Source: Akkermansiaceae bacterium
Lineage (GTDB): Bacteria; Verrucomicrobiota; Verrucomicrobiia; Verrucomicrobiales; Akkermansiaceae
Assembly: GCA_029242935.1 (NCBI GenBank)
Contig: JAQWSX010000107.1
Coordinates: 1-52,563 of the forward strand
Direction of reading: 5' to 3'
Length of the DNA: 52,563 bases
Shown: positions 1 to 52,563 of the stretch, in pieces
Layout of the letters: each line of letters opens with the position of its first letter
Position numbering within the stretch: the stretch's first letter is position 1
The notes under the pieces: model-generated
What the model was told of the DNA's origin: nothing
Databases searched by the model: none
Seen by the model: only the letters and a program-made list of their open reading frames with translations
Translations under genes and position numbers: made by a program

Positions 1-1059
1 GTAGACCACGATGCGGCCCCATTTCTTTTTTTCGTTAGGGCGGCCTTGGTTAGCCCCGCCGCCTAGATAGAGACGTTTTCCGTTGGGGGTAAAGGTAGAG
101 GTTGAGATGCGGAAACCGATGTTTTGCTGGTGAAGTTTGGCCCCGCTTTCGTGATCGAAAAGAGCAGCGTTCCAGTTGCCTTTAAAAAGGCGGCCGGCCA
201 TGAGGAAGAATTTGCCGTTCGGGTGGAAGGCGAGGGTTTCCATCAGGCCTTGGCCGATTTCGCGATCGGCGGCGGCCCCTTCTTTTTTTGGACCGTTTTT
301 CCAGGTGAACTTTTGCCAGAGCTGTTTGCCGTTTCCGGCAGCGGGATCGGTGGTGGAGCCCATGCCGACGAGGTAGAGGGATTGGTCGTCGGGCGCGAAG
401 TGAAGGTCGAAGACACCTCCGGTATAGTAGTGGCCTTTGATGATGCCCCAGCCGGTGAAGTCGGGTGTTTTGATTCTCGCGATTTCCTTCCCGTCCTGCG
501 TCAGGTCCCAAAGGATAACTTCCCCCATGAGGTTTCCGGCAGCGAGAAGTTTTCCGTCATTTGAAAAGGCGACAGATTGGACGGGTGGCGTGTGCGGGAA
601 GGAGTGGCGTAGCTCGCCGGTGGCGACGTCGAAGACCTTCACGGAGGGCTCTGTTTCGGGAGCGGGTTCGTATTTGTAGCCGCCGCAGAGGTATTGTCCG
701 GTGGTGGTGGCAATGATTTTTCCATCGGGGGAGAGCCGGGATTGCCAGGACCAGAAGTTATGGGCTTTGACGGTTTTACTCTCTTTCTTTTCCTTGGGGT
801 CGATCCACTTAAGGTCACCATCATAGCTGGCTGAAATGAGGGTCTTTTGAGAGGCGGACCAGTTGATGCCAGAGGCGTAATTGTCATGGCGGGCGATTTC
901 CTTAAAGTTGTCGCCGAGGAGTTTGAAGGTCGTGGAAACTTCGTAAATGCCACCGTCAAGGCAGGCGGCGTAAAGTTTTTTTTCAGGACCGAAGGTCAGG
1001 TCGAGGACGTGTGAGGGGAGTTTGATCTCCTTGGCTTTTTTGAGCGACGGAGAGTTCAT
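1..1059 (-). CDS. WD40-repeat protein, C-terminally cut by window edge
   Basis: The minus-strand frame from the ATG at 1059 stays open to the left edge, so the gene is partial. The translation has repeated beta-propeller blades with WD40-like phrases: LDLTFGPEKKLYAACLDGGI, SGINWSASQKTLISASYDG, QSVAFSNDGKLLAAGNLMG and ETLAFHPNGKFFLMAG. No signal peptide is evident at its N terminus. Its ATG overlaps the stop of the upstream DUF1501 gene as ATGA, so the two are probably translationally coupled. WD40 proteins are often found beside DUF1501/DUF1553 genes in planctomycetes and verrucomicrobia, where their role is unknown. A protein-interaction propeller is the safest reading. Confidence 0.85.
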   Translation of the reverse strand, partial: MNSPSLKKAKEIKLPSHVLDLTFGPEKKLYAACLDGGIYEVSTTFKLLGDNFKEIARHDNYASGINWSASQKTLISASYDGDLKWIDPKEKKESKTVKAHNFWSWQSRLSPDGKIIATTTGQYLCGGYKYEPAPETEPSVKVFDVATGELRHSFPHTPPVQSVAFSNDGKLLAAGNLMGEVILWDLTQDGKEIARIKTPDFTGWGIIKGHYYTGGVFDLHFAPDDQSLYLVGMGSTTDPAAGNGKQLWQKFTWKNGPKKEGAAADREIGQGLMETLAFHPNGKFFLMAGRLFKGNWNAALFDHESGAKLHQQNIGFRISTSTFTPNGKRLYLGGGANQGRPNEKKKWGRIVVY

Positions 1060-2378
1060 GAGAGGATCTGTGAGATAGGGGCTGCTTTGTTTTCGACGTG
1101 GTGGAAGGTGGGGAATCCGTCAATTTTAAATTCGGCGTGTGGGTCGATGTCGAGAGCGGAGAAGATGGTGGCAAAGAGATTTTCTTCGTTAAAGGGATCC
1201 TCGATGACTTCGGCACCGTATTTGTCGGTGGCTCCGACAAGGGCTCCACCTTGGATGCCTCCACCGGCCATCGCGAGTGACCAAGCGTCGGGGAAGTGGT
1301 CGCGTCCGCGGGCCTGGTTAATCCAGGGAGAGCGTCCGAACTCGCCCATCGCAATGACAAGGGTGTCTTCGAGCATCCCTCGGTCTTCTAGATCCTTGGT
1401 GAGTTGGAAGATGATGTTGTCAAGGTCGGGAACAACCATTTGGTAAATCTCATGGTTGAAAACGTGGCTGTCCCACGGCATGCCATTGGCGACCATGACA
1501 AAGGGCGCGCCTTCTTCGACGAGAGTTCGGGCGAGTAAGGCGTGTTTGCCAAATGCGCCGGGCCCATAACGGTCGCGGTCGGCCTGTGGAATTCTCTCAA
1601 GGTCGAAGAGATGGGCGCAGCTCATGAGTCCGTTAACGCGCTCGAAGGTCGCATTCCACGATCCGGCGGCGGCGGATTTACGATCATTTTCGTATTTTTT
1701 GCTGAAGAACTTTCGAAGGGCTTCGCGGGCCTCATGATCGTCCTCCGTGATGGAGTCGAGACGGTTGGCGTTAGGAATCTTATATTCACCGCCAACCCGA
1801 ACAGGTGAGTATTCCGCGCCAAGCCATCCCGCCCAGTTGCCGGCTTTGAAACCTTTAAATTCGTTTCCTTCCGGGCAGGGGTCGAGGAGAATGAAGTTGG
1901 GCAGTTTGGAATCGAGTTGACCCAGTTGTTGGGCAAGGACGGAGCCCATAGTAGGGCGGGTAAAGGGGGGTCGCGGAGCGTGGCCGCGTTGGAGGAGGTT
2001 GATTCCCTCAGTGTGTTCCTTTGCTTTGGTGTGCATGGAGCGGACGACTGCAAGCTTGTCGGCGATGGAGGCGCACTTGGGAAGGAGCTCGGAGAAGTGG
2101 GTGCCGGGGACGTTCGTAGGGATGCTTTTAAAAGGTCCGCCGGTGGTGGTGCCGGGTTTTGGGTCCCAGGTTTCAAACTGGCTGGGTCCGCCACAAAGCC
2201 AAAGGAGGATGCAATGTTTTTGTTTTTTCTTGGCGATCTCTGCGAAAGCAGGCGCTCCAAAGAGGCCGGCAAAACTCATCGAGGAGATCGCTCCGGCGGA
2301 GAGGCCTTGCAGAAACTTGCGGCGGTGGAGGTTATGATCCGGCGAACCGCAGTTTTGAGATGGATCGGGCTTGGGCAT
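1056..2378 (-). CDS. DUF1501 family protein with Tat signal
   Basis: This 440-residue protein has an N-terminal twin-arginine motif (RRKFLQ, about residues 19-24) followed by a hydrophobic stretch ending in AFA, so export in folded form is expected. The body matches DUF1501: LWLCGGPSQFETWDPKP near residue 60, then AKEHTEGINLLQRGH, GMPWDSHVFNHE and GEFGRSPWINQARGRDHFPDAWS. The family has a sulfatase/alkaline-phosphatase-like fold and its substrate is not established. The start ATG shares one base with the stop of the upstream DUF1549/1553 gene (TGATG), and its stop overlaps the WD40 start, giving a three-gene operon. Length and motifs look intact. Confidence 0.9.
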   Translation of the reverse strand: MPKPDPSQNCGSPDHNLHRRKFLQGLSAGAISSMSFAGLFGAPAFAEIAKKKQKHCILLWLCGGPSQFETWDPKPGTTTGGPFKSIPTNVPGTHFSELLPKCASIADKLAVVRSMHTKAKEHTEGINLLQRGHAPRPPFTRPTMGSVLAQQLGQLDSKLPNFILLDPCPEGNEFKGFKAGNWAGWLGAEYSPVRVGGEYKIPNANRLDSITEDDHEAREALRKFFSKKYENDRKSAAAGSWNATFERVNGLMSCAHLFDLERIPQADRDRYGPGAFGKHALLARTLVEEGAPFVMVANGMPWDSHVFNHEIYQMVVPDLDNIIFQLTKDLEDRGMLEDTLVIAMGEFGRSPWINQARGRDHFPDAWSLAMAGGGIQGGALVGATDKYGAEVIEDPFNEENLFATIFSALDIDPHAEFKIDGFPTFHHVENKAAPISQILS

Positions 2379-4276
2379 CAGTTAGTGAAGCGAAATTCGG
2401 CGCTGGTAAGGAGGGCCCAGACGAATTGTTGGATTGAGGATTTGTTTTTTGGTTTAATGAAGGAGAGCGAGCGTTCGAGTTCGCTTGGCTCTGGTTCGCG
2501 GGAGAGAACAGACTGGAAGATTTCGTGAATGAGAGCTTCGGGGTTTTCGATATTTTGAAGGCGGCTGAGGAGGGGAGCTTCAGCAATGAGTTTGTCAAAG
2601 AAGGGAGCGTTGGTCAGGAACATTGTCTGCTGAACCGAGGGAGAGAAATTCTCCGCAAAAAGGTCGGGGAGGATCGTCGCGAAGTGGTTTCGAAGGGTTT
2701 CGTCGTTCGGATCCTCATGGCCAAGCGCGACGCGGAGAGAGCGGGTGAAAGTTTCGGCGGAGAGTGGTTTGTCGAGTGCACGCGCGAAGAAGGAATCGAG
2801 TGGGGGTTGTCCTGCTGAAGGGGCGGGACGGGAGTCGAGTTGGTATGAGGAGGATTTGGCGATTTGGCGAATAAGGCGACGGAGATCGTATTGGTGGTTT
2901 GAAAAATCGCGTGCGAGCCAAGCGAGAAGCTCGGGATGGCTGGCAGGATGGGCGGAGTCCATAAGGTCAACGGGATGGACGAGGCCCCGTCCGAACATGA
3001 GAGCCCAGAGACGGTTGACGATAGCGCGGGAGAAGTCGGGGTTGTCACTGGTGAGAGACTGAGCGAAGGCTTCACGCCGAGAGAATTTAGGGACGGGAAG
3101 ATTGGGTAGGTCTTTCTTAAGTTTTTCGTCCTTCTTGAGTTTGCGGAACCATTGCTCAGGAGGTCCAACGGAGTAGAGTTCTGCGGAATCATTGGTTTGT
3201 TTTCCGCCAGTTTCGGTGATGATTTTGTTAGAATAGAGAATGAGCTGGGATTGGTCGGCTTTCCCTTCAAGGTTGGCGAATTTGTCGTAGCCACCGCTAG
3301 CGCGTTCGGCAACAAGGGGACCAGCGGGAGTTTTAACATTGAGACTGCGGTTGAAGAAGGCGACAAGCCCCCAGTAATGACGCTGTTCGATTTCTGGTGC
3401 GACGGGATGATCGTGACACTGGGCGCACTGGACTTGCTTGCCTAGAAGGGTTCGGGAGACACGGGTGGCGATTTGGCTGTGGTCGTCGCGTTGATCGTGA
3501 ATGAACCAGGAGGCCCCGCGCTCCTCGTCCGATTTTGGGCGAGCTAGGACAAGGTCGCGGCCGATTTGGTCCCAGGGCCGGTTGGTTTTGAAGGCCCAGC
3601 GGAGGTAATCGAGCCAGAGCTTACGATTGTTGTGGCTGCGCTTGCGGAGGTGGGCGCGGTCTAGGAAGACGATGTTAAAAACTTGCGCGAGGTGATCGGC
3701 GTGGTCCTCGGTATTGGTAAGGCGGTCAATGAGGAGGTTGCGTTTTTGTGGGTTTTGATCGGCAAGGAAGGAATCGATTTCGGAGACACGGGGGATTCGG
3801 CCGAGGAGGTCAAGGGAGACGCGGCGCACGAAAGTGGCATCGCTTGAGCGGCGCGCGGGAGCGACTTTATTAGCCTGCCACTTTTTGCGGATCAGTTGAT
3901 CAATGACCGCGGCGGGTTGTTTGGCGGGCTCGGGAAGGGCGAGTTTATTGGGCGGAGTGATTTTGAGATCGGTAATCCAGGTTTTGAGCGTTTCGATTTC
4001 CCCGGCCGGGAGCTGCTTTTTGGGCGGCATGTGTGGGTCGGAATCGACTTGGATGACTTGGTAAAGTGGGCTCGCCTCGGGAGCTCCGGGGATGAGGGCG
4101 GTGTCGGTCTCACCGCCTTTGAGAGCGGCATTGATCGTGCGAAGATCAAGGCCACCTTTTTGTTTCACCCCGCCGTGGCATTTGGTGCAGTTGTCAATGA
4201 TGATAGGATGAATTTGAGCAGACACGAAGCCGGTCGCGCTGAGCGCGAGGGTAGTGAATCGGCTGAGAGTCTTCAT
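2378..4276 (-). CDS. DUF1549/DUF1553 protein with planctomycete cytochrome domain
   Basis: This 632-residue protein starts with a signal peptide (MKTLSRFTTLALSATGFVSA). A planctomycete-type cytochrome c segment follows, with haem motif CTKCH at residues 30-34 and MPPKKQLP as a likely distal Met region. DUF1549 covers roughly residues 105-320 and contains a second CXXCH (CAQCH) with the usual DHPV after it. DUF1553 covers roughly residues 385-620 (NRLWALMFGRGLVHPVDL, SSSYQ). This domain order is typical of PVC bacteria, where such proteins are abundant and poorly characterised, with suggested roles in periplasmic breakdown of complex substrates. It is the first gene of the operon with DUF1501 and WD40. 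Confidence 0.9.
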   Translation of the reverse strand: MKTLSRFTTLALSATGFVSAQIHPIIIDNCTKCHGGVKQKGGLDLRTINAALKGGETDTALIPGAPEASPLYQVIQVDSDPHMPPKKQLPAGEIETLKTWITDLKITPPNKLALPEPAKQPAAVIDQLIRKKWQANKVAPARRSSDATFVRRVSLDLLGRIPRVSEIDSFLADQNPQKRNLLIDRLTNTEDHADHLAQVFNIVFLDRAHLRKRSHNNRKLWLDYLRWAFKTNRPWDQIGRDLVLARPKSDEERGASWFIHDQRDDHSQIATRVSRTLLGKQVQCAQCHDHPVAPEIEQRHYWGLVAFFNRSLNVKTPAGPLVAERASGGYDKFANLEGKADQSQLILYSNKIITETGGKQTNDSAELYSVGPPEQWFRKLKKDEKLKKDLPNLPVPKFSRREAFAQSLTSDNPDFSRAIVNRLWALMFGRGLVHPVDLMDSAHPASHPELLAWLARDFSNHQYDLRRLIRQIAKSSSYQLDSRPAPSAGQPPLDSFFARALDKPLSAETFTRSLRVALGHEDPNDETLRNHFATILPDLFAENFSPSVQQTMFLTNAPFFDKLIAEAPLLSRLQNIENPEALIHEIFQSVLSREPEPSELERSLSFIKPKNKSSIQQFVWALLTSAEFRFTN

Positions 4277-4500
4277 GTGACGATCTTTTATACGCTCTGG
4301 GTGGTAAAAGTTTTCGAAGAGAGAGGCCTCCTTTTGCTTTTTTACTATCTTCTTGTAACGGCCCCCGGCATACTGAAAAGGTTAACTTCGTTCCTTATCT
4401 TAAGATACGAGTTTCATTGACCACCGTAAGGTTCTGCCTTTTTCCTAATTTCCAAGCTGAGATTTAAATCCAGTGCCCGCTATTCGAGAATCGGAACACG

Positions 4501-4530
4501 AAAACCCGCCGGTTGAGTGACCAACCGGGC
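4501..4530 (-). terminator. Possible intrinsic terminator after the cyclophilin gene
   Basis: A 7-bp perfect stem, CCGGTTG at 4509-4515 and CAACCGG at 4522-4528, encloses a 6-base loop. Read on the minus strand it is followed by CGGG and then four T. It lies about 25 bp past the stop of the minus-strand cyclophilin gene, as expected for a terminator, but the T-tract is short and not directly adjacent. Confidence 0.45.
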
Positions 4531-4553
4531 TTGGAAACGGGGTGTTGAGATGC

Positions 4554-5042
4554 TTAGGCCGACCAGTCAGCGATGCGATCTTCGTGAGCGTTGAAGAGTT
4601 CGGCGGTTTCGCCGTGGACCACGATTTCGTTGATAAGATCACCCCCTTTGATTGAATCGACAACATCTTGTCCTTCGGTGACCTCCCCGAAAACGGTGTG
4701 TTTTCCATCGAGGTGTGGGGTGGGGCAATGAGTGATGAAAAACTGCGAACCATTGGTGTTTGGTCCAGCGTTAGCCATCGAAAAAATGCCTGGTTTGTCG
4801 TGGCGACGGTGGGGCTTGCACTCACACTCGAATTTGTAGCCAGGATTTCCCCTACCGGTTCCATCAGGGCAACCACCTTGAATCATAAAATTGGGAATGA
4901 CACGGTGGAAGCTGAGCCCGTTGTAGAATCCGCGCGAAGCGAGGTGGAGAAATGAGCACACAGTGACGGGTGCGTCGTCGGGAAAGAGGGTGAGGTTAAT
5001 ATTACCTTCACTGGTTTGCATTGTAATTTTAATGTCATCCAT
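4554..5042 (-). CDS. Peptidyl-prolyl cis-trans isomerase, cyclophilin type
   Basis: This 162-residue cyclophilin has no signal peptide and is expected in the cytoplasm. The family catalyses cis-trans isomerisation of Xaa-Pro bonds. Active-site motifs are intact: [13 protein letters not shown] (catalytic Arg, Phe, Met, Gln), then [16 protein letters not shown], and [11 protein letters not shown] near the C terminus. The insert with two Cys and several His ([11 protein letters not shown], about residues 73-83) occurs in some bacterial cyclophilins. It sits 42 bp downstream of the polyprenyl synthase gene on the same strand and may share its transcript, though a functional link is not obvious. 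Confidence 0.93.
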
Positions 5043-5084
5043 GGCGATTGAAACTCTAGCGTGAAACCATAAACTGGAAAGGCC

Positions 5085-6092
5085 TTATCGACAGCCCTCG
5101 AGGAGTTGGTCTACAAAGAAGGTGATATTTCTCAGGGCCTCGGTGGATTCGGAGGCATCAAGGAGCCTCAGCGTATCACGAGCATCGGCGACAAGATTGG
5201 CTGCGGTATCGATTGCACCTGACATTGAACCCTCATATTCGGCGATGCCGACAAGGATTGGAAGGTCCAGTGGTTGGTGCTCAATGATACGCTTGGAAAG
5301 GAGTTCCTTCTGCTTCGGATTGGCCCGTTCTAAGAGGTTAAGAATGGGTAAAGTGAGCTTCCCTTTTTCAAGGTCGGTGCCGAGCGTTTTGCCAATCTGA
5401 TCTTCTGAACCGATCAGATCGACTACGTCATCATAGATTTGATAGGCGGTGCCAAGTTTCATGCCGTATTCGAACATGGCGTCACTTACAGTTTCGGGAG
5501 TTTTAGAGATGATGGCCGATAGTTGGCAGGCCGCTGCGAACAAGGCGCCCGTCTTCATCTCGATCATCTTAAAGTAATCCTTCTTGGTGAGGGTAAGGTC
5601 GAAGCGACGCTGGGTCTGGAGGATTTCGCCCTGACAGACCTCTCTTGAGGCCAGGCTGATCGCGCGACTCAGATCGGGGTTCTTGAAATCGGTGGAGAGC
5701 TTCAGAGCATGTGAAAAGAGGGCGTCGCCGAGGAGAACCGCTATTCCGTTGCCCCATTTGGCGTTTGCGGTGGGGACTTTACGACGGGAAGAGGCTCCAT
5801 CGATGATATCATCGTGAACCAAGGTCGCCATGTGAATGAGTTCCAAAATGACCCCGAGATTTACATGCTCATCCTGCAGTCCCCCGGTCGCTCCGCCGGT
5901 GAGGACCGTGAGGGCAGGACGGATACGCTTGCCGCTGGTTTCGCAGATATATTCCATGTAGGGCTCCACGCCAGGATCGAAGGCACGAACTTGGTCTCGG
6001 ATGAGAGCTTCTACCTTTTCGATGTGAGGACGAACCAGATCGAATGGGAAAAGCTCCGGATTGGCAGTCTTGCGGGAGGTTGTCATCAACAT
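5085..6092 (-). CDS. Polyprenyl diphosphate synthase (trans-isoprenyl synthase)
   Basis: The product joins isopentenyl diphosphate units to an allylic primer. Both aspartate-rich motifs are present: DDIID within LVHDDIIDGASSRRKVPT and DDVVD within YQIYDDVVDLIGSEDQIGK. The motif GKRIRPAL near the N terminus and GDALFSHAL are also typical. Length (about 335 residues) fits long-chain synthases such as octaprenyl or heptaprenyl diphosphate synthase, which supply quinone side chains, but the chain length cannot be read with confidence. I chose the ATG at 6092 (MLMTTSRKT); ATG at 6086 is also possible, and a longer TTG start at 6125 is less likely. It is the promoter-proximal gene before the cyclophilin. 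Confidence 0.9.
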   Translation of the reverse strand: MLMTTSRKTANPELFPFDLVRPHIEKVEALIRDQVRAFDPGVEPYMEYICETSGKRIRPALTVLTGGATGGLQDEHVNLGVILELIHMATLVHDDIIDGASSRRKVPTANAKWGNGIAVLLGDALFSHALKLSTDFKNPDLSRAISLASREVCQGEILQTQRRFDLTLTKKDYFKMIEMKTGALFAAACQLSAIISKTPETVSDAMFEYGMKLGTAYQIYDDVVDLIGSEDQIGKTLGTDLEKGKLTLPILNLLERANPKQKELLSKRIIEHQPLDLPILVGIAEYEGSMSGAIDTAANLVADARDTLRLLDASESTEALRNITFFVDQLLEGCR

Positions 6093-6333
6093 TCTTGAAC
6101 TTTCACAAATTCCTGAAAATTGCAACTTTTATGAACGAAAAAGAATGGAATCAGAGGGTTAAGCTAGACGGGGGGTTACCAAAACCGACAGATTGTGTGG
6201 GCTTGAGGGTTTTCGGTGAGATCTAAATTGGACTCAACCAGTAAAGAGACACCATCATTTTCCGGTAGATTTAAATCTGAAAAGTGGGAGAAAATAATAA
6301 AAATGAACAATAGGTGCAAAATTCTCCGGTTTT

Positions 6334-6339
6334 TATAAT
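6334..6339 (+). promoter_or_regulatory. Candidate -10 box for the secreted protein at 6380
   Basis: A perfect TATAAT lies in an AT-rich stretch 41 bases before the chosen ATG at 6380, which would give a leader of roughly 34 nt. No good -35 hexamer is seen at 16-18 bp spacing (the best is TAGGTG). The surrounding 287-bp gap between divergent genes (6093-6379) shows no other clear element. Confidence 0.4.
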
Positions 6340-6379
6340 TAACCAAAGCGCGCATTGTCGCGTATACCGATTCCCGAAC

Positions 6380-8578
6380 ATGAAATTAAAAGCAATCCTT
6401 CTTCCCGTATTAGCGGGAGGTTCACTTATTCTTCCCTCCCTAGGAGACCCAGCAACTCATTTGATCCAGAATGAGACAACAGAGGCATCGGCTGGCCTAG
6501 CAATGTCAGAGGCTGTCGTCAAAAAAATGGGGTTTGCCGCTCACCTTCCCAAGAACACCGAGGGTTATTTTTCAATTTTGGGTGGATATGATATGTATCA
6601 GCGGCTTTTAAAGACTGAAATAGGGAAGGTCATGGCCGAAATGATGGCTGACCAAGGCGAGAATCTCGACGAACTTGAAGAGGATCAAGAGTTTCAGATG
6701 TTCAAGGCTGTGGTTGGTGAGGAGATTTTCGCTGCATTTGGTGATACTACTGGTGATCAGGCTCTAAATCTTCAAGCGATCAACAGCTCGGCTTCCTTCC
6801 ATCAAATGAAAATGATGGTGAAAATGGCTGCTTTGGCCATGGATGAGGACTCCGATCCAGAGGGAATGCAGGGAATCGCGATGTCGATGTTTGGCTCAAT
6901 TTTGGGAGATCCGGAAGCGGGTGTTCAGATTTTTGAGAAATCACAGATGCCTCCTGTAACGATTGGTTTCAAGGTGAGCGACGAAGAGATGCGCACTCAG
7001 ATTTCCGAGATGATGATCGGGGGAGTTCTTTCCCTCTTCGACTTGGACGAAAATGCTCCCTTTGACGAGATCGAGATGGAAAAGGATGGTGTTGCCCTGA
7101 ATGGCATGACCATCAATGGAAAGAAATTGGCCGATTTAGCTGATGAAAACTCCAGGCAGGAGATGACCGAACTTTTTGGATCGCGGGCTATGGTTGATCG
7201 GTTTTTGGCTGCAGTAGCCAAAAAGAACCTCAACATCGCAATCGGCGTAAAAGAGAGCTACATCATTGTTTATCTCGGCGATTCACTTGATGGACTCAAA
7301 TTCCCGGCAAAGCCCGAAGATTCGCTTTTGGCAAACGAGGGCATGTCTTTCCTAAAGGACTATCTCGATAAAGATATTCGGATGCTGGTGTTCGGTGAGG
7401 AGGAAGCGATGAAAACCATCGGAGGAGCAAACGAAGTGATGTCATCGATGGCTAAAGGGTTGAAGGCTGGACTCGCCGAGGCTGATTCCTTTGGCGACAC
7501 CCGCGACATTCAAGCCCTTCTTGGGCACGTTGCTAGAGTTGAGGGCAAGATGTTCGATATGTTCGAATACGGCCGCACTGGCACGGTGGCCTTCATCGAA
7601 GACGGTTTTAAAATCGAAAGCCACGGAGGAAGCAATCTCGCTTCTATCGATACTAAAACTGCCCACAACTTTGCAGGGCTGGGTGACATGGATGGTGTCG
7701 TCTTTTTTAGCAATAGCCGATCGAATCCCGAGTTCACCTCCAAGTTGCATGATATGTTGGATTCACTTGGTCAGGCTACTTACCTGATGGCATCACGGGT
7801 CGCTGATATCGACCTTGATAGCACAAGTATTAGTCCGGAATTCCGCGAAGCCTTCACAATGTTTGATGAGTTGGCAGCAGGGGACCTCAAAAATATTTGG
7901 GAAGCTCTTACGGCTGATTGGGCCCAAGGAACTGGTGATGAAGGCGCGCTGATTATCGACACCAGAGGAACCCTTCCTCGCGTTCCAGAGGTCCCGGGAG
8001 TGATCATTGAAAAGGGGGTCATTCCTCGTATTGCCTACGTCACTCCTGTGACAGATCGCGAAAAAATCTCGACCGCTTGGAAGAAACTCGAGGGCTCAAT
8101 CAGCAATATTCTCAAGAACCTCAAAGAGGTTCAGGGAACTGAGATTCCAATGCAGGAATTTGATGATAATACCAAGGAAGGTGTCACTTACTTTAGCACT
8201 GCGATCCAGTTTTCGACCAAGGACGCTCGTCCAGTGGTGGGGCTTTCTGATAAGCACTTTTACTTTTCAACGTCCCAGAAATTTATCGCTGAGATCGACA
8301 AAAATCTCATTGCCGGTGGCGAGGTTCCTGTTCGCAATGGAAGTTACACACGCATGAATTTCTCAGCGGCTCGTGAGATGGCCGAGTATTGGGTCAAGCT
8401 TCTCAAAGAGAACTCCGAGGAGATATTTGAGAACGAATACATGCGCGATGATTTTAATGAAAATCTCCCATTGGTAGAAAAACTCCTCGCAGCCTTTACT
8501 CAGTTCGACGACATGACGGCTCACACCCGCATGGAAAACGGGGAATCCCGAAGCTCGATTCATTTTAATATGAAGTAA
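6380..8578 (+). CDS. Large secreted protein of unknown function
   Basis: I do not recognise this 732-residue protein. It begins with a clear signal peptide (MKLKAILLPVLAGGSLILPS, then LGDP), which is why I prefer the ATG at 6380 to an upstream GTG at 6314. The mature part is acidic, rich in Met and Glu, and has no Cys-based motif, haem site or transmembrane segment. It opens with AAHLPKNTEGYFSILGGYDMY, which recalls the opening of DUF3352-like secreted proteins (a 'P..T.....L..' phrase followed by a long alpha/beta body), but that is only a resemblance. It is preceded by a TATAAT box and followed by a strong terminator, so it is probably a single-gene unit. Confidence 0.8.
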   Translation: MKLKAILLPVLAGGSLILPSLGDPATHLIQNETTEASAGLAMSEAVVKKMGFAAHLPKNTEGYFSILGGYDMYQRLLKTEIGKVMAEMMADQGENLDELEEDQEFQMFKAVVGEEIFAAFGDTTGDQALNLQAINSSASFHQMKMMVKMAALAMDEDSDPEGMQGIAMSMFGSILGDPEAGVQIFEKSQMPPVTIGFKVSDEEMRTQISEMMIGGVLSLFDLDENAPFDEIEMEKDGVALNGMTINGKKLADLADENSRQEMTELFGSRAMVDRFLAAVAKKNLNIAIGVKESYIIVYLGDSLDGLKFPAKPEDSLLANEGMSFLKDYLDKDIRMLVFGEEEAMKTIGGANEVMSSMAKGLKAGLAEADSFGDTRDIQALLGHVARVEGKMFDMFEYGRTGTVAFIEDGFKIESHGGSNLASIDTKTAHNFAGLGDMDGVVFFSNSRSNPEFTSKLHDMLDSLGQATYLMASRVADIDLDSTSISPEFREAFTMFDELAAGDLKNIWEALTADWAQGTGDEGALIIDTRGTLPRVPEVPGVIIEKGVIPRIAYVTPVTDREKISTAWKKLEGSISNILKNLKEVQGTEIPMQEFDDNTKEGVTYFSTAIQFSTKDARPVVGLSDKHFYFSTSQKFIAEIDKNLIAGGEVPVRNGSYTRMNFSAAREMAEYWVKLLKENSEEIFENEYMRDDFNENLPLVEKLLAAFTQFDDMTAHTRMENGESRSSIHFNMK

Positions 8579-8603
8579 ATCAAGGTTGAGAGCCTAATCT
8601 TAG

Positions 8604-8638
8604 ACGCTCTGCTGGTTGTCACTGGCGGGGCGTTTTTT
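8604..8638 (+). terminator. Strong rho-independent terminator
   Basis: A 9-bp stem (ACGCTCTGC at 8604-8612 with GCGGGGCGT at 8625-8633, including two G-T pairs) has a 12-base loop and is followed directly by a run of six T (8633-8638). It lies 26 bp after the stop of the secreted-protein gene and separates it from the next gene. Confidence 0.85.
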
Positions 8639-8711
8639 ATCGGCTGGCAGGTTAGCGCTATGAAATCTCCTCGCCAGTGCGCTCGACCTCCAGTAACCTA
8701 GCCAAAGGACG

Positions 8712-9788
8712 ATGAGTGACATTTATGTGACCGAGACTGATGCCGCGCAATTGGCGGCAAACAGCCATGCTGTCAAAATGGCTGTGGATCGCCAGCGTCG
8801 TCGCGAAAGCGTTCAGTCGGCAGTGACCGCGCTCCTCGGATTCGGCGTTTTAGTCGCCATTCTTGCTCTCATCGCGCTGATTCCAACTACCAAGAAGATT
8901 CCCCAGATTGTAACTTATCAGGCGGCCACTCCGGAGGAGGAGCCTCCGGTCAGGATGAAGGAGTTGACTAATAATGCCCAACCCAAGCCACCAGGAGCGA
9001 GTTCTTCGATGGCTAAGGTTATCGCGTCCCAGTCTCAATCGCCAGTGGCTGTTCCTATTCCGGTAACCGCTAACCCAGATAGTATGTTTGGGATGGAGGA
9101 GGACTTCGGTCCCGGATTTGGAACTGGAGAAGGTGATGGCGATGGTGGTGGCGGTGCCACCTTTTTTGGTAGCCGGAGAAAGGGAAGGAATGTGGTTTTC
9201 ATCGTCGATTTCTCAGGCTCCATGGCGTCGGATGCTGAAGGTGGTGGCGGAACACGAATTCAGGCCCTAAAAAAAGAGCTCGTTCGATCGATCAATTCTC
9301 TCCCGGCAAGCATGAATGTGTCTGTGATTTTTTTCTCAACCACCGGCTGGACCATCGACACTGAAGGCCCTAATCATTATACAAAAGGGTTTCGGGGAAA
9401 TGGGACAGTGCCAGAGGTGAACTGGTATCCTGCCTCCGAGCGCCTTAAGGGCGTTGTGATCGAGGCGATCCAAAAAATGCCGGCAAAAGGCGGAACCAAC
9501 TGGTATCCCCCTCTTAAAATGGCGTTCTCAATGAGCCCCCAACCAAATATTGTTTACCTTCTTTCTGACGGAGAACCGACTGACGCGGATTATGTTCTCG
9601 AAAAGATGGAGGAACTTAATCCCGAGGGGGTTCCAATCGATACAATTGCCTTTGAACTTCCCGGAACTCCTGCAGGCCAACTCCTCATGATCGCCGAAGA
9701 AACCGGCGGGAAATTTTCGATGATCTATAAAGGCAAGCGGCTCGTCGGCGGTTCTGCTGAAGATATGACGAGTTCCGATCACGACTAA
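8712..9788 (+). CDS. Membrane-anchored von Willebrand factor A domain protein
   Basis: This 358-residue protein has one transmembrane helix near residues 35-57 (GFGVLVAILALIALIP). A low-complexity linker follows, ending in a Gly/Asp-rich stretch (GFGTGEGDGDGGGGATFF), and then a VWA domain from about residue 155. The metal-ion-dependent adhesion site is intact: DFSGSM, a Thr in KGGTNWYPPL, and Asp in LLSDGEPTD. VWA domains bind metal and protein ligands; the helix should place the domain in the periplasm. AAAGGA lies just before the ATG. The stop shares one base with the start of the HAD gene (TAATG), implying coupling. The ligand is unknown. Confidence 0.88.
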   Translation: MSDIYVTETDAAQLAANSHAVKMAVDRQRRRESVQSAVTALLGFGVLVAILALIALIPTTKKIPQIVTYQAATPEEEPPVRMKELTNNAQPKPPGASSSMAKVIASQSQSPVAVPIPVTANPDSMFGMEEDFGPGFGTGEGDGDGGGGATFFGSRRKGRNVVFIVDFSGSMASDAEGGGGTRIQALKKELVRSINSLPASMNVSVIFFSTTGWTIDTEGPNHYTKGFRGNGTVPEVNWYPASERLKGVVIEAIQKMPAKGGTNWYPPLKMAFSMSPQPNIVYLLSDGEPTDADYVLEKMEELNPEGVPIDTIAFELPGTPAGQLLMIAEETGGKFSMIYKGKRLVGGSAEDMTSSDHD

Positions 9789-10429
9789 TGAAAGTTGTCA
9801 TCTTCGATGTTGAGGGAACTCTCACGCAAACGAATGCGGTAGATTCTGAGTGTTTTATTCGGACTGTTCGCGAGGTTTTGGGAGTGGAACACTTTGAGAC
9901 AGACTGGTCTCAATACCAATTTGTTACCGATAGCGGAGTAGCTCAGGAGATTTCTCAACGCTACTGCGACCGGCCGATGAGCGGAGCGCTCACTAAGGCT
10001 TTTCACGAACACCTTGTGAATGGTCTCCGGGGACAACCAAAATCGGTGTTTCAAGCCATCCCGGGAGCGATTGATTTTTTTAATTCTTTAGTAGAGTCGC
10101 CGGATTATGCCGTCGCTCTTGCCACCGGGGCCCACGAAGCTTCCGCACGTTATAAATTGGAGACGGCAGGTTTTGAAATCGACGGTCTTCCGTTTGCGAG
10201 TTCCTCGGATGCTGTCGTTCGGGAGCATATTATGCTTCAGGCTCTTGACCGGGCTGCTCGTATTCATCAGGCACGTTTCTCGGAGGTGGTCTACTTTGGG
10301 GATGCACCATGGGATATTGAGGCGAGTCGTAATCTCGGTTGGAAATTAATCGGGATTGGGCCGAGGCTTGAAACCGATTTACGATTTGATGATTACACAG
10401 ATCCGTCGGCGATTCGATCTTGTCTCTAA
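9788..10429 (+). CDS. HAD-superfamily hydrolase
   Basis: This 213-residue haloacid-dehalogenase-like hydrolase has motif I as DVEGTLT, so the usual second Asp (DxD) is Glu, as in DIEGT of enolase-phosphatases. Motif II is ATGA, a Lys for motif III is in ARYKLE, and motif IV is GDAPWDIEASRN. A cap region lies between motifs I and II. Such enzymes are usually phosphatases acting on small phosphorylated metabolites; the substrate cannot be named. The gene is translationally coupled to the VWA gene. The DxE change is unusual outside the enolase-phosphatase group, and the rest of the protein does not clearly belong there. Confidence 0.85.
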   Translation: MKVVIFDVEGTLTQTNAVDSECFIRTVREVLGVEHFETDWSQYQFVTDSGVAQEISQRYCDRPMSGALTKAFHEHLVNGLRGQPKSVFQAIPGAIDFFNSLVESPDYAVALATGAHEASARYKLETAGFEIDGLPFASSSDAVVREHIMLQALDRAARIHQARFSEVVYFGDAPWDIEASRNLGWKLIGIGPRLETDLRFDDYTDPSAIRSCL

Positions 10430-10522
10430 ATTTGAGCGTGGGAAAATTTCAAATTGATAGATTCCCTGAAAAAAGCTTGTCTTTAAATTAGACCATGAAA
10501 AAATCGAAATTTGATATCTCTC

Positions 10523-11095
10523 ATGAATAAAATGTCAGAGCCCTCCGTTTTAATCAGCATGTGCGTTTCGCGTATTGTCCTCTTTGCTGGCTCGGTTTTT
10601 TTTCTTGCGAGTTGTTCTGGCTCTCGGACCGTTAGTGCTGATTTGAAGGTTCCTTCAGGGCAGATGGTCCGCAAGACCGTTCTGGAGAGTGATGTCTTGA
10701 TTGCCAAGGGGAGTACGCTGGAGGTTTTTTATAGCTCGAGGAACCGCTATTTTGTTGAAGCTGGAGGAGCGCTTGTTGGTTTTAAGAGAGGCGTAAATCA
10801 GACAAAGATCTATGCCGAAAAAGGTGCCTTAATTCCAAACATTGAGAGCCAAACTGGATTCACGATTTATACCGTGAAAGATGCTTCAAAGTCTTATCGT
10901 GATCGTTACAAAGAGTTGGTTCCAGTCAATGTTAACCCCTCAAATTCCAGCTCTATGAGGTTGGCCCCGGTGATTGGAGTCGGCGTAGGGGTCGAACAAG
11001 AATTTTGGGATAATGATCGGAACGATTGGGGGCGCGGTGATAGATCGTCACGACCAACTTCAGTTAGATCATCCTCATATGAGAAGAAAGACTGA
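10523..11095 (+). CDS. Hypothetical lipoprotein
   Basis: The sequence contains a lipoprotein signal peptide, MCVSRIVLFAGSVFFLASC, with lipobox LASC. This Met at 10559 could be the true start; in-frame ATGs at 10523 and 10532 lie upstream, and none has a clear ribosome-binding site. The mature part is about 160 residues, basic, with a Ser/Arg/Asp-rich C terminus and no domain I recognise. The 18-bp gap to the next gene, which encodes a barrel-like outer-membrane protein, suggests the two are co-transcribed and may act together at the outer membrane; that is inference. Confidence 0.72.
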   Translation: MNKMSEPSVLISMCVSRIVLFAGSVFFLASCSGSRTVSADLKVPSGQMVRKTVLESDVLIAKGSTLEVFYSSRNRYFVEAGGALVGFKRGVNQTKIYAEKGALIPNIESQTGFTIYTVKDASKSYRDRYKELVPVNVNPSNSSSMRLAPVIGVGVGVEQEFWDNDRNDWGRGDRSSRPTSVRSSSYEKKD

Positions 11096-11113
11096 AAAAA
11101 CTGTTAATAAATT

Positions 11114-11692
11114 ATGAAAAAAACATTGATGATAATTGCGGGAATCGTTGGGCTCACTGCCGCTTCCGAAGCCCAGTTCGCTGGAATAAATGGTGGAATC
11201 ATGCTTGGTGGAGGATTTATGGAGGATCCCGATAAAGGCTATGGATTCCTGCAATTAAGAGGAACCGTCTATGAAGATGATGCAGTTTCCCATACTCTAT
11301 TCCTCGAGGTTTTAGGTCATTCAGATGATGCGGAACTTGAATTTCTAGGGCTGACTGGGGTTCCTTTTGTTGAGAATGGAGAGATTAATTTTACTAACTT
11401 TACACTGAATTACGAACTAGAAGCTAAGTTGAGTAGTGCGATTTCTTTTTACGCCGGTGCAGGAGGTGGTATTGAACGTGTCAGCTTGGATGATGCATTT
11501 GATTTCTCGGTTGATTCCGATAGCAATTTCGTAGGGCAGGCGTTTGCGGGATTTCGTGCCAAGCTTGGAAAGAGTTTCTTTGCGCAGGTTGGTATCAGGC
11601 ACCTTTGGAGAGATGACTTTTCACTTCTGGCTGACCAGTTCCTAGTTGAAGATACCACCGCTTATGAGCTTTCGATTGGTTTCCGCTTTTAG
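11114..11692 (+). CDS. Small outer-membrane beta-barrel-like protein
   Basis: This 192-residue protein has a signal peptide (MKKTLMIIAGIVGLTAASEA). The rest shows alternating hydrophobic/polar strands with aromatic ends (FLQLRGTVYEDD, FTNFTLNYELEAKL, FFAQVGIRHLWRDDF) and ends in SIGFRF, the C-terminal Phe typical of outer-membrane barrels. The size fits an eight-stranded OmpA/OmpW-like barrel, but the family cannot be fixed by eye. It follows the lipoprotein gene and is closed by an intrinsic terminator. Confidence 0.75.
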   Translation: MKKTLMIIAGIVGLTAASEAQFAGINGGIMLGGGFMEDPDKGYGFLQLRGTVYEDDAVSHTLFLEVLGHSDDAELEFLGLTGVPFVENGEINFTNFTLNYELEAKLSSAISFYAGAGGGIERVSLDDAFDFSVDSDSNFVGQAFAGFRAKLGKSFFAQVGIRHLWRDDFSLLADQFLVEDTTAYELSIGFRF

Positions 11693-11715
11693 GTGATCGA
11701 TTTAATTTCTCAAAG

Positions 11716-11756
11716 GAAAGCCGGGCAGTTTTAACACTCCCCGGCTTTCTGTTTTT
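11716..11756 (+). terminator. Rho-independent terminator between convergent genes
   Basis: A 10-bp stem (GAAAGCCGGG at 11716-11725 with CCCGGCTTTC at 11740-11749) is followed by TGTTTTT. It lies 24 bp past the barrel gene and 20 bp before the end of the minus-strand gene at 11776, and may also stop transcription from that side, although no T-run follows in that direction. Confidence 0.8.
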
Positions 11757-11775
11757 GAATCTTTTTTTGCCTAAC

Positions 11776-12186
11776 TTATGCTCGGAGGAGTTGCACGGTG
11801 ACTTTCTCTTCGACAGGAATCTCGAGTGTTTCGGCGAGGCTTTCGAGATCCTGGATGAGAGCCTCCTTACCATTCTCGAAAATCTCATCGTCCATCGCGC
11901 GGATTAGATCTGCGGCAGTATTAATGTCATCGTAAACTTCGTCGGCGTCGTGGAAATCCTCGGTCACAATGATTTTCATAACGGCTTTATCTTCCTTGGT
12001 GTATCCTGCAGCGTCAGCTTCTTCTTCGGAGAGATCGCTGTCTGGGCAGAAAAGGTAGGGGAGAATGTCGACTCCGTCCTCTTTCAGAAGGCTGGCTAAT
12101 TCTTCGTAAACCGACGCTAATTCCTCGAAATAACCGTCAAGATCTTCGATTTCGGGCTCGCAAACGATGCTAATTCCGCTGGACAT
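11776..12186 (-). CDS. Small acidic hypothetical protein
   Basis: This 136-residue protein is strongly acidic (long runs rich in Glu and Asp, such as DSDLSEEEADAAGY) and predicted largely helical. It has no signal peptide, transmembrane segment or metal motif, so it is probably cytoplasmic. I do not recognise a family. The ATG at 12186 is the only reasonable start. It stands alone, separated by 259 bp from the operon upstream on the same strand. Confidence 0.7.
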   Translation of the reverse strand: MSSGISIVCEPEIEDLDGYFEELASVYEELASLLKEDGVDILPYLFCPDSDLSEEEADAAGYTKEDKAVMKIIVTEDFHDADEVYDDINTAADLIRAMDDEIFENGKEALIQDLESLAETLEIPVEEKVTVQLLRA

Positions 12187-12241
12187 GCTGAAACGCTAAA
12201 ATTGGATTTCTCGTGGAAAAAGAAAAATTTTTAGGAATGCT

Positions 12242-12266
12242 CAAATCAGTTCAACTGACTGGTTTG
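12242..12266. repeat. Inverted repeat in the 12187-12445 gap
   Basis: CAAATCAGT at 12242-12250 pairs with ACTGGTTTG at 12258-12266 (9 bp with one G-T pair), and a smaller perfect palindrome CAGTTCAACTG lies inside. It sits about 55 bp upstream of the acidic-protein start, so it could be an operator or an attenuating hairpin. There is no adjacent T-run. Nothing else is seen in this 259-bp gap. Confidence 0.4.
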
Positions 12267-12445
12267 ATTCGACGGTCAATCTTAATGATTTGAACAGTCT
12301 AAATTTGGTGTGGTGACGTTATGAGGCGCGATCCTTAAGTTTTGTGGCCCGAGCCCTGAACAGGTGCAAGCGACTGCGGGTATTTTCTATTAGATTCCCA
12401 GCCAATGCCGAAAAAATGAACTTAGTTCGAATAAACTGGCTCGTT

Positions 12446-13732
12446 TTACGGAAAAAGTTCTAGAGCGATCGGTGTGGAGAGAGGCGGCTTAAATTTCAAA
12501 TGTGCGGAATATTCCGCTTCAAGAAAGCGGGGAAGGTCCGAAAGTGCCTCCTCAGTGAGGTGAGCTTCAAAATTCAACAGGAAATTAGAGGTCTCACCGG
12601 TCTGGAGGGTTGATCCGGTTAGGATGACTTTTCCGTCGAGGATGCCCTCGCCTTCCACCTCAATTTGAAGTTTGGTAACGTCGAGTGGTTTGGATGATTT
12701 ATTTTGAATCCGTAGTGGAAGGCTGATCAGAGCTTTGGTTTCTCGAATCTTGAATTCGGTCCTTTTCCAGAGAGGTTGATATTGGCACCTCATGATTTGG
12801 TAATGAGTGTAAATGCCGTTTCCCCACCAGCTAAAGAATACTCCGAGCCAAATGGTGAGAATAAAAACCGCAGTCCGGTAGGAAAGAGTCCACAATCTCG
12901 GAGGATGCTGGTTGGAAAGGACGGTTTCTTTTTTCACGAGAGCGGAACCAAGATGACACCCAAGAAGAGTTGCACAGGCCATCCCGAGAACTTCGGTAAA
13001 GACGAGAATGGCGATTGCAATTGTTGGATCAAGTGAAGCTGGAAGGTGGCGCTCGAGAATAATGACGGGGCCGATGCAGATAAGGCCAATAAGAGTAGCG
13101 CGCAAGGGAGCGTGTCGCAGAAGGATCCAGATAACGCCATGGATCTTGTGATTACGGCGCTGGAAGAATGGTGAGCAGTGGTCTAAGGTCATCGCAGCAA
13201 CAAGGTAGGCGATCGAGAGAGCAGCTCCAAGAGACGCTAAAAAAGTATAATCTTGGACGGCGAGAAAGAGGCTCATTCCTTGCAGAAGAAGATAGAGAAA
13301 GGCTAGCTTGACTTCCTCCAAGCCCTGACGCCAGAGAGGAGGTTGCCGTTGTTTTTCGAGTTCGGGAAAACACTCTCCTTCATAAGTCGTGGAGAGCTTT
13401 TCTTTCAGGGGAAAGAGAAATATGCCAACGGTGATGATTCCCAGCCCGAAGCCGGTGGTGACAAGGAATGCCCTTAGTTCTTTAAAGAAAAATCTGTGAA
13501 TGAGGTCATCGACCGCCGAGTGCCAAACTTCCGGAACAAGCTTTACCAATAACCATGCTTCTAACTTTGGTCCAAGATGGATTCCAAGATTCAAAAGACC
13601 GCCAAGAATTAACAGGGCGGCGAGTACGTAGATCACGAACCAATACTTGGTCAATTTAGGTTCCATCTCGTTAATCTGCTTATATCTGGATGTTTGCGTA
13701 TTCTTCTGTGCTTTTCTCGCAAGCGGCTTCAT
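12446..13732 (-). CDS. Polytopic membrane protein of the ABC operon, unknown function
   Basis: This roughly 428-residue protein has about seven predicted transmembrane segments (for example YWFVIYVLAALLILGGLLNL, FLVTTGFGLGIITVGIFLF, AVFILTIWLGVFFSWWG). After the last helix comes a soluble beta-rich C-terminal domain of about 110 residues (IRETKALISLPLRIQNKSSK, then DGKVILTGSTLQTGE), resembling an immunoglobulin-like fold and likely extracytoplasmic. I do not recognise a family. I chose the ATG at 13732 because it overlaps the preceding stop as ATGA; a GTG lies three codons upstream. It is the last gene of the four-gene operon, and context suggests a partner of the ABC transporter. Confidence 0.75.
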   Translation of the reverse strand: MKPLARKAQKNTQTSRYKQINEMEPKLTKYWFVIYVLAALLILGGLLNLGIHLGPKLEAWLLVKLVPEVWHSAVDDLIHRFFFKELRAFLVTTGFGLGIITVGIFLFPLKEKLSTTYEGECFPELEKQRQPPLWRQGLEEVKLAFLYLLLQGMSLFLAVQDYTFLASLGAALSIAYLVAAMTLDHCSPFFQRRNHKIHGVIWILLRHAPLRATLIGLICIGPVIILERHLPASLDPTIAIAILVFTEVLGMACATLLGCHLGSALVKKETVLSNQHPPRLWTLSYRTAVFILTIWLGVFFSWWGNGIYTHYQIMRCQYQPLWKRTEFKIRETKALISLPLRIQNKSSKPLDVTKLQIEVEGEGILDGKVILTGSTLQTGETSNFLLNFEAHLTEEALSDLPRFLEAEYSAHLKFKPPLSTPIALELFP

Positions 13733-14946
13733 GGATCCCACGAAATAAATATGTAGGTGAACCGGGTGCCTTGATAGACCCGGCCATCGGCAATGTCAGA
13801 TTCGTCGAGGTGGCTTTGGAAATCCTCAAGCGTCTCCCAATCATTCTTCCAAAATTTCGTATTCTCCATCTTGATTTCGTGGATGAGATGCGGGTAGAGC
13901 GCGACTTTGAGCGGAATGATAAAGGGAAACATCGGATCTCTACCTTTCAGTGAAACTTGCCCATCGAGAAAAGCTAAAGGACTCATCCCAAGGAGTGCCG
14001 GAAAATCAGGGTGGTTGACTACCGGATCGGAATCGCGAATTGCCTTCACAAGCTGGACGTAATCGAGCGCTTTCGCAGATCTCACAAATTTGTCGTCGGC
14101 AGTTTTGAGTTGGGCCCGGAAGATTTCGGGGCCGTGTTTTTCAAAGTCCTCCAATGACTCGTCTTGATACATGATCCGACCCCGGTTCATGACAATCATG
14201 TGGGAGGCCCGGCGCGGGATTTTTGGGCTTTCTCCTTCCGGGAGAATCCACCATGAAGGAGTTCCGTTTTCTCCAAGGGTTACGGTGAGTAAATCCGAGG
14301 AAAGGCCCTCCTGCTCGTCCGTCCAAGCGAGGCTAGCGTCTTTAAAGGGACCGTTTCCGCTAAGGCAATATATTTCGTATTGGTCCTTGGGCCCGGCTTT
14401 CTGAATTTTCCATTCGCAGTAGTCGCGGTCACGGAGAGTGACAAAGGGATTATGGTCATCCTGCGGAACACCGTCTTCCTGAAAACGAGTGTAAGTGAGA
14501 TTGTGTTCGTGAAGGTCAGGGAAGTTAGGGTCGGCGCAAAAGATCCGGTAAACGTCTTCTTTTTCGGGGATTCCTACAAGGTTCCAGAGGCAAGGATCAC
14601 CGTGGCGAATGACCGCTCCGGGGTGCCCGTGTTGATTACTGAAGTTACGGGTGAAGCTTAGTTCCTGATAGCGGTAGAGACAGCCATCAGCGAGAAAGAG
14701 CCGGCGGTTTCCCTCGAGGGGATGGATGGACGGCGGGATAGGCGGTGGACCCGGGTCATTCCGGGCCCTCTCAATCTCTTCGCTGACTTTGGTAGTTGGA
14801 GGGGGTGAATCGGAAGCACTCTGCTTGTTTTGAACCTTTTGAAAAACCAGGGTAGCGCTGCCAATTAAGACGCAGACGCAGAGCGCCAACATTACCCCCG
14901 GTCGGAAGCGCCGGACTCCGTTATCGATGGGGTCGAGTTTACTCAT
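13729..14946 (-). CDS. Single-pass membrane protein with possible beta-trefoil domain
   Basis: The ATG at 14946 (MSKLDPIDNG) overlaps the ABC gene's stop as ATGA, giving about 405 residues; the longer upstream frame is non-coding extension. One transmembrane helix (GVMLALCVCVLIGSATLVF, near residues 18-36) is followed by a large extracytoplasmic region. There, three spaced units of about 50 residues each carry a Trp phrase (CLWNLV, CEWKIQ, SWWIL) near a Y-x-I-x-C phrase (VYRIFC, YEIYC), a pattern seen in beta-trefoil lectins. This is a visual inference. The C-terminal half is not recognised. It is the third gene of the operon, so it probably works with the transporter. Confidence 0.72.
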   Translation of the reverse strand: MSKLDPIDNGVRRFRPGVMLALCVCVLIGSATLVFQKVQNKQSASDSPPPTTKVSEEIERARNDPGPPPIPPSIHPLEGNRRLFLADGCLYRYQELSFTRNFSNQHGHPGAVIRHGDPCLWNLVGIPEKEDVYRIFCADPNFPDLHEHNLTYTRFQEDGVPQDDHNPFVTLRDRDYCEWKIQKAGPKDQYEIYCLSGNGPFKDASLAWTDEQEGLSSDLLTVTLGENGTPSWWILPEGESPKIPRRASHMIVMNRGRIMYQDESLEDFEKHGPEIFRAQLKTADDKFVRSAKALDYVQLVKAIRDSDPVVNHPDFPALLGMSPLAFLDGQVSLKGRDPMFPFIIPLKVALYPHLIHEIKMENTKFWKNDWETLEDFQSHLDESDIADGRVYQGTRFTYIFISWDP

Positions 14947-16613
14947 TTGATTCGTCGGATGGCGGAGTTTGCGGAGTAGCAGAAGATGATGAGAGCCAAA
15001 AGGGCCTGACTGGTGACAAGAATGATCAAAGCCCAAAAATCGAGTCCAAAGATCTGACTTAAGGAAAACCGAGCGGAACCTAGTTGATCAAAGACTGAGG
15101 TGGCGTGTCGAGTTGATGCGAAGAGACTGCTCCAAAAGTTTCCTTGTTCGACTAATGTGAAGCCGGAGTAGTCAATCTCCTTCAAATCAAGACTGTGGAA
15201 CGGGTGAGTAAGGCGCGCGTCGTTCGCTTCTCCAGCAAAGCCGGTGGCGTATTTACTGAGAAGAACATGGGGAAGTAGAACAATAGGCATCATGGCAACG
15301 GCGCCCCGCTCGGAGTGGGCTAGGGTCGATAGCAAAAGACCGATCATGGTTCCCGAGAAGCAGACGATGCCTAGCACGAAAAAGTGCGAAATGAAGTCAC
15401 GAGCGTCGAACCAGTCCGAGGCTCCCACTGCATTAGGGTCGACGTTAAAAAGCGACACAAAGAACCAAGTTGAAACGCAAAGAAGGAGGGTGCTGAGAAG
15501 AACCATTAAGGTAGCAAAGGCGGATTTAGCATGAAAGAAGGAGAATTTTCCGAGCCCGCTGAGTTCATCAATCGCGTAAAGCGCACGGGTTGAAATTATC
15601 TCTCGGATCGTTAGCGACATGCCAATCCATAGAGCTGCGATCGAGAGGAAGAAGTTGATGAAGCGTGGGCTGTTACTTCCGTGAAGTGATTGCGCGAATA
15701 CGATAAGCCCGGCCAGAAGAATGGGTAGGACGATAGTGACGCCCGCGGCTCCGTAGTCACGGAAAGACTGCCGGGCGGAGCGTCGGAATATCGCTCCGAA
15801 GTGATGGAGGTTCCACCAATCACGACTGGCGTCAGTAGAGTCGGTATAGTCAAAAGATTTGATCGGTGTGATTGAGGTATTTTTCTCAAATAGATCTGCT
15901 TCAGCAGTGGTGGCAAGCAAAGCTGGAACATCTTGGTGATCGGCTCTCAGCTTACCCCCTTTCTCCATGACGAGGACACGATCGCAAACTGCGAGTGTTC
16001 CGGGCAGGTGGCTGGTGACCACGATGGTTAGCTTATGGCGATCACAAAGCCCCCGTAAAAGCCGCATCACTTCGTAAGCTACCGGCAGGTCGAGGCCACT
16101 TGTAGGCTCATCGAGTAGGAGAATGCGAGGGCCGGAGCAAAGAGCCCGGGCTAGAGAGAGACGGCGCCTCTCTCCGCCGGAAATCTGTGCAACAGCCTTT
16201 TCAAGAAAATCCTTTGAAAGGTCAACAGACTCTAAAACTGAAGCAGGATTGGCATCGTAACCGGAGAAGATCAGCGCTTCTTCAAGGACCTCACCTACTT
16301 TGGCGTATTCCGGGAAAAGATCTTGCTGAGGAACATAGGATAGGATTTCTAGAAGAGACTGGTGATTGGCTCCAGAGATTCGGGTGGCCTTGGTTCCTGA
16401 AACAAGGGAGACGATCCCGAGATCCTCGTTCTTTTTGCTGGGGGGGCGCAGTCCCAGGGTTCGAAGCAGGGTCGTTTTCCCTGCTCCGCTTGGTCCGATG
16501 AGCCCGGTCAGCGAACCAGCCTCAAGATGGAGTGAGAGGTGGTCAAGAATGGTGAGGCCCTTCTGACGAATCGTGAGCCCCTCGACTTGCAAACCAATTG
16601 CGCTCTTGATCAT
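14943..16613 (-). CDS. ABC transporter, fused ATPase-permease (ABCG-like half transporter)
   Basis: This 556-residue protein fuses an N-terminal ATPase to a C-terminal ABC-2-type permease. The ATPase is intact: Walker A GPSGAGKTT at 40-48, Q-loop in YVPQQDLF, signature SGGERRRLS near 145-153, Walker B ILLLDEP at 164-170, and H-loop His at about 202. Six hydrophobic segments fill roughly residues 285-556. ATPase-then-permease order is that of ABCG half transporters, so a homodimer is expected. ABC-2 systems usually export lipids, polysaccharides or drugs. Its ATG overlaps the previous stop and its stop overlaps the next ATG, both as ATGA. Confidence 0.9.
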   Translation of the reverse strand: MIKSAIGLQVEGLTIRQKGLTILDHLSLHLEAGSLTGLIGPSGAGKTTLLRTLGLRPPSKKNEDLGIVSLVSGTKATRISGANHQSLLEILSYVPQQDLFPEYAKVGEVLEEALIFSGYDANPASVLESVDLSKDFLEKAVAQISGGERRRLSLARALCSGPRILLLDEPTSGLDLPVAYEVMRLLRGLCDRHKLTIVVTSHLPGTLAVCDRVLVMEKGGKLRADHQDVPALLATTAEADLFEKNTSITPIKSFDYTDSTDASRDWWNLHHFGAIFRRSARQSFRDYGAAGVTIVLPILLAGLIVFAQSLHGSNSPRFINFFLSIAALWIGMSLTIREIISTRALYAIDELSGLGKFSFFHAKSAFATLMVLLSTLLLCVSTWFFVSLFNVDPNAVGASDWFDARDFISHFFVLGIVCFSGTMIGLLLSTLAHSERGAVAMMPIVLLPHVLLSKYATGFAGEANDARLTHPFHSLDLKEIDYSGFTLVEQGNFWSSLFASTRHATSVFDQLGSARFSLSQIFGLDFWALIILVTSQALLALIIFCYSANSAIRRIK

Positions 16614-17761
16614 CGCTCTGTCTTTTCGTCAGTAATTTCTTTGCGGGCTTCGTTAGGGTCTTTGGTAGCGTAACCCTTTATGATAACTCGGTAGCTGGGC
16701 TTCGTTTTAAAGTTCTTCTCGAAGAGAACGTGGTCGGTACTCTTTCGTTCGAGCGAGACTTCTCCGGTTAGGTTGCCTTCGACGATGCTGTGGGTCTTTA
16801 AATTGTAGTAAAGGGAGCCACGCGCGGCCCAAGTTCCGAGGACTTGGTTTTTGTCGGTGGAGCCGGAAAAGACGACCTTACCCTTCACGATTTTAAGACG
16901 TGTTTCATCGCCGTAAGTCGAATCGCGTTTCAAGGTCAGTGTGCCGCTGACATCGAGATCGTTACTGGGCGCCAGCAAGTGGGCAATGGTTTTGACATCG
17001 ACATCCCATTCATCCGGGCCATCGGGATCAGTATCAGGAAGAAGGTAGGCTTCGCTGTAGACCGAAAAGTTTTTGACCCGATCTTCCTTCTCTTTGGAAA
17101 GGGTGGCTTTGGTCTGAAAATCAACGAGGCCCTTACCGGCTTCGTAAGTGTATTCAGCCGTAAGACCTTCATAGGCTTCAAGGGGTTGGAGCTTAGCCTC
17201 GAGGAGGTGTTCTTCGAGGCCCTTCCCGGTTACGCCTTCAACGGCGAAATTGATTCGCGAGAGAACTTTTTGGCGATTGACGTCGCTTCTCAACCATTCA
17301 GCTGCGCGATCCGTGGCGATGTCAATCGCGACGCCTTCCGGGCCGGGCAGTAGGATCTTCCGTGCTCCTCTACCTAGAACGCCAACGGCCGGTGGGAGGT
17401 GGAAATTCACGTCATCAAGAGCCAGTGTTACTTCAAGGTCACGGGCTGTAAGAATTTCCAAATCAACAACCACTTCGGTATGATCCTTGGCGACGGATTT
17501 CACTTCGCGAATGAAATCGGTTTCGCCTTCGTGAATGAGGGTGATTTTTTTTCCGATACCCCAATCCCTATCTTCGACCTGTCCCTGAACTGTTGAGGTG
17601 ACGATTGTTCGATAAAGCATCCCTTCTTCAAAGCGGGAGAGCTGCTCTGCTGTGAGGATGGTTTTCTTGCTATTGTTATCACGAAAAATAAAGAAGATCG
17701 CGACAGCCAGCGCGATAACGAGGAGTGCGATGGTAGAAAGGAGTTTCGTTTTTGAAGACAT
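16610..17761 (-). CDS. Membrane-anchored beta-rich protein, first gene of the ABC operon
   Basis: This 383-residue protein has one N-terminal transmembrane anchor (LLSTIALLVIALAVAIFFIF) and then an extracytoplasmic region rich in alternating strands (ITLIHEGETDF, VVVDLEILTARDLEVTLAL, GTLTLKRDS, GKVVFSGSTDKNQVLG). The phrases GTWAARGSLYYNLKTH and GNLTGEVSLERK recall DUF6263-like envelope proteins, a loose resemblance only. It has no catalytic motif. As the promoter-proximal gene, overlapping the ABC gene by ATGA, it may be a periplasmic adaptor or substrate receptor for that transporter. Confidence 0.78.
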   Translation of the reverse strand: MSSKTKLLSTIALLVIALAVAIFFIFRDNNSKKTILTAEQLSRFEEGMLYRTIVTSTVQGQVEDRDWGIGKKITLIHEGETDFIREVKSVAKDHTEVVVDLEILTARDLEVTLALDDVNFHLPPAVGVLGRGARKILLPGPEGVAIDIATDRAAEWLRSDVNRQKVLSRINFAVEGVTGKGLEEHLLEAKLQPLEAYEGLTAEYTYEAGKGLVDFQTKATLSKEKEDRVKNFSVYSEAYLLPDTDPDGPDEWDVDVKTIAHLLAPSNDLDVSGTLTLKRDSTYGDETRLKIVKGKVVFSGSTDKNQVLGTWAARGSLYYNLKTHSIVEGNLTGEVSLERKSTDHVLFEKNFKTKPSYRVIIKGYATKDPNEARKEITDEKTER

Positions 17762-17854
17762 AACTTTGCCAGTATGTATAGCAGGCAGGCAAATGTCCTG
17801 TTACAAAAATGAGAAAATTTGCAATGGAGCTTATCTTGCCATTTCGGGGCGTTT

Positions 17855-18541
17855 ATGGATATTGAAAAAGTGATCAGTTTGAGTGGCCAGCGTCCTTTTG
17901 CCCATGGGAATCATCGTGAGGTTTATCTCCATCCCGAGAAAAGTGACCGGTGTCTCAAGTTGATGACTGAGGACTGGCACAAATGTGATCGATGGAAGAG
18001 GGCAAATTTGGTGGCGCGATTTTTACGTCCGAAATGGTATTATCATGAGAATGAGGGAGAGCTGCACTTTTCGAAGGTCTTGTCTCGGCGAGTGGGGCCT
18101 GCTGCTTGGAATTTGGTGGCTCAGGCCTATGAAATGGTCGATTCAGATCTTGGTCCAGTGCTGGAAGTCGATCTCATCACGGACTACGATGGAAAAATCT
18201 CTCTCACGCTCAAAGAATACGTTTGGCAACATGGCCTGACTTCCGAGTGTGAAGAAGCATTAGAGGAATTCTGGCAACAGCTCGACAAGCACTGGGTGTT
18301 TGTGGAAGCGCGACCTGACAATCTTTCGGTGCAGGTAAAAGCGGATGGAAGTTGTCAAATCTTCGCGATCGATGGTTATGCCTTTGGCCAGTTAATTCCA
18401 TTGGCGAAATGGTTCCGTAGGGAGCAAAAAAGGGTTTTTCGGAAACGACGGAGGAAACAGGATCGGGCATTGAAAGAGATTCTGGTTAAACGAGAGTCCG
18501 GGGAGGCATTGAAAAGCCAAGGGATTCACAGAAAGGATTGA
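17855..18541 (+). CDS. YrbL-like protein (PhoP regulatory network family)
   Basis: The 228-residue product starting at the ATG at 17855 (MDIEKVISLSG) resembles YrbL: a short Gly/His loop (FAHGNHREVYLHPE), then CLKLM, WNLVAQAYEMV, ITDYDGKISLTLKEY, VFVEARPDNLSVQ and AIDGYAFGQLIPLAKW. This order recalls a small protein-kinase-like fold with an N-lobe loop and a catalytic-loop-like RPDNL. YrbL was named from PhoP-dependent expression in enterobacteria and its biochemical role is not established. An upstream in-frame start at 17819 adds a weak 12-residue extension. The gene diverges from the ABC operon and converges with the L,D-transpeptidase-like gene 17 bp downstream. Confidence 0.8.
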   Translation: MDIEKVISLSGQRPFAHGNHREVYLHPEKSDRCLKLMTEDWHKCDRWKRANLVARFLRPKWYYHENEGELHFSKVLSRRVGPAAWNLVAQAYEMVDSDLGPVLEVDLITDYDGKISLTLKEYVWQHGLTSECEEALEEFWQQLDKHWVFVEARPDNLSVQVKADGSCQIFAIDGYAFGQLIPLAKWFRREQKRVFRKRRRKQDRALKEILVKRESGEALKSQGIHRKD

Positions 18542-18558
18542 GCGAAGCTCACCGATTT

Positions 18559-19299
18559 CTATTGGCGGTTGAGAATGTAGATGGGATCGCCGAGTCGATT
18601 TCGCTGGTATTGCGTAACTTGACCATTGCTGATGAGTGCCCGGAGGTGGGAGTTGGGGTTTGCGGTGGGGTCGAACTTTCCGGCTGATTGTTTAAGGTAG
18701 GAGACGAGTCTCGGGGCTTCGTCGATGTCGGGGACTGGGCAGCCGGTGGTGCAGGGAATGCGGCCTATTTTTCGCTGGGCCCGGCGTTGGTAAAGCATTT
18801 CGCTGGCGTTGGGATTGTAGGAGTGAATGACAACGCCGTTTGGAACGTAGCCCCGTAGCTTGGGGTCTGGGTGGGTAGGTGGGTAAAGAATCTCGGCATA
18901 GATCCCGCTCACGCCCCTTTTCGAGTCACCGGTTTGAATGGAAGAATCTGCATTTTGGGCAATGCGCACTCCGCCCATCGTGAAAAACCCCGGGGGGGTC
19001 TGGGCATGTGCGATACCAAGGCCGCGTTTGCCGGTCCCGCAGCGAAGATTTTCGTGGATTTCTCCGGTTTTCAGAGAAATCACATTCATTCGTTGGGTGG
19101 CCGGATCAACCACGTAGAGCCATTTTGGGTCGTAGTTTGGATACCCGGCTTTTCTTTGAGCCAAGATAGTGGCTTTGATGGCAGACCACTCTTTGTTGAG
19201 GGCTTGTTTTGTTGAGGGCTTGCCAGGGCTGCCGGTGGAGCATGATTGCAGAACCAGAAAGCTGAAGAGTGAGAAAAGTCCTTTGGCGAAAAATGTCAT
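18559..19299 (-). CDS. L,D-transpeptidase-like (YkuD-type) lipoprotein
   Basis: This 246-residue protein has a lipoprotein signal (MTFFAKGLFSLFSFLVLQSC, lipobox LQSC, Cys 20). A YkuD-type catalytic region follows: YVVDPATQRMNVISLKTGE, TPPGFFTMGG, then GVVIHSYNP and IPCTTGCPVPD, supplying the His and Cys of the active site in the order expected. The usual HG...SxGC phrase is altered to HS...TTGC, as in the murein L,D-transpeptidase catalytic-domain (YkuD_2-like) group. These enzymes make 3-3 cross-links or attach proteins to peptidoglycan. A second Cys lies three residues before the catalytic one. Confidence 0.83.
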   Translation of the reverse strand: MTFFAKGLFSLFSFLVLQSCSTGSPGKPSTKQALNKEWSAIKATILAQRKAGYPNYDPKWLYVVDPATQRMNVISLKTGEIHENLRCGTGKRGLGIAHAQTPPGFFTMGGVRIAQNADSSIQTGDSKRGVSGIYAEILYPPTHPDPKLRGYVPNGVVIHSYNPNASEMLYQRRAQRKIGRIPCTTGCPVPDIDEAPRLVSYLKQSAGKFDPTANPNSHLRALISNGQVTQYQRNRLGDPIYILNRQ

Positions 19300-19404
19300 G
19301 CCAAGATTATGATACGTGAAACGCCCGCTTCAAGGAGTGGGGTGAGCAGTTGCAATAAGGCGGAATTTTTCATCATCGCAGAAATGTTTGCAGATCATCA
19401 AATG

Positions 19405-20046
19405 TTATGGAAGGGCATCGAGATCTGCCTTAATAGTGATTTTGGGATTGGGAGAGGGATTTTCGACAAGGGTGGTGCCTTGGTTGAGGAGCTGCAGAGC
19501 AGAGACCTCGTCGGTGATCTGGGTATCGCCGGAGGTGACGTTCTGGTAAGCTTGCCGGATCAGGTCTGTTGAAAAAACTTGGGGCGTTTCCATGACCCAG
19601 AGGTTGTCCCGAGAGACTGATTTGGAGGTGACACCTTCCGGAGTAGCTCGCTTTAAAGTTTCGGTAACCCGGCGGGCGAGGCTCGCGGCTTTGGTTTTTT
19701 TAGCGGTGGCGAAAGTAGCGCGGATGGACTCGGGTGAGACGAGTGGGCGGGCGCCATCGTGAATGGCGACGTGGCTGATGTCTTCGTTTAAGGCCATAAG
19801 GCCGGCGGCTACGGAGTCAGGTCGTTCCTTGCCTCCATTGGTCCGGTTGAGTTTTGGGCCGAGGTCGGAAAGCCACGCAAAACGATCGGGCGGAGTGACA
19901 ACAATGACTTGGGAGATTTCTTCGAGGGAAGAAAAGGCGTGAACGCTATGCCAAAGAATCGTCTTGCCCTTCCACTCGGCGGCGAGCTTGTCAAAGCCCA
20001 TACGTTGTGAGGATCCGGAAGCGACGATTATGGCGGCGAAGCTCAT
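19405..20046 (-). CDS. ispD: 2-C-methyl-D-erythritol 4-phosphate cytidylyltransferase
   Basis: IspD transfers CMP from CTP to 2-C-methyl-D-erythritol 4-phosphate, the third step of the non-mevalonate isoprenoid pathway. The 213-residue product has the N-terminal nucleotide-binding loop (AAIIVASGSSQRMGFDKL), GGKERPDSVAAGL, HDGARPLVSPESI, and the C-terminal TDEVSALQL and KITIKADLD expected for the family. The loop ends in DKL rather than PKQ, a known variant. It lies 48 bp downstream of the yqeY-like gene on the same strand. The pathway's product would feed the polyprenyl synthase at 5085-6092. Confidence 0.93.
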   Translation of the reverse strand: MSFAAIIVASGSSQRMGFDKLAAEWKGKTILWHSVHAFSSLEEISQVIVVTPPDRFAWLSDLGPKLNRTNGGKERPDSVAAGLMALNEDISHVAIHDGARPLVSPESIRATFATAKKTKAASLARRVTETLKRATPEGVTSKSVSRDNLWVMETPQVFSTDLIRQAYQNVTSGDTQITDEVSALQLLNQGTTLVENPSPNPKITIKADLDALP

Positions 20047-20094
20047 TGAGTTGGGGGGTGATCTCAGCTAGGGCAGCTCAGCGCTACTCGCCCT

Positions 20095-20550
20095 TCAGGA
20101 AAGGTGCTTCATGACCTCTTGTGAGAGGGTCTTACCGTCGACGCGTCCGGCGGTCTTCGCTTGCACGATACCCATGACCTTACCCATGTCGGCACGGCTG
20201 CTGGCTCCCGTTTCTGCGACGGCTGCGGTCACAATTACCGAGACTTCTTCGGAGCTCATGGCGGCAGGGAGGTATTTTTCGAGGACGACGATTTCTGCTT
20301 TTTCTTTTTCGGCGAGCTCGGAACGCCCAGCATTCTCAAATTGTTCGATTGAATCGTTACGCTGTTTGATTTGTTTTCGGACGATGGCAAGGGCATCGGA
20401 TTGTTCGATGACGTTATCTTTGTTGCCAGATTCGATAGCGGCGTTGGTTAGGGCGGTTTTGAGAGCGCGAAGAGTGGTGAGAGCCACCGAGTCTTTGGCT
20501 TTCATTGCGATCTTGAGGTCGTCCATCACGGTTTCTGCAAAAGTGCTCAT
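20095..20550 (-). CDS. GatB/YqeY domain protein
   Basis: The 151-residue product from the ATG at 20550 (MSTFAETVMDDLK) matches the YqeY family: LKIAMKAKDSVALTTLRALK at the start, IKQRNDSIEQFENAGRSEL in the middle, and RADMGKVMGIVQAKTAGRVDG near the end. YqeY resembles the C-terminal tRNA-binding domain of GatB amidotransferase subunits, so a tRNA-related role is assumed but not proved. The longer frame to 20589 is not needed. It probably shares a transcript with ispD. Confidence 0.92.
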   Translation of the reverse strand: MSTFAETVMDDLKIAMKAKDSVALTTLRALKTALTNAAIESGNKDNVIEQSDALAIVRKQIKQRNDSIEQFENAGRSELAEKEKAEIVVLEKYLPAAMSSEEVSVIVTAAVAETGASSRADMGKVMGIVQAKTAGRVDGKTLSQEVMKHLS

Positions 20551-20628
20551 AGAGATGTTCTGGCGGGAATCTTGCTCAGGTGCAAGCACGGGTCTTGCGA
20601 GAGTGGGGGATTATGATACCGATGGTTT

Positions 20629-21126
20629 GTGAAGAAAGAGGGCATCGGAGGGTATCTCTATCTAGCGTTCATTGGCTTAGCGTTGGCTATGATGGGCGGC
20701 TTTTTTGTTTTTGTTCTCGGTCGCGGATATATTCGGGCGAAAGAAACGCAGGAATGGCCGAGTCATCCCGCCGTGGTAGTCGTTTCCGAGGTAGGGGATC
20801 GCCAGATCGGAAAGGCCAAGGAGTTTTGCCATAAGTTGGTTTACGAATACCGGGTCGATGGGAAATTTTACCGGGGAGAGAGGCTCAAACGCCGGGAAAA
20901 CCCGTATTTGAAGAAAAAAAATAAGATAGAGTCCTCCGTTGAGAGATTTCTGGTAGGAAGCAAGGTGGCAGCTTTTGTGAATCCTGATGATCCAACCGAG
21001 GTTCTTCTTGAGCATGAAACGAAGGCTCCGGGATATTCGATATTGTTCCCAGCCCTCTTTCTTTTGGGAGGACTGGTGATTTTCTTTCGGGCGCTTCTAA
21101 AATTGTGTCACCGGGGAAGTTCCTGA
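20629..21126 (+). CDS. DUF3592 membrane protein
   Basis: This 165-residue protein starts at GTG (20629). It has two transmembrane helices, one at about residues 9-32 (LYLAFIGLALAMMGGFFVFV) and one at about 135-155 (ILFPALFLLGGLVIFFRALL), flanking a beta-rich domain. The pattern is that of DUF3592: EWPSHPAVVVVSEV, LVYEYRVDGKFYRGERL, then FLVGSKVAAFVNPDDPTEVLLE. The family is widespread and of unknown function. It diverges from the yqeY/ispD operon. Confidence 0.82.
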   Translation: MKKEGIGGYLYLAFIGLALAMMGGFFVFVLGRGYIRAKETQEWPSHPAVVVVSEVGDRQIGKAKEFCHKLVYEYRVDGKFYRGERLKRRENPYLKKKNKIESSVERFLVGSKVAAFVNPDDPTEVLLEHETKAPGYSILFPALFLLGGLVIFFRALLKLCHRGSS

Positions 21127-21337
21127 AGCGATGATTGAGCATGAGATAGAGGCTCAAAGATGAGTTTTTAGCGTCGTGGCGCCGATCCACGGCCGTTCGT
21201 TCGCCTAATGGGGCTCCTTTTTTATGGTGATTTCAATAGCGAGTGTATTGAGACGGGAATCAAAGTGGTAACTGCGGATGTGAAAAATCAACAAAAGAGC
21301 GCCCAAGTAGAGCAAAGGCAACCTTGATATTCAGGAA

Positions 21338-21380
21338 AACTTAACAACTAAGTTGTCAGTGTTTTGAATTTGAGTATATT
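21338..21380 (+). promoter_or_regulatory. Candidate promoter with overlapping palindromes before the metalloprotease
   Basis: TTGTCA (21353-21358) and TATATT (21375-21380) are spaced 16 bp, matching a sigma-70-type promoter. Transcription would begin about at the ATG (21387), suggesting a leaderless message, although AAAGGA abuts the ATG. Two overlapping perfect inverted repeats, AACTTA-ACAAC-TAAGTT (21338-21354) and ACAACT-A-AGTTGT (21344-21356), overlap the -35 box, a good place for a repressor. The rest of the 260-bp gap (21127-21337) shows no clear element. Confidence 0.45.
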
Positions 21381-21386
21381 AAAGGA

Positions 21387-22604
21387 ATGAAATCCTTGGT
21401 AATCTTGATGACTGCTTGGATTCCCTTGAAAGGAATCGAGATTAAGGTTGATTACCGATACGATAGCCAAGGTTTTTTCGATAATCCTGCCGCGAAGGTG
21501 GTGATCGAGGCTGCTGCTGCCCGGTGGAGTCGGATCGTGAACCAGACTCTTCTTCCTGTGGATATAAAAGATGAAGAGCTAGTGGATGGGCGATTTGAGA
21601 TTATTCATCCGGGGACGGGTAAAAATCATGTCTTGAGTGCCGCGGCCAGTAAGAAAAGTGATTTTTACTTTAAGGTGGGGCAACCCGCTGCTGATGAATA
21701 TCTTGGGGGATTTTCGCTAGGTGAGAATGTTTGGGTTTTATATGTGGGAGCCCGAAATCTGGATGGCGCGGGCCGCGGAGCTCCGATTGGCGGGGCTAGG
21801 AATTTAGCTTCGGTTTATGCTGATCCGGGAAGTTTCCTTAATCGTGGTTTTAATCTTGGCGTGAGCTCTCTTACCGTGATTGGTGGAACTATTTCGTTTG
21901 ATTTGGATCGGAATTGGAGTTTTGAATTTTTGCAGCCAGAGGGTGGAACGTCTTTGGATTTTTATAGCATTGCGGTGCATGAGATCGGTCATTGCCTGGG
22001 CTTGAATGCCAGGTCGGTTGCAGAGTTCCGTGATTTGATCGAGGAGGATCGTTTTGTGGGTGAAAATGCAGTGGCGGCTCTTGAAGCTGATACTGCTAGG
22101 GAGGTAGTCGGGCTCGAGATCGTCAAGTCGTCGTCGCAAGATTATCATTGGAGGGATGGTGAATATCAGTCAAAGATCTTTCCTCTCGGAACGCCTTTGT
22201 ATTTTGGAACAGTGGGCGCGGGCAACTTGCAGGATCTTCTCATGGAACCGGTTTTCAATGTTGGTGGCGAAGTTACTCGGCTTGAAATTACGAATGTAGA
22301 CGCTGCTGCCCTCAAGGATATTGGTTGGAGTGTGATTACCGAAGATCCTCCCCGGGGTCCCGATTTGGATCTCGAAATCGGGGCCAGTAATAACGGGGGG
22401 CTTTCAATTCGGCTCATGTCCGAAGTCGGTGCGACATACACTGTCCAAACTTCACCGGATGGTTGTAGTTGGGTCAGTGTGATACCGTCTTTTGTCGGAG
22501 ATGGTGGACCTCTCTCTTGGTCGGACGGGCAAGAAGGAACCTACGATCCCTTCGGTCCGGCTTCTTCTTTGGCTCATAAATATTACCGGGTAATCAAAGA
22601 TTAA
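21387..22604 (+). CDS. Secreted HEXXH zinc metalloprotease-like protein
   Basis: This 405-residue protein has a short hydrophobic N terminus (MKSLVILMTAWIP) that may be a signal peptide. The metal motif is in AVHEIGHCLGLNARS at about residues 197-211: the metzincin HEXXHXXG is there, but the residue where a third His or Asp ligand normally falls (HEXXHXXGXXH) is Ala. The N-terminal part (AAAARWSRI) is typical of PVC metzincin-like proteases. The C-terminal 70 residues (YTVQTSPDGCSWVSV, GGPLSWSDG, KYYRVI) look like the verrucomicrobial C-terminal module also seen in the CotH protein at 31866-35858. It is probably exported. Its stop overlaps that of the convergent acylphosphatase gene. Confidence 0.82.
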   Translation: MKSLVILMTAWIPLKGIEIKVDYRYDSQGFFDNPAAKVVIEAAAARWSRIVNQTLLPVDIKDEELVDGRFEIIHPGTGKNHVLSAAASKKSDFYFKVGQPAADEYLGGFSLGENVWVLYVGARNLDGAGRGAPIGGARNLASVYADPGSFLNRGFNLGVSSLTVIGGTISFDLDRNWSFEFLQPEGGTSLDFYSIAVHEIGHCLGLNARSVAEFRDLIEEDRFVGENAVAALEADTAREVVGLEIVKSSSQDYHWRDGEYQSKIFPLGTPLYFGTVGAGNLQDLLMEPVFNVGGEVTRLEITNVDAAALKDIGWSVITEDPPRGPDLDLEIGASNNGGLSIRLMSEVGATYTVQTSPDGCSWVSVIPSFVGDGGPLSWSDGQEGTYDPFGPASSLAHKYYRVIKD

Positions 22605-22879
22605 TTGGCGATTGTGAAGCCGCGGCAATCTGCGAGTCGGTCAATGTCCCAAATGCGGTGTTCTTTAATCAGGCTGGCGAGTTCGGATTCCTCCACAATT
22701 TCGGTAATGAATTCACTTACTTCTTCCTCGTCTCCCATTACCTCCAGTTCAACCGTGCCGTCTTCTCGATTTCGAACTGAACCAACGATGTCGAATCCAA
22801 GGGCGAGTTGTTTGGTGGTGTAACGAAAGCCCACTCCTTGGACCCGGCCGCTAAAACTGATTCGTTTTGTTGAGTTCAT
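22601..22879 (-). CDS. acyP: Acylphosphatase
   Basis: This 92-residue acylphosphatase hydrolyses carboxyl-phosphate bonds such as acetyl or 1,3-bisphosphoglycerate phosphates. Both catalytic residues are visible: Arg in GRVQGVGFRYT and Asn in SVRNREDGTVELE. Length and the beta-alpha-beta pattern are normal, though the C terminus (DCRGFTIAN) is slightly unusual. Its ATG overlaps the stop of the upstream gene as ATGA, placing it last in a three-gene operon. Its stop overlaps that of the convergent metalloprotease within a TTAA palindrome. Confidence 0.94.
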   Translation of the reverse strand: MNSTKRISFSGRVQGVGFRYTTKQLALGFDIVGSVRNREDGTVELEVMGDEEEVSEFITEIVEESELASLIKEHRIWDIDRLADCRGFTIAN

Positions 22880-24123
22880 TTCTTCGGCGAGTTGGTGAAA
22901 TTTAAGACGGTGTCTGACACAGTCACTTCGGTCTGACGCAATGCCTGCGCCTCGTGAAAGTGCCGGATCATTGATCGTTCCACCTCTGCCTTGAGGCTTT
23001 TGGCCGATTTTGCATCTGCTAATGCAATTTTCCAGCTAAGGCTGAATTGTCCATCCGGATTACGGCGTAATTGGTATCGATCGCCACGCCACTGCTGTGC
23101 CAGCAATCCGGATTCGTCCATTCCGGCGAAGGGCTCAAGCCACAAACGGAGACCCAATTCTCCGATTGTGTTTTCGTGTATGATTTCTGGTCCGGAATTT
23201 GGAAAAGTGATCTCGACCGCTTCACGGTTTTTTTGATTCGGGTGCAGAACCGCGGCAGTAGTGCTCGGGGGATTACGGAACATGGCAGCCCAAGCTTCAC
23301 GGGAATCGATAAAGAAATAGCGAGAGAAATCGGCACCTTCGATGAATGGAAAGTTACAAAACCCCTGAAGTGCAGGCTCAAGATCGTTGAGGAGTTGCTC
23401 CCGTGCGGGTTCTGGATCACTCCAACCAGCTTGATTTGCGGCGGGGTTACGACGGAGAAATCTCGCTTGCTGGGCTGCGGCGGAACCTGTGTGAACTGCT
23501 TCCCATGCTTGCCATTCATCGCGCGAGCCCCACTCTTTTCTTGGGTGATTTTGGTAGGCTAGAAGTTGGCCAAGAAGGCGAACCAAAACTGAACGGTCGG
23601 GCACGCTCATGGCATCGAAGTTTTCCGAAAGAAGAATTCGCTGTTCACTGAGATCGCAGACCCCTTTGACTCCACTGCTGTTGACGAAGAGGAGCTGGGT
23701 GAAAAGTCGTTGATTTGGTGGAAGGAGCCCAAGGAGTTCCCAAGCAAGTCCTTCATGTTCCAAATCAATCTCTCCATGGATGAGGCGGAGATTAGCATGA
23801 GCAGCGTCCCTAACTGCGGTGGGGGAGGCTAAGCGAACATTGGGGGCTTTTAGAAAGACCATATCATAGTCTTTCTCAACCCAGGAGATGATGTCATCGG
23901 GGACTGGGAAAGGGCCGTTGGATAGCATGGAGCGCACCTGAGCGAGCTCGTCTTCGAGTGTGTCGACACGCTGGATCAATTCGGAATTTTCAGCGCGCAG
24001 GGTCGCGGCTCTATCATTGTCCGGCGAAGGAAGTCCCGCTTTTTTGCAATAGTCCCCGTAAAGCCAGCCGCCCGCGGCCAATCCCAAGACGGTCAGGACT
24101 TGAAAAACTCGTTCAGGACTCAT
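22876..24123 (-). CDS. Membrane-anchored, probably catalytically dead peptidase homologue
   Basis: This 415-residue protein has an N-terminal hydrophobic helix (VLTVLGLAAGGWLYGDY), a short coiled coil (about 40-68), then a domain that follows, from memory, a family of putative zinc peptidases. Retained landmarks are LLGLLPPNQRL (130-140), VKGVCDLSEQRILL (152-165), FPFIEGADFSRYFF (258-271), RNPPSTTAAVLHPNQ (283-297), IGELGLRLWL (320-329) and GDRY (347-350). Where that family has HELxHALQDQ this protein reads RLLGQLLAYQ (182-191), and the later EGDA region reads HTGSA, so all three metal ligands are gone. It may act as a chaperone, inhibitor or decoy. Middle gene of a coupled operon. Confidence 0.72.
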   Translation of the reverse strand: MSPERVFQVLTVLGLAAGGWLYGDYCKKAGLPSPDNDRAATLRAENSELIQRVDTLEDELAQVRSMLSNGPFPVPDDIISWVEKDYDMVFLKAPNVRLASPTAVRDAAHANLRLIHGEIDLEHEGLAWELLGLLPPNQRLFTQLLFVNSSGVKGVCDLSEQRILLSENFDAMSVPDRSVLVRLLGQLLAYQNHPRKEWGSRDEWQAWEAVHTGSAAAQQARFLRRNPAANQAGWSDPEPAREQLLNDLEPALQGFCNFPFIEGADFSRYFFIDSREAWAAMFRNPPSTTAAVLHPNQKNREAVEITFPNSGPEIIHENTIGELGLRLWLEPFAGMDESGLLAQQWRGDRYQLRRNPDGQFSLSWKIALADAKSAKSLKAEVERSMIRHFHEAQALRQTEVTVSDTVLNFTNSPKK

Positions 24124-24731
24124 TGAGCCTTTTTTTTGTTTTCTTCGTCGAAGGGGCTGTTGGGGCGAGTGGAATTATTGGGGTCGAACCCCTCTTCCTC
24201 GCCGTAGAGATCGAGTGGCTTGTTGGTCTTCTTAAAGGTCTCGCGCGCTGTCTTTCCTGCCTTCGGGACAAGGGAAATAGCCTTGCTTTGATTTCCTTCG
24301 GAGTCATAAAAATAGTAAACTCGGCGAATGGGCATTTCCTTACGCTGGCCGTTTTTGTCGAGAGTAGGAAAGAAGTGCTTTACCCGAGCGTCGAACATCT
24401 GCTCGGCCACAAGTTGGCCGCTTTCGTTGTCGTAACCATACTGCACGCGATAAATGAGAACGCCTTGACCATCATGAATCTGCCCATATCTAAGGAACCC
24501 CTTGGTGTCCCGCGTGTAGGTGGCCTTCATTTTGACCTCACCATTTTCGTTCTTGGTGGTTTTAACAAGTCGGCGGTCGTCAGGTGAGCGTTCGAAGACA
24601 ACGTATGATCCATCTTGGTCGTTCTTTTTGATGCGAACGTGCGGCCCCTTGGATTCCCAAAGATCTTCGTCTGAAAAGCCCGCCCCTGCTGCGAATAAGG
24701 AGGCTATGATGAAGTAGGTTGCTTTTTTCAT
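24120..24731 (-). CDS. Secreted hypothetical protein
   Basis: The 203-residue product from the ATG at 24731 has a signal peptide (MKKATYFIIASLFAAGAGFS); the longer frame to 24920 runs antisense to folP and is rejected. The mature part has beta-hairpin-like repeats with Tyr/Gly phrases (KMKATYTRDTKGFLRYG, RVQYGYDNESGQLVAE, RRVYYFYDSEGNQSKA), loosely like YD- or toxin-WD-type repeats, and ends in a charged Lys/Glu/Asn tail. I do not recognise a family. It is the first gene of the operon with the dead peptidase homologue and acyP, and its start codon lies only 27 bp from the divergent folP start. Confidence 0.75.
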   Translation of the reverse strand: MKKATYFIIASLFAAGAGFSDEDLWESKGPHVRIKKNDQDGSYVVFERSPDDRRLVKTTKNENGEVKMKATYTRDTKGFLRYGQIHDGQGVLIYRVQYGYDNESGQLVAEQMFDARVKHFFPTLDKNGQRKEMPIRRVYYFYDSEGNQSKAISLVPKAGKTARETFKKTNKPLDLYGEEEGFDPNNSTRPNSPFDEENKKKAQ

Positions 24732-24758
24732 TGAGATGGTAGTGGTGTAAGCGAGATT

Positions 24759-25649
24759 ATGCCGAAACCCATGACCGAGTGCAACCCTGCAGAAGATGAG
24801 TCGAAAAGCGCCCAGATTTTGTGGAAGGCTGGAAAATTCAGCTGGAATCTCGATGACAGGGCGCTGGTTATGGCAATCCTCAACGTCACTCCGGATTCGT
24901 TCTCGGATGGAGGTTTGCACCTAGATTTGTTTGATACCTTGGCTGCGGCATATCGTTTCATTGAGGAAGGTGCTGATATTTTGGATGTAGGCGGTGAATC
25001 CACCCGCCCGGGAGCGGTTGAAGTGGGCTCGGACGATGAGATTTCGCGAGTGATTCCAGTGATCAAGAAGTTGGTTTCGAGTGAAACGGTGCCAGTGTCG
25101 ATTGATACGTGTAAGGCGGAAGTTGCGGCGGCTGGTTTGGCAGCTGGGGCGACGATTGTAAATGATGTGACTGGTCTGCGAGATCCCGCCATGATCGACG
25201 TTTGTGTCGGGTCAGATTGTGGCATCGTGGTGATGCATATGCAGGGGAATCCGCGCACCATGCAAAATTCGCCAACTTATGAAGATGTGGTTTCCGAGCT
25301 GGGTAGCTTTTTTGAGGAACGATTTGAGACTTTGGTGTCTGCTGGAATTGAGTCCGAGAGGATCGTGTTTGACCCTGGCATTGGGTTTGGAAAATCTCTT
25401 TCTCACAATCTGGAATTGCTAAATCGTGTGGAAGACTATCGAGTTCATGATCGCCCAATCCTCATGGGGCTCTCGCGTAAAACCCTCATTGGGCAATTGC
25501 TTGGCGATCCAGCAATGTCACGCCGGGAATTTCCGACCCAGGCGCTAACGGCACTCACCCGTCAGCGGGGAGCCATGATCCATCGGGTTCATCAAGTCAG
25601 GGAAGTGGTGCAAGTTTTGAGAATGACCGAGGCGGTCATGGGGAGTTGA
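24759..25649 (+). CDS. folP: Dihydropteroate synthase
   Basis: FolP condenses 6-hydroxymethyl-dihydropterin diphosphate with p-aminobenzoate in folate synthesis and is the sulfonamide target. The 296-residue product has all landmark motifs: ILNVTPDSFSDGG, DILDVGGESTRPGA, VSIDTCKAEVA, IVNDVTGLRDP, FDPGIGFGKSLSHNLELL and MGLSRKTLIG. The chosen start is the ATG at 24759; an in-frame ATG at 24771 is also possible. The usual folK/folB neighbours are not in the window. The divergent gene starts just 27 bp away. Confidence 0.96.
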   Translation: MPKPMTECNPAEDESKSAQILWKAGKFSWNLDDRALVMAILNVTPDSFSDGGLHLDLFDTLAAAYRFIEEGADILDVGGESTRPGAVEVGSDDEISRVIPVIKKLVSSETVPVSIDTCKAEVAAAGLAAGATIVNDVTGLRDPAMIDVCVGSDCGIVVMHMQGNPRTMQNSPTYEDVVSELGSFFEERFETLVSAGIESERIVFDPGIGFGKSLSHNLELLNRVEDYRVHDRPILMGLSRKTLIGQLLGDPAMSRREFPTQALTALTRQRGAMIHRVHQVREVVQVLRMTEAVMGS

Positions 25650-25740
25650 CTGCGAGCCAGGTCCGAGAATGAAGAATAAAGATCATTTAAAATGATTTCA
25701 GGGATATTTTGATCGATTGGCAGTGGTGCAAAAATAAGTT

Positions 25741-26145
25741 ATGTTCAAAGGAATGAGCAAGATATTGATCTTTTCGGTATTTGTTCTTGGTGTGATTTTG
25801 ATGGCGTCCGGGTGTGGATTTATTAAAGGCTGGAAGTTGGATTACGGACGCGCCAAGGCGCATATCGAGGAAAGTGATTTGGCTGAGAGAGGAAAAGAAT
25901 TCGTCGGCAAAAAGGTGCTTGTTCGGGGAGTGGTGAACCGGGTTGATTTTTCGGAAGAGGGAATTCCTAAAGTCATTCTTTCGCATGGAACTGAGTGCCA
26001 CTTTGGTAAAATGAAAAAAATGGCAGAAGCGATCAGGGTGGGTGAGAGTGTGATCATTTCTGGAATTTTGGATGAGAGTAAGGATGGAGAACTTTTTCTC
26101 AATCCGGCGATACAACGCGATCCAAAGGCTTCCTTTAAACCGTGA
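25741..26145 (+). CDS. OB-fold (tRNA_anti-like) lipoprotein
   Basis: This 134-residue protein has a lipoprotein signal with lipobox-like ASGC (about residues 22-25) after a hydrophobic stretch (ILIFSVFVLGVILM). The mature domain follows an OB-fold pattern of the tRNA_anti-like family: KKVLVRGVVNRVDFSEE, PKVILSHGTECHFG, then RVGESVIISGILDES. Despite the name, such exported domains have no known nucleic-acid role. A palindrome ATCATT-TAA-AATGAT sits at 25682-25696 before the gene. Confidence 0.75.
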   Translation: MFKGMSKILIFSVFVLGVILMASGCGFIKGWKLDYGRAKAHIEESDLAERGKEFVGKKVLVRGVVNRVDFSEEGIPKVILSHGTECHFGKMKKMAEAIRVGESVIISGILDESKDGELFLNPAIQRDPKASFKP

Positions 26146-26219
26146 ACGATGCCCGTCCGTGGGTAGGTCTACGGGGAAATGGATGATTGCCAAGAAGAGC
26201 ACGGGTGACACAGTTGGCT

Positions 26220-28457
26220 ATGCGATTTCTGAGCAAGGTGGTTCTCCTTTCACTCATGCCTGGCGGTATCCTTTTTGCGGTACCGGTGATTCCGGGTCTT
26301 AATGGAAAGCATCCGCTCGATGAGGCCAAGACCGGCCATCTCCTGATGGAGGAATTACGTTGTGCGGCCTGTCACGAGCTGCCGGGCGCAACCACCATGA
26401 AATTGGCGCCTGACCTGAGCGAGGCGGGATCTCGATTGAATCTCGATTATTTAATGCGTTATCTTACAGATCCGCACGAGGTTCATCCTGGCACCACCAT
26501 GCCGGATGTTTTGGGTGGGTTGCCGAAGGCTGAAAAGGCGAAAGTGAGTGAGTCGATCAGTCATTATTTGAGGTCACTAACATCCGAAGAAGGTCAGGCC
26601 AAAGAAGTGACCGGTGATGCCAAATTAGGGCGCGAGATTTTTCACGAAGTCGGGTGTGTTGCCTGCCATGCTCCGGAGGGAAAAGGATTTGATAAAGCAA
26701 AATCACTGGCGCATATCAGTGGAAAATATCTGGAAGGGGCTTTGGCGAGTTTCCTGCTGGACCCGCTTAAGGTTCGGCCATCGGGTCGGATGCCAAACAT
26801 GAACCTGACCTCTGCGGAAGCAGGGGGATTGGAAGCCTATTTGGGAGGAAAGGCCGGAAAGCCGGTGAAGCCGGATGCCAAGCTAGTTGCGTTGGGTAAG
26901 GCAAATTTTGAGAAGTATGATTGTGTGGCCTGTCACACCATGGGGAATGCTAAGCCTGTCACGGGACCAAAGTTGCAGGAGGTCGATTTGAAGAAGGGGT
27001 GCTTTGTCGGGAAGGGTGCAAATTATCAGCTGTCTGATGGTCAAGCCAAGGCAATTGCTTCGGCCTTGGAGAAGCCGGTGAAGTTTTCGGATGAAGACCG
27101 CGTCCAAATGAAGCTGACCCAGTTGAACTGCATCGCATGCCACACCCGTGATGATTTTGGCGGAGTAGCTGAAGAAATTGATGAGTTTTTCCATACCACT
27201 GAAGAGGCCCTCGGTGATGCCGCCCGGATCCCACCGCCGCTGACTAAGATCGGGGGTAAGCTAAAGCCGGAGTGGATGAACAAGGTTCTTTATGACGGTC
27301 TCTCGGTGCGGCCATATATGAAGACACGGATGCCGCAGTTTGGTCGGGAAGCATTAGAAGGATTGCCGGAGATTCTGGCGGAGGTCGATGAATTGCGACA
27401 GGTGGACTTGCCTCCACCGAATCGCCAGGAGCAACCCATGGTCAGGAACGGTGGGCATTTATTGCTGGGAACGGAAGGCCTGAATTGTATCTCCTGCCAC
27501 AACTACAACGGAAAGGAATCGCCGGCGATGAAGGGTTACGATTTGATCCTGACTTATCAGCGACTTCAACCAGGGTGGTTTTATGAGTTCATGAAGAACC
27601 CTGCGAAACATCGTCCCGGAATTATTATGCCTAACTACTGGCCGGATGGAAAAGCGGTGCAGACTGAGATTATGGGGGGTGATACCCATGAGCAGTTGAG
27701 GGCACTTTGGCATCAGTTTTCGCTCGGAAGATCAGCTCGTGATCCGAAAGGATTGCAATCTAAGCCGAACAAGCTTGAGGTCAGTGATGAAGTGAGGGTT
27801 TATCGTGGCCGGAGTCGGGTGGCAGGGTTTCGCGGATTGGCTGTGGGTTTCCCTGGCGGCTTGAACTATGCCTTTAATTTGGAGAACGGAGCCTTGTCCG
27901 CAATTTGGAAGGGCGAGTATCTCACGGCTAATTGGCGGTCCCAGGGAGCGGGCGATTTTAATCCCTCGGAGCGATCGATTCAACTGGCGCAGGATGTCGC
28001 TTTTTTGCAGCTGAAAGACAGCGGCCTAACGTGGCCTCTGAAGCCGGTGATGACGAAGGAGAATCCGGTGAATCCGAACCCTCTTTATCCTAAAAATTTA
28101 GGCTATGCTTTCCGGGGTTATGCTCTGGGAAAAGATGGGAATCCGACCCTGCGTTATCTTTGCGGAGAGATTGCGATCGAAGATCGCTTTGAAGTGAAGA
28201 GCGAGAAGGTGCTAAACAGGAGATTCAGTTTCGATGCCAAGCAAGCGGGTGTGCTTCACTTCCGGGCACTTACTGGCAAGATTATAAACGAATCCGACGG
28301 AGTCTTTAAGACAACCGATTTGAGACTGACACTTGGAAGTGAAGTGAAGACGATTTTACGATCTTCAGGTGTTAATGGTGGGCAGGAGTTGCTCATGAAA
28401 ATTCCACTCGGGCCTGAAAAAAACACTTACTCAATTGATTATGAAATCCTTCGCTAA
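26220..28457 (+). CDS. Multihaem c-type cytochrome with five CXXCH motifs
   Basis: The 745-residue product from the ATG at 26220 has a signal peptide (MRFLSKVVLLSLMPGGILFA). It carries five haem-binding motifs: CAACH (48-52), CVACH (146-150), CVACH (235-239), CIACH (304-308) and CISCH (423-427). Likely distal Met ligands occur in GTTMPD, SGRMPNM, KTRMPQF and GIIMPNYW. From about residue 530 a haem-free beta-rich domain follows (FRGLAVGFPGGLNYAF, YRGYALG-like phrases), often seen attached to PVC cytochromes. Periplasmic electron transfer is expected. The next gene, a beta-propeller, starts 17 bases inside this one, so the pair probably forms one redox enzyme. Confidence 0.9.
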   Translation: MRFLSKVVLLSLMPGGILFAVPVIPGLNGKHPLDEAKTGHLLMEELRCAACHELPGATTMKLAPDLSEAGSRLNLDYLMRYLTDPHEVHPGTTMPDVLGGLPKAEKAKVSESISHYLRSLTSEEGQAKEVTGDAKLGREIFHEVGCVACHAPEGKGFDKAKSLAHISGKYLEGALASFLLDPLKVRPSGRMPNMNLTSAEAGGLEAYLGGKAGKPVKPDAKLVALGKANFEKYDCVACHTMGNAKPVTGPKLQEVDLKKGCFVGKGANYQLSDGQAKAIASALEKPVKFSDEDRVQMKLTQLNCIACHTRDDFGGVAEEIDEFFHTTEEALGDAARIPPPLTKIGGKLKPEWMNKVLYDGLSVRPYMKTRMPQFGREALEGLPEILAEVDELRQVDLPPPNRQEQPMVRNGGHLLLGTEGLNCISCHNYNGKESPAMKGYDLILTYQRLQPGWFYEFMKNPAKHRPGIIMPNYWPDGKAVQTEIMGGDTHEQLRALWHQFSLGRSARDPKGLQSKPNKLEVSDEVRVYRGRSRVAGFRGLAVGFPGGLNYAFNLENGALSAIWKGEYLTANWRSQGAGDFNPSERSIQLAQDVAFLQLKDSGLTWPLKPVMTKENPVNPNPLYPKNLGYAFRGYALGKDGNPTLRYLCGEIAIEDRFEVKSEKVLNRRFSFDAKQAGVLHFRALTGKIINESDGVFKTTDLRLTLGSEVKTILRSSGVNGGQELLMKIPLGPEKNTYSIDYEILR

Positions 28458-29919
28458 AGCGACAATGATGGTGGCGCTCCTGATGGCGTCGATGACGGCC
28501 GAGGAAGTGGGCGATCGCTGGGGCACAGCGGATCGCGAACGTGAATTTTATCCGGTGGTACAAGTTCCGATTCCAAAGAATCTCGTGATTGAGGCAGGTG
28601 CCTTTGAGCAATTGCCGGACGATCGAATTGCAATTGGAACGCGCCGCGGTGATATCTTCTTTGTTTCGGGAATCGATGCCGAGCGGCCGGAGCCGAAGTA
28701 TGAGCTTTTTGCAAGCGGGCTTGATGAGATCTTTGGCCTGTCATGGAAAGATGATGCGCTTTACGTAACTCACAGTGCCGAGTTGACTAAGGTTTCGGAC
28801 ACGGACGGAGACGGAAAGGCTGATCTTTTTGAGGTGATTTCGGATGCCTGGGGTTATGCCAATTATCATGAGTATGCCTTTGGGTCTAAGTTTGATCAGG
28901 AGGGAAACCTCTATGTTGCATTGGGCTTATCGGCATCTTACCATTCCCGAGCTCTTTTCCGTGGTTGGGGGTTTAAGATTACCCCGGAAGGGAAAAGTAT
29001 CCCCATCGCAAGTGGGATGCGGAGCCCGGGCGGGATTGGATTTAATAAAGAAGGGGCGGTTTTCTATATCGAGAGTCAGGGGCCATGGAATTCCTCGTGT
29101 AGTTTGAAGTTTGTCAAAGAGGGCGGCTTCATGGGGCACCCGGCGAGTTATAATTGGTATCAATACGCTCCTGGTTTGAAGGAACCGGTGAACCCGGAGT
29201 CGGGTTCAAGTATTCTGGTTGAGAAGGAGAAGGTCGCAGAGTTGGTTCCTTATGCGGTGATCTTCCCGTATATTCGTATGGGGCGTTCAATCACCGGATT
29301 CGTGCTGGATAAGACGAAGGGGAAGTTCGGGCCATTCGAAAATCAAATCTTCCTTGGAGACTACACTCAATCTCTCATCATGCGTGCGACCACCGAGCAA
29401 GTAAATGGAGTTTGGCAGGGTGCGTGTTATCCGTTTCGTGAGGAGCTCTCGACTGGAATTTTAAACATTCAGTTTACGCCAGAGGGAAGACTTTTGGCTG
29501 GCGGAACAAATCGTGGATGGCCGGTGCGGGGGTTAAAGCCTTTCGCTTTGGAGCGCCTTGAGTGGTCTGGTAAGATGCCCTTTGAGATCAAGGAAGTGAC
29601 AATCACTCCGAAAGGTTTCAAGTTGGAATTCACCAAGGAGGTCGAAGCGAAGTTAGCGGGCGATCCGGCGACTTATCTGGTAAAGACTTTTACTCACAAG
29701 TATCATCAAGGTTATGGTGGGCCGGAGATTGATCAGACTGAGCCGGAGGTGAAGTCAGTAAGGGTGGCGAATGATGGGATGTCCGCGACTATTGAATTGG
29801 AGACCCTAAGAAAAGGTCATGTTCACGAATTCGACCTTGGAGCCTTACGTTCAAGTGGCGGGGGGGAATTGCTTCACCGTCATGCTTACTATACCGTGAA
29901 CGAGATTCCTCAAAACTAG
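28441..29919 (+). CDS. Secreted glucose/sorbosone-dehydrogenase-like beta-propeller
   Basis: The ATG at 28441 (MKSFAKATMMVALLMASMTA) gives a 492-residue protein with a signal peptide. The body repeats propeller-like blades: LPDDRIAIGTRRGDIFFV, IFGLSWKDDALYVTHSAEL, DTDGDGKADLF (a calcium-loop phrase), GMRSPGGIGFNKEGAVFY and LNIQFTPEGRLLAGGTNRGW. These fit the PQQ-type sugar dehydrogenase-like (GSDH) propellers of PVC bacteria. The C-terminal 110 residues form a beta domain (FEIKEVTITPKGFKLEFTK). It overlaps the multihaem cytochrome by 17 bp, so electrons from this propeller may pass to those haems; the substrate is unknown. Confidence 0.85.
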   Translation: MKSFAKATMMVALLMASMTAEEVGDRWGTADREREFYPVVQVPIPKNLVIEAGAFEQLPDDRIAIGTRRGDIFFVSGIDAERPEPKYELFASGLDEIFGLSWKDDALYVTHSAELTKVSDTDGDGKADLFEVISDAWGYANYHEYAFGSKFDQEGNLYVALGLSASYHSRALFRGWGFKITPEGKSIPIASGMRSPGGIGFNKEGAVFYIESQGPWNSSCSLKFVKEGGFMGHPASYNWYQYAPGLKEPVNPESGSSILVEKEKVAELVPYAVIFPYIRMGRSITGFVLDKTKGKFGPFENQIFLGDYTQSLIMRATTEQVNGVWQGACYPFREELSTGILNIQFTPEGRLLAGGTNRGWPVRGLKPFALERLEWSGKMPFEIKEVTITPKGFKLEFTKEVEAKLAGDPATYLVKTFTHKYHQGYGGPEIDQTEPEVKSVRVANDGMSATIELETLRKGHVHEFDLGALRSSGGGELLHRHAYYTVNEIPQN

Positions 29920-30069
29920 ATCGAGCAATAATCTTGGTTCAGCGATATTTTAAGAGTTAATGCTGGTTTGGCTGCTGGCGGCAGTTGGTTTAATAGCCCT
30001 AAATAATTGTGATTCCGACGATGGTGAACGTGGGAATCTCTCCCGTGTGGATGGGCTGAAGTAAGTGAT

Positions 30070-30417
30070 TTAAGAAATAGGTGGCGGAGAAGTAGTGCCA
30101 CTTTGACCAAGCTTAACAGCGGTGCCATAAGCGAGCATTTCGGACATCCCTTGTGCGACTTGTGAGGTTGTGAATCGGACATTCACGATGGCATCTGCGC
30201 CCATGGCCTGAGCTTGCGCAATCATGCGGTCAGTGGCTTGGTTGCGGGACTCTTGAAGCATTTCGGTGTATCCAGAAACTTCGCCTCCCACGATTGTTTT
30301 GAGACCGGCCATGATATCGCGCCCGACGTGTTTGGCTCGAACGGTGTTACCGCAGACGATGCCGAGATGGGAGGAGATTTGATGGCCAGGAATATTTTCA
30401 GTAGTTGCGGTGATCAT
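30070..30417 (-). CDS. UPF0145 (YbjQ) family protein
   Basis: This 115-residue protein matches the YbjQ/UPF0145 family: MITATTENIPGHQI at the N terminus, LGIVCGNTVRAKHVGRDI, then GEVSGYTEMLQESRNQAT, MGADAIVNVRF and MLAYGTAVKL. The family forms small oligomers, is sometimes called heavy-metal-binding without good proof, and is cytoplasmic. It is a single gene; its start is divergent from the aldo/keto reductase across a 253-bp gap in which I see no convincing promoter. Confidence 0.9.
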   Translation of the reverse strand: MITATTENIPGHQISSHLGIVCGNTVRAKHVGRDIMAGLKTIVGGEVSGYTEMLQESRNQATDRMIAQAQAMGADAIVNVRFTTSQVAQGMSEMLAYGTAVKLGQSGTTSPPPIS

Positions 30418-30670
30418 ACTGACCGTAGGCTCACATAAAAATGGATTTGCCGCGATATTCTTAACTGAATTTTATGGAAGATTCTTGATCTGGCTCACGA
30501 TCCGCCCGGTTTCTTTGTGCCAGGAGTTCATAGGATCAGAGGAGTAGGGTGGGTCAGCGGAGGCCCTAAAGTAGATGTTCAAGATGTTGATCTTGAGAAA
30601 ACGGGTTGGAAATTGAAGATCAAAAGCGAAGTCGCTTGCCTGTTAGAAGGGCTTGAGGAGAATTGGGGGT

Positions 30671-31687
30671 ATGGAAAAAAGACGACTAGGAACGAGCGGA
30701 ATTGTAGTCAGTGAAATTTGCATGGGGACCATGACCTTCGGAACGCAGGCTGACAAGCGAGAGAGTTTTCGGATTATGGATGAATCTATTGAGTCCGGGA
30801 TTGATTTTTTTGATACTGCGGAAGTCTATCCTGTGCCTCCAACGGCGGAGTTGGCTGGGTTAACCGAAGAGTGGGTGGGGGAATGGTTGAAATCGAAGCC
30901 TCGTGAGTCGGTGATTTTAGCGACAAAGGTGGCAGGAGCAGCTCATGGCTGGTTTTGTCCCCCGATTCGTCATGGGAAGGCGGCTCTGGATCGTGTTCAC
31001 TTGCGCAAAGCGTTGGAAGGAAGTTTGAGTCGTCTGGGGACGGACTATGTCGATTTGTATCAGATTCACTGGCCAGATCACGGAATGAGGGCGGCGGATA
31101 CCCTAGAGGTGCTTGATGAATTCGTAAAAGAGGGAAAGGTGCGTGCGATTGGGCTGAGTAACGATGATTCTTATGGAGTCATGAAGAGTCTATGGACAAG
31201 TGACCTAGAGGAGATGACCCGTATCGATACGATACAGAACAATTTTTCTCTGAACAACCGCCGGGACGAGCATGAGTTGGCCGAGTGTTTGCGGCGAGAA
31301 AATGTGAGCCTTTTGCCATACAGTCCCTTAGCGGGCGGAGTTTTGACGGGGAAGTATAACAATGGAGTTCCCAATGGAGCTCGCTTTTCCGAATATTTAA
31401 CGACTGGGGGAGAGCGCCAACGGGCGATGGCGACACGCTTTGTGAACGATCGGACAATTGCCTCGACGAAGCGTTTTGGCGAAATCGCGAAGGAGCTCGA
31501 TCTCGATGTTACGACGCTCGCGACAGCTTGGAGCAAACAGCATGATTTTGTGGCTGCGACGATCGTGGGGGTGCGATCGGTCGCCCAGATGGAGCCCATT
31601 CTTAAAGCGGCGGGGTTGCAATTGGACGAGAAAACGCTTACCTTAATTAATGAGGTTAGCGACGAGATTCGATATCCGATGGGATAG
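30671..31687 (+). CDS. Aldo/keto reductase, Tas-like
   Basis: The 338-residue product is an NADPH-dependent aldo/keto reductase. The catalytic tetrad is visible as Asp and Tyr in DFFDTAEVYPVPP, Lys in ILATKVAG and His in LYQIHWPDHG. The phrases EVYPVPPTAELAGLTEEWVG and SLLPYSPLAGGVLTGKY are close to E. coli Tas and relatives. GAGGAG at 30655-30660, ten bases before the ATG at 30671, supports this start over one at 30653. The natural substrate is unknown. It is followed by a weak terminator and looks monocistronic. Confidence 0.92.
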   Translation: MEKRRLGTSGIVVSEICMGTMTFGTQADKRESFRIMDESIESGIDFFDTAEVYPVPPTAELAGLTEEWVGEWLKSKPRESVILATKVAGAAHGWFCPPIRHGKAALDRVHLRKALEGSLSRLGTDYVDLYQIHWPDHGMRAADTLEVLDEFVKEGKVRAIGLSNDDSYGVMKSLWTSDLEEMTRIDTIQNNFSLNNRRDEHELAECLRRENVSLLPYSPLAGGVLTGKYNNGVPNGARFSEYLTTGGERQRAMATRFVNDRTIASTKRFGEIAKELDLDVTTLATAWSKQHDFVAATIVGVRSVAQMEPILKAAGLQLDEKTLTLINEVSDEIRYPMG

Positions 31688-31699
31688 TTTTTTACTTCC

Positions 31700-31730
31700 C
31701 CCGTCAGTTGGCGGGATTATCCATTTTTTT
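31700..31730 (+). terminator. Possible intrinsic terminator after the aldo/keto reductase
   Basis: A 6-bp stem (CCCGTC at 31700-31705 with GGCGGG at 31710-31715, one G-T pair, AGTT loop) is followed eight bases later by seven T. The gap between stem and T-run weakens the call. Confidence 0.4.
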
Positions 31731-31865
31731 AGGATCGCCACTGTTTTTTCCGGAGGTCGTCTCTTTTATATCTTTTGAAGAATTACCGTGGAAGTTTGGC
31801 TCAAGCGGTGTTTGGCTGCTTCTTGACCAATGAATGAGGTCTGCAATAACTTTTGATTACATAAA

Positions 31866-34800
31866 ATGGCCAAGCAATTGAAGCATAACAGGTGGGTGAA
31901 AGACGTATCAGGGAATAGTCCAAAAGAAATACGCGAAGAGAATTTTAGATTTTTTAAGAAGTTTGGGTGTTGGGGTGTGGCCTTCTATTTCCTGTTGGGA
32001 GTTCCGGCAGCAAGGGCGCAGATACTTGTCATTTCGGAGTTCATGGCGTCAAATCAGTCGGGCTTACTGGACGAGGATGGTGATGACGAAGATTGGATAG
32101 AGATTTACAATCCGGGTAATTCGGCTGTCGATCTTGCGGGCTGGCACCTCACCGATGATAGCAACGACCTTACCAAGTGGACTTTTCCTGAGTTGGCCTT
32201 GGAACCGGCGCAAAGCCTTGTGGTTTTTGCTTCGGATAAGAATCGCAAGGTTTCAGGGGCTGAGCTCCATACCAATTTCAAGCTTGCGACTTCCGGGGAA
32301 TATCTGGGAATCATCCGGCCGGATGGCGTGACGGTGGAACAAGATTATGGTTCAGCTTATCCAATCCAAGTGACGAATGTTTCGTATGGTCTCAAGCAGC
32401 AGATTTCGACTGAATCGTTGGCCCCTCTGGGTTCTAATGCAACTTATCTGGTACCAACCAATAGCGATCATGATGTTCAGGATGGCGCGAATTTGGGTTC
32501 TTGGATTGGGACAAATTTTGATGATTCATCATGGATTTCTGGGGTAACTCCTCATGGTTTTGGACAAACGGATAACGACCAGTATTATGATGTTATCGCA
32601 ACCGATCTCCGCGAGGAGCTTTATACCAAGAAGACGACTGTTTATATAAGGATTCCCTTTCAGGTAGATGATCCGAGTGCTTTTTCTAATCTGGTCTTAA
32701 GGATAAATTATGATGATGGATTTGTGGCATACTTGAATGGTGATCCCGATGCTTTGGCTGAGTCAAATAGCCCATCTTCGAATGTCTTGGATTATGGATC
32801 AGCTGCCACTTCTTCAAACAGTGATTCCGATGCTTTGGCTGGGGAGGACTTTGTGATTAATACGACGCTTTTGAACGTGGGAGAAAACGTTCTCTGTATA
32901 CATGGTCTGAACCGGAGTCTTAATAGTTCGGATGCCCTCTTCGGCGCTGAACTTCTGGGCTCTCGCGTAACCGGTTCCTTGGAGGAAGCTTATTTTACAA
33001 GTCCAACGCCTGATGGGGCAAACTCGGCAGGGGAATCAGAACTGGGCCCGGTCGTCCGGATGGTGACTGATGATTTGGCCCCGATCGATCCAGCGGCAGG
33101 TGGGCTGGTCATTGAGGCTGAGGTTGTCTCGACGCTTAATCCTATCACTTCGGTAACGCTTTCTTGGCGTATTATGTATGATTCGGAAGTGAATCTCTCA
33201 ATGGTTGACGATGGCTCTGGTCCCGATTCACTGGCAAACGATGGAATTTATACGGCGGTAATTCCTGTAAATGATCTTTCGCCGGGTCAGATGTTACGGT
33301 GGAAGGTGACGGCAACGGACTCGGCGAGTACGGAGACAGTTGCTCCTCCTTACCCCGATCCTCGAGATTCCCCACAATACTTTGGAACGATCGCCGAGAA
33401 CCCATCGGTTGCGAGTTCCAACTTGCCGGTCCTTCATTGGTTTACTTCCAGTCCCTCGGGTGCTGAAAGAGATAGCGGTTCACGGGGTTCGGTTTATTAT
33501 CGGGGCGAGTTTTACGATAATATTCAGGCTGATAAACACGGACAATCGACTGGTAGTTTCCCGAAGAAGAGTTTCGATCTCGACTTCAACAAGGGAGACC
33601 GCTTTTTGCCATACGAGGGAGGAAAGCGCGCCAAGGATATAAACCTAATTACTAATTGGGCTGATAAATCAAAAACCCGCAATACCATTGGATACGAGAT
33701 TATGCGTATGTCGGGGCACCCGGCTCACTATTCCTTTCCAGTCCGGGTTCAGCAGAATGGACAATTTTTCAGTACGGCGGATCTCGTAGAGGATGGAGAC
33801 GATCGTTATTTGGAGAGAGTCGATCTTGATGGAGAGGGAGCTCTCTACAAGATGTATAATCGACTTGATTCGTCGAGTAGCGGGGTGAACAAGAAGACTC
33901 GTAAGAATGAGAATAATTCTGATTTGGCGGCGCTGGTTTCCGGCCTTGGATTGAGCGGCGAGGCCAAGCTCCGGTATGGTTACGATCATATGAATATTGC
34001 GGGCTTAATCAACTATCTGGCGGCAATGGACATGACCAATAATCGTGACCACGGACATAAAAATTATTATGTTTATCGTGATACGAATAAGACCGGAGAA
34101 TGGCGGCCCTTGGTATGGGATATCGATTTATGCCTCGGACGAAACTGGCGCAGTGGCCCGGCTTACTTTGATGATGTCTTTCGGAATAATAATCTTCGCG
34201 CTGGGCCCTCAAACCGAATGAAGAAATTGGTCTTTGATGATTCCGTTTTGAACAATATGTTCCGCCGCAGGGTACGAACCTTGATGGATCAAATGTATGG
34301 TTCTCCGGCGGCTCCGGTAGACTACCTTGCGACTCGAGTCAACGAGTTGGTCGCCTTGATTGATCCAAATAGTGGTTCTCCAGCATCAGGAAGAGATGAT
34401 GCCGATCTCGATTACCAAAAGTGGGGTTCCTGGGGGAATAGAAACGCGATGCGTCCAGCCGCCGATCGGATTCTTAACGAGTATATTCCAACTAAAAGGG
34501 CCCAGTTTTATGGGCTGGGGGAATTACCTGGAAGACAACCAGTCGCGCCATCGATCGATATCGGTATCGTCGATTTTAATCCAGCAAGCTCCGGAGCTTC
34601 GACCGACCAAAGCGGAGAGTATTTCGTTCTTAACAATCCAAACAATTTTGCGGTCGATTGTTCCGGTTGGGTGGTTAAGGGCGGTATCTCCATGACTCTT
34701 CCGGCAGGAGCGGTGATTCCTCAAAATGGCACACTTCATATTGGTCGTGAAGCGGTTGGTTTTCGGGCGCGTCTACTCAGTCCAAAGGCGAATGAGAAAC

Positions 34801-35858
34801 GATATCTGATCAGTGGTTATCAAGGTCAGCTCTCGGCCCGTGGGGAGGCCATTACCCTAAGTAACGAGATGGGAACGTTCATCGATACTTTGACTTTCCC
34901 TGGAGATCCGACGCCAGCCCAGACTGCCCTTAGGGTCGCAGAGATTTTGTATGCTCCAAACGCGCCAACTGCTGAGGAGTTAGCGACGATTCCCAACTTG
35001 TCGGCTTCAGATTTCGAGTTCATCGAGTTGGTCAATACGGGATCAGAGACTCTTAGGCTGGGTGGTGCTCAGTTCACCGATGGTGTCACGATGACCTTTG
35101 GTGCCGGGATCGACCTTTTACCAGGTGAACGGCTCTTGGTTGTTGCCAACCAGGTGGCTTTTGATCTGCGCTTTGGATCCGGTTTACCGGTTATAGGAGA
35201 ATTTTCAGGAAGCCTTAGTAATAGTGGAGAAGAAATACAGATCATCGATTCAGTTGGGGAGAACGTCCTCGAGTTTTCTTATGATGGTGGGTGGTTCCCG
35301 ATGGCGGATGATCAGGGGCATTCGCTGGTTGTTCTTGATCCTGCCGGGATTTCTTTCAATGATTTTGGTTTAGTCCGTAATTGGGGAGTGAGCCAGGAAG
35401 TTGGCGGGGATCCTGGAGCTGGATCGGTTGGGACCGGACTCACCTACCAATCTTGGAAGTATCAGAATTTTACTGATGAGCAATTGGCTAATTCTTTGAT
35501 TTCTGGCGATGGTGCCGATCTTGATGGAGATTCGCTGGGCACTCTTTTTGAATATGCGCTGGGACTAAATCCTTTGGTGGCAGATGAGCGCTTGGGCTAC
35601 CAGGTTTCGATTCAGGAGATCGAAGGGGTTGATCGACAGGTCATGAGCTACCGAACACAAGCTAATGCGGTTGATTTGATCGTGACGGTTGAGGCAAGTG
35701 GTAACCTGGTCCAGTGGGCCCAACAAACAGGGCTCGTTGAGCCACCGGTTGATAACGGTGATGGCACGGTGCTTCTCAAGGTCTTTGGCGACAAGCTTGT
35801 CTCTGACTCCACGAAGGAATTTATGCGTCTCAGAGTTCAGGTAAACCCATTGGATTAA
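31866..35858 (+). CDS. Secreted CotH-kinase-like protein with lamin-tail domains
   Basis: This 1330-residue protein has a long n-region and then a signal helix (VAFYFLLGVPAARA, about residues 38-51). Domains in order: a lamin-tail domain at about 53-165 (ISEFMASNQSG, DWIEIYNPG); a beta-rich region; a CotH domain at about 520-790 with NNRDHGHKNYYVYRD and the catalytic-type WDIDL near 750; a second lamin-tail domain at about 897-1000; a third at about 1020-1140 (FEFIELVNTGS); and a C-terminal module (VEASGNLVQWAQ, FMRLRV) like that of the metalloprotease at 21387. CotH proteins of spore coats phosphorylate neighbouring proteins; here it would be exported. It ends just before the LacI cassette. 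Confidence 0.9.
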   Translation: MAKQLKHNRWVKDVSGNSPKEIREENFRFFKKFGCWGVAFYFLLGVPAARAQILVISEFMASNQSGLLDEDGDDEDWIEIYNPGNSAVDLAGWHLTDDSNDLTKWTFPELALEPAQSLVVFASDKNRKVSGAELHTNFKLATSGEYLGIIRPDGVTVEQDYGSAYPIQVTNVSYGLKQQISTESLAPLGSNATYLVPTNSDHDVQDGANLGSWIGTNFDDSSWISGVTPHGFGQTDNDQYYDVIATDLREELYTKKTTVYIRIPFQVDDPSAFSNLVLRINYDDGFVAYLNGDPDALAESNSPSSNVLDYGSAATSSNSDSDALAGEDFVINTTLLNVGENVLCIHGLNRSLNSSDALFGAELLGSRVTGSLEEAYFTSPTPDGANSAGESELGPVVRMVTDDLAPIDPAAGGLVIEAEVVSTLNPITSVTLSWRIMYDSEVNLSMVDDGSGPDSLANDGIYTAVIPVNDLSPGQMLRWKVTATDSASTETVAPPYPDPRDSPQYFGTIAENPSVASSNLPVLHWFTSSPSGAERDSGSRGSVYYRGEFYDNIQADKHGQSTGSFPKKSFDLDFNKGDRFLPYEGGKRAKDINLITNWADKSKTRNTIGYEIMRMSGHPAHYSFPVRVQQNGQFFSTADLVEDGDDRYLERVDLDGEGALYKMYNRLDSSSSGVNKKTRKNENNSDLAALVSGLGLSGEAKLRYGYDHMNIAGLINYLAAMDMTNNRDHGHKNYYVYRDTNKTGEWRPLVWDIDLCLGRNWRSGPAYFDDVFRNNNLRAGPSNRMKKLVFDDSVLNNMFRRRVRTLMDQMYGSPAAPVDYLATRVNELVALIDPNSGSPASGRDDADLDYQKWGSWGNRNAMRPAADRILNEYIPTKRAQFYGLGELPGRQPVAPSIDIGIVDFNPASSGASTDQSGEYFVLNNPNNFAVDCSGWVVKGGISMTLPAGAVIPQNGTLHIGREAVGFRARLLSPKANEKRYLISGYQGQLSARGEAITLSNEMGTFIDTLTFPGDPTPAQTALRVAEILYAPNAPTAEELATIPNLSASDFEFIELVNTGSETLRLGGAQFTDGVTMTFGAGIDLLPGERLLVVANQVAFDLRFGSGLPVIGEFSGSLSNSGEEIQIIDSVGENVLEFSYDGGWFPMADDQGHSLVVLDPAGISFNDFGLVRNWGVSQEVGGDPGAGSVGTGLTYQSWKYQNFTDEQLANSLISGDGADLDGDSLGTLFEYALGLNPLVADERLGYQVSIQEIEGVDRQVMSYRTQANAVDLIVTVEASGNLVQWAQQTGLVEPPVDNGDGTVLLKVFGDKLVSDSTKEFMRLRVQVNPLD

Positions 35859-35866
35859 CGCTTGCG

Positions 35867-35888
35867 GATTTGTTGCGTGCAACTAAAC
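35867..35888. promoter_or_regulatory. Candidate LacI-type operator
   Basis: A perfect two-armed palindrome GTTGC-GT-GCAAC (35872-35883) extends imperfectly to about 22 bp (left arm GATTTGTTGC against GTTTAGTTGC on the opposite strand, 8 of 10 matching). It ends 13 bp before the ATG of the first cassette gene, whose second gene is a LacI-family repressor, a position typical for such an operator. No other copy was noticed in the cassette. Confidence 0.5.
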
Positions 35889-35896
35889 TCCTATTC

Positions 35897-36841
35897 ATGA
35901 GCCCTAGGGATCGGTTGCAGCAGCGGAGCTTGGGGCGGAGGCCCGAGGGAATGGCAGCGTGTCTTCTTCCTTTTGAGGAAGACGGTTCCATAGCGCGGGA
36001 TGCTTTTCAGATTGCGATACAGCGGACGGAGAAAGCGGGGCTTAAATGTGCCGTGAATATGGATACCGGCTATGCCAATTATCTTTCGGATGACGAACGC
36101 GCAGAGGTGCTGGATTGGACGCGTGAGGCGCTCGGTGCCGAACGGCCTTTTGTAGCTGGGGTATTCGTAGAAGGTCTGGAGGGCGACTTGATTGATCTTT
36201 ATCGCAGGGGAGCTGATGCGATTACTGAGCGTGGAGGGACACCTATTCTTTTTCAGACGACCCGTTTTCATGAGTGGGCAGCTGACGAGATTGTCGAACT
36301 CTACACCAAAGTTTGCGAACCCTATGAGTCGGTGCTCGGTTTTGAGTTGGGCCGGATGTTTGCGCCTAACGGAATGATTTACAGTGAAGACGTGATTCGC
36401 GGATTGATGAGCATTCCCGCCTTGAAAGGAATCAAGCACTCTTCACTGAGCCGCGATGAGGAGCTGAAGCGTCTCGCCTTACGGGATGAAGTAAGGCCCG
36501 ATTTTCGAATATACACAGGGAACGATCTAGGGATTGATATGATTGAGTATGGTTCCGATTATCTTCTGGGGCTTGCTGCGTTTTGCCCAGAGAAATTTGC
36601 CGAGCGTGATAGCTTATGGGCCGCTAATGATGCGGGCTATTTCGAATTAAATGACGCCCTTCAATATCTGGGGAACGTAGGATTCCGAGACTCTGTTCCG
36701 GCTTACAAACACAGCTGCGCCGTTTTTCAGCATCTTCTTGGGCGCATCCCAACGAGCGAACCTCACAAGCTCTGTCCCCGCCGTCCCGACTGGGAGGTCG
36801 AAATCATGACAGACTGTGCCAAGCGATTAGGCTACTTTTAA
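35897..36841 (+). CDS. Dihydrodipicolinate-synthase-family aldolase/lyase
   Basis: The 314-residue product from the ATG at 35897 (MSPRDRLQQRS) is a TIM-barrel class I aldolase of the DapA superfamily. The Schiff-base Lys is in KGIKHSSLS (family form GIKDSS). AVNMDTGYANYL and FVAGVFVEG fit one subgroup. The Tyr of DapA (YNVP) is replaced by an FQTTRF phrase, so the enzyme is unlikely to be lysine-pathway DapA; a retro-aldol or dehydratase step on a sugar-acid-like substrate is more likely. It is the first gene of a four-gene cassette, with the LacI gene one base after its stop. Confidence 0.87.
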   Translation: MSPRDRLQQRSLGRRPEGMAACLLPFEEDGSIARDAFQIAIQRTEKAGLKCAVNMDTGYANYLSDDERAEVLDWTREALGAERPFVAGVFVEGLEGDLIDLYRRGADAITERGGTPILFQTTRFHEWAADEIVELYTKVCEPYESVLGFELGRMFAPNGMIYSEDVIRGLMSIPALKGIKHSSLSRDEELKRLALRDEVRPDFRIYTGNDLGIDMIEYGSDYLLGLAAFCPEKFAERDSLWAANDAGYFELNDALQYLGNVGFRDSVPAYKHSCAVFQHLLGRIPTSEPHKLCPRRPDWEVEIMTDCAKRLGYF

Positions 36842-36842
36842 A

Positions 36843-37847
36843 ATGAGTGGAGCGGTTGAAAAAGTGACGATGGCCAAGGTGGCCGAGAAGGCGGGCGTTT
36901 CAAAGGCGACAGTTTCCCGTGCCATTGGTGGATCGATGTTGATTGGGGAAGACGTTCGGTTACATGTTGAATCCGTCGCCAACAAACTCGGATATGTCAG
37001 ACGCTCCCAGAAGCGACACGCTGAGAGATCAATTCTCACCATCAAACTTGTTCTGCCTCCGGCGAAGGATCGGAGCACGCAATTGTTTTACAATTTCATG
37101 ACTTTGACCGCTGGTCTCCGTGAAGGACTCCTTCCATCGGTCGCTAATTTAATCGTCGAAACATCTTCGGATGATTATCACCCGTTTCCCCACAAAAAGG
37201 GAGGGGAGGTGGATGGATTTGTTTTCGCATTTCACCGTCCCTCAGGCCGAGTTGTGAGTGAGATTCAGGAACGCGGAGCCCCCTGTGTGGTTCTGAACCG
37301 CATGGTGCGTGGAGTCAGGCACGTGGTCAGTGATCATCGGGATGCCATGAAACAACTCGCCGGTCATCTCGCCGAACGAGATGTGAGCGGTAACTGCTGC
37401 TATATTTACTACGGTGGCTTTGGTGACCTTACTCGTGCCCGATTAAAGGGATTCGCGGAAGGCTGTCTGGAACACGGAATTGATTTTGATCCGTCAGCTG
37501 ATCAGTCGAAGGTCGAGAGTCCCAGCGAAATTACTGCCGATCATGTAAAGGCGCTCTATGATCGTGGAGTGCGAACTTTTGTGGGGTTTAATGATGTCGT
37601 GGGGATCATTCTCATACAGCAACTAAGATCGCTCGGTTTGCAAATTCCCGATGGTGTGAAGGTGACCGGATGTGATTGCGGCCCTATTCACGAAATTTCC
37701 CATCCCAAGCTGACCTCCGTGGATCTTTCCGTTTTCAAACTTGCCAGAGAGGTTGGACGTTCCCTTCAGTCTGAGATCGTAGAGCGTGAGAAGACTGCGA
37801 ACGCCCTTTTGATTAAAGGGAAACTGTTTGTCGGAGAAACCACTTAA
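36843..37847 (+). CDS. LacI-family transcriptional regulator
   Basis: This 334-residue repressor has an N-terminal helix-turn-helix (TMAKVAEKAGVSKATVSRAI, about residues 9-28) with the hinge-helix region near residues 50-60. A periplasmic-binding-protein-like effector domain follows (VDGFVFAFHRPSG, AERDVSGNCCYIYYG, FVGFNDVVGIILIQQL, KVTGCDCGPIHEI). It lies inside the cassette between the DapA-like and isomerase genes, so its own expression would be subject to the operator at 35867-35888. The effector is probably an intermediate or substrate of the cassette. Confidence 0.93.
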   Translation: MSGAVEKVTMAKVAEKAGVSKATVSRAIGGSMLIGEDVRLHVESVANKLGYVRRSQKRHAERSILTIKLVLPPAKDRSTQLFYNFMTLTAGLREGLLPSVANLIVETSSDDYHPFPHKKGGEVDGFVFAFHRPSGRVVSEIQERGAPCVVLNRMVRGVRHVVSDHRDAMKQLAGHLAERDVSGNCCYIYYGGFGDLTRARLKGFAEGCLEHGIDFDPSADQSKVESPSEITADHVKALYDRGVRTFVGFNDVVGIILIQQLRSLGLQIPDGVKVTGCDCGPIHEISHPKLTSVDLSVFKLAREVGRSLQSEIVEREKTANALLIKGKLFVGETT

Positions 37848-37850
37848 GCG

Positions 37851-38675
37851 ATGAATTATCAGGATCTTGCCGTTCACACTTTCACCACTAAGTCGTGGTC
37901 GATCGATGAATGTATCGAAGGATATGCCAAGCGTGGGATTGGTGGGATTTCGATTTGGCGTGAGACGGTCGAAGGTGAGGATCTTTGTTCGGTCGCACGT
38001 CAGGTACGTGATGCGGGATTACGGGGGATCTCATACGTTCGGGGAGGGTTCTTTACTGGGAAAACGGGGAAGGAGAGAAGGGATGCGCTTGAGGAAAATC
38101 GTCAGTTGATTCGCGAGGCGGAAATTCTGGAGCTTCCTTCATTGGTTTTGGTTTGTGGAGCCACCGTTGGGCAAAGTCCGCGGGAGAACTACGAGCAAAT
38201 TCGCGACGGTATTGGGACGCTTGCCGATGAGGCGGCTTCCCATGGAGTAAGGCTTTTGGTTGAGCCGCTTCACCCCGTTTATGCCGGCGATCGCTCGGCG
38301 ATTCCATCGCTCCAGGTGGCCAATAATCTTTGTGAAGAGATCAATCATCACAATGTGGGGATCGCTCTGGATGTTTATCATGTTTGGTGGGAGCTTGATC
38401 TCGCCGGGCAGATCCAACGCTGTGCCAAGAGTGGCTGGTTGGACGCGTATCATATTTGTGATTTCAAACCCGATCAGAGCCACTTGCTTTTGGATCGCGG
38501 TATCATGGGGGAGGGATGTTGTGATCTTCATGGAATTGATGCGATGATGAGGGATGCATGTTTTGAAGGTTTCCGTGAGGCGGAGATTTTTTCATCCAAA
38601 TGGTGGGAATGCGATCAGGGGGACTTCCTTGATGAAATCCTCCACGCCTACGACAAAATCTATCAATCACTATGA
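37851..38675 (+). CDS. Sugar phosphate isomerase/epimerase-like TIM barrel
   Basis: This 274-residue protein belongs to the xylose-isomerase-like TIM-barrel superfamily (AP endonuclease 2 fold). Conserved acid and His residues are visible in LLVEPLHPVYAGDRS, VGIALDVYHVWWE, AYHICDFKP and FREAEIFSSKWW, which together form a divalent-metal site of Glu, Asp, His, Glu. Such proteins isomerise, epimerise or dehydrate sugars and inositols. Its stop overlaps the next ATG as ATGA, and it starts 3 bp after the LacI gene. Confidence 0.88.
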   Translation: MNYQDLAVHTFTTKSWSIDECIEGYAKRGIGGISIWRETVEGEDLCSVARQVRDAGLRGISYVRGGFFTGKTGKERRDALEENRQLIREAEILELPSLVLVCGATVGQSPRENYEQIRDGIGTLADEAASHGVRLLVEPLHPVYAGDRSAIPSLQVANNLCEEINHHNVGIALDVYHVWWELDLAGQIQRCAKSGWLDAYHICDFKPDQSHLLLDRGIMGEGCCDLHGIDAMMRDACFEGFREAEIFSSKWWECDQGDFLDEILHAYDKIYQSL

Positions 38676-39820
38676 GCACGGAAAACATCGAGAGAATTGG
38701 GGTCATCATGAATGGCGTCACTGGACGAATGGGAACGAATCAACATCTGGAGCGGTCGATCTTAGCAATAAGAGAGCAGGGTGGAGTTGAACTTGGAGAT
38801 GGCATGCGACTCATGCCTGATCCGATTTTGACCGGGCGAAATGAGGAAAAATTGAAGGCACTTGCCGCCAAGTATGGAGTGAAAAAATATTCCACGGATC
38901 TCGATGCGGTTCTCGCGGATGATTCCTACTCGATTTTCTTCGATGCGTCGGGAACTCCTTACCGCGTTGATTTTTTAGAGCGCGCAATTGCAGCTGGGAA
39001 ACATGTCTACTGTGAAAAGCCGACGGCTGTTGATCCTTCTGAAGCATTCCGCATTGCCGAGATTGCAGAGAGGGCTGGAGTGAAAAATGGGACTGTGCAG
39101 GACAAGCTTTGGTTGCCTGGGATTCAGGCTTTCTTAAAACTGCGCGATGAAGGTTTTTTTGGAGAAATACTTTCGGTGCGAGGCGAGTTTGGCTACTGGG
39201 TATTTTCCGGGCATGACGAAAATCAGGCGTCCCAACGTCCGAGTTGGAATTACCGCAAGGAAGATGGCGGAGGGATCATTATCGATATGCATTGCCACTG
39301 GCGCTATGTCATCGATAATCTCTTTGGCGAGATTTCCGAAGTGTTTACTCATGCTGCCACTCACTTGCCGGAGCGGATTGGAGAGGATGGAAATCCCTAT
39401 GAATGTACGGCCGACGATGCGGCTTATGCTTTATTCAAGACCAAGACTGGTGTGGTCTGTCAATTCAACTCATCTTGGGATGTTCGGGTTCGCCGCGATG
39501 ATCTGCTAACCATGCAGGTTGATGGAACCAAGGGGACTGCAATTGTAGGGCTTCGCAAGTGTTGGGCCCAGAGCCTTAAAAAAACGCCCCGTCCGGTCTG
39601 GAACCCCGATGTGGACAGCCCGATCGACTACTACGCTGACTGGGATATTATTGATCCGGGAGCTTGCGACAATGCCTTTAAGATTCAGTGGGAGATTTTT
39701 CTGAAGCACATTGCGCGTGATGAGCCGTTCCCTTGGTCCCTTCGAGAAGGGGCAAAAGGTGTCGCTCTCGCGGCCAAGGCCTGGGAGAGCCACAAGTCTG
39801 GTTCCTGGATAAAAGTTTAA
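38672..39820 (+). CDS. Gfo/Idh/MocA-family oxidoreductase
   Basis: This 382-residue NAD(P)-dependent dehydrogenase has a Rossmann loop (IGVIMNGVTGRMGTNQHL), catalytic Lys in CEKPTAVDP and an Asp/His phrase in IIIDMHCHWRYVID. The body (GKHVYCEKP, GFFGEILSVRGEFGYWV) is typical of the family, which oxidises sugars, inositols and related polyols. It is the last gene of the cassette, coupled to the isomerase by an ATGA overlap, and its product probably oxidises the sugar derivative processed by the other two enzymes. No transporter or kinase gene is included. Confidence 0.9.
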   Translation: MSTENIERIGVIMNGVTGRMGTNQHLERSILAIREQGGVELGDGMRLMPDPILTGRNEEKLKALAAKYGVKKYSTDLDAVLADDSYSIFFDASGTPYRVDFLERAIAAGKHVYCEKPTAVDPSEAFRIAEIAERAGVKNGTVQDKLWLPGIQAFLKLRDEGFFGEILSVRGEFGYWVFSGHDENQASQRPSWNYRKEDGGGIIIDMHCHWRYVIDNLFGEISEVFTHAATHLPERIGEDGNPYECTADDAAYALFKTKTGVVCQFNSSWDVRVRRDDLLTMQVDGTKGTAIVGLRKCWAQSLKKTPRPVWNPDVDSPIDYYADWDIIDPGACDNAFKIQWEIFLKHIARDEPFPWSLREGAKGVALAAKAWESHKSGSWIKV

Positions 39821-39886
39821 GTTACAGTCTTTCGCTCTTGCCGCAGGCCGCTTTGATCGGTGATGCTATGCGAAGCACACTCTGTA

Positions 39887-40183
39887 ATGGAAACTATTCT
39901 ACACATCCCTGAAACCAAAAAAGCCTCATCGATCAAGCAGGTCGTATCCTCCCTTCATAATCAGGGGCTTGAGCCAAAGCATGATAAAAAGGACTGGGGC
40001 GACTGGATCAATCTGCCGCCCAATAAAACTGTTATTAGTATTGCTTCCGAGCGCGGTATGACCCGCTCCGCAACTATCGAGTTTGCGGAAGGTGAAGATG
40101 ATCATCTTGAGATTCCGATCGTCACGGCATTTCGGGAGCTTGGATGGTACGGGACGGACGAGGATGGAGAATATCAGCTTTAG
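39887..40183 (+). CDS. Small hypothetical protein
   Basis: The 98-residue product from the ATG at 39887 (METILHIPETKKASSIK) has no signal peptide, transmembrane helix or metal motif. The middle (KKDWGDWINLPPNKTVISIA) and end (VTAFRELGWYGTDEDGEYQL) look like a compact alpha/beta fold. I do not recognise the family. Another in-frame ATG (39860) lies upstream. It ends 148 bp before the convergent nadB gene, a gap in which I see no clear terminator. Confidence 0.65.
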   Translation: METILHIPETKKASSIKQVVSSLHNQGLEPKHDKKDWGDWINLPPNKTVISIASERGMTRSATIEFAEGEDDHLEIPIVTAFRELGWYGTDEDGEYQL

Positions 40184-40331
40184 GAGTGATCACTGCCCAA
40201 GAGCGCTTGAGGTGGAATTCTTCTCCAACAATATATACTGATCCTTGATTGTCCCCAGACGATCACATTACTCCGTAGTCTTGACGGGATATATTTCTAC
40301 TGATTCGAAAGATTAGCCCTCAAAAAACGGA

Positions 40332-41948
40332 TCAGAATTTACGCAAAACGGTGTTTTGATCGAATCTTTGTTCACGATTTGGGTAGTCTAGAGTGTGGTG
40401 AGACCCCCGTGACTCTTTTCTGAGGAGAGCAGAGTCGACGATCAGAGATGCGGTCGCTACGAGGTTTCTTAGCTCGAGAATGTCGGGCGTAAGAGTGTAG
40501 CCCCAGTAGAATTCCTTCACCTCACGACGAAGGTTTTGGAGGCGGTAGGCTGCGCGGCGCAGGCGATTATCGGTTCTCACGATGGAGACGTAATCCTGCA
40601 TCGTTCGACGAAGTTCATCCCAAGCGTGGTAAATGTTTACTAACTCATCGGGTGGGGCTGCATTGCCGCTTTCCCATAATGGAATTTCGGGCGCTGTGGG
40701 GACTTCTTTGGCCGGAGGGTAAAGGCGCATAATTTCACCGAGGGCACGGCGGGCGAGAACGTTGCCTTCGAGAAGGCTGTTCGAGGCAAGTCGGTTGGCG
40801 CCGTGCAGTCCCGTGCAGGCAACCTCTCCGATAGCGTATAGCCCGCGCACCGAGGTTTTCCCAAAAAGGTCAGTTTCTACTCCTCCGCATTGATAATGAG
40901 CGGCGGGTACGACCGGAATGGGTTTCTTGAGCGCGTCATGACCAAAGGAAAGGAGAGTTTCGTGGATGAAAGGGAAGCGCTCGGGGAAGGTGCCACCGAG
41001 TGGAGAAACGTCGAGAAAGACACAGGGCGCGCCAGTACGTTTGATCTCGGTGTCGATGGCGCGGGCTACGATGTCACGAGCCGCGAGCGAGCCGCGCGGG
41101 TCATGATCATTCACGAATTGATGTCCCTGATCATTGATCAGTATGGCACCTTCTCCGCGGACGGCTTCTGAGACTAAGAAGGAACGTGCTTCCGGACCGG
41201 TGGCGGCTGGGTTGTAAAAGCAGGTGGGGTGAAATTGCACGAACTCCATATTCGATACCGAGGCTCCGGCCCGCCAACACATCGCCAGTCCGTCACCAGT
41301 CGCTGAATCTGGATTGGTGGTGTATAAGTAGGATTTTCCACATCCGCCTGTGGCGACAATGACTCGGGGCGACTCCATGACTTTGACATCTCCAGATTTG
41401 GTCTCGAGAACGTAGGCCCCAAGGACACGATTGTCGGTGACGACGCCGAGTTTTCCAGTGGTGATGAGATCGATGGCAAAGTGATCCTCGAGTAAGGTAA
41501 TTTGAGGGTGACGTCTTGCGGTTTCGACGAGCGAGGTGGCGATCTCGCGTCCGGTCGTATCTTTGGCGTGAAGGACTCGGCGTTCAGAGTGACCGCCTTC
41601 TTTGCCAAGCGAATAACGATCTGGATCGCCCTGATTTTTGTCGAAATCAGTGCCCCAAGCCACGAGTTCATCGATGGTCTCGCTACCTTCGTTCACGATC
41701 GTGCGGACGGCTTCCTCGTTGCAAAGTCCGGCACCTGCATCAAGCGTGTCAGCCACGTGCTTTTCGCAGTTGTCATCGGGATCGCGCAGTCCTTCCGGAA
41801 GGACTGCTGAGATGCCGCCCTGGGCCCACGCGGTGTTAGATTCGAGAAGTTTGCCTTTGGTGATGACAGTCACGGTGCCGAATCCGGCTGCTTTGATGGC
41901 AAAGGAAAGCCCGGCAATACCGGAACCGATCACAAGAAAATCAGACAT
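40332..41948 (-). CDS. nadB: L-aspartate oxidase
   Basis: NadB oxidises L-aspartate to iminoaspartate with FAD, the first step of de novo NAD synthesis. The 538-residue product from the ATG at 41948 starts with the FAD loop FLVIGSGIAGLSFA, then SNTAWAQGGISAV, EGGHSERRVLHAKDTTG, FVQFHPTCF, HYQCGGVETD, and GLHGANRLASNSLLEG; the substrate-site His and Arg residues are in place. Length is normal. Upstream extension to 41987 has no support. The partner gene nadA is not in the window. Confidence 0.95.
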   Translation of the reverse strand: MSDFLVIGSGIAGLSFAIKAAGFGTVTVITKGKLLESNTAWAQGGISAVLPEGLRDPDDNCEKHVADTLDAGAGLCNEEAVRTIVNEGSETIDELVAWGTDFDKNQGDPDRYSLGKEGGHSERRVLHAKDTTGREIATSLVETARRHPQITLLEDHFAIDLITTGKLGVVTDNRVLGAYVLETKSGDVKVMESPRVIVATGGCGKSYLYTTNPDSATGDGLAMCWRAGASVSNMEFVQFHPTCFYNPAATGPEARSFLVSEAVRGEGAILINDQGHQFVNDHDPRGSLAARDIVARAIDTEIKRTGAPCVFLDVSPLGGTFPERFPFIHETLLSFGHDALKKPIPVVPAAHYQCGGVETDLFGKTSVRGLYAIGEVACTGLHGANRLASNSLLEGNVLARRALGEIMRLYPPAKEVPTAPEIPLWESGNAAPPDELVNIYHAWDELRRTMQDYVSIVRTDNRLRRAAYRLQNLRREVKEFYWGYTLTPDILELRNLVATASLIVDSALLRKESRGSHHTLDYPNREQRFDQNTVLRKF

Positions 41949-42043
41949 TAGAAAACAAATCCTTGGCTTCAGATCGCGGCTTGGCAATCCGTTTTCCTAG
42001 AAGTTGAGCGCTGGAAGAGGTGATTGATCAGAACTTTTCTAAT

Positions 42044-42448
42044 TCATCCGACTGTTAGCCAGGCTAGCAGGGCGGTCCTCGCAGTCCAAGCGATGCTTCG
42101 TATCCAATTGGTGTAAACCAAGGCTGGGACTCTTTCCGGGGTGAGTTTTGCGTGCTGGGGGACTTGGATAAATGCGGTTGAAGCCCAAACGGCTGCGAGA
42201 AGAAGGCTGGAGAGTGCCATCACCTCCCAATCACCAAGATAAAGACAGGCAGCACAACATACGGCTTCAGTGATCATGAGAGGTGCTATGATATAGGTCA
42301 CCCGGGTCATGTAGCGCGCGTGATAGTCATCAAACGTGGCTCCCTCCAACCTTCCAAAGAGCGGATAAATCGCGATCTGAACCATCCAGATTATGCCAGT
42401 CATAGCCGCGCATGTTGCGAGTTGGATGATCAGAAAGAAGGATAACAT
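42044..42448 (-). CDS. Small polytopic membrane protein
   Basis: The 134-residue product from the ATG at 42448 (MLSFFLIIQLATCAAMTG) has four predicted transmembrane helices. A polar loop (YPLFGRLEGATFDDYHARYM) follows the first. The pattern recalls small four-helix DUF1772-like proteins, a weak resemblance only. It starts 7 bp after the metallophosphoesterase stop, so the two probably share a transcript. The longer frame to 42547 is inside that gene and is rejected. Confidence 0.72.
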   Translation of the reverse strand: MLSFFLIIQLATCAAMTGIIWMVQIAIYPLFGRLEGATFDDYHARYMTRVTYIIAPLMITEAVCCAACLYLGDWEVMALSSLLLAAVWASTAFIQVPQHAKLTPERVPALVYTNWIRSIAWTARTALLAWLTVG

Positions 42449-42455
42449 GTTTAAA

Positions 42456-44450
42456 CTATTTAATGATTTCAACCGTGACTCCACCGATTGCCATTGCATG
42501 TGCTTTTGATCCCGATGCATCGGGATGCCATGGGCCGATATTTTCATTAAGTTGCAGATCGATGATAGCTTCTTTCCGTTCTTTGGTCACAGCGTGAGTC
42601 TTGCCTGAATAAAGAGCTTTCGGGGTGAGAGAAACGTGATCGATCGAGCCATTAAAAAAAGAAGTTGGTTGGCCCTGCTGATCGACGTCCGCGCCGATGA
42701 TCATGGGGAGCTTGTTGTCCTTAAATTTGCCTTTCCCTAGGGCTGAGGCGATGAGTTTGCCGTCGAGATAAAGGCGGACCTCCCTGCCATCATAGACCCC
42801 TGCGAGTGTATGCCATTGGTCAGTTTTCAGAAGGGAGGATGATGCAGTAGCACTGAGATATTTACCATCGAGACTTACCGAGAAGTCAGGCCTGCCGTCG
42901 CTGATGAAGATTCCGTAACCAGAGTTTTCGGTCTTGGTGACAAGGCCGGTTCGTCCGGCAAAGGTGTTGGCCTTAAATCGGCACTCAAGAGTGAGCTCTT
43001 TTTTGATCTTGAAGCGATTCGAAGGAATCGAAAGTGCTGCATTTGTCCCATTGAAACGAACGGCTCCATTCGGGAGATCATCCTTGCGGGTAAGTTCCAA
43101 ATTAAGTGGGACGGGTATCGTTCTCCTTGGAATTTCATAGGCGAATCCTTTAGCTAGGTATTCGGAGTCGATGTGAAAAGACGGGGCGCTAAAGTTGCCT
43201 TTGGTGAGATGAGCATCCCAAGAAAGGTCAAAGGAAAACTCTTTCGTGTCTCCAGGTTCAAGAGTGGCGTGGTGGTGATCGGGTTGGCAATGGAAGCCCG
43301 AGCTAGCGTTGCTGCTAGATACCACGGTTGTGACGGAGCGATCGCTCGGGTTGTTTAAGGTAATCGATATTTTATGCTGTCCCTTTTCGTTGTTTTTGAG
43401 CGCGAGGGGAGGTGAAAATTTTACAGGTGATCTTTTCACTTTATTGACTTGGGAAATTAACTCACCGGTAATTTCGCGGACATCGAGAACCTCGCCGACC
43501 GGGACAGCTGCGAGTGAAATACGGCCTTCGCGGACGGTGACGATATCGTAGTGATGAAGGTATCCGGCTTGTGGAATAGAACTGGATTGTCCACCGCCAG
43601 TAGTGGCGAGAGTGACGTATTCGATGCCATCTTTAGGGCCGTCATAGCGCATGGTGTGAATGTGTCCCGCGAAAACCGCGGAGACATTACCGGCATCTGC
43701 GAGACGCTTGTGAACTTTATCCCAATCGTCGCCATAGCCACGTCCCAGCCATCTCGGATGGTGGAGAAAGAGAAAGACATGCTCGGCGCCTTTAGCCTTG
43801 GTGAGAGTTTGGTCGAGCCAGGAGAATTGCTCCGGGCTCATTTTCTGAGCGGCGGGTTTTCCAAAGGTTTTCTCTCCAGTTTTGGGATCGCCTTCATCAG
43901 AGTAGAGGACGATGAACCAAGACTTTTTGTGCTCGAAGGCATACCAGAGCGGTCCGAAGTGCATTTCATATGCAGCCTCCATTTCGCCTTCGGGCTTTTT
44001 ACTTTTGTCCTTACCACGCCAGTAGATGTCATGGTTTCCGGCAACGGGAAACCACGGGCAAGCGAGTTCATTCATGATGGACTTGTATTCCTTCATCTGC
44101 GTCATCCAGACCTCTTCATTACTGTATCCATTAATGAGATCACCGACGGTCATGACGAAATCAGGTTCGAGGAGGTTGGTGTCGCGGACAGCGTCGGCGA
44201 GCACGGAAACGCCTTCGGGTGGCCCGCCGGTGCGGTCACCGTAAACGATGAAAGTGAAGGCAGCCTTTTCGTTGGGTAGGGCAAGCTCGGCAGTGCTTTT
44301 CCGGGAGGTCGCAAAGCGAGCAGGAGTAGGAGCAATTGTTTCGTGCTTTTCTCCGTGACGATGATGATGGTGGTTGTGACCGATGTTGGGATTGATAGGT
44401 GGATCAGCAAGAGCCGAAGTGATGCAGATAAAGAAGGAAAGGAATCTCAT
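42456..44450 (-). CDS. Secreted metallophosphoesterase with LamG-like domain
   Basis: This 664-residue protein has a signal peptide (MRFLSFFICITSALA) and then an unusual His-rich stretch (residues 25-36, with H25, H27-30, H32 and H36). The calcineurin-like phosphoesterase domain spans about residues 65-320: VYGDRTGG, VGDLING, GNHDIYW, FLHHPRW and FAGHIHTMRY, which give a complete dimetal site. A beta domain follows, and a LamG/concanavalin-like domain from about 465 to 610 (LTLECRFKANTF, WHTLAGVYDGREVRLYLDGK). Export to the periplasm or surface is expected; the substrate is unknown. It precedes the small membrane gene. Confidence 0.9.
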   Translation of the reverse strand: MRFLSFFICITSALADPPINPNIGHNHHHHRHGEKHETIAPTPARFATSRKSTAELALPNEKAAFTFIVYGDRTGGPPEGVSVLADAVRDTNLLEPDFVMTVGDLINGYSNEEVWMTQMKEYKSIMNELACPWFPVAGNHDIYWRGKDKSKKPEGEMEAAYEMHFGPLWYAFEHKKSWFIVLYSDEGDPKTGEKTFGKPAAQKMSPEQFSWLDQTLTKAKGAEHVFLFLHHPRWLGRGYGDDWDKVHKRLADAGNVSAVFAGHIHTMRYDGPKDGIEYVTLATTGGGQSSSIPQAGYLHHYDIVTVREGRISLAAVPVGEVLDVREITGELISQVNKVKRSPVKFSPPLALKNNEKGQHKISITLNNPSDRSVTTVVSSSNASSGFHCQPDHHHATLEPGDTKEFSFDLSWDAHLTKGNFSAPSFHIDSEYLAKGFAYEIPRRTIPVPLNLELTRKDDLPNGAVRFNGTNAALSIPSNRFKIKKELTLECRFKANTFAGRTGLVTKTENSGYGIFISDGRPDFSVSLDGKYLSATASSSLLKTDQWHTLAGVYDGREVRLYLDGKLIASALGKGKFKDNKLPMIIGADVDQQGQPTSFFNGSIDHVSLTPKALYSGKTHAVTKERKEAIIDLQLNENIGPWHPDASGSKAHAMAIGGVTVEIIK

Positions 44451-44472
44451 GAGAACATGATACGGAATGGAG

Positions 44473-44781
44473 TCAGGAAATCTTCCCTACTTTCGAAGCT
44501 GGTGGCTTATTGGTCGATAGGGGTTCATTTAGAAAGGCGGAGAGGTCGGCGACGTCCTGAGGAGTGAGGCCCACTTGTGCGGTGAATTTAATAGCTCCGT
44601 TAGGAATCTTCAGTTGGATGATTGATTTGGCGTGAGTGCCAAAACCTTTCTTATAGGTTTTACCATCGACGGTGAGAGCACCGCCTCCGACGGACTTATT
44701 GATGCCGAGGCTGCCCCAAGCTTGCTTGTGATTGCTGATGAATTCCTTGGCCTGAAGTTCTGTCGCCCTTGCCTTGCGCAA
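44473..44781 (-). pseudogene. Decayed NPCBM-domain fragment with cytochrome-like tail
   Basis: The 102-residue frame lacks an ATG (TTG at 44781) and is preceded, 11 codons upstream, by a stop. It holds an NPCBM-type carbohydrate-binding segment (WGSLGINKSVGGGALTV, TYKKGFGTHAKSII, IKFTAQVG) cut short before the domain's usual C-terminal strands. It then continues directly into LTPQDVADLSAFL, which resembles the last helix of planctomycete-type cytochrome c domains. A deletion that joined parts of a larger secreted protein is the simplest explanation. It could instead be a real small protein, but no start or ribosome site supports that. Confidence 0.5.
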
Positions 44782-44806
44782 AGGCCTCCGAGCACGGAGC
44801 TTTTTT
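44780..44806 (+). terminator. Orphan intrinsic terminator on the plus strand
   Basis: The stem CTCCG (44786-44790) with CGGAG (44795-44799), an AGCA loop, an extended lower stem across one bulged base, and six T at 44801-44806 form a plausible plus-strand terminator. No plus-strand gene ends nearby, which suggests it is left over from a lost gene or ends an unseen small RNA. Confidence 0.55.
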
Positions 44807-44886
44807 ATTTTACTCTACATGGGAGTGGGTATCTTGCCGTTCTGCTTTTCGTATGAGTTGCAGTTTTGGGGAGACTTTGGCAACAA

Positions 44887-46257
44887 GTGACTGTGATTAG
44901 CGAATTGAGAGAATGCCTAGATCCTGAGAAGGTTTCCACGATAGCGGAAGTGCTTGAGGAGCATGGGACAGATCGATGGAGTTTTTCGCATCTACCGGAG
45001 GTGGTCGTGTTTGCGGAATGTCGGGATGATGTCGTGGCGGTGATGAAGTTTGCCAATGAGCGGGGAATTCCGGTGACGACTCGCGGAGCGGGAGTTGGTT
45101 ATGTTGGCGGGTGTGTACCGGTGGAGGGTGGAATTTCCCTCTCGGTGGCGAGGATGAAATCGATTGTGGAGATCATGCCGGAGGATGGCATAGTGGTGAC
45201 CCAGCCGGGGGTAATTTTAAAAGATCTGCAAGATGCGGTGAGTGAGCTTGGTTGGTATTATCCGCCGGATCCGGCATCGTTAAATGAGTGCTCGATTGGC
45301 GGGAATCTGGCCACGAATGCAGGCGGCCCTCGTTGTTTGAAATATGGGGTGACAAAGAACTATGTCCTCGGCTTGGAGGTGGTTTTGGCGAGTGGTGAGA
45401 TTCTTCATGTCGGAGGACGGTGTCATAAAAACAAGACGGGCTTTGATTTGCTGCATCTCTTTGTGGGGAGTGAAGGGATGTTGGGAGTGATCACCGAGGC
45501 GACCTTGCGGATTATCCCTCATCCGCAGACTCGCGCGATATTGACGGCGACGTTTCCGGAGTTTGTCGATGCAGCAGGCGCGGTGCAGGCGCTTCTAAAT
45601 GCAGGTCATCTTCCGTCCGCCCTTGAGATTACGGACGAGTTTACGCTGAAAGCTGCGCGAGCTTATTTGGGTGAGAATTCGTTACCTCCGGGCAAGGCTC
45701 ATTTAATTGTCGAGATTGATGGCCGAACCAAGGCCGTTGCGGGTGAATTGAAAGAGGTGCGAGAGGTGCTGAACAGAGTGGGTGCTTTATCGAGCGAACT
45801 TCACGCTGATGAGGAGGCTTGCGAACAGGTTTGGCAATTACGCCGGGACTTTTCCTATTCTTTACGAGCAACAGGTTTGACGAAACTGAACGAGGATATT
45901 GTCGTTCCGCGATCCAAATTGGTGGAGCTGGCCGCCTTTGCGGCGGGGCTTGAAGAAAAGACAGGGATTCCGGTGGCCTGCTTCGGTCATGCTGGTGATG
46001 GCAATATTCATACGAACCTAATGGTGGAGGATTATGATGATCCGGTGGTTCGGGAGAAAGCAGACGCAGCGTTGGATGTTCTCTTCACTTGGGTCCTTGA
46101 TAACGGAGGAGCGATCACAGGAGAGCATGGGGTTGGATTGGCCAAGAAACCGTGGATCAAGGATGCGCTCGGAGACGCGGCTTTTGCGGCACATCATACG
46201 ATCAAGAAAGCCCTTGATCCAAAGGGGATTCTAAACCCCGGAAAATTCCTCGATTGA
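44887..46257 (+). CDS. FAD-linked oxidase, GlcD-like (glycolate/D-lactate oxidase type)
   Basis: This roughly 456-residue flavoprotein has the FAD-binding PCMH core (VTTRGAGVGYVGGCVPVEGGI, DPASLNECSIGGNLATNAGG, HLFVGSEGMLGVITEATLRI) and the C-terminal FAD-linked oxidase domain (GIPVACFGHAGDGNIHTNL, NGGAITGEHGVGLAKK, DPKGILNPGKF). It matches the GlcD subunit of glycolate oxidase and D-lactate dehydrogenases. No ATG lies in frame; GTG at 44887 or 44893 or TTG at 44866 are candidates, and GGGGAG at 44868-44873 favours 44887. The partners glcE and glcF are not adjacent, so substrate choice is open. Confidence 0.9.
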   Translation: MTVISELRECLDPEKVSTIAEVLEEHGTDRWSFSHLPEVVVFAECRDDVVAVMKFANERGIPVTTRGAGVGYVGGCVPVEGGISLSVARMKSIVEIMPEDGIVVTQPGVILKDLQDAVSELGWYYPPDPASLNECSIGGNLATNAGGPRCLKYGVTKNYVLGLEVVLASGEILHVGGRCHKNKTGFDLLHLFVGSEGMLGVITEATLRIIPHPQTRAILTATFPEFVDAAGAVQALLNAGHLPSALEITDEFTLKAARAYLGENSLPPGKAHLIVEIDGRTKAVAGELKEVREVLNRVGALSSELHADEEACEQVWQLRRDFSYSLRATGLTKLNEDIVVPRSKLVELAAFAAGLEEKTGIPVACFGHAGDGNIHTNLMVEDYDDPVVREKADAALDVLFTWVLDNGGAITGEHGVGLAKKPWIKDALGDAAFAAHHTIKKALDPKGILNPGKFLD

Positions 46258-46320
46258 TTTCGAGTTTATTGTCTTTTGCGTTGAGAGTGGGGGACAAGTG
46301 GTGTTCCCTATTCGGTAAGG

Positions 46321-48312
46321 ATGGCAAGTTGGAAAGAAAACCGGCTGCAGGTGGTGCTCCAAGCCTCGAGAGAGGGAATCTGGGACTGGGACCTAGTGAA
46401 GAGTTCCATCTATTATTCTCCGCGGGTGTGTCGATTTATGGGATATCGCAAGAGCGAGATGCCAAACTTTTTTCAAGACCGCGGAGAGCACATGGATAGG
46501 GCCTCGGTAGCTGCGGTGGATGAAGCTCTGCGTCGTGTTTTACAAGAGGGCGAGGATTTGTTTGCGGTAGAGCCTAGGGTGAAAACAAAAAGGGGTGACT
46601 GGAAGTCTTTCCGGGTTCGGGGTACGCCGGTCCGGGATGGGCTCGGGAAGGTGACGCGAATCGCGGGGAGCTTGATCGATATTTCAAAACGCAAGGAGGC
46701 GGAAAGACAGCTGGCTGAGGAGAGACATCTCATTGAGACCCTACTGGATAACATTCCCATGAATGTTTATTTGAAAGATGAGGAGTCGCGCTTTGTGATG
46801 GCGAATTTGCCGACAGCTAGAAAGATGGGCTTGGGTTCAGCCAAGGATTTGATTGGTAAATCGGATGCTGATTTCTTCAGCGATGAACATGCAAGTAACG
46901 CGCGGTTGGTTGAGAAGGAAATTATGGCTTCGGGTGGTGGAGTCGAAGATTTAACGGAGCATGAGAAGTGGAACGATCGCGAAGACACATGGGTTAAGAG
47001 CACGAAGCATGCGTGGATCGGTCATGATGGCCAAGTAAGGGGAACCTTTGGAGTGACCATTGACATTTCCGAGTTGATACGGACCCGTGAGGCTCAGGAG
47101 AAGGTGACCTCGCAACTTAATGCGCAAAATCATTTAATCGAGGAGGAACGAGAAAGGTTGCGCCTCGTCATTGATAGTGTGCCTCTGCATGTTTACTTCA
47201 AGAACCGGGATCATGAATTTGTGATCGCGAACCAGGCGATTGCGGAGTGGTTCGGGTTCAGCTGCCCAGAAGATCTTTATGACAAGTCGGATCGGGATAT
47301 TTTTTCCGAAGAACACTGGAGGAAAACAGAGGCCGATGAGAAACAGATCATGGAGTCGGGTGTGGCAATTGTGGGGGAGATTGAGAAGGAGGTGTGGGGA
47401 AGGAAAAAGGAGACTTGGGTGATGACATCGAAGTATCCTTGGCGTGACAGTGAGGGGGATGTTGTTGGGACTTTTGGGGTCTCAAGCGACATTTCGGATT
47501 TGATGCAGGCACAGTCGGATCTCCGGGAGCTGGCTGCAACCTACGAAAGGAAAAATCGGGAGATGGACGAAGAATTGGAGCTAGCGCGGGAAGTGCAGCA
47601 GGCGCTTTTGCCTGACGAATTTCCGACAATTTTGGGTGGTGGAGCGACCATGGATTTTTGCCGTCTTTATGAACCCGCTCGCCTGTTGACGGGTGAGTTT
47701 TTTGAGGTCCTACCATTGGCACCGGACCGGGTTGGTTTTTTAATGGGTGAGGTTTTTGATAGGGGAGTGCGATCGGCCTTAATCGTTTCGATGTTACGAG
47801 GGTTGATCGAGAAGGAGATTGCTTCGGCCGGAGACGCGGGAGATTTTTTGACGGGGATTAACGTGGGATTTTCTCACTTATTGTTGGACTCGGGGCATGA
47901 GGTTAAAGCGACAGCTTTTTATGGATTGGTGGATTTGACGAAGAGTGAGATTCAGCTTTCGATGGCTGGGCACGTGAATCCGATTGCGGTTTTTGATGAC
48001 GGCGTTCGTCAGCTCGCACCACCGGACCATGCCTGCGGGCCGGCTTTGGGCGTTGCCGAGAATAGCAGTTATGGAACGGTGTCCGCGCCACTGTCGGGCT
48101 TCCGGAGATTAATTTGTTTTACTGAGGGATTCCAGAATACGAGCAATGTCGATGGTAAGGAATTTGGTGTAACGCGGATGCTAGAAGAGGTTGAGCGAGG
48201 CGGTGATTTGGACCGTGTGATGGAGAGACTTGCAGAGGCAGTAAAGGATTTTGGAGGACATCAGAAATTTGAAAATGCAATTTGTTTGTTGGGATGGGAG
48301 ATTACGAGATGA
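46321..48312 (+). CDS. PAS-PAS-PAS PP2C (SpoIIE-type) protein, probably catalytically dead
   Basis: This 663-residue protein has three PAS domains (about 8-125, 140-258, 275-395), each of the later two opening with a phrase like IPMNVYLKDEESRF. A coiled coil (about 400-435) and a SpoIIE/RsbU-type PP2C domain (about 440-662) follow. The metal-binding acidic residues are all changed relative to its neighbour: Glu 459 (GEFFEV), Glu 477 (EVFDRG instead of DVMGHG), Glu 602 (TEG) and Glu 651-Asn 652. Such a set of changes suggests loss of phosphatase activity. Its stop overlaps the ATG of the next gene as ATGA, so the two are made together. Confidence 0.87.
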   Translation: MASWKENRLQVVLQASREGIWDWDLVKSSIYYSPRVCRFMGYRKSEMPNFFQDRGEHMDRASVAAVDEALRRVLQEGEDLFAVEPRVKTKRGDWKSFRVRGTPVRDGLGKVTRIAGSLIDISKRKEAERQLAEERHLIETLLDNIPMNVYLKDEESRFVMANLPTARKMGLGSAKDLIGKSDADFFSDEHASNARLVEKEIMASGGGVEDLTEHEKWNDREDTWVKSTKHAWIGHDGQVRGTFGVTIDISELIRTREAQEKVTSQLNAQNHLIEEERERLRLVIDSVPLHVYFKNRDHEFVIANQAIAEWFGFSCPEDLYDKSDRDIFSEEHWRKTEADEKQIMESGVAIVGEIEKEVWGRKKETWVMTSKYPWRDSEGDVVGTFGVSSDISDLMQAQSDLRELAATYERKNREMDEELELAREVQQALLPDEFPTILGGGATMDFCRLYEPARLLTGEFFEVLPLAPDRVGFLMGEVFDRGVRSALIVSMLRGLIEKEIASAGDAGDFLTGINVGFSHLLLDSGHEVKATAFYGLVDLTKSEIQLSMAGHVNPIAVFDDGVRQLAPPDHACGPALGVAENSSYGTVSAPLSGFRRLICFTEGFQNTSNVDGKEFGVTRMLEEVERGGDLDRVMERLAEAVKDFGGHQKFENAICLLGWEITR

Positions 48313-50312
48313 ATTTGGAAGAGGAGAGGCTTGATTTGGCTCTCAAGGCTTCGAATGAGGGGATTCTAGATTGGGATCTCAAGACGGGAGAAATTTATTA
48401 CTCCAATCGCTTGCTAGGATTTTTGGGTTATGGGCGTTTTGGGGCACCAAACATTTTAAAAGAATCGGAGAAACATGTGCATCCCGAGGATTTTGCACGG
48501 TTTACTCGCAAGCTGGATCGGGTCTTGCATCGAGGCGGGAAGTTGTTTGCAGATGAGGCAAGAATTCGTACGAACTCGGGAGAGTGGAAATGGTTTCGGG
48601 TAAGGGCTTTGCCCTTGCGGGATGACGATGGAACCTTGATGCGATTGGTGGGAAGTTTGATTGATATTTCCAAGCGACGCTTTGCCGAGAAGGCGTTAGC
48701 CGAGGAGCGTAAGATGATCGATTTGATTTTAGATCGGGTGCCGATCAATGTTTATTTTAAGGATAGGGAGTCACGTTTTATGCGGGCAAATCGGTCAACT
48801 GCTCAACGCGTGGGAGCTGGAACGATTGCGAATTTGATCGGGAAAAGGGATCACGATTTCTTTGAAAAGGAGCATGCCGATTTCTCGCGGGCACGAGAGC
48901 TTGAAATTATGGAGGCGGGAATTGGCCAGGAGGAGAAGCTGGAGCATGAGATCTGGGAGGACGGGCACGATTCTTGGAGTTTGGTGACCAAGAAAGTGTG
49001 GCGGGGATTGAACGGGGAAGTACTAGGGACCTTTGGTCTGACTCATGATGTGACCGAGTTGATTGAAACTGAGCGGAACCTCGAGCAGATTGCGGAGAAG
49101 TTGAAGGTGGTTAATCAGGAGATCAGTGAAGAGCGGCATCTTCTTCGTCTGGTTATCGATAATATGCCGGTTTTTGTTTACTTCAAAGATCTGGATTCAA
49201 ACTTCGTTTTGGTTAATCAAAGGATGTCTGATCTTGTGGGAGCTAGATCTCCGAATGAGGCGGTGGGAAAAAATGATAGTCACTTTTTTGGTGAGAAATT
49301 GGTCCGGGAATCGGCCCGGGATGAGCGGGAGATCATGGCTACTGGGAAACCGGTGGTGAAGAAGCTGGAGGAGGTATCCTGGAAGGATGACCATGTTTCT
49401 TGGGCCGTGTCCTCAAAATACCCGTGGTATTTGCCGGACGGCACTTTGCGAGGAATCTTTGGGGTTTCTTCGGACGTCACAAAGTTGGTTGAAACGAAGC
49501 AACAGCTTGAAAAAATCACGAAGATTCTGGGGCGTCAGAATGATGCTCTTGAAGAGCAGTTGGGGCTGGCGCGCGAGATTCAGCAGGCGGCTTTACCCAG
49601 TGTGATCCCGTCTATTGCGTGCCATAAAAATGGGCGTAGGGCGGACTTTCATCATCGTCATCAGCCGGCTTCTCATCTTGCCGGAGACTTTTTTGAGGTG
49701 ATTCCACTGGGTGAAGGAAAGGCGGGATTCTTTGTCTGTGATGTTATGGGGCACGGCGTGCGTTCGGCCCTGATTGTTTCGATGTTGCGTGGTTTACTTG
49801 AGAAGCAGGGAGAGACTTTTGGAGATCAGCCCGGGGCTTTTTTGGCGGGGTTGAATGATGGCTTGTCCCACTTGCTCGAGCGAACTCGTCAATTAATTTT
49901 CGCGACCGCGATCTATGGTTGTGTGGACTTGGAACGTGGCGAGCTGAAGATCGCTTCAGCCGGACATCCGAATCCCATTGTGAGTCGGAATGGAGTGGTT
50001 GAAATTTTAGAATTGGGATCTGAGGCCCAAGGTCCCGGATTGGGAATGGTCCCGGGGTTTGAATTTCCGGAGATGAGTCTTCCTGTTGAATCTTTGGAGG
50101 GAATCTGGGGCTTTACCGATGGTGTCTTTGAGGTTTTGGGTGCAGATGGGCAGGAGTTTGGCGTAGCCAGAATGTGTGAGGCGCTTCAGAGTGAGGATCG
50201 AAGCATGGAAGCGATCGACCGGATCGTGAACGCTGCCATCAATTTTGCAGCTGAAAAGGTTTTTGAGGATGATCTCTGTGTTTTGGGGATCGATTTTGGG
50301 CACCAGACTTGA
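48309..50312 (+). CDS. PAS-PAS-PAS PP2C (SpoIIE/RsbU-type) phosphatase
   Basis: This 667-residue protein is a tandem paralogue of the previous one, with the same three PAS domains, coiled coil and PP2C domain. Its metal site is intact: Asp 460 (GDFFEV), Asp 478 (DVMGHG), Asp 604 (TDG) and Asp 654-Asp 655 (EDDLCVLG). RsbU-type phosphatases dephosphorylate STAS-domain anti-anti-sigma factors in partner-switching stress responses; PAS domains sense small ligands or redox. No STAS, anti-sigma or sigma gene is in the window, so the target lies elsewhere. The ATG at 48309 overlaps the upstream stop; the frame extends back to 48282 but that part overlaps the previous gene. Confidence 0.92.
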   Translation: MNLEEERLDLALKASNEGILDWDLKTGEIYYSNRLLGFLGYGRFGAPNILKESEKHVHPEDFARFTRKLDRVLHRGGKLFADEARIRTNSGEWKWFRVRALPLRDDDGTLMRLVGSLIDISKRRFAEKALAEERKMIDLILDRVPINVYFKDRESRFMRANRSTAQRVGAGTIANLIGKRDHDFFEKEHADFSRARELEIMEAGIGQEEKLEHEIWEDGHDSWSLVTKKVWRGLNGEVLGTFGLTHDVTELIETERNLEQIAEKLKVVNQEISEERHLLRLVIDNMPVFVYFKDLDSNFVLVNQRMSDLVGARSPNEAVGKNDSHFFGEKLVRESARDEREIMATGKPVVKKLEEVSWKDDHVSWAVSSKYPWYLPDGTLRGIFGVSSDVTKLVETKQQLEKITKILGRQNDALEEQLGLAREIQQAALPSVIPSIACHKNGRRADFHHRHQPASHLAGDFFEVIPLGEGKAGFFVCDVMGHGVRSALIVSMLRGLLEKQGETFGDQPGAFLAGLNDGLSHLLERTRQLIFATAIYGCVDLERGELKIASAGHPNPIVSRNGVVEILELGSEAQGPGLGMVPGFEFPEMSLPVESLEGIWGFTDGVFEVLGADGQEFGVARMCEALQSEDRSMEAIDRIVNAAINFAAEKVFEDDLCVLGIDFGHQT

Positions 50313-50319
50313 GATCGCC

Positions 50320-50334
50320 AATATCTGTGATATT
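50320..50334. repeat. Short inverted repeat before pfkA
   Basis: AATATC-TGT-GATATT is a perfect 6-bp inverted repeat with a 3-base spacer, 8 bp after the phosphatase stop and 11 bp before the TTG start of the phosphofructokinase gene. It could be an operator or mask the translation start; chance is also possible. Confidence 0.35.
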
Positions 50335-50345
50335 GCACCACCATC

Positions 50346-51311
50346 TTGAGCGAGAAAATTGCAATCCTGACTTCCGGCGGAGACGCTGCCGGGATGAATC
50401 CCGCGGTGAAATCGGCCGCTGATTATGCCCGCAAAAAGGGGATGATTCCTTACTTGGTTGAATGGGGGTTGAGAGGCTTGATTGAGGGGTGGATTAAAGA
50501 AGCCACACCTGAGCGTCTTAGTGGTATGCTCTATCGGGGTGGCACTGCGCTTGGTTCCTCGAGATCGAAGCGATTTTTTGAATATGAATTTAGAAAACAA
50601 GCTTTTGATAATTTGCAGAATTTTGGGATTTCGAAGCTCATCATCATTGGTGGAGACGGTTCCTTTAATGCGTTGAACCAATTCTACGTTGATTTCAAGG
50701 TGCCGTTTGCGGGGATCCCAGCTACGATTGACAACGATATTTCGGGGACAGATTACTGCCTAGGGGTCGACACGGCGCTCAATATGATTCGCTCAAGTGT
50801 GGATAGTATTCGTGATACTGCGTCTTCCTTTTCAAGGGCGTTTGTGATCGAGACGATGGGGCGTGATTGTGGGTATCTTGCCATGGTAAGTGCGCTTGCA
50901 AATGGTGCGGAAGTCTGTCTGGTTCCGGAGATTAAGTATGATCTCGATGCGATTGGCGAACGATTACGGCAACAACGCGCGGCCGGAAAACGCTATGTTT
51001 TAGGGATCGTTGCGGAAGGAACCGGTATGGCCGAACCGCTGACACGTTGGATGGGCGACTTTTTGGATATGGATGCCCGTCTTACTGTTTTGGGGCATGT
51101 TCAGCGAGGTGGTTCTCCGACAGTTTATGATCGGATTATGGCCTATAAATTTGCAGTTGCCGCTGTTGATCACCTGCTAGCTGGCGATGCCAACCGGGTC
51201 GTGACTTTCAGGAATGGGCGATTTGGCAGTTCCTCGATCCATCAGATTTCTGACACCAAGCATGAGTGTGAGGCTAGTCTGCTTGATTTGGTTCGCGGAT
51301 TGAGTTGCTAG
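50346..51311 (+). CDS. pfkA: 6-phosphofructokinase
   Basis: This 321-residue kinase phosphorylates fructose 6-phosphate in glycolysis. The motifs are complete: TSGGDAAGMNPAV (phosphate loop), IIGGDGSFNALN, PATIDNDISGTDYCLGVDTA (catalytic Asp in TIDND), ETMGRDCGYLA and LGHVQRGGSPT. GGDGS indicates ATP rather than pyrophosphate as donor, although the residue before TIDND is Ala, where ATP enzymes have Gly and PPi enzymes Lys. The start must be TTG at 50346, as no ATG precedes the phosphate loop. Its TAG stop overlaps that of lpxA within CTAG. Confidence 0.93.
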   Translation: MSEKIAILTSGGDAAGMNPAVKSAADYARKKGMIPYLVEWGLRGLIEGWIKEATPERLSGMLYRGGTALGSSRSKRFFEYEFRKQAFDNLQNFGISKLIIIGGDGSFNALNQFYVDFKVPFAGIPATIDNDISGTDYCLGVDTALNMIRSSVDSIRDTASSFSRAFVIETMGRDCGYLAMVSALANGAEVCLVPEIKYDLDAIGERLRQQRAAGKRYVLGIVAEGTGMAEPLTRWMGDFLDMDARLTVLGHVQRGGSPTVYDRIMAYKFAVAAVDHLLAGDANRVVTFRNGRFGSSSIHQISDTKHECEASLLDLVRGLSC

Positions 51312-52078
51312 CGGATGACCCCGCGTTTTGAGTTTTCGATAAAGGTAAGAAGTTCACAAACTTTCTCATTGTTCGCAACTGCTGGATCGAGGGTCTTAAC
51401 GGCGTCGGTAAGATTGGTATCTTTCTTGAGAAAGAGTTTTTTGTAAGCAGTTCGGAGCGCTCGGATATTCTCGTCACTAAACCCACGTCTTTGAAGACCG
51501 ATTTGGTTGACTCCGCGGACCGCGGATGGGTTTCCGTCGACGATCGTGAAGGGTGGGATGTCCTGTACGATTTTAGAGATTCCTCCGGTAATGGAATGGG
51601 CTCCAACCTTGCAAAACTGATGGACGGCGGTGAGGCCGGAGATGATAGCGTAGTCAGCGACCTGAACGTGGCCGGCGAGGGTCCCGTTGTTGGAAAGAAT
51701 GACGTTATTTCCGACTTGGCAATCGTGCGCGATGTGAGAGTAGGAAAGGCAAAGATTATCTGAGCCAATGCGGGTCGGGGTGTTTTTTTCCGTTCCGCGG
51801 TGGACAGTTGTGTTTTCACGAAAGACATTGCGGTCTCCTATTATAAGCGCGGTTGGTTCTCCGGAATATTTGAGATCCTGTGATTTAATGCCGATTGCAG
51901 CAAAGGGGAAAAATTCATTTTCTTTGCCTATCTCACTGTTGCCGTGAATCACGACGTGTGAGTGGAGCTTACACCGTTCGCCGAGAGTGACGTTTGCTTC
52001 AATAACACAGTAGGGGCCGATCTCGGTTTCGGCTCCGATTTTTGCGTTGGGTGAGACAATGGCGGTTGGATGAATCAT
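51308..52078 (-). CDS. lpxA: UDP-N-acetylglucosamine acyltransferase
   Basis: LpxA transfers a 3-hydroxyacyl chain from acyl carrier protein to UDP-GlcNAc, the first step of lipid A synthesis. The 256-residue product has the left-handed beta-helix hexapeptide repeats (IHPTAIVSPNAKIG, VTLGERCKL, TTVHRGTE, SYSHIAHDCQVGNN, VQVADYAIISG) with catalytic His in IAHDC and the C-terminal helical region (GLQRRGFSDENIRALRTAYK). This shows the organism makes LPS. It starts 8 bp after the DUF2452 gene on the same strand. The usual neighbours lpxD and fabZ are absent here. Confidence 0.95.
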   Translation of the reverse strand: MIHPTAIVSPNAKIGAETEIGPYCVIEANVTLGERCKLHSHVVIHGNSEIGKENEFFPFAAIGIKSQDLKYSGEPTALIIGDRNVFRENTTVHRGTEKNTPTRIGSDNLCLSYSHIAHDCQVGNNVILSNNGTLAGHVQVADYAIISGLTAVHQFCKVGAHSITGGISKIVQDIPPFTIVDGNPSAVRGVNQIGLQRRGFSDENIRALRTAYKKLFLKKDTNLTDAVKTLDPAVANNEKVCELLTFIENSKRGVIR

Positions 52079-52086
52079 GCTGACTT

Positions 52087-52515
52087 CTAGAGATCTGTAA
52101 CCTCTTCATCAGTGAAAAGCGAGCGCCCTTCTACGCTTGCTTCGATGAGTTCCCATTGGCGGTCTACATTAAGCCGAAAGCTTGCGAGGTGTGGGTGAGG
52201 CCATTGGTCGGGGGCGATCATGGAAAGGATATTTCCACCACGAATACGGTAAAGGTGGTAGGTCTCACCAACGATAGGCTCGAAATTGATGTCAGCCTCG
52301 TAGACGAGCTTGTTCCAGTTAAAGTGCTCGATGGTGGCAACATACTCTTCCCGCATTTGGACAAGCTTTTGTTGTAGCTCGCGTTCGACTTGACTGATAC
52401 CGCGTGATTTGAAGGTGGAAAGATCGTTGGGGACGATTTTGGGGCTCAGGGTCGAGACCGGATAGGGCATGAATGCCCCTTGGTTGAGGATGGCTTCGGT
52501 TGTGAGTTCTTCCAT
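52087..52515 (-). CDS. DUF2452 family protein
   Basis: This 142-residue protein matches DUF2452, a family of unknown function: MPYPVSTLSPKIVPNDLSTF near the start, QQKLVQMREEY in a helix, VYEADINFEPIVGETYHLYR, then SMIAPDQWP and the Trp-containing end (VDRQWELIEAS). It has no signal peptide and is likely cytoplasmic. It lies 8 bp upstream of lpxA on the same strand, so the two are probably co-transcribed; whether it has any role in lipid A synthesis is unknown. Confidence 0.86.
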   Translation of the reverse strand: MEELTTEAILNQGAFMPYPVSTLSPKIVPNDLSTFKSRGISQVERELQQKLVQMREEYVATIEHFNWNKLVYEADINFEPIVGETYHLYRIRGGNILSMIAPDQWPHPHLASFRLNVDRQWELIEASVEGRSLFTDEEVTDL

Positions 52516-52563
52516 AATTTGGATCTAACATGACAGAGGTCGGAAGATGGGCAAATGGGATTT

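Follow-up and report, generated by a model that had tools for sequence, protein, structure and literature searches.

Domain make-up of a tandem PAS-PP2C pair

Why would a bacterium keep, directly upstream of a phosphatase gene with an intact metal site, a paralogue in which that site has been replaced? We investigated this question at a locus of an Akkermansiaceae bacterium, taking as our window the whole 52,563-nucleotide stretch of contig JAQWSX010000107.1, in which all features given here with coordinates lie on the forward (+) strand. Gene A (46321..48312, 663 aa) is a predicted pseudophosphatase, as judged from its open reading frame, its Pfam domains and its replaced metal ligands; the same kinds of evidence assign an intact metal site to gene B (48309..50312, 667 aa, ATG at 48309). 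The A stop and the B start share an ATGA (48309..48312), suggesting translational coupling. An earlier note, made from the sequence, had described adjacent, ATGA-overlapping paralogues of PAS-PAS-PAS-PP2C type, and this description held: the proteins are 43% identical, and each carries three PAS_4 stretches (in A, PAS1 spans residues 8–121, 46342..46683, and PAS3 residues 285–393, 47173..47499) and a SpoIIE domain, above curated Pfam cut-offs. The SpoIIE/PP2C domain lies at 47722..48264 in A (E = 9.5e-21, 75.1 bits) and at 49713..50294 in B (E = 3.5e-36, 125.4 bits), and with a cut-off of 25 bits both proteins belong to the SpoIIE-type PP2C (PPM) family.

A 6-phosphofructokinase gene (50346..51311), assigned by domain search and neighbourhood, starts 33 bases 3' of B; 24 of the 27 genomes of the genus have it after B. 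Promoter and terminator scans returned 4 promoter-like sites (2.7 expected) and 9 terminator-like sites (4.1 expected, sd 1.9), 7 of these 9 within A or B coding sequence.

The metal site is intact in B and replaced in A

We defined the ligand columns M1–M5 by D460, D478, D604, D654 and D655 of B. When the B PP2C domain was aligned to the SpoIIE chains 5ucg and 5mqh, a check that the earlier note had proposed, these residues (Asp460, 49686..49688; Asp478, 49740..49742; Asp604, 50118..50120; Asp654-Asp655, 50268..50273) fell on the SpoIIE GD, SDGMG, SDG and EDD motifs, in agreement with its claim that B retains the SpoIIE/RsbU metal site. Asp occupies M3 in 24 of 25 readable B copies, the other being the B of genome G024, which has Glu beside a short gap; the B of genome G023 is interrupted by stops.

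A lacks the metal-binding Asp residues that characterize active SpoIIE-type PP2C phosphatases and that B possesses. In the alignment, Glu459 (47695..47697) and Glu477 (47749..47751) stand at D460 and D478 of B, Glu602 (48124..48126) stands at D604, and DVMGHG reads EVFDRG, all as first described; the residue at Glu602 varies within the altered clade. The fourth replacement had been placed at Glu-Asn 651/652, one residue out of register: A E651 aligns with B E653, and the ligand columns are occupied by Asn652-Ala653 (48274..48279), which align with D654-D655. The statement that the metal Asp residues mostly became Glu is correct for the first three sites but not for the fourth, which became Asn-Ala.

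From these replacements we infer that A is probably catalytically inactive. Glu can occasionally stand in for Asp in metal coordination, which makes it conceivable that A still binds metal weakly or in an altered way. Glu459 and Glu477 might then hold one metal and make A a weak or different hydrolase, and both positions are indeed always Glu in 16/16 of the most altered A copies despite synonymous GAA/GAG turnover, a constancy within one clade that argues against chance; moreover, PHLPP2 and TAB1 retain one metal and are classed as pseudophosphatases (PMC12002173). Because 19/19 altered A copies have other residues at the His of GHG and at the two C-terminal Asp positions, and 17/19 at M3, we regard such changed chemistry as very unlikely.

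Metal-site loss maps to one nested clade

A adjoins B in unchanged order in 27/27 genus genomes, with the ATGA junction present in 24/27. In a tree of both paralogues, the A copies and the B copies form two clades of similar branching, indicating that the duplication is older than the genus. The metal site of A is intact in 8/27 genomes and altered in 19/27, the latter forming one nested clade in which three copies are only partly altered (G022 and G007 retain M1 and M2, and G024 retains M1 alone). On a tree built from the PAS region only, the difference between altered and intact A amounts to 1 change; M1, M2, M4, M5 and the GHG His require 1 change each, and M3 requires 3. According to the earlier note, orthologues with intact Asp residues would have marked the replacements as a local accident. 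Such orthologues do exist, in the eight genomes above, but they branch early, which points to an active ancestor and not to a local accident. This distribution suggests that the His and the C-terminal DD were lost first, followed by M2 and later by M1, that M3 was replaced on more than one occasion, and that metal-site loss in A was stepwise and single.

Selection acts on the altered domain

Median dN/dS of the PP2C domain was 0.104 for altered A (34 pairs), 0.116 for B in altered-A genomes (16 pairs), 0.097 for intact A (6 pairs) and 0.123 for B in intact-A genomes (6 pairs). This comparison across relatives, another proposed check, thus gave a value of ~0.10 for the altered domain, like those of B and intact A. 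None of the 27 A copies contains an internal stop, one of them being cut by a contig end. Together with Glu fixed at two ligands, a dN/dS of ~0.10 indicates selected loss of catalysis rather than decay, as originally claimed, and A combines lost catalytic residues with selection on the protein, the combination that defines a pseudophosphatase. Neutral decay of a redundant duplicate would accommodate the missing catalytic residues of A and the eight intact orthologues, but the low dN/dS, the lack of internal stops and the fixed Glu residues leave it extremely improbable. Alteration in 19/27 genomes, a single origin of the loss and the low dN/dS led us to reject a local accident or decay.

In the active copies compared, 31 columns never vary. 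All 16 of the most altered A copies preserve 15 of these columns and have substitutions at 7 (M1, M2, M4, M5, the GHG His, and A458 and F531 of B). By the criterion of that comparison, only T457, E459 and E477 are fixed to a new residue in the most altered A. A is kept as carefully as B, suggesting that A now regulates its twin or a common target.

Conservation of the switch, docking loop and flap

We compared changes per column between A and B, with helix limits taken from our own mapping. The alpha0 linker and switch helix alpha1 typical of linker-dimerized PPM phosphatases, which are reported to form the dimer interface in this family, are recognizable in both proteins by sequence conservation. 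In A, the linker/alpha0 segment LAREVQQALLP (47581..47613), a helix in a low-confidence model, is conserved as in B, and conservation and the model place alpha1 at 47767..47826 (the VRSALIVSMLRGLIEKE region). Changes per column were 0.27 in A and 0.36 in B for alpha0, 0.29 and 0.41 for alpha1, 1.65 and 0.47 for alpha2, and 2.67 and 1.17 for the alpha2/beta4 loop, which is a reported docking loop (PMC11418112). The flap region showed 1.15 changes per column in A and 2.69 in B (0.69 and 1.46 in intact-A genomes). RsbU activation has been reported to proceed by linker-driven dimerization through the switch (PMC12143880), and the kept alpha0/alpha1 with a relaxed alpha2 and alpha2/beta4 loop would favour partnership over simple competition, the two roles that the earlier note had put forward for A.

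The well-kept A flap speaks the other way, towards competition, and would fit the binding of some protein there, possibly substrate. A could be a decoy that holds a phosphorylated STAS protein uncleaved, thereby competing with B or serving as a store of the phospho-form; the flap, which has changed less in A than in B, and the 15 of 31 core columns fully kept in A are in favour of this reading. We consider this unlikely given the relaxed alpha2 and docking loop of A and the replacement, in 16/16 A copies, of Phe531 of B, a residue invariant in the active copies compared. In PPM enzymes, loss of the metals should also largely abolish the phosphate-binding centre.

The conserved alpha1 would be equally suited to an A homodimer. 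A might then work without B, in the manner of the RssB adaptor, as a homodimeric pseudophosphatase under PAS control that hands over or retains some other partner; this is in line with the conserved alpha0/alpha1 of A and with RssB as a PP2C domain working without catalysis (PMC5468089). The presence of A beside B in all 27 genus genomes and the gene overlap argue for a joint product, and we think a solitary role improbable.

Recent gene conversion as the origin of the alike alpha1 helices is disfavoured by an A/B nucleotide identity of 73–84% there (14 genomes). A one-residue insertion in the alpha1-alpha2 loop of B occurs in 16/16 readable genomes in which A has lost M2 and in 0/10 others, as one tree event. 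The AlphaFold2 single-chain model of A, based on an alignment of only 14 rows drawn from the window and from named records, had a mean pLDDT of 68.8 and a pTM of 0.37, with most PP2C-half blocks below 70 pLDDT; the best 50 of 1199 Foldseek matches to this model were apparently PAS or PAS-containing entries, so that the model gives nothing firm on the PP2C part.

A candidate substrate, with no RsbW-like kinase found

The genome encodes a 178-aa STAS protein with a candidate phospho-acceptor, Ser59, in a GMDSTF motif invariant in 5/5 aligned sequences, thereby providing the short STAS protein with a conserved, putatively phosphorylated Ser that a partner switch uses. It matches the RssC model with E 1.2e-7, below that model's cut-off, and is present in 49/56 relatives, including 38/38 of those at least 90% complete. 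Its gene lies beside a GAF-PP2C gene in 21/25 genomes having that phosphatase, and no linkage to the A-B pair was seen. This usual neighbour was not found in 26/27 genus genomes, and PAS-PP2C and GAF-PP2C occur together in 3/8 outside genomes. The gene-content pattern, itself confounded by shared ancestry, makes the orphan RssC-like STAS protein a likely target of the pair.

A search of the same genome (85.5% complete) found no RsbW-like short HATPase_c_2 kinase, the only match being a PAS histidine kinase, and the shortest open frame among the HATPase_c_2 matches listed across the 27 genomes is 279 aa. The classical RsbU-RsbV-RsbW partner switch was rejected, as this search of the 85.5% complete genome found no short HATPase_c_2 protein.

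A proposed regulatory subunit

We tentatively favour, at a little under an even chance, the reading that A is a pseudophosphatase derived from an active tandem duplicate and kept as a PAS-bearing regulatory subunit of B. A single, stepwise and selected loss of the metal site would have turned the active duplicate into a pseudophosphatase, and the overlapping genes would allow the A and B proteins to be made together. We infer that the two dimerize, most likely through the PAS domains, the helical linker and the alpha0/alpha1 switch, as reported or modelled for RsbU, RsbP and RssB. In this heterodimer, A would supply its three PAS inputs and the alpha1 surface that sets the switch of B; the state of that switch would control metal binding and activity of B, which alone would perform the chemistry, presumably on Ser59 of the orphan STAS protein. 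A bolder version is doubtful, if possible: a prozyme-like obligate heterodimer in which a dead PAS-sensing PP2C with Glu-fixed former metal sites allosterically activates its twin through the shared switch helix, with the active-active state and intermediates surviving in relatives, and in which the pair took over the RssC-like STAS target from the missing GAF-PP2C.

Comparison with known systems

RsbU and RsbP of Bacillus subtilis resemble A and B in having an N-terminal sensor (PAS in RsbP), a helical linker and a SpoIIE-type PP2C domain. The dimers described for them consist of one active phosphatase, whereas here an overlapping paralogue has a replaced metal site and the genome searched yielded no RsbW-like kinase. 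RssB offers a precedent for a PP2C fold used without catalysis, the Escherichia coli form being described as lacking phosphatase activity and the Pseudomonas aeruginosa form as active (PMC5468089), and B scores E 3.3e-11 against the Pseudomonas RssB model, short of that model's cut-off. A differs in carrying three PAS domains in place of the N-terminal response-receiver domain of RssB adaptors (only PAS and SpoIIE families were matched at E up to 0.001), in retaining the C-terminal strand region in our own alignment reading, and in being paired with an intact twin.

PP2C-fold pseudophosphatases are already known. The animal PPM proteins PHLPP2 and TAB1 have the PPM fold and no activity, and PHLPP has been traced back to an active ancestor (PMC12002173). 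Both differ from A in being eukaryotic. To our knowledge, neither is co-encoded with an active paralogue. An analogue of the proposed regulation is the Trypanosoma brucei prozyme, a dead paralogue that activates its twin AdoMetDC by heterodimerization, as demonstrated by structure (PMC5201418); that enzyme is unrelated and eukaryotic, and activation in our pair is only proposed. A bacterial, co-encoded tandem of active and dead SpoIIE-type phosphatases was not found in the full-text literature, searched partly among the best-ranked matches only. The stepwise origin of a PP2C pseudoenzyme is seldom seen; in these 27 genomes, intact, partial and fully altered forms of A survive beside an intact twin, so that the order of changes can be tested protein by protein. 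It has been proposed that selection can maintain the PP2C switch whether or not catalysis is retained (PMC5468089), and the A-B pair provides a natural test of that idea.

Metal site of the A and B paralogues

The adjacent genes A (663 aa; 46321-48312) and B (667 aa; 48309-50312) overlap by ATGA and encode proteins that are 43% identical; in each, three PAS stretches precede a SpoIIE-type PP2C domain at the C-terminus that scores above the Pfam cut-off. Aligned with solved chains, the SpoIIE motifs GD, SDGMG, SDG and EDD match B Asp460, Asp478, Asp604, Asp654 and Asp655 (columns M1–M5); in SpoIIE itself, D628, D746 and D795 have been described as putative metal ligands (PMC5468089). The metal positions of A hold Glu459, Glu477, Glu602 and Asn652-Ala653. 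The earlier note's observation that the metal ligands of A are replaced holds, except that it placed the fourth site one residue off; the aligned residues there are Asn652-Ala653.

Stepwise loss after an old duplication

We placed 63 proteins (27 A, 27 B and 9 from outside the genus) in a tree built with a quick method and supported by SH-aLRT values only. A and B formed separate clades with similar inner branching, indicating that their duplication is older than the genus. Every metal Asp is present in eight A proteins (G001, G002, G005, G006, G008, G009, G012 and G017), which branch early, and the remaining 19 form a single clade (SH-aLRT 99 in the full tree, 90 from PAS columns alone). Among these altered copies, that of genome G022 retains M1, M2 and M3, with the C-terminal DD and the His of GHG gone; G007 retains M1 and M2, and G024 only M1. 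In the other 16, Glu occupies M1 as well as M2, and one of them (G004) still has Asp at M3. From the nesting of the partly altered copies we infer that the His and DD were probably lost first, then M2, then M1. On the PAS-only tree, one change each suffices for M1, M2, M4, M5 and the His, and three for M3. B has Asp at M1 and M2 in 26 of 26 readable copies, at M4 and M5 in 25 of 25, and at M3 in 24 of 25. B of G024 (L049), which sits on a long branch, carries Glu as its third ligand, immediately preceded by a short gap; in this genome the otherwise intact B may also be changing, or the assembly may be wrong.

Selection on the altered copies

None of the 27 A copies, one of which is cut by a contig end, contains an internal stop. 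Pairwise NG86 estimates, kept where dS was 0.1-1.2 (116 values; 644 pairs dropped for dS outside this range, saturation or too few sites), gave a median dN/dS of 0.104 for the PP2C domain of altered A (34 pairs, range 0.064-0.359) and 0.116 for that of B in the same genomes (16 pairs, 0.080-0.341), with 0.097 for intact A and 0.123 for B of intact genomes (6 pairs each); the pairs share branches and are non-independent, and the highest values involve G024 for A and B alike. Glu459 and Glu477 show zero changes across the 16 most altered A copies, whose tree is 2.32 changes per site long, whereas M3 and the His column change five times each. The codon for these Glu residues does vary, being GAA at M1 in 3/16 and at M2 in 1/16. 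Such invariance is not rare by itself: in a 15-genome comparison, A shows no variation at 94 of 243 PP2C columns. The telling point against decay is fixation to a new residue: of the columns that show no more than three residue types elsewhere, just three have become uniform in A for a residue absent from B, intact A and outside copies, and two of these are M1 and M2. Of 31 columns invariant across the active copies compared, altered A keeps 15 (16/16), replaces 7 (16/16) and is mixed at 9. Neutral decay of A is strongly disfavoured by the stop-free frames, the low dN/dS and the new residues fixed at M1 and M2, which supports the earlier proposal of selected loss; A is thus very likely to be a pseudophosphatase maintained by selection.

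Distribution and neighbourhood

Seven close loci were found in named records, all metagenome-assembled genomes (by title, four Akkermansiaceae and one each Verrucomicrobiales, Verrucomicrobiia and Verrucomicrobiota). A and B are adjacent in unchanged order in all 27 genomes of the genus, although the contig ends within B in G015 and G007 and within A in G020. The junction is ATGA in 24 of 27; it is TTGA in G011 and GTGA in G022, and A of G024 ends with TAA. In G023 (61% complete), B contains two stops within a short garbled-looking stretch (L037:5340-5440), either an error or a real loss. In 24 of 27 genomes B is followed by a phosphofructokinase gene (here 50346-51311, directly after B); the contig ends in G015 and G007, and G018 gave no match. 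This gene was unmatched in the stretches around the PAS-PP2C genes of eight genomes outside the genus, and a link to central metabolism is possible. PAS-PP2C relatives (E 3e-50 or better) occur in 8 of 31 outside genomes searched; all nine proteins have an intact metal site, including both members of a separate tandem pair in G034 (L062, G034:C2:959931-963096).

The same assembly encodes a ~400 aa protein (L096:1720-2940, contig G000:C147) whose PP2C_2 domain is C-terminal and whose N-terminal part gave no Pfam match, and frames of similar length are present in several genomes of the genus. Short regulators at L094:1362-2108 and L093:1449-2258 fuse one PAS_4, as in A and B, to an AraC-type helix-turn-helix, and frames of ~250 aa whose PAS matches resemble those of A are numerous throughout the genus.

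A candidate STAS target

The genome has a single short STAS protein (178 aa; G000:C160, L093:14108-14644), with weak matches to RssC and anti-anti-sigma models, under their cut-offs; its other STAS match sits inside a 555 aa frame. The gene is present in 49 of 56 genomes searched, including all 38 that are at least 90% complete, and in 21 of 27 within the genus, where the six without a match are all ≤87% complete; a single internal stop interrupts the copy of G001. GMDSTF is unchanged in five of five aligned proteins. The STAS gene adjoins a GAF-PP2C gene (~490 aa; L130:979-2998, L132:2063-4053; GAF and SpoIIE domains in both tested) in 21 of the 25 genomes where an orthologue of this phosphatase is present (E ≤1e-80). 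Within the genus, GAF-PP2C was found only in G026 and not in the other 26 genomes, including 12 of the 13 most complete. Outside it, GAF-PP2C was not found in 5 of 8 genomes with PAS-PP2C, as against 0 of the 21 that lack PAS-PP2C (Fisher p = 4.7e-4, ignoring relatedness), and all four STAS-bearing genomes in which GAF-PP2C was not found have PAS-PP2C. On this pattern, the STAS target may have passed to the PAS-PP2C line. A short kinase resembling RsbW was not found in this genome, where the one HATPase_c_2 match belongs to a PAS histidine kinase; the absence is provisional because the assembly is 85.5% complete.

Regions kept and relaxed in A

We compared changes per column between A and B in the same 15 genomes, using region limits of our own mapping. 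A is the better kept in alpha0 (0.27 vs 0.36), alpha1 (0.29 vs 0.41), PAS1 (0.81 vs 1.32) and the flap (1.15 vs 2.69), and is relaxed in beta1-beta2 (1.53 vs 0.63), alpha2 (1.65 vs 0.47), the alpha2-beta4 loop (2.67 vs 1.17) and the TDG strand (2.20 vs 1.40). Identity between A and B is lower in altered than in intact genomes in 13 of 17 regions; it is higher in alpha1 (0.88 vs 0.77) and up by 0.01-0.03 in alpha2, beta4-beta5 and alpha3/4. In B, the alpha1-alpha2 loop following EKQGET (about residues 498-508) is longer by one inserted residue in all 16 readable genomes with an A that no longer has the second ligand, versus 0 of 10 others; the tree counts this as a single event, which may reflect co-adaptation.

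Our best reading, held tentatively, is that A may serve as a regulatory partner of B. In published PP2C-family work, alpha1/alpha2 form the switch and dimer interface, and the switch-loop, flap and alpha3/4 loop are docking loops (PMC12143880, PMC11418112). An alpha1/alpha2 interface alone would not predict a relaxed alpha2, and the well-kept flap points away from a dimer or switch role; mapped on these published elements, the kept and relaxed regions of A nevertheless favour such a role over plain competition for substrate.
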